Below, in pieces: positions 1 through 12,968 of a stretch of DNA of 12,968 nucleotides. Both the position numbers and the translations under genes were made by a program. The stretch lies in NCBI GenBank assembly GCA_947165805.1, contig CAMVBT010000033.1, positions 1-12,968 of the forward strand, written 5' to 3'. The notes below the pieces were generated by a model. The model saw only the letters and a list, made by a program, of their open reading frames with translations. It had not been told where the DNA came from and did not search any database. Origin of the DNA: an uncultured Clostridia bacterium. GTDB taxonomy: Bacteria; Bacillota; Clostridia; Oscillospirales; Ruminococcaceae. How positions within the stretch are numbered: the first letter of the stretch is position 1; each line of letters starts with the position of its first letter.

Positions 1-152
1 TAGAACTTTGTGCCGTGCTCCTTTGACCCTGCTGCAAGCTCCGTCACATCTATGCGGGCTGTCATGGACACCGAACACTTGCAGTCCTCGGTGAAGTGGC
101 GGTAAACGCCCTTGCGGTAATACTTTTCCCTGTCTATCACTTTGTAATCCAT
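1..152 (-). CDS. Chloramphenicol acetyltransferase-like protein (N-terminal part, cut by window edge)
   Basis: Only the first 50 codons are in the window. The protein begins MDYKVIDREKYYRKG and continues with SVSMTARIDVTEL and, after a few residues, KFY. This matches the N-terminus of the trimeric type-A chloramphenicol O-acetyltransferases, which open with an 'IDRE.. RK' block and a 'T.. DIT.L' strand and then KFYPA. The family transfers acetyl from acetyl-CoA to chloramphenicol, but many clostridial homologues have no proven substrate. The catalytic His lies near the C-terminus, outside the window, so activity cannot be judged. The ATG at 152-150 is preceded by a strong AGGGGGG ribosome site at about 161-167. 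It starts 16 nt after the exporter stop codon, so the two genes are probably cotranscribed. Family assignment is fairly secure; substrate is unknown. Confidence 0.8.
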   Translation of the reverse strand, partial: MDYKVIDREKYYRKGVYRHFTEDCKCSVSMTARIDVTELAAGSKEHGTKF

Positions 153-168
153 TGTTTTGTCCCCCCTG

Positions 169-1566
169 TCATACATTGTTCATCTCCGTCAGGTTGCGCA
201 GCCACAGCTCGCGTTTGAGCCAGAAATGGAACACCACAATTTTCACTATATCGAGCAGCTTCACGCAAAGATACATCATCACGGGGCTTATGTCCGTGCA
301 GAGTCCGAGTATGAACACTAAAGGCATCATCACGGCAAGCGTTATCACCGAGTCCGTGCAGGCTCCCATTTTCGTGTCACCGCCCGCGCGCGAGACCGCT
401 ACCTGCGCGTTCAGATACACCCATACCGGCATGAAGAACGACATCAGTATGACCATGTCGCGGCATATACTGACCGCTCCCTCGCTCAGCCTGCCGAATA
501 CGAGCGGGACTATCAGAGTTGTCGCGAAGCCGAACAGCGCCATGAATACGCCGAACACCGCCCCTCCCGACAGCAGCCACGTTTTCTCCCTGCGGGCGCG
601 TTCGAGGTCGCCCTCGCCCAGCGTCCTGCCGAGTATGACTCCCGTAGCGGAGTAAATGCCTCCGAACGCCACAAAGAACAGATTGGCTATCGTAAAGCTC
701 GATGCCATGCCGGAAACGACCTCGGCTCCTCCCCTGCCGTTGTATATCGCTGTGGTCACTGTCTCCGACAGTATCCACACCATTTCACAGAACAGGACGA
801 GCGAGCCCTTTTTCAACATCTTCAAAAACAGCCTGCCGTTTACCGCGAACAGCTTCCTTATCCCTACCGCGAATTCGGGCTTCGTCTTTATGTATATCAC
901 CATAAATATGACAAATTCCAGTATGCGGGCTATCACGGTCGCGGCGGCGGCTCCGCGCACTCCGAGAGCCGGAAAGCCGAGATTGCCGTATATCAGCAGC
1001 CAGTTGAACAGCGTGTTCGTGAGCGTCGCGACTACCGTGACGACCAGCGGGGTCTTCACTCTGCCGAGATCGCGCAGGGAGCTCGCTATGCACATCGACA
1101 TCATCATCGGTATGCCCATGAAAAACATGATGTTTATATACTGCACCGCTTCGTCAAGTATCGGATCCGCCTCGGTGTTGCCTATGAGCATCAGGGAGAG
1201 CACCTCCCGCGGGAACACAAGGCACACCAGAATATACGGCACGAACGCCGCGAAGCTCATTATCAGCTTGAACAGGAACGCCTGCTTCATTCCGTCGGGG
1301 TCCTTGGCTCCGAAATACTGCGTCATGAATATCCCGCCCGCCATACATATCGCGTTCAGATAAACCATGAACACGAAAAGCACCTGCCCGGCCACGTTTA
1401 CGCCGGACATGGAAATATCCCCGAGCCCCGAGACCATGAAGTTGTCTATCAGTGACACAAGGCTCTGTATGAGCGACTGGAGCATTATCGGCACCGCAAG
1501 CGCGAGGGCTCCGCCGTAGAATTTCGCCGGGCCGAACAGTTTGCCCGGTTCTTTTGTCTTTATCAG
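169..1566 (-). CDS. MATE family multidrug efflux transporter, probable non-AUG start
   Basis: This is a 12-helix inner-membrane exporter of the MATE (MatE/NorM/DinF-like) family, which expels cationic drugs or metabolites using a Na+ or H+ gradient. Family hallmarks are the N-terminal block VPIMLQSLIQSLVSLIDNFM, repeated glycine-rich hydrophobic helices, and the mid-protein stretch on AYNGRGG-like and SGMASSF sequence characteristic of the second half-bundle. The first ATG, GTG or TTG in frame is GTG at 1494-1492 (441 aa). The frame, however, continues upstream into a typical MATE leader, reading KLFGPAKFYGGALALA directly before VPIM, as far as an AGGGAAGG ribosome site at 1580-1573. I therefore place the start at CTG 1566-1564, 6 nt after that site, giving 465 aa; ATT at 1569 and ATA at 1563 are alternatives. 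It is the first gene of the leftward unit, driven by the promoter at 1608-1636. Family is very likely; exact start and substrate are uncertain. Confidence 0.9.
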   Translation of the reverse strand: MIKTKEPGKLFGPAKFYGGALALAVPIMLQSLIQSLVSLIDNFMVSGLGDISMSGVNVAGQVLFVFMVYLNAICMAGGIFMTQYFGAKDPDGMKQAFLFKLIMSFAAFVPYILVCLVFPREVLSLMLIGNTEADPILDEAVQYINIMFFMGIPMMMSMCIASSLRDLGRVKTPLVVTVVATLTNTLFNWLLIYGNLGFPALGVRGAAAATVIARILEFVIFMVIYIKTKPEFAVGIRKLFAVNGRLFLKMLKKGSLVLFCEMVWILSETVTTAIYNGRGGAEVVSGMASSFTIANLFFVAFGGIYSATGVILGRTLGEGDLERARREKTWLLSGGAVFGVFMALFGFATTLIVPLVFGRLSEGAVSICRDMVILMSFFMPVWVYLNAQVAVSRAGGDTKMGACTDSVITLAVMMPLVFILGLCTDISPVMMYLCVKLLDIVKIVVFHFWLKRELWLRNLTEMNNV

Positions 1567-1572
1567 AATTAT

Positions 1573-1580
1573 CCTTCCCT
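1573..1580 (-). promoter_or_regulatory. Ribosome binding site that argues for a non-AUG start of the MATE gene
   Basis: On the minus strand AGGGAAGG lies just ahead of the codons ATA, ATT, CTG and ATA in the exporter frame, with no ATG, GTG or TTG before the upstream in-frame TGA. There is no comparable site ahead of the GTG at 1494. The leader also contains two GCCCAAAA copies (about 1581-1597) immediately upstream. Confidence 0.6.
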
Positions 1581-1607
1581 TTTGGGCTTTTTGGGCTGCG
1601 TTACGTC

Positions 1608-1636
1608 ATTATAGTACAAAACGGTGGGTTTGTCAA
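1608..1636 (-). promoter_or_regulatory. Consensus sigma-A promoter for the MATE/acetyltransferase unit
   Basis: On the minus strand TTGACA (1636-1631) and TATAAT (1613-1608) are separated by exactly 17 nt, matching the housekeeping sigma-70/sigma-A consensus at all twelve positions. Transcription would start near 1601 and give a leader of about 35 nt before the proposed CTG start. I see no clear operator palindrome. Such a perfect promoter suggests strong basal expression unless a repressor is supplied elsewhere. Confidence 0.85.
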
Positions 1637-1772
1637 GTTATTTATGCGGGCAATGTTATTCTGTGTTGACACGCTGCGTTCATGTGACAGCTGATAATAT
1701 TGATCTTCTTCTCCGGTGCTGTACCGACAATACAGCATCATGACAAGACTTTTTTCTTCATATCCCTGACAT

Positions 1773-1922
1773 TCATCTGGTCAGAATTGACTTTGTCACC
1801 GATCCCAGATATCTTTTTCTATGCTCTTCCTTAAGATTTAAAAACTCATTGAACGTATCCGGGAACCCTATCGTCTGTCCGCCCGATGCCGCGAAGCCCG
1901 GTATCGTTTCAGCGTTTTTCAC
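1773..1922 (-). pseudogene. Unrecognised 49-codon coding fragment, probable gene remnant
   Basis: The minus strand has an open frame from GTG (1922-1920) to TGA (1775-1773). Its translation looks protein-like rather than random: PGFAASGGQTIGFPDTFNEF followed by a basic-acidic helix-like stretch containing EEHRKRY. The open frame extends further upstream to about position 1998 without a better start, and there is no ribosome site ahead of the GTG; a poly-T run sits there instead. The simplest reading is the C-terminal end of a gene whose front has been deleted. I do not recognise the family. A short genuine peptide gene is less likely because of the missing ribosome site. Confidence 0.3.
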
Positions 1923-1924
1923 AG

Positions 1925-1960
1925 AAAAAAAACACACACCTGTCGGACGATTCCGGCAGG
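1925..1960 (-). terminator. Candidate rho-independent terminator, minus strand
   Basis: Bases 1939-1947 (CCTGTCGGA) pair with 1952-1960 (TCCGGCAGG) around a four-base CGAT loop: nine pairs with one G-T. Read on the minus strand the stem is followed by TGTGTG and then eight Ts (complement of A1925-1932). The six-nt gap before the T-run makes it weaker than a classic terminator. Nothing intact now lies upstream of it on that strand, so it may be left over from a lost gene. On the plus strand there is no T-run, so it does not serve as a rightward terminator. Confidence 0.5.
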
Positions 1961-2042
1961 GGTCTGTTAATTTGTAAAGCGATTTTTGCAGGTTTCAGAA
2001 AGCTGTCACCGAATTTTCATCAAACCATCACAAAACAGGGCA

Positions 2043-2070
2043 TTTTTGTAACGGTTTTTGAACGGTTTGT
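2043..2070 (+). repeat. 11-bp-spaced direct repeats upstream of the operon promoter (candidate operator)
   Basis: AACGGTTT occurs at 2050-2057 and again at 2061-2068, exactly 11 bp apart, so both lie on the same face of the helix. Including flanks, the stretch reads as TTTTTGTAACGG, TTTTTGAACGG, TTTG. The repeats occupy the place of a -35 box, which is otherwise absent, and the last copy ends 6 bp before the -10. Known SARP activators bind heptamer direct repeats at 11-bp spacing, about 8 bp from the -10. The response regulator at 12157-12858 in this operon has a SARP-like output domain, so it is a candidate ligand; that link is inference. Confidence 0.45.
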
Positions 2071-2071
2071 A

Positions 2072-2080
2072 TGATATAAT
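2072..2080 (+). promoter_or_regulatory. Extended -10 promoter of the signalling operon
   Basis: TATAAT at 2075-2080 is preceded by TG at 2072-2073, giving the extended -10 form TGnTATAAT. No good -35 lies 16-18 bp upstream; the nearest TTGAAC and TTGTAA are wrongly spaced. This suggests either extended -10 recognition or activator dependence. Transcription would start near 2087, about 30 nt before the first gene. Confidence 0.65.
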
Positions 2081-2117
2081 ATGATGATCGGAAAAATGCC
2101 GAAAGGAGAAATGCGGT

Positions 2118-2948
2118 TTGACAGCACATTCCAAAAAATATACAGATCCCGGACCGAAATATGACTTCCGGCCGATAGAGTTCGACGGGATAGCCAACGC
2201 GCGGGAATTCTACGGGTACATAAACGGTGACGGACGACGGATAAGACCATGGTCGCTGATACGCTCCGGACATCTTCACGACGCGTCGCCGAAAGATACA
2301 GAGCTGCTTGCGGGAGCTTACAGGCTCGGCGCGATAATTGATCTGCGTTCGGAGGAAGAGATCGATGAAAAGCCGGATCATACCGTTCCCGAAGCGAAAT
2401 ACATACACCTGCCGGTGCTCGATGTGCCTTCGGGACATGATGCGGAAAACGAGCCCGACCCCGGCAGGCGGCTGCACTTCCTTGCTTCCGCGGGTCTTGC
2501 CGCCGACACGGAAATGTACACGAAGCTCATATCCGGAGACAGATCAAAGACGGCGTTCAGGCAGTTTTTCGGGCTCCTGCTCGAAAACGGCGGCAGGAGA
2601 GCCGTATTGTTCCACAGCGCGAGCGGCAAGGACCGCGCGGGTGTGGCGGCGGCGCTGCTGCTTGCCCTGCTCGGATTTGAAGATAAATATATAATTGCCG
2701 ATTATCTGTACACAAACACGGCCAACGGGAGCCTCATACGGCACGATGTGGCCGCGGTGACGGAATACACCTCCGATAAGAACGAGCTTGAACGTGTGCG
2801 GCGGATAAACGGCGTGCAGGCGTATCTGCTCGAATTCGTACTGTCGAAGATACGGATAGAATACGGCTCCGTGACAGCCTTCGCGAAGGAGTCATACGGG
2901 CTTTCCGATAATGATATTAAGGGTCTGAAGCGGATATATCTGAAATAA
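2118..2948 (+). CDS. Tyrosine-protein phosphatase-like protein (PF13350 type) with Cys-to-Ser in the active site
   Basis: The 276-residue protein follows the Y_phosphatase3 layout of bacterial and fungal tyrosine/dual-specificity phosphatases: an N-terminal RSGHL block (residues about 51-55), LRSEEE, HLPVL, then the P-loop region VLFHSASGKDRAGVAAALLL and a downstream ADYLYTN block. The family P-loop is normally HC-TAGKDRTG, with Cys as the nucleophile; here the codon is AGC (2616-2618), making Ser167, while Arg173 is kept. Family knowledge predicts no normal hydrolysis but retained phosphosubstrate binding. The TTG start at 2118 is chosen because AGGAG (2104-2108) stands 9 nt upstream; the ATG at 2111 is too close to that site and its frame ends after 18 codons. 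No signal peptide or membrane segment is visible, so it should be cytoplasmic. First gene of the operon; the next starts 22 nt after its stop. The fold call is strong; whether it has any activity is open. Confidence 0.88.
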   Translation: MTAHSKKYTDPGPKYDFRPIEFDGIANAREFYGYINGDGRRIRPWSLIRSGHLHDASPKDTELLAGAYRLGAIIDLRSEEEIDEKPDHTVPEAKYIHLPVLDVPSGHDAENEPDPGRRLHFLASAGLAADTEMYTKLISGDRSKTAFRQFFGLLLENGGRRAVLFHSASGKDRAGVAAALLLALLGFEDKYIIADYLYTNTANGSLIRHDVAAVTEYTSDKNELERVRRINGVQAYLLEFVLSKIRIEYGSVTAFAKESYGLSDNDIKGLKRIYLK

Positions 2949-2970
2949 CGCGGCAGAAGGAGAAAAATCT

Positions 2971-5895
2971 ATGAATAACAAACTCAAAGGTCTTGGCAGA
3001 TCTACACTTCGGACACTCGTGATAAGTGTCATTGTCATCATATTCTTTGTAGGTGTGATATTGTTCTATTACAATATGGTCTATACAAGAGAACGCGAGA
3101 TCATAATCAAGAACGGAGAAACATCTGCCATGCAGACTGTTTCCGAATTCAACGACTACCTTTCGACAAGCCTTGACGCAATAAAGATGACCGCGTACAC
3201 GCTTGACGGTATGCTTACCGACGGAAAGAGCGATGATAAGATACTCGATTATCTGGTGGGGCAGTCCAATGCCATAATGAACACCGTATTTGAGAACACA
3301 ACCGGAATGTACGGCTACATAAACGGTAAATTTGTCTCCGGCTCCAACTGGACGCCGCCCGACGATTTCGTAGCAACGGAGCGTCCGTGGTACATAAAGG
3401 CTATGAAAAGCGGCGGAGAGATCGCGACGATCGAGCCGTATCTTGATGCGCAGACAGGAAATATGATGATGGCGCTCGCAAAGACACTTTGCGACGGCAA
3501 GAGCGTTGTCGCGTTCGATATGACTCTGGAGAAGATCCAGTCAATAACCGAAGACGCGGTAAAATCCGATCAGGCGGATATCGAGTTTATCATCGACGGG
3601 AACGGTTCCGTCATAGCACATTCCGACAAGTCTGAGCTGAACAGTAACTACGGAAGCGAGAGCGGAACTCTCGGCGCGGCGATATATGAAGCGCTCGGTT
3701 CCGCGAAGGAAAACTATTTCGAGATCAGGCACGCTCCCTTCAGTTACATAGTTTATACAACAAGGATACAGAACGACTGGATATGCGTTTCCGTGAAGAA
3801 TACGACCAGCGTGTTCACGTCTATAACCTTTATCCTTCTCATCACTATCGCCGTCGTGATAGCGATAGTCACGACAGTCGCGGGTATCTCGGTCAATTCG
3901 GCAAGGCACAGCATCATTGCGGAGCGCCTGAGCAAGCAGCTTTCCTCGACCGCGGATATCTACATCTCGCTGCATGAGATAGATTTCGTGACTGATACAT
4001 TTGTGGAAGTCATGAACAGCAAGGTCGAAGCGTCGAAGATGATCGGCGAGACAAGAAACAACTGTCAGCAGATGATACGCACGATAATGACGAAATCCTC
4101 CGACGAATCGACGCGCAACAGCATACTCGATTTCGTGGATTTCACCAAGCTCGACGAGCGGCTGAAAGACCGCAACACGATAACGACGGAGTTTTTGAGC
4201 GCGGACGGCAAATGGCGCAAAGCGCGCTACATAGTCTCCGGAAGACTCGCCGACGGGCGCGTTTCAAACGCGATGTATCTTATCGAGGACATAGACGCGG
4301 AGAAACGCGACAGAGATAAGATGCAGGACACCGCAAAGCTGCTCACCGCGCAGCTCGGCTGTCTCGCAAACATCTACACCTCCGTTCACGATGTCGATAT
4401 CCCGCATGATTCGTTCACAATAATCAAGATGAACGATTCCGTTGTACAGACCGCGATAGGAAATGATGTACAGCACGCGCAGCAGGTCCTTCGCGGCGCG
4501 ATGACAAAGCTGACCGACAAAAGCTGTCTCAATGAAGTTCTGGAGTTCATTGAGTTTTCAAATGTCGAGAAAAATGTAGCCGAGACCGGCACCGCGACGA
4601 TCGAGTTCATCAATTCGAGAGGAAAATGGTGCAGAGGCAGATTTATCGTCGCGGAACGCACCGAGGACGGCGGGCTTTCGCACGTTATATGGGCGGTCGA
4701 GAATATCGACTCGGAGAAGCGGACCCGCGTCGAGCTCGCGGAGACCGCAAAGGAGCTCAACTACCGCATTTCCTCTATTGCCGACATTTATCTTACGGCA
4801 CATGAGATAGATCTTACGACCGATAAATTCATTGAGCTGAAGTCGAACAGCAGTCTTGTGAACGATATAATGTCCGAGTCACACGACAACGCGCGTGAAA
4901 CGCTCCATACGATAATGGAGTCCGTTACCGACGAGTCGTACCGTGACCGCGCGCTTGGATTCACCAATCTCGATACCATATCCAAACGCCTTCACAACAG
5001 AAACACCATATCGTTTGAGTTCCTGAACAAGGACAAACAGTGGCGCCGCGGAAGATTCGTCGCGTCAAGACGTGACGAGAGAGGCCGTCTCACCCACGTT
5101 TTGTGGCTGTCCGAGGACATAGACGCGGAGAAACAGAAGCGCGACAAGCTGATAGATATGTCCGAGCGCGCGGTCGCTGCGAGCGAAGCCAAATCGGCGT
5201 TCCTTTCGAGCATTTCCAACGGCATACGCACTCCTCTTAACTCCGTTCTTGAAACGAATGAGATCATACGCCGCGACAGCACCGACGGGCATATCCTCGA
5301 GTGTTCCGAGAAGATACGCAGAGACGGCGGCGAGCTTCTCGGCATGATAAACGATATCTTAGACTACTCGGCGCTCGAGTCCGGCAAGTTCGAGCTTGCA
5401 GATGCCGAATATGACCCGGCGGAGATGATCGGCGAACTTGCCGGAATGATACGGCAGAAAGCCGATGAAAAGCACCTGGCTTTCTATACGGACATAAAAG
5501 GCGAGCTCCCCGCAGCTCTTCGCGGCGACTGTCTGCGGATAAAGCAGATATTGACAAATCTGCTCACAAACGCGGTCAAGTACACGCAGAAGGGCTCGGT
5601 AACGCTGAGCGTGCGCTGTGAGAATATACCCGACGAGCCCGGATATGTTATGCTGAAAGCCGCGGTGATGGATACCGGTATCGGTATGAAGCACGAGGCT
5701 CTCGAACGGCTCATCTCCGATGACGGCGCCGGGAACGGCATAGGCATCGGCATTACAAAGAAGCTGCTGAAAATGATGGACTCCGGGCTTGAGACAGAGA
5801 GCGTGTATGACCTCGGCTCGAAGTTCTCGTTCGAGCTCAAACAGGCTGTGGCCGGCACCGGGACCGACAGCTCCGAAAAGGAGAAGAACGCATGA
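2971..5895 (+). CDS. Membrane Cache/PAS-repeat histidine kinase homologue lacking the phospho-acceptor His (pseudokinase)
   Basis: 974 residues. Order: short cytoplasmic start, TM1 (about 14-35), an extracytoplasmic double-Cache-like sensor (about 40-275, with ATERPWYIKAM typical of dCache), TM2 (about 283-306), three 138-residue PAS-like modules (320-733), then HisKA and HATPase regions. The H-box, normally FLSNMSHEIRTP, reads FLSSISNGIRTP: residue 750 is Asn (AAC, 5218-5220) and the following Glu is Gly. The N-box (TNLLTNAVKYT) and G1 (DTGIGM) remain, but the F-box and about ten residues of the ATP lid are missing and G2 reads GNGIGIGI. There is no receiver or HPt. Autophosphorylation in the usual way should be impossible. 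AAGGAGA (2957-2963) precedes the ATG; the stop overlaps the next start by 4 nt (ATGA). Its N-terminal 750 residues align with the next gene without net indels, so it may act as a sensory or inhibitory heterodimer partner; that role is inferred. Confidence 0.93.
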   Translation: MNNKLKGLGRSTLRTLVISVIVIIFFVGVILFYYNMVYTREREIIIKNGETSAMQTVSEFNDYLSTSLDAIKMTAYTLDGMLTDGKSDDKILDYLVGQSNAIMNTVFENTTGMYGYINGKFVSGSNWTPPDDFVATERPWYIKAMKSGGEIATIEPYLDAQTGNMMMALAKTLCDGKSVVAFDMTLEKIQSITEDAVKSDQADIEFIIDGNGSVIAHSDKSELNSNYGSESGTLGAAIYEALGSAKENYFEIRHAPFSYIVYTTRIQNDWICVSVKNTTSVFTSITFILLITIAVVIAIVTTVAGISVNSARHSIIAERLSKQLSSTADIYISLHEIDFVTDTFVEVMNSKVEASKMIGETRNNCQQMIRTIMTKSSDESTRNSILDFVDFTKLDERLKDRNTITTEFLSADGKWRKARYIVSGRLADGRVSNAMYLIEDIDAEKRDRDKMQDTAKLLTAQLGCLANIYTSVHDVDIPHDSFTIIKMNDSVVQTAIGNDVQHAQQVLRGAMTKLTDKSCLNEVLEFIEFSNVEKNVAETGTATIEFINSRGKWCRGRFIVAERTEDGGLSHVIWAVENIDSEKRTRVELAETAKELNYRISSIADIYLTAHEIDLTTDKFIELKSNSSLVNDIMSESHDNARETLHTIMESVTDESYRDRALGFTNLDTISKRLHNRNTISFEFLNKDKQWRRGRFVASRRDERGRLTHVLWLSEDIDAEKQKRDKLIDMSERAVAASEAKSAFLSSISNGIRTPLNSVLETNEIIRRDSTDGHILECSEKIRRDGGELLGMINDILDYSALESGKFELADAEYDPAEMIGELAGMIRQKADEKHLAFYTDIKGELPAALRGDCLRIKQILTNLLTNAVKYTQKGSVTLSVRCENIPDEPGYVMLKAAVMDTGIGMKHEALERLISDDGAGNGIGIGITKKLLKMMDSGLETESVYDLGSKFSFELKQAVAGTGTDSSEKEKNA
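3928..5169 (+). repeat. Three tandem 138-residue PAS-like modules within the pseudokinase
   Basis: Three copies begin at residues 320, 458 and 596, each opening with an IY..xHExD-type segment (DIYISLHEID, NIYTSVHDVD, DIYLTAHEID) and closing with an EDIDAEKR-type segment at residues 439, 577 and 715. Both markers repeat at exactly 138 residues. The inner strand pattern W+R.RFI......G...VLW and the closing helix are PAS-like. The ligand is unknown. The modules are diverged from each other, so the duplication is old. Confidence 0.85.
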
Positions 5896-8800
5896 ATAAC
5901 AGGATAACAGGGCTCAGCAGAACGACGCTGCGTACCCTCATAATAAGCATTCTCGTCATAGTTTTCTTTGTCGGTATAGTTATTCTGTACTATAATATGG
6001 TCTATGCGAGAGAGCGCGACAACATCATCTTAAAGGGTGAATTGTCCTCCGTCAGGGCTGCCGAGCAGTTCGACAAGTACCTCTCCACGAATATAGACGC
6101 GGTAAAGCTTTCGGCATACGGGCTTGATGAGCTGATACAGAATAAAAGACCGGACAGCGAGATACAGGACTATATCGTCGCGCAGTCCACTTCGATAAGG
6201 AACACCGTGCTCGAAAATATGACGGGGCTTTACGGATATATCAACGGACGCTTTTTCAGCGGTACCTACTGGGAGCCGCCCGAGGGTTATGTCGCGACGG
6301 AGCGCCCGTGGTACACAAAACCGATGGAGCACAGCGGCAATATAACCGTACTCGACCCTTACACCGATGTGCAGACCGGAAATACGATGCTTGCTATCGG
6401 AAAGGTGCTGTGTGACGGGAAAAGCGTCATTTCTCTCGATGTGTCGCTCGAACAGATACAGAAGATAACCGAGGAGGCCGTGGGGCCCGGACACGCCGAC
6501 TTTGAGATGATACTCAACGAACGCGGTGTTGTTGTGGCGCACTCGGACAAAGCGGAGATCGGCAAGGATTATACCGACGGGTCCGGAACGCTCGGCGCTA
6601 TGATAGTGGAAAATCTCGGCAGGACAAAGAACAACTATTTCGAGTTCGCGCTCGGCGATTCCCATTATATCGCCTATTACGCGGATATGCAGAACGACTG
6701 GCGCTGTGTCTCCGTAAAGGAAACGACGCGCGTATTCCTGTCGCTGACGGTGATACTCTGGCTGACGATAAGCTTTGTTCTCGCGATAGTATTTATAGTG
6801 GGAGCTATAATGGCATCTTCTGCGAAGCGCAGTCTCATGACCGAGCGCCTGAGCAAGCAGCTTTCCTCGACCGCGGATATATACATATCACTGCATGAGA
6901 TAAACTTTGTTACCGACACGTTCGTCGAGGTGCAGAACAACAAAGCGGAAGCCTCGCAGATGATCGGCGAGACGAGAAACAACTGTCAGCAGATGATACG
7001 CGCGATAATGACGAAGTTCTCCGATGAATCGACCCGCGCCGGCATACTTGATTTCGTGGATTTCTCGAAGCTCGACGCGCGTCTCAAAGACAGCAACACC
7101 ATAACCTCCGAGTTCTTAAGCGCGGACAAAAAATGGCGCAGAGCGCGTTACATCGTTTCGGGAAGGCTTGCCGACGGACGCGTCTCGAACGCCATGTATC
7201 TGATCGAGGATATTGACGCGGAGAAGCGCGACCGCGACACTGCCTTGGACGCGGTAAAGATGATGAACGAGCAGATCTCGTCCGTCGCGAACATCTATTT
7301 CTCGATGTACGACGTCGATCTCGAAAACGACAGGTTCCGCGAGGTCAAGACCCACGTCACGAACATCGGGCAGCTCAACACCGAATACATAGACAATGCT
7401 CAGGCTGCCACGCTCGCGATCGTCGAAAAGATGACCAACCCGATATCGAGACAGGCTATGAGCGAGTTCATCGACTTTTCCACGCTTGACGCGAGACTGC
7501 GGGACTCCAATACCGTCACCGAGGAATTTTTAAGCAGCGATGATATCTGGTGCAGAGCGAGATTTGTCATCGCGAAGTGCGGGGACGACGGCACTATCGA
7601 GCACGTTCTGTGGCTCGTCGAGAGCATAGACGAGGAAAAGAGAAAGCGCGACAAGCTCGCCGAAGCCGCCGAAACGCTGAATTACCGCATCTCGTCCATT
7701 TCCAACATCTACATGACCGCGCATGAGCTTGATCTGCCGACCGACACCTTCACCGAGATAAAAGCGGACAGCAAGTATGTCGCCGATCTTGTTGACGAGA
7801 GCAATATACACGCGCAGGCGACCATAAAGCACGTTATGGAGAATGTCTGCGACCCGTCGTGCGTTGACGAGGTTATAAGATTTATCGATCTTTCGACGCT
7901 CGAACGCCGCATGAAACGCGTTAATACCATCACTATCGAATATATGAACAAGGAAAAGCTGTGGAGACGCGGACGCTTCGTCGCGTCGAGGCGTGACGGA
8001 AAAGGAAGGCTCCTGCGCGCTCTGTGGCTCACCGAGGATATCAACGACGAAAAGGCGGAGCGTGACAAGCTCGTCGATCTGTCCGAGCGCGCTATAGCGG
8101 CGAGTGAAGCGAAATCCTCGTTCCTGTCGAATATGTCGCATGAGATAAGAACCCCTATCAACGCAGTGCTCGGAATGAACGAGATGATACTGCGCGAGTG
8201 CGACGACAAGAATATCCTCGCTTACTCCGAGAGCATCAGAACGGCGGGCTCGACGCTTCTCGGGCTTGTCAACGATATACTTGACTTCTCGAAGATAGAA
8301 GCCGGCAAAATGGAGATAATCCCCGTTGACTACGACCTGTCGAGCGTGATAAACGACCTTGTCAATATGATACAGACAAAGGCGGACAGCAAGGGGCTGG
8401 AGCTCGTGCTTGAAATAAGCAGGACAGTCCCGAAGCTGCTCCACGGCGACGAGGTGCGCATAAAGCAGGTGATAACGAATATACTCACAAATGCCGTGAA
8501 GTACACCGAGAAGGGCTCCGTCACATTCTGCATAGACTATGAAAAGATACCCGATGAGCCGGACAGCGTGATGCTGAATATCGCGGTCAAGGATACCGGT
8601 ATCGGCATAAAGAAGGAGGATATGAATAAGCTGTTCTCCGAGTTCGACCGTATCGAGGAAGAACGCAACCGCAAGGTCGAGGGTACGGGGCTTGGAATGA
8701 GCATCACAAAGCAGCTGCTCGAAATGATGGATTCGCAGCTTGAAGTGGAGAGCATCTACGAGCTTGGTTCAAAATTCTCGTTCAGCCTGAAACAGCGTGT

Positions 8801-9926
8801 GGTAAAGTGGGATGAGCTCGGTGACTATGAAGCTGCTTACAAGGCTTCTCTCGGCAAGCGAAAGAAGTATCATGAGACATTCCACGCTCCCGACGCGCAG
8901 GTGCTTATCGTCGATGATACGCCGATGAACCTGACAGTATTCATAAGTCTGCTCAAACAGACAGGCATACAGATAGATACAGCAAACAGCGGAGATGAGG
9001 GGCTTGCGATGATGCAGGACAAGAAATACGACATCATCTTCCTCGACCACATGATGCCCGGAAAGGACGGCATAGAGACGCTTCACGAGATGCGGGCGCT
9101 GGAAAAAAACCCGAACCTGAAAACTCCGGCGGTGTGCCTTACCGCGAACGCGATATCGGGCGCGCGCGAACAGTACCTCGCGGCGGGCTTCGACGATTAT
9201 CTCACAAAGCCCATAGACTCCGCGAAGCTCGAGGAAATGCTGATCGCTTACCTGCCGCAGGAGCTCATACAGTATCCGGACAGCACCGCGGAAACGGAGA
9301 GTGCCGATGACGGTATGATATTCGGCGACGAGCCGGGGCTGCCGAAGTTCATCTACGACATCGGCGAGATCGACACCGAGGCGGGAGTTGTGAACTGCGG
9401 CTCGGTCGAGGGCTATCTCTCCGCGCTGAACACCTACGCGGGAATGATAAACGATCACGCCGACGAGACCGAGAAATTCTGGCAGGCGGGCGACCTTCAG
9501 AACGCGACGATAAAGATACACGCGATGAAGAGCACCTCCCGCATCATCGGAGCTCTTGAGATAGGAGAGCTTGCACAGGAGCTCGAGCTTGCCGGAAAAG
9601 CGGGAGACAAGGACAAGGTAGGCGCGCGGATCGGCGAGCTGCTGGCAAGGTGCAGAAAGCTCGGCGAGCAGTTAAAGCCGCTTATCGGCGACAAAGCGGA
9701 GGAAGAAGATGACTCCGGCAAAACGCCGATATCGCAGGACGAGCTGAACGAAGCCTACTCGCTCATAAAGGAAGCGCTCGAATATCTGCAGTTCGACAAT
9801 GTGAACGAGATAGCGGAGAGCTTCAGGGACTACAGGATACCCGAGGCGGAAAAGGAACGTGTCGGAAAGATCATTGCGGCGGTCGAAAACCTCGATTACG
9901 ACAAGCTGCCGGAAATACTTGAATAA
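5892..9926 (+). CDS. Hybrid sensor histidine kinase: dCache, three PAS-like modules, HisKA, HATPase, receiver, HPt
   Basis: 1344 residues. It repeats the layout of the preceding gene: TM1 (about 14-35), extracytoplasmic dCache-like domain, TM2 (about 283-306), three 138-residue modules (from 320, 458 and 596). Here the H-box is intact, FLSNMSHEIRTP, with His750. The HATPase keeps its N-box (TNILTNAVKYT), G1 (DTGIG), F-box (LFSEFDRI) and G2 (GTGLGM). A receiver follows (about 1003-1120) with acidic pair D1008/D1009, phospho-acceptor D1052 in FLDHMMPGKDG, T1084 and K1106. An HPt domain follows with H1210 in IHAMKSTSRIIG, then a helical C-terminal domain of about 75 residues as often found at the end of clostridial hybrid kinases. 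This is a complete internal phosphorelay ending in an HPt that can pass phosphate to a separate receiver, most simply the protein encoded 15 nt downstream. ATG start with AAGGAG at 5878-5883, overlapping the previous stop (translational coupling likely). The signal sensed is unknown. Confidence 0.95.
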   Translation: MNNRITGLSRTTLRTLIISILVIVFFVGIVILYYNMVYARERDNIILKGELSSVRAAEQFDKYLSTNIDAVKLSAYGLDELIQNKRPDSEIQDYIVAQSTSIRNTVLENMTGLYGYINGRFFSGTYWEPPEGYVATERPWYTKPMEHSGNITVLDPYTDVQTGNTMLAIGKVLCDGKSVISLDVSLEQIQKITEEAVGPGHADFEMILNERGVVVAHSDKAEIGKDYTDGSGTLGAMIVENLGRTKNNYFEFALGDSHYIAYYADMQNDWRCVSVKETTRVFLSLTVILWLTISFVLAIVFIVGAIMASSAKRSLMTERLSKQLSSTADIYISLHEINFVTDTFVEVQNNKAEASQMIGETRNNCQQMIRAIMTKFSDESTRAGILDFVDFSKLDARLKDSNTITSEFLSADKKWRRARYIVSGRLADGRVSNAMYLIEDIDAEKRDRDTALDAVKMMNEQISSVANIYFSMYDVDLENDRFREVKTHVTNIGQLNTEYIDNAQAATLAIVEKMTNPISRQAMSEFIDFSTLDARLRDSNTVTEEFLSSDDIWCRARFVIAKCGDDGTIEHVLWLVESIDEEKRKRDKLAEAAETLNYRISSISNIYMTAHELDLPTDTFTEIKADSKYVADLVDESNIHAQATIKHVMENVCDPSCVDEVIRFIDLSTLERRMKRVNTITIEYMNKEKLWRRGRFVASRRDGKGRLLRALWLTEDINDEKAERDKLVDLSERAIAASEAKSSFLSNMSHEIRTPINAVLGMNEMILRECDDKNILAYSESIRTAGSTLLGLVNDILDFSKIEAGKMEIIPVDYDLSSVINDLVNMIQTKADSKGLELVLEISRTVPKLLHGDEVRIKQVITNILTNAVKYTEKGSVTFCIDYEKIPDEPDSVMLNIAVKDTGIGIKKEDMNKLFSEFDRIEEERNRKVEGTGLGMSITKQLLEMMDSQLEVESIYELGSKFSFSLKQRVVKWDELGDYEAAYKASLGKRKKYHETFHAPDAQVLIVDDTPMNLTVFISLLKQTGIQIDTANSGDEGLAMMQDKKYDIIFLDHMMPGKDGIETLHEMRALEKNPNLKTPAVCLTANAISGAREQYLAAGFDDYLTKPIDSAKLEEMLIAYLPQELIQYPDSTAETESADDGMIFGDEPGLPKFIYDIGEIDTEAGVVNCGSVEGYLSALNTYAGMINDHADETEKFWQAGDLQNATIKIHAMKSTSRIIGALEIGELAQELELAGKAGDKDKVGARIGELLARCRKLGEQLKPLIGDKAEEEDDSGKTPISQDELNEAYSLIKEALEYLQFDNVNEIAESFRDYRIPEAEKERVGKIIAAVENLDYDKLPEILE
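6849..8090 (+). repeat. Three tandem 138-residue PAS-like modules within the hybrid kinase
   Basis: The modules start at residues 320, 458 and 596, the same residue numbers as in the upstream paralogue. Module 1 is the most conserved between the two genes: 38 identical bases occur at 3922-3959 and 6843-6880. Modules match their positional partner in the other gene better than their neighbours in the same protein, so the triplication came before the gene duplication. Confidence 0.85.
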
Positions 9927-9941
9927 GGAAGGATAAAAATT

Positions 9942-10763
9942 ATGGCTGAAAACGGAATACCGGATATCCTGATCATCAGTCAGGGCTCGGCGTTTATGGT
10001 GAACTCGCTCGAAAACAATCTTAAACGGGAGGGTCTGTACATTACGAAATGCGAGCCGACAGTAAGGGATGTCGACGAGCATATCGACGAAAAGGATATG
10101 GTCATACTGTTCGCGGGGGAGTATATAACCGGATCGGGCTCGGCATTATCGTATATTTCCTCCAAGTGCGCGAACGAATGTATAAATTTCTGCGTAGTCG
10201 GATATCCGAACGAGATACAGGAGATCAAGAAGGCGGTCGGTGTCGAGCGCATAACCGCGGAGTTCGCGCGCCCGTTCGATATGAAGGATTTCTGCGCAAA
10301 GATAAAGGCAATTGCCAACGGCGAGACTGTAAAAGTCTCTGACGACGCGCAGAACTATACCGTGAACAACAGGAAAAGACACTCTATCCTGCTCTGCGAC
10401 GACGATATGATGTTCCTCAAAATGGTGCAGGAATGGCTGAAAGACGCGTACAACATCACGATAGTCAAGACCGGACTCATGGCGGTGCCGTTCGCGCTGA
10501 ACCACCAGCCCGATCTTATCCTGCTCGACTTCGAGATGCCCGTGATGAACGGCCCGAAGGTGCTCGAAGCCCTGCGCGGGGACAAGAAAACGGCGCAGAT
10601 ACCGGTCGTGTTCCTCACGGGCCATTCCGACAGGGACAGCGTTATGGAGGTCATGAAGCTGCGCCCGCAGGGGTACCTGCTCAAATCCACGAAGAAAGAG
10701 GACATTATCGCGTCGGTCGATAATTTCTTCGCTACGGGTCAGTGGAAAAATGTACAGACATAA
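9942..10763 (+). CDS. Response regulator with a degenerate and an intact receiver domain, no output domain
   Basis: 273 residues in two halves. The C-terminal receiver (about 147-268) is complete: acidic cluster D153-D155 (CDDD), phospho-acceptor D196 in LLDFEMPVMNG, T226 in FLTGHSD and K248 in YLLKS. The N-terminal half (about 7-130) has the same alternating strand-helix pattern, but the acidic pocket is SQG (13-15), the phospho-acceptor position is Phe57 (VILFAGEY) and the Lys position is Arg110 (FARPFD). It is thus a pseudo-receiver that cannot be phosphorylated in the normal way. There is no DNA-binding or enzymatic output, so signalling must go through protein contacts or by serving as a phosphate carrier or sink. 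GGAAGGA (9927-9933) precedes the ATG; the gap to the hybrid kinase is 15 nt, making it the natural acceptor of that kinase's HPt (inference). Confidence 0.9.
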   Translation: MAENGIPDILIISQGSAFMVNSLENNLKREGLYITKCEPTVRDVDEHIDEKDMVILFAGEYITGSGSALSYISSKCANECINFCVVGYPNEIQEIKKAVGVERITAEFARPFDMKDFCAKIKAIANGETVKVSDDAQNYTVNNRKRHSILLCDDDMMFLKMVQEWLKDAYNITIVKTGLMAVPFALNHQPDLILLDFEMPVMNGPKVLEALRGDKKTAQIPVVFLTGHSDRDSVMEVMKLRPQGYLLKSTKKEDIIASVDNFFATGQWKNVQT

Positions 10764-10781
10764 AAACAAAGGGAGCGGACA

Positions 10782-12179
10782 ATGGGAGAATTGATAGCGC
10801 GCATAGGCGTACTTGAATTTGTGCAGGCATTGATAGAGCTGTGGAACGGCGTATTCCTGCTTATAATGATATTTTCGCTGATGCTGGGCAAGCATACCCA
10901 CAGGGTCAGCAGCAGGATAAAGATACCGCTCACGAACGAGATACTGACATTCTTTATCGCTCTGTTCCTGTACAACATATTCAGCGTCATAGTGATAGTT
11001 ACCGAGGGCGCGGAGCCGGGGATATGGCGGAACGTCAAGATCGTGTCCCTCTTCGGGTATTACGCGGCCGGCGCGTTTCAGACACTGCTTTTCCTGCAAT
11101 TGATAAAGAAACATATTGCGGAGAAGAACAATATGAAAAAGCTCGGATACGCGGTGACGGCTGTGCAGCTTTTGCAGGTGCCGTGTATCGTACTGCTTGC
11201 GGCAACGCCGTTCACGGGCGCGCTCTATTACCTCGACGAGGAGAATTATTACGACCGCGGAGAGCTTTTCTGGGTGTGGTATTATACCACGATAGTGTCC
11301 TTCGTGTTCATTATCGCGGTGATCGCGCTGAACTGGAAAACGCTTGACGGCTTTCTGAAAAAGATCGTCATAACCGCTGCCGTGATCCCGCTGATCGCGT
11401 TCATTTTCAACTTTGTCCATTCCGAAATAAGCTGGAACAATATCTCGGCATCGCTTTTAGCGATGATAATATATATGCTGTATGAACAGAACAGGACTTC
11501 CGTTACCGTGCAGGCTGTTACCGAGCTTTCGGAAACGAAGCGGCAGCTCGCCGAAAGAGAGCTTGCGCTCGAACAGAGCAAGAACGAGACTCTCATGGCG
11601 CAGATACAGCCGCATTTCATCAACAATTCGCTAATGGCGATACGCTCGCAGTGCGTGAATTATCCGGAGGTCTATGAGAGCATAACGAACTTTTCGCTTT
11701 ATCTGCGGTCGAACTTCGAGGCGCTCGGGAATACGCAGAAGATAGGCTTTGACCGCGAAATGGAGTCGATAGAAGCATATCTCGCGCTCGAGCAGCAGAA
11801 TTTCGGCGACAGGCTTAAAGTTGAGTATGACATCGGGTACGACAGCTTCTCCATACCGCCGCTGATAGTTCAGCCGCTTGTCGAGAACGCCGTGCGGCAC
11901 GGTATAGCGACCCGCGAAAAGGGCGGCACTGTACGGATAAAGACAAGATACGATGATGGCGTGATAACCGTTGAGGTGACCGACGAGGGCAGAGGAAGCA
12001 GCAATATAACAACTCAGCAGAGCGCACGCAGGGGTATCGGCATCGAGAATGTCCGTGCGCGTCTGAAATATATGAATAACGGGGAGCTTGAGATAATACC
12101 GAACGAGAACGGTACTACGGCAAGGCTCACATTCACGGTGCGGGGAGGTATGGATAATGGTGACGGTATCGGTCGATGA
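10782..12179 (+). CDS. LytS-like membrane sensor histidine kinase (7-TM, His_kinase/HATPase_c)
   Basis: 465 residues. About seven hydrophobic segments fill residues 10-235, with no large extracellular domain, then a helical linker rich in Glu, Lys and Arg (about 240-272) and a PF06580-type kinase core. The phospho-acceptor is His278 in AQIQPHFINNSL. N369 lies in the N-box VQPLVENAVRHG, followed by a G1-like DEGRGS and G2-like RRGIGIENV. Family members autophosphorylate and pass phosphate to a single cognate regulator. GGGAG (10771-10775) stands 6 nt before the ATG. The gene starts 18 nt after the double-receiver gene and its last 23 nt overlap the next regulator gene, which is therefore its probable partner. 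The 7-TM sensor is not a family I can name; it may sense a membrane or hydrophobic cue. Confidence 0.92.
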   Translation: MGELIARIGVLEFVQALIELWNGVFLLIMIFSLMLGKHTHRVSSRIKIPLTNEILTFFIALFLYNIFSVIVIVTEGAEPGIWRNVKIVSLFGYYAAGAFQTLLFLQLIKKHIAEKNNMKKLGYAVTAVQLLQVPCIVLLAATPFTGALYYLDEENYYDRGELFWVWYYTTIVSFVFIIAVIALNWKTLDGFLKKIVITAAVIPLIAFIFNFVHSEISWNNISASLLAMIIYMLYEQNRTSVTVQAVTELSETKRQLAERELALEQSKNETLMAQIQPHFINNSLMAIRSQCVNYPEVYESITNFSLYLRSNFEALGNTQKIGFDREMESIEAYLALEQQNFGDRLKVEYDIGYDSFSIPPLIVQPLVENAVRHGIATREKGGTVRIKTRYDDGVITVEVTDEGRGSSNITTQQSARRGIGIENVRARLKYMNNGELEIIPNENGTTARLTFTVRGGMDNGDGIGR

Positions 12180-12858
12180 CCAGAAGGGCGCGGTCGAGCT
12201 GATGAAGCTGATGCTCACGCGCATAGACCCCGACGGCACGCATCTGGCCGCGACAAGCATGGAGGAAGCGTCGGAGCTCATAACCGAAGAGACCGAGGTA
12301 GCCTTTCTTGATATAGAGATGCCCGGAATGGACGGGATAGACGGAGCGGCAGGCTTGCAGAAGCGTTTCCCGCGGCTTAACATCATTTTCGTGACAGGGC
12401 ATCCCGAATACGCTCTGCGCTCTTATGATGTGTCGGCAAGCGCGTTTTTGCAGAAGCCTATCTATGAGCACGATATAGAGCGTGCTCTGAAAAGGCTGCG
12501 CGTACCGCTGAAAAAGAAAAAAAGCCCGCTTACAGTGCGGTGCAGGCCGTTCGCAATGTTTGTGAACGGCGGGAGCTTTACGTTCAGGCGGCAGAAAACG
12601 AACGAGCTGTTTGCGTATCTTGTTTACAGAAACGGGTCGTTCTGCACCACGGGAGAAGCTCTCGGGATACTGTATGACGGCGATCCCGACAAAGACGCAG
12701 CGTTTCGTCAGCTTACGATGGATATGCGGGACTGCCTTGCCGAGATCGGAGCGCAGTCACTCATTGTCAAGAAGTACGGCATGATCGGCATAGATATGGA
12801 GCGCCTCACCGTTGAGGGAAGGCTGAAGGATATTTCCGACGAATTCGGCTGGCTGTAA
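12157..12858 (+). CDS. SAPR/SARP-type two-component response regulator
   Basis: 233 residues. The N-terminal receiver (about 2-118) has D7/D8, phospho-acceptor D52 in FLDIEMPGMDG, T80 (FVTGHP) and K100 (LQKPI). A lysine-rich linker leads to a C-terminal winged-helix-like domain (about 128-225) reading RPFAMFVNG, FRRQKTNELFAYLVYRNG and DMRDCLAEIGA. That is the pattern of the SARP-like output of the COG3947 'SAPR family' regulators, a DNA-binding domain related to OmpR and the Streptomyces antibiotic regulators. No BTAD extension follows. The ATG at 12157 is chosen because GGGGAGG (12142-12148) stands 8 nt upstream; the ATG at 12150 belongs to the kinase frame. Overlap of 23 nt with the LytS-like kinase implies coupled translation and pairing. 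Possible targets include its own promoter, which carries 11-bp direct repeats. Confidence 0.9.
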   Translation: MVTVSVDDQKGAVELMKLMLTRIDPDGTHLAATSMEEASELITEETEVAFLDIEMPGMDGIDGAAGLQKRFPRLNIIFVTGHPEYALRSYDVSASAFLQKPIYEHDIERALKRLRVPLKKKKSPLTVRCRPFAMFVNGGSFTFRRQKTNELFAYLVYRNGSFCTTGEALGILYDGDPDKDAAFRQLTMDMRDCLAEIGAQSLIVKKYGMIGIDMERLTVEGRLKDISDEFGWL

Positions 12859-12883
12859 AAAATACATTCGGGAGATTTGATAA

Positions 12884-12968
12884 ATGATAAATAATGACAA
12901 TTTCGACAGGATAGCGGAAGCCCTGCTCACGGATTATTCGAGCGTTTACTATGTGGACGCGGTGACGA
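12884..12968 (+). CDS. Start of a further protein, possibly a sensor (N-terminal fragment, cut by window edge)
   Basis: Only 28 codons are present, beginning MINNDNFDRIAEALLTDYSS and continuing VYYVDAVT. The pattern 'IAEAL..DY..VYYVD..T' resembles the opening of the PAS-like modules seen in the two large kinases here, and that of N-terminal domains on clostridial GGDEF or kinase proteins. GGGAGA (12870-12875) lies 8 nt upstream and the gap to the previous gene is 25 nt, so it continues the operon. What follows the sensor segment cannot be seen. Confidence 0.7.
   Translation, partial: MINNDNFDRIAEALLTDYSSVYYVDAVT

Follow-up and report, generated by a model that had tools for sequence, protein, structure and literature searches.

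A clostridial operon that may join two signalling modules, each with its own conserved, catalytically dead partner

Six signalling genes that follow one another on a single strand in an uncultured, gut-type Clostridia bacterium would together make up two signalling modules, each with its own catalytically dead and conserved partner, a reading to which we give a probability of about 0.5. Module A would consist of a LytS-type kinase, a REC-bearing regulator and a PF13350 pseudophosphatase, and Module B of an intact hybrid kinase (HK2) and its regulator (RR), the pseudokinase HK1 standing next to them. The arrangement itself is real and conserved. Loss of the catalytic residues and its conservation, gene linkage and purifying selection are observed in the sequences, as described below, and all of these sequences are metagenome-assembled or database contigs. 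A sequencing or assembly error behind the substitutions was rejected, because the same residue states recur in other contigs and database proteins.

The window, that is the whole stretch of 12,968 nucleotides that was analyzed, is part of contig 33 of a genome that is only 80% complete, and its features are summarized in Table 1. In the ORF list the six signalling genes are tightly packed, all on the plus strand from 2118 to 12858, and the gaps between them are in order 22, −4, 15, 18 and −23 nt (negative values are overlaps). A preliminary description of this DNA had ended the run of genes at 10763; it continues in the same direction to 12858 and takes in the LytS-type kinase and the last regulator. 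The three catalytic substitutions named there were all seen on translation, each in an open reading frame, namely Ser167 in the phosphatase (codon AGC, 2616-2618), Asn750 in HK1 (AAC, 5218-5220) and Phe57 in RR (TTC, 10110-10112), and so were the intact residues H750, D1052 and H1210 of HK2 (codons 8139-8141, 9045-9047 and 9519-9521) and D196 of RR. Homologues of the neighbouring MATE gene, with 75-80% identity, also occur in three RR-family loci (L120, L122, L125) and near two Cys-bearing phosphatases (L169, L175), and their longer ORFs suggest that the true start of the window gene lies upstream of 1494.

Table 1. Features of the window (coordinates in nucleotides, lengths in residues).
Feature	Coordinates	Strand	Remarks
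PF13350 (Y_phosphatase3) pseudophosphatase, 276 aa	2118..2948	+	TTG start after AAGGAG; Ser167 for catalytic Cys
HK1, 974 aa: TM, Cache-like, TM, three PAS-fold repeats, degenerate HisKA, HATPase	2971..5895	+
HK1 residues 317-735: three tandem ~140-aa PAS-fold repeats	3919..5175	+	without Pfam match above cut-off
HK2, 1344 aa, intact hybrid kinase; sensor layout as HK1; HATPase_c, REC, HPt	5892..9926	+
HK2, three tandem ~140-aa PAS-fold repeats	6840..8096		without Pfam match above cut-off
RR, 273 aa: aspartate-less receiver-like half and intact REC	9942..10763	+
LytS-type kinase, 465 aa: PF06580 and HATPase_c	10782..12179	+	QIQPHFINN intact
Response regulator, 233 aa: REC with C-terminal ~110 aa	12157..12858	+	FLDIEMPG intact; C-terminal part without Pfam match
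MATE transporter gene	169..1494	divergent	outside the operon

The preliminary description had united the three substitutions in a single assembly; among relatives, the modules as well as the losses are found apart. In the stretches fetched, G228, G197 and G253 have a pseudophosphatase with a LytS/LytR pair but no kinase cassette, and in G218 an RR remnant alone accompanies the two; a pseudokinase lies beside a hybrid kinase without a phosphatase in G254, G225 and G252; and in G243 and G220 the phosphatase copies sit beside kinases that all keep their His. A single co-evolved triple was therefore rejected, and the separate histories of the three losses point to an operon put together from two modules that each bring a dead partner. 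The original proposal, one assembly of six proteins whose binding-only modules all tune a single phosphorelay, would fit the tight, co-directional packing. It would also fit three pairs of phosphatase and HK1 database entries that agree in the length of their longest contig (75270, which holds a near twin of the window, 81440 and 5645), so that the phosphatase-HK1 arrangement may recur; the phosphatases P0002-P0006 are 78-80% identical, and their link to HK1 is drawn from the equal longest contigs of the database entries. Set against the two modules that stand apart in G228, G197, G253, G254 and G225, and against the His-bearing kinases of G243 and G220, we consider this proposal unlikely.

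Evidence for a separate Module A comes from the distribution of the missing cysteine. The window protein matches Y_phosphatase3 over its whole length (Pfam; residues 20-275, E 1e-52, 179.9 bits vs a cut-off of 22.2), and its P-loop region HSASGKDRAG reads HSASGKDR in place of the HCx5R motif, with Cys, of active phosphatases. Two sequence relatives of known structure in PF13350, PtpB (1ywf, E 1e-7) and 8dhi (E 6e-14), share the P-loop region with the window protein and carry HC..GKDR, whereas the window protein and its LytS-linked kin are without the Cys. Among the 71 genomes searched, close LytS genes were found at 11 places in the genus (E ≤ 7e-119; the next match was at 2e-49). Seven of the 11 have a full-length phosphatase that precedes or follows LytS in the same direction, always without the Cys: the residue is Ser in the window, G228, G218 and G243, Asp in G197 and G253, and Gly in G220. 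At one further place (L160, G226:C5) the phosphatase copy is broken and spread over two frames, its P-loop also reading Ser, and at the remaining three the phosphatase is absent (G242, G252 and G243:C85, where the contig ends). Away from close LytS genes, Cys is present at 22 of 23 genus places (L143 was unreadable), at 22 of 29 family loci (seven unreadable) and in all 20 P-loops from 19 loci of the order, two of these loci also being in the family set.

In the window the kinase cassette sits between the phosphatase and LytS, and it is the close LytS, not the cassette, that the Cys-less phosphatase tracks in these gene neighbourhoods. A distant LytS homologue (28% and 31%, respectively) lies within about 2.5 kb of two Cys-bearing phosphatases (L153, L183), thus proximity to any LytS-type kinase is insufficient. 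Outside the genus no phosphatase was found near the LytS/regulator pair in nine of the nine loci fetched (two on short contigs; G158:C18 was left out), and together with its absence at two or three of the 11 genus loci this indicates that the phosphatase is dispensable. Given that the LytS-linked copies are Cys-less and the others Cys-bearing, it seems that the phosphatase came to the LytS pair inside this genus and that the Cys was lost there too.

The Cys may have been lost once or twice. Among 25 database matches, P0001-P0008 have Ser, P0001 being the window's own protein, and the 17 more distant ones (P0009-P0025) all have Cys. A set picked from database and genus copies for being Cys-less (A2) holds 11 Ser, two Asp and one Gly, that is 14 of 14 rows without Cys by choice, and about 13 independent ones given that P0007 and L150 are nearly identical. 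In a 74-row tree these rows, the window duplicate and the Cys-bearing L132 and L133 form a fully supported group of 17. Without the P-loop columns, a tree of 73 rows placed L132/L133 with the eight rows of the window's group, 10 rows in all (support 96/85), and on this free tree at least two changes between Cys and non-Cys are needed and two suffice; a single Cys-less clade gave a p-AU of 0.536 and a likelihood even 0.74 higher. The placement of L132 and L133 in the tree favours two losses, or one loss and a regain, and one clade is also compatible. With the linked pseudophosphatases falling into two groups through one or two losses, the seven-of-seven contrast represents few independent events either way.

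We propose that the pseudophosphatase is most likely a cytosolic, binding-only partner of the LytS/regulator pair (an adaptor, a brake or a phospho-ligand trap) that would dephosphorylate nothing, much in the manner of STYX. STYX is without the catalytic Cys, and Cys-to-Ser mutants of phosphatases are used as substrate traps. STYX and other animal pseudophosphatases are phosphatase-like proteins that regulate by binding, and pseudophosphatases can trap substrates (PMC10211241). STYX is eukaryotic and acts on ERK without a two-component partner, whereas the window protein is bacterial and linked to LytS. A narrower reading, in which the Ser form senses a phospho-compound or phosphoprotein by binding it and signals its level to LytS, could draw on this trapping and on the P-loop with its Arg, as the window protein and nine of the 11 Ser rows of A2 retain GKDR. 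We regard it as doubtful: both Asp rows of A2, the LytS-linked copies G197 and G253, also carry Glu for the P-loop Arg and would hardly hold phosphate, which makes it probable that not all members need phosphate binding for the role. The tie between Cys loss and a close LytS locus names a definite partner that can be tested for a pseudophosphatase in bacteria.

Regarding the rest of Module A, the kinase carries the QxxPHF motif expected of a PF06580 kinase in a LytS/LytR pair, and a simple hydropathy scan indicated about five hydrophobic segments. No Pfam match to a LytTR domain was found in the C-terminal 112 residues of the last regulator, where a very diverged domain is possible; by eye the domain (12520-12855) resembles a winged-helix output, which it may be. 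Among eight neighbours checked there was no common target of the LytS module. Outside the genus, two LytS/regulator pairs (L195, L199) adjoin very large genes, one for a product of 2139 aa that matches LRR_5 and, weakly, dockerin, the other cut at 1882 aa and bearing List_Bact repeats.

Turning to Module B, HK2 has everything expected of an active hybrid kinase, namely the His, the N, G1 and G2 boxes, the REC Asp and the HPt His, its HPt scoring 24.4 bits, just below the Pfam cut-off of 24.6. Pfam finds HisKA and HATPase_c in both HK1 and HK2, and the Cache matches of both are under the cut-offs. HK1 is, judged from its sequence, a degenerate paralogue with the same membrane, Cache-like and PAS layout as HK2. 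It had been described as a kinase with one lesion and an otherwise kept signature; the Asn in place of the acceptor His of an active HisKA kinase stands, and beyond it the Glu after the acceptor (NGIRT vs HEIRT) is gone, the ATP lid is cut to nine residues vs 19 in HK2 with loss of the F-box, and no Pfam match to a REC or HPt was found. What HK1 keeps in the window is the N-box, the G1 box and the T at acceptor+4.

The family to which HK1 belongs was placed in a quick tree of 79 kinases, in which both kinases of the window and eight rows from the loci were combined with the 69 best of 434 database matches (120 listed). HK1 falls in a supported clade of ten, in which the acceptor position is N, R and Q three times each and H once (P0152), REC is absent throughout and the lids have 9-12 residues. 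Among His-bearing REC kinases the lid has 19 residues in 46 of 51 and 12-14 in the other five, and these five together with P0152 mean that a short lid alone is no proof of a dead kinase; as the short lid is common to all ten rows of the clade, lid shortening probably preceded or accompanied the loss of the acceptor. Across the tree 22 kinases are His-less through at least nine changes, and the family is thereby a series well suited to the question of what role a dead kinase has when a live paralogue stands next to it. REC is absent in 20 of these 22 vs six of the 57 with His, the kinases having been chosen by likeness to HK1 and not as a random sample; with 4.9 pairs of His and REC losses going the same way, 0.5 the opposite way and 3.6 undecided (median p 0.125; eight REC changes), an independent association of the two losses is suggestive only. 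A pseudokinase adjoins an intact paralogue in five of the seven fetched loci that have one (the window, L111, L116, L118 and L161) and is alone in L162 and L166.

The PAS fold of the repeats in both kinases is predicted from an AF2 model (pLDDT 76, pTM 0.36) and a Foldseek match to the tandem PAS of FixL (E 2.8e-12). Between the window and L116 (G254), HK1 is 83% identical in the PAS part, 73% in DHp and 57% in CA, and HK2 84, 97 and 89%, respectively, which suggests that in HK1 the sensor is held while the kinase core drifts. The first PAS repeat (residues 317-455) is unusually alike in HK1 and HK2 of the window, with 83-88% protein and 79-85% DNA identity, vs 29-59% protein identity in the other parts; the same is seen in L116 and L161, not in L118, and either gene conversion or shared constraint would account for it. 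In the kinase L163 (G254:C13) the PAS-repeat region is about twice as long (812 aa).

From these features we infer the protein contacts, the direction of regulation and the phosphate path of Module B: phosphate would most likely pass from H750 through D1052 and H1210 of HK2 to D196 of RR, and HK1 would most likely tune HK2, either in a hetero-oligomer or by binding phosphorylated RR, as DivL does with CckA. In other kinases, complementing halves are established to phosphorylate one another in trans. HK1 might in the same way be an active half, its ATP-binding domain phosphorylating H750 of HK2 in trans within a heterodimer, or else a pure phosphatase acting on a receiver, and the retained boxes and acceptor+4 T as well as the five His-bearing REC kinases with short lids would agree with this. 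With a lid of nine residues, no F-box, and a CA domain that is the least conserved part of the protein, we find such activity improbable, a shade more so than the two alternatives above.

A tuning role for HK1 has a model in DivL of Caulobacter, which has several PAS domains and Tyr550 for the acceptor His and controls the intact hybrid kinase CckA (PMC4211667). HK1 is likewise a kinase homologue with several PAS domains and without the acceptor His, its control of HK2 being our suggestion. DivL retains its N, G1, F and G2 boxes as well as a conserved Tyr, which is Ala in one species, whereas HK1 has a shortened lid and an acceptor that varies in its clade (N/R/Q/H) in place of a DivL-type conserved Tyr; unlike DivL, HK1 is the tandem neighbour of the kinase that it resembles. 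The ChrS pseudokinase with HrrS, and RetS with GacS, suggest that a dead or regulatory kinase may hetero-oligomerize with an active one (PMC9491836). The ChrS pseudokinase arose by a frameshift during laboratory evolution, and no heterodimer of its own was detected in that work, whereas HK1 belongs to a natural, conserved lineage.

The third loss, in RR, is older than the sampled family. Pfam finds Response_reg only at 149-259, in the second half, which is intact and whose D153, D154, D196, T226 and K248 are nearly fixed in relatives; no output domain was found in RR. In an alignment of 121 rows, built from the 120 best of 300 matches, position 57 is Asp in none of the 118 readable rows (Tyr in 62, Phe in 51, His in two, Leu, Ile and Val in one each; three rows are gapped), and the Asp loss is thus, by these sequences, ancestral to the sampled RR family. 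At the best 80 of at least 568 loci in named genomes RR was readable at 73, with Asp57 at none and D196 at all; a REC-HPt kinase adjoins it on the same strand at 52 of the 73, and of the other 21 loci six start less than 1.5 kb from the end of a contig. The dead receiver is therefore the rule in a widespread pair of two genes, and it is fixed in the sampled family across records named as Lachnospiraceae, Selenomonadales and Synergistaceae. One genus copy of RR (L126) has Gly at 196.

The first half of RR had been called a receiver with its fold signature otherwise kept. Fold prediction agrees with this for the topology: the AF2 model (pLDDT 82) has five beta-alpha units in residues 8-125, and Foldseek, run on the pdb and pdb_via libraries, overlays both halves on PleD, ShkA and RcsC over 264-295 columns and two domains, with low TM-scores (0.37-0.46 of the query), re-alignment with VIA-align giving matches to the second half alone. 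For the sequence it is too strong, other landmark positions being changed as well. Profile comparison gave no proof of receiver ancestry, Pfam giving no match to this half even at E 5 and hhalign a probability of 6% (P 0.0018) vs the intact REC of the same family and 0.5% vs the REC of HK2. The receiver fold of the N-terminal half is thus a matter of fold prediction. In ShkA a pseudo-receiver inhibits the kinase until c-di-GMP binds, according to a 2025 review, which calls the activation mechanisms of bacterial pseudo-receivers a mystery (PMC12632262). Unlike ShkA, RcsC and PleD, RR is a free protein, as no kinase or output domain was found in it, and its N-terminal half would be a fixed binding or docking domain that gives an output-less regulator its partner.

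Purifying selection acts on all six genes, as the preliminary description had argued for the three substituted ones. Pairwise codon fits gave omega values of 0.16 for the phosphatase (vs G228), 0.115, 0.083 and 0.077 for HK1, 0.089 for HK2, 0.078 for RR, 0.17 for LytS and 0.09 for the last regulator, each far from 1 and approximate given the high divergence (t 1.1-2.3); the fit for the HK1 CA domain between the window and L116 ran to t = 24 and was excluded. The values of 0.08-0.16 in the substituted genes make simple decay unlikely, and losses conserved under selection suggest that the dead phosphatase-, kinase- and receiver-like proteins act by binding rather than catalysis. The losses persist in relatives beside intact relay components, and no close relative intact at all three genes was seen, P0152 with its His being a partial exception. 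The frames of the window are open. A second partial exception is the broken phosphatase of G226:C5, which together with the 75-codon 3′ RR remnant next to the phosphatase at L158 (G218:C73) shows signs of module loss; a recent pseudogene is disfavoured by omega. That all these proteins are relaxed duplicates slowly decaying on their way out, which these two loci and the faster change of DHp and CA in HK1 might suggest, is very improbable, as omega is low, frames are open, the Cys or His is missing in relatives of 62-88% identity too, a single His apart, and ten HK1 rows have the short lid in common.

Pseudo-histidine kinases and pseudo-receivers are known kinds that are poorly explained; HisKA domains without His make up 0.9% (722 of 76,471) in the 2025 review (PMC12632262). 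Least expected is the pseudophosphatase linked to LytS, of which we found no report in searches of an open-access library. As a more detailed and more tentative version of the main reading, which we hold at somewhat below even odds, a Cys-based phosphatase may have turned, perhaps twice, into a conserved non-catalytic partner of a LytS pair and so be what STYX would look like in bacterial two-component signalling, with the residue (Ser, Asp or Gly) free to vary after the loss, and in places it would have been joined to a pseudokinase-tuned phosphorelay, which brings three kinds of dead enzyme into one operon. Among the kinase loci we also observed two tandem kinases that both bear His (L113:3432-10845), with HisKA regions 99% identical in protein and 91% in DNA and N-termini at 17-21%.
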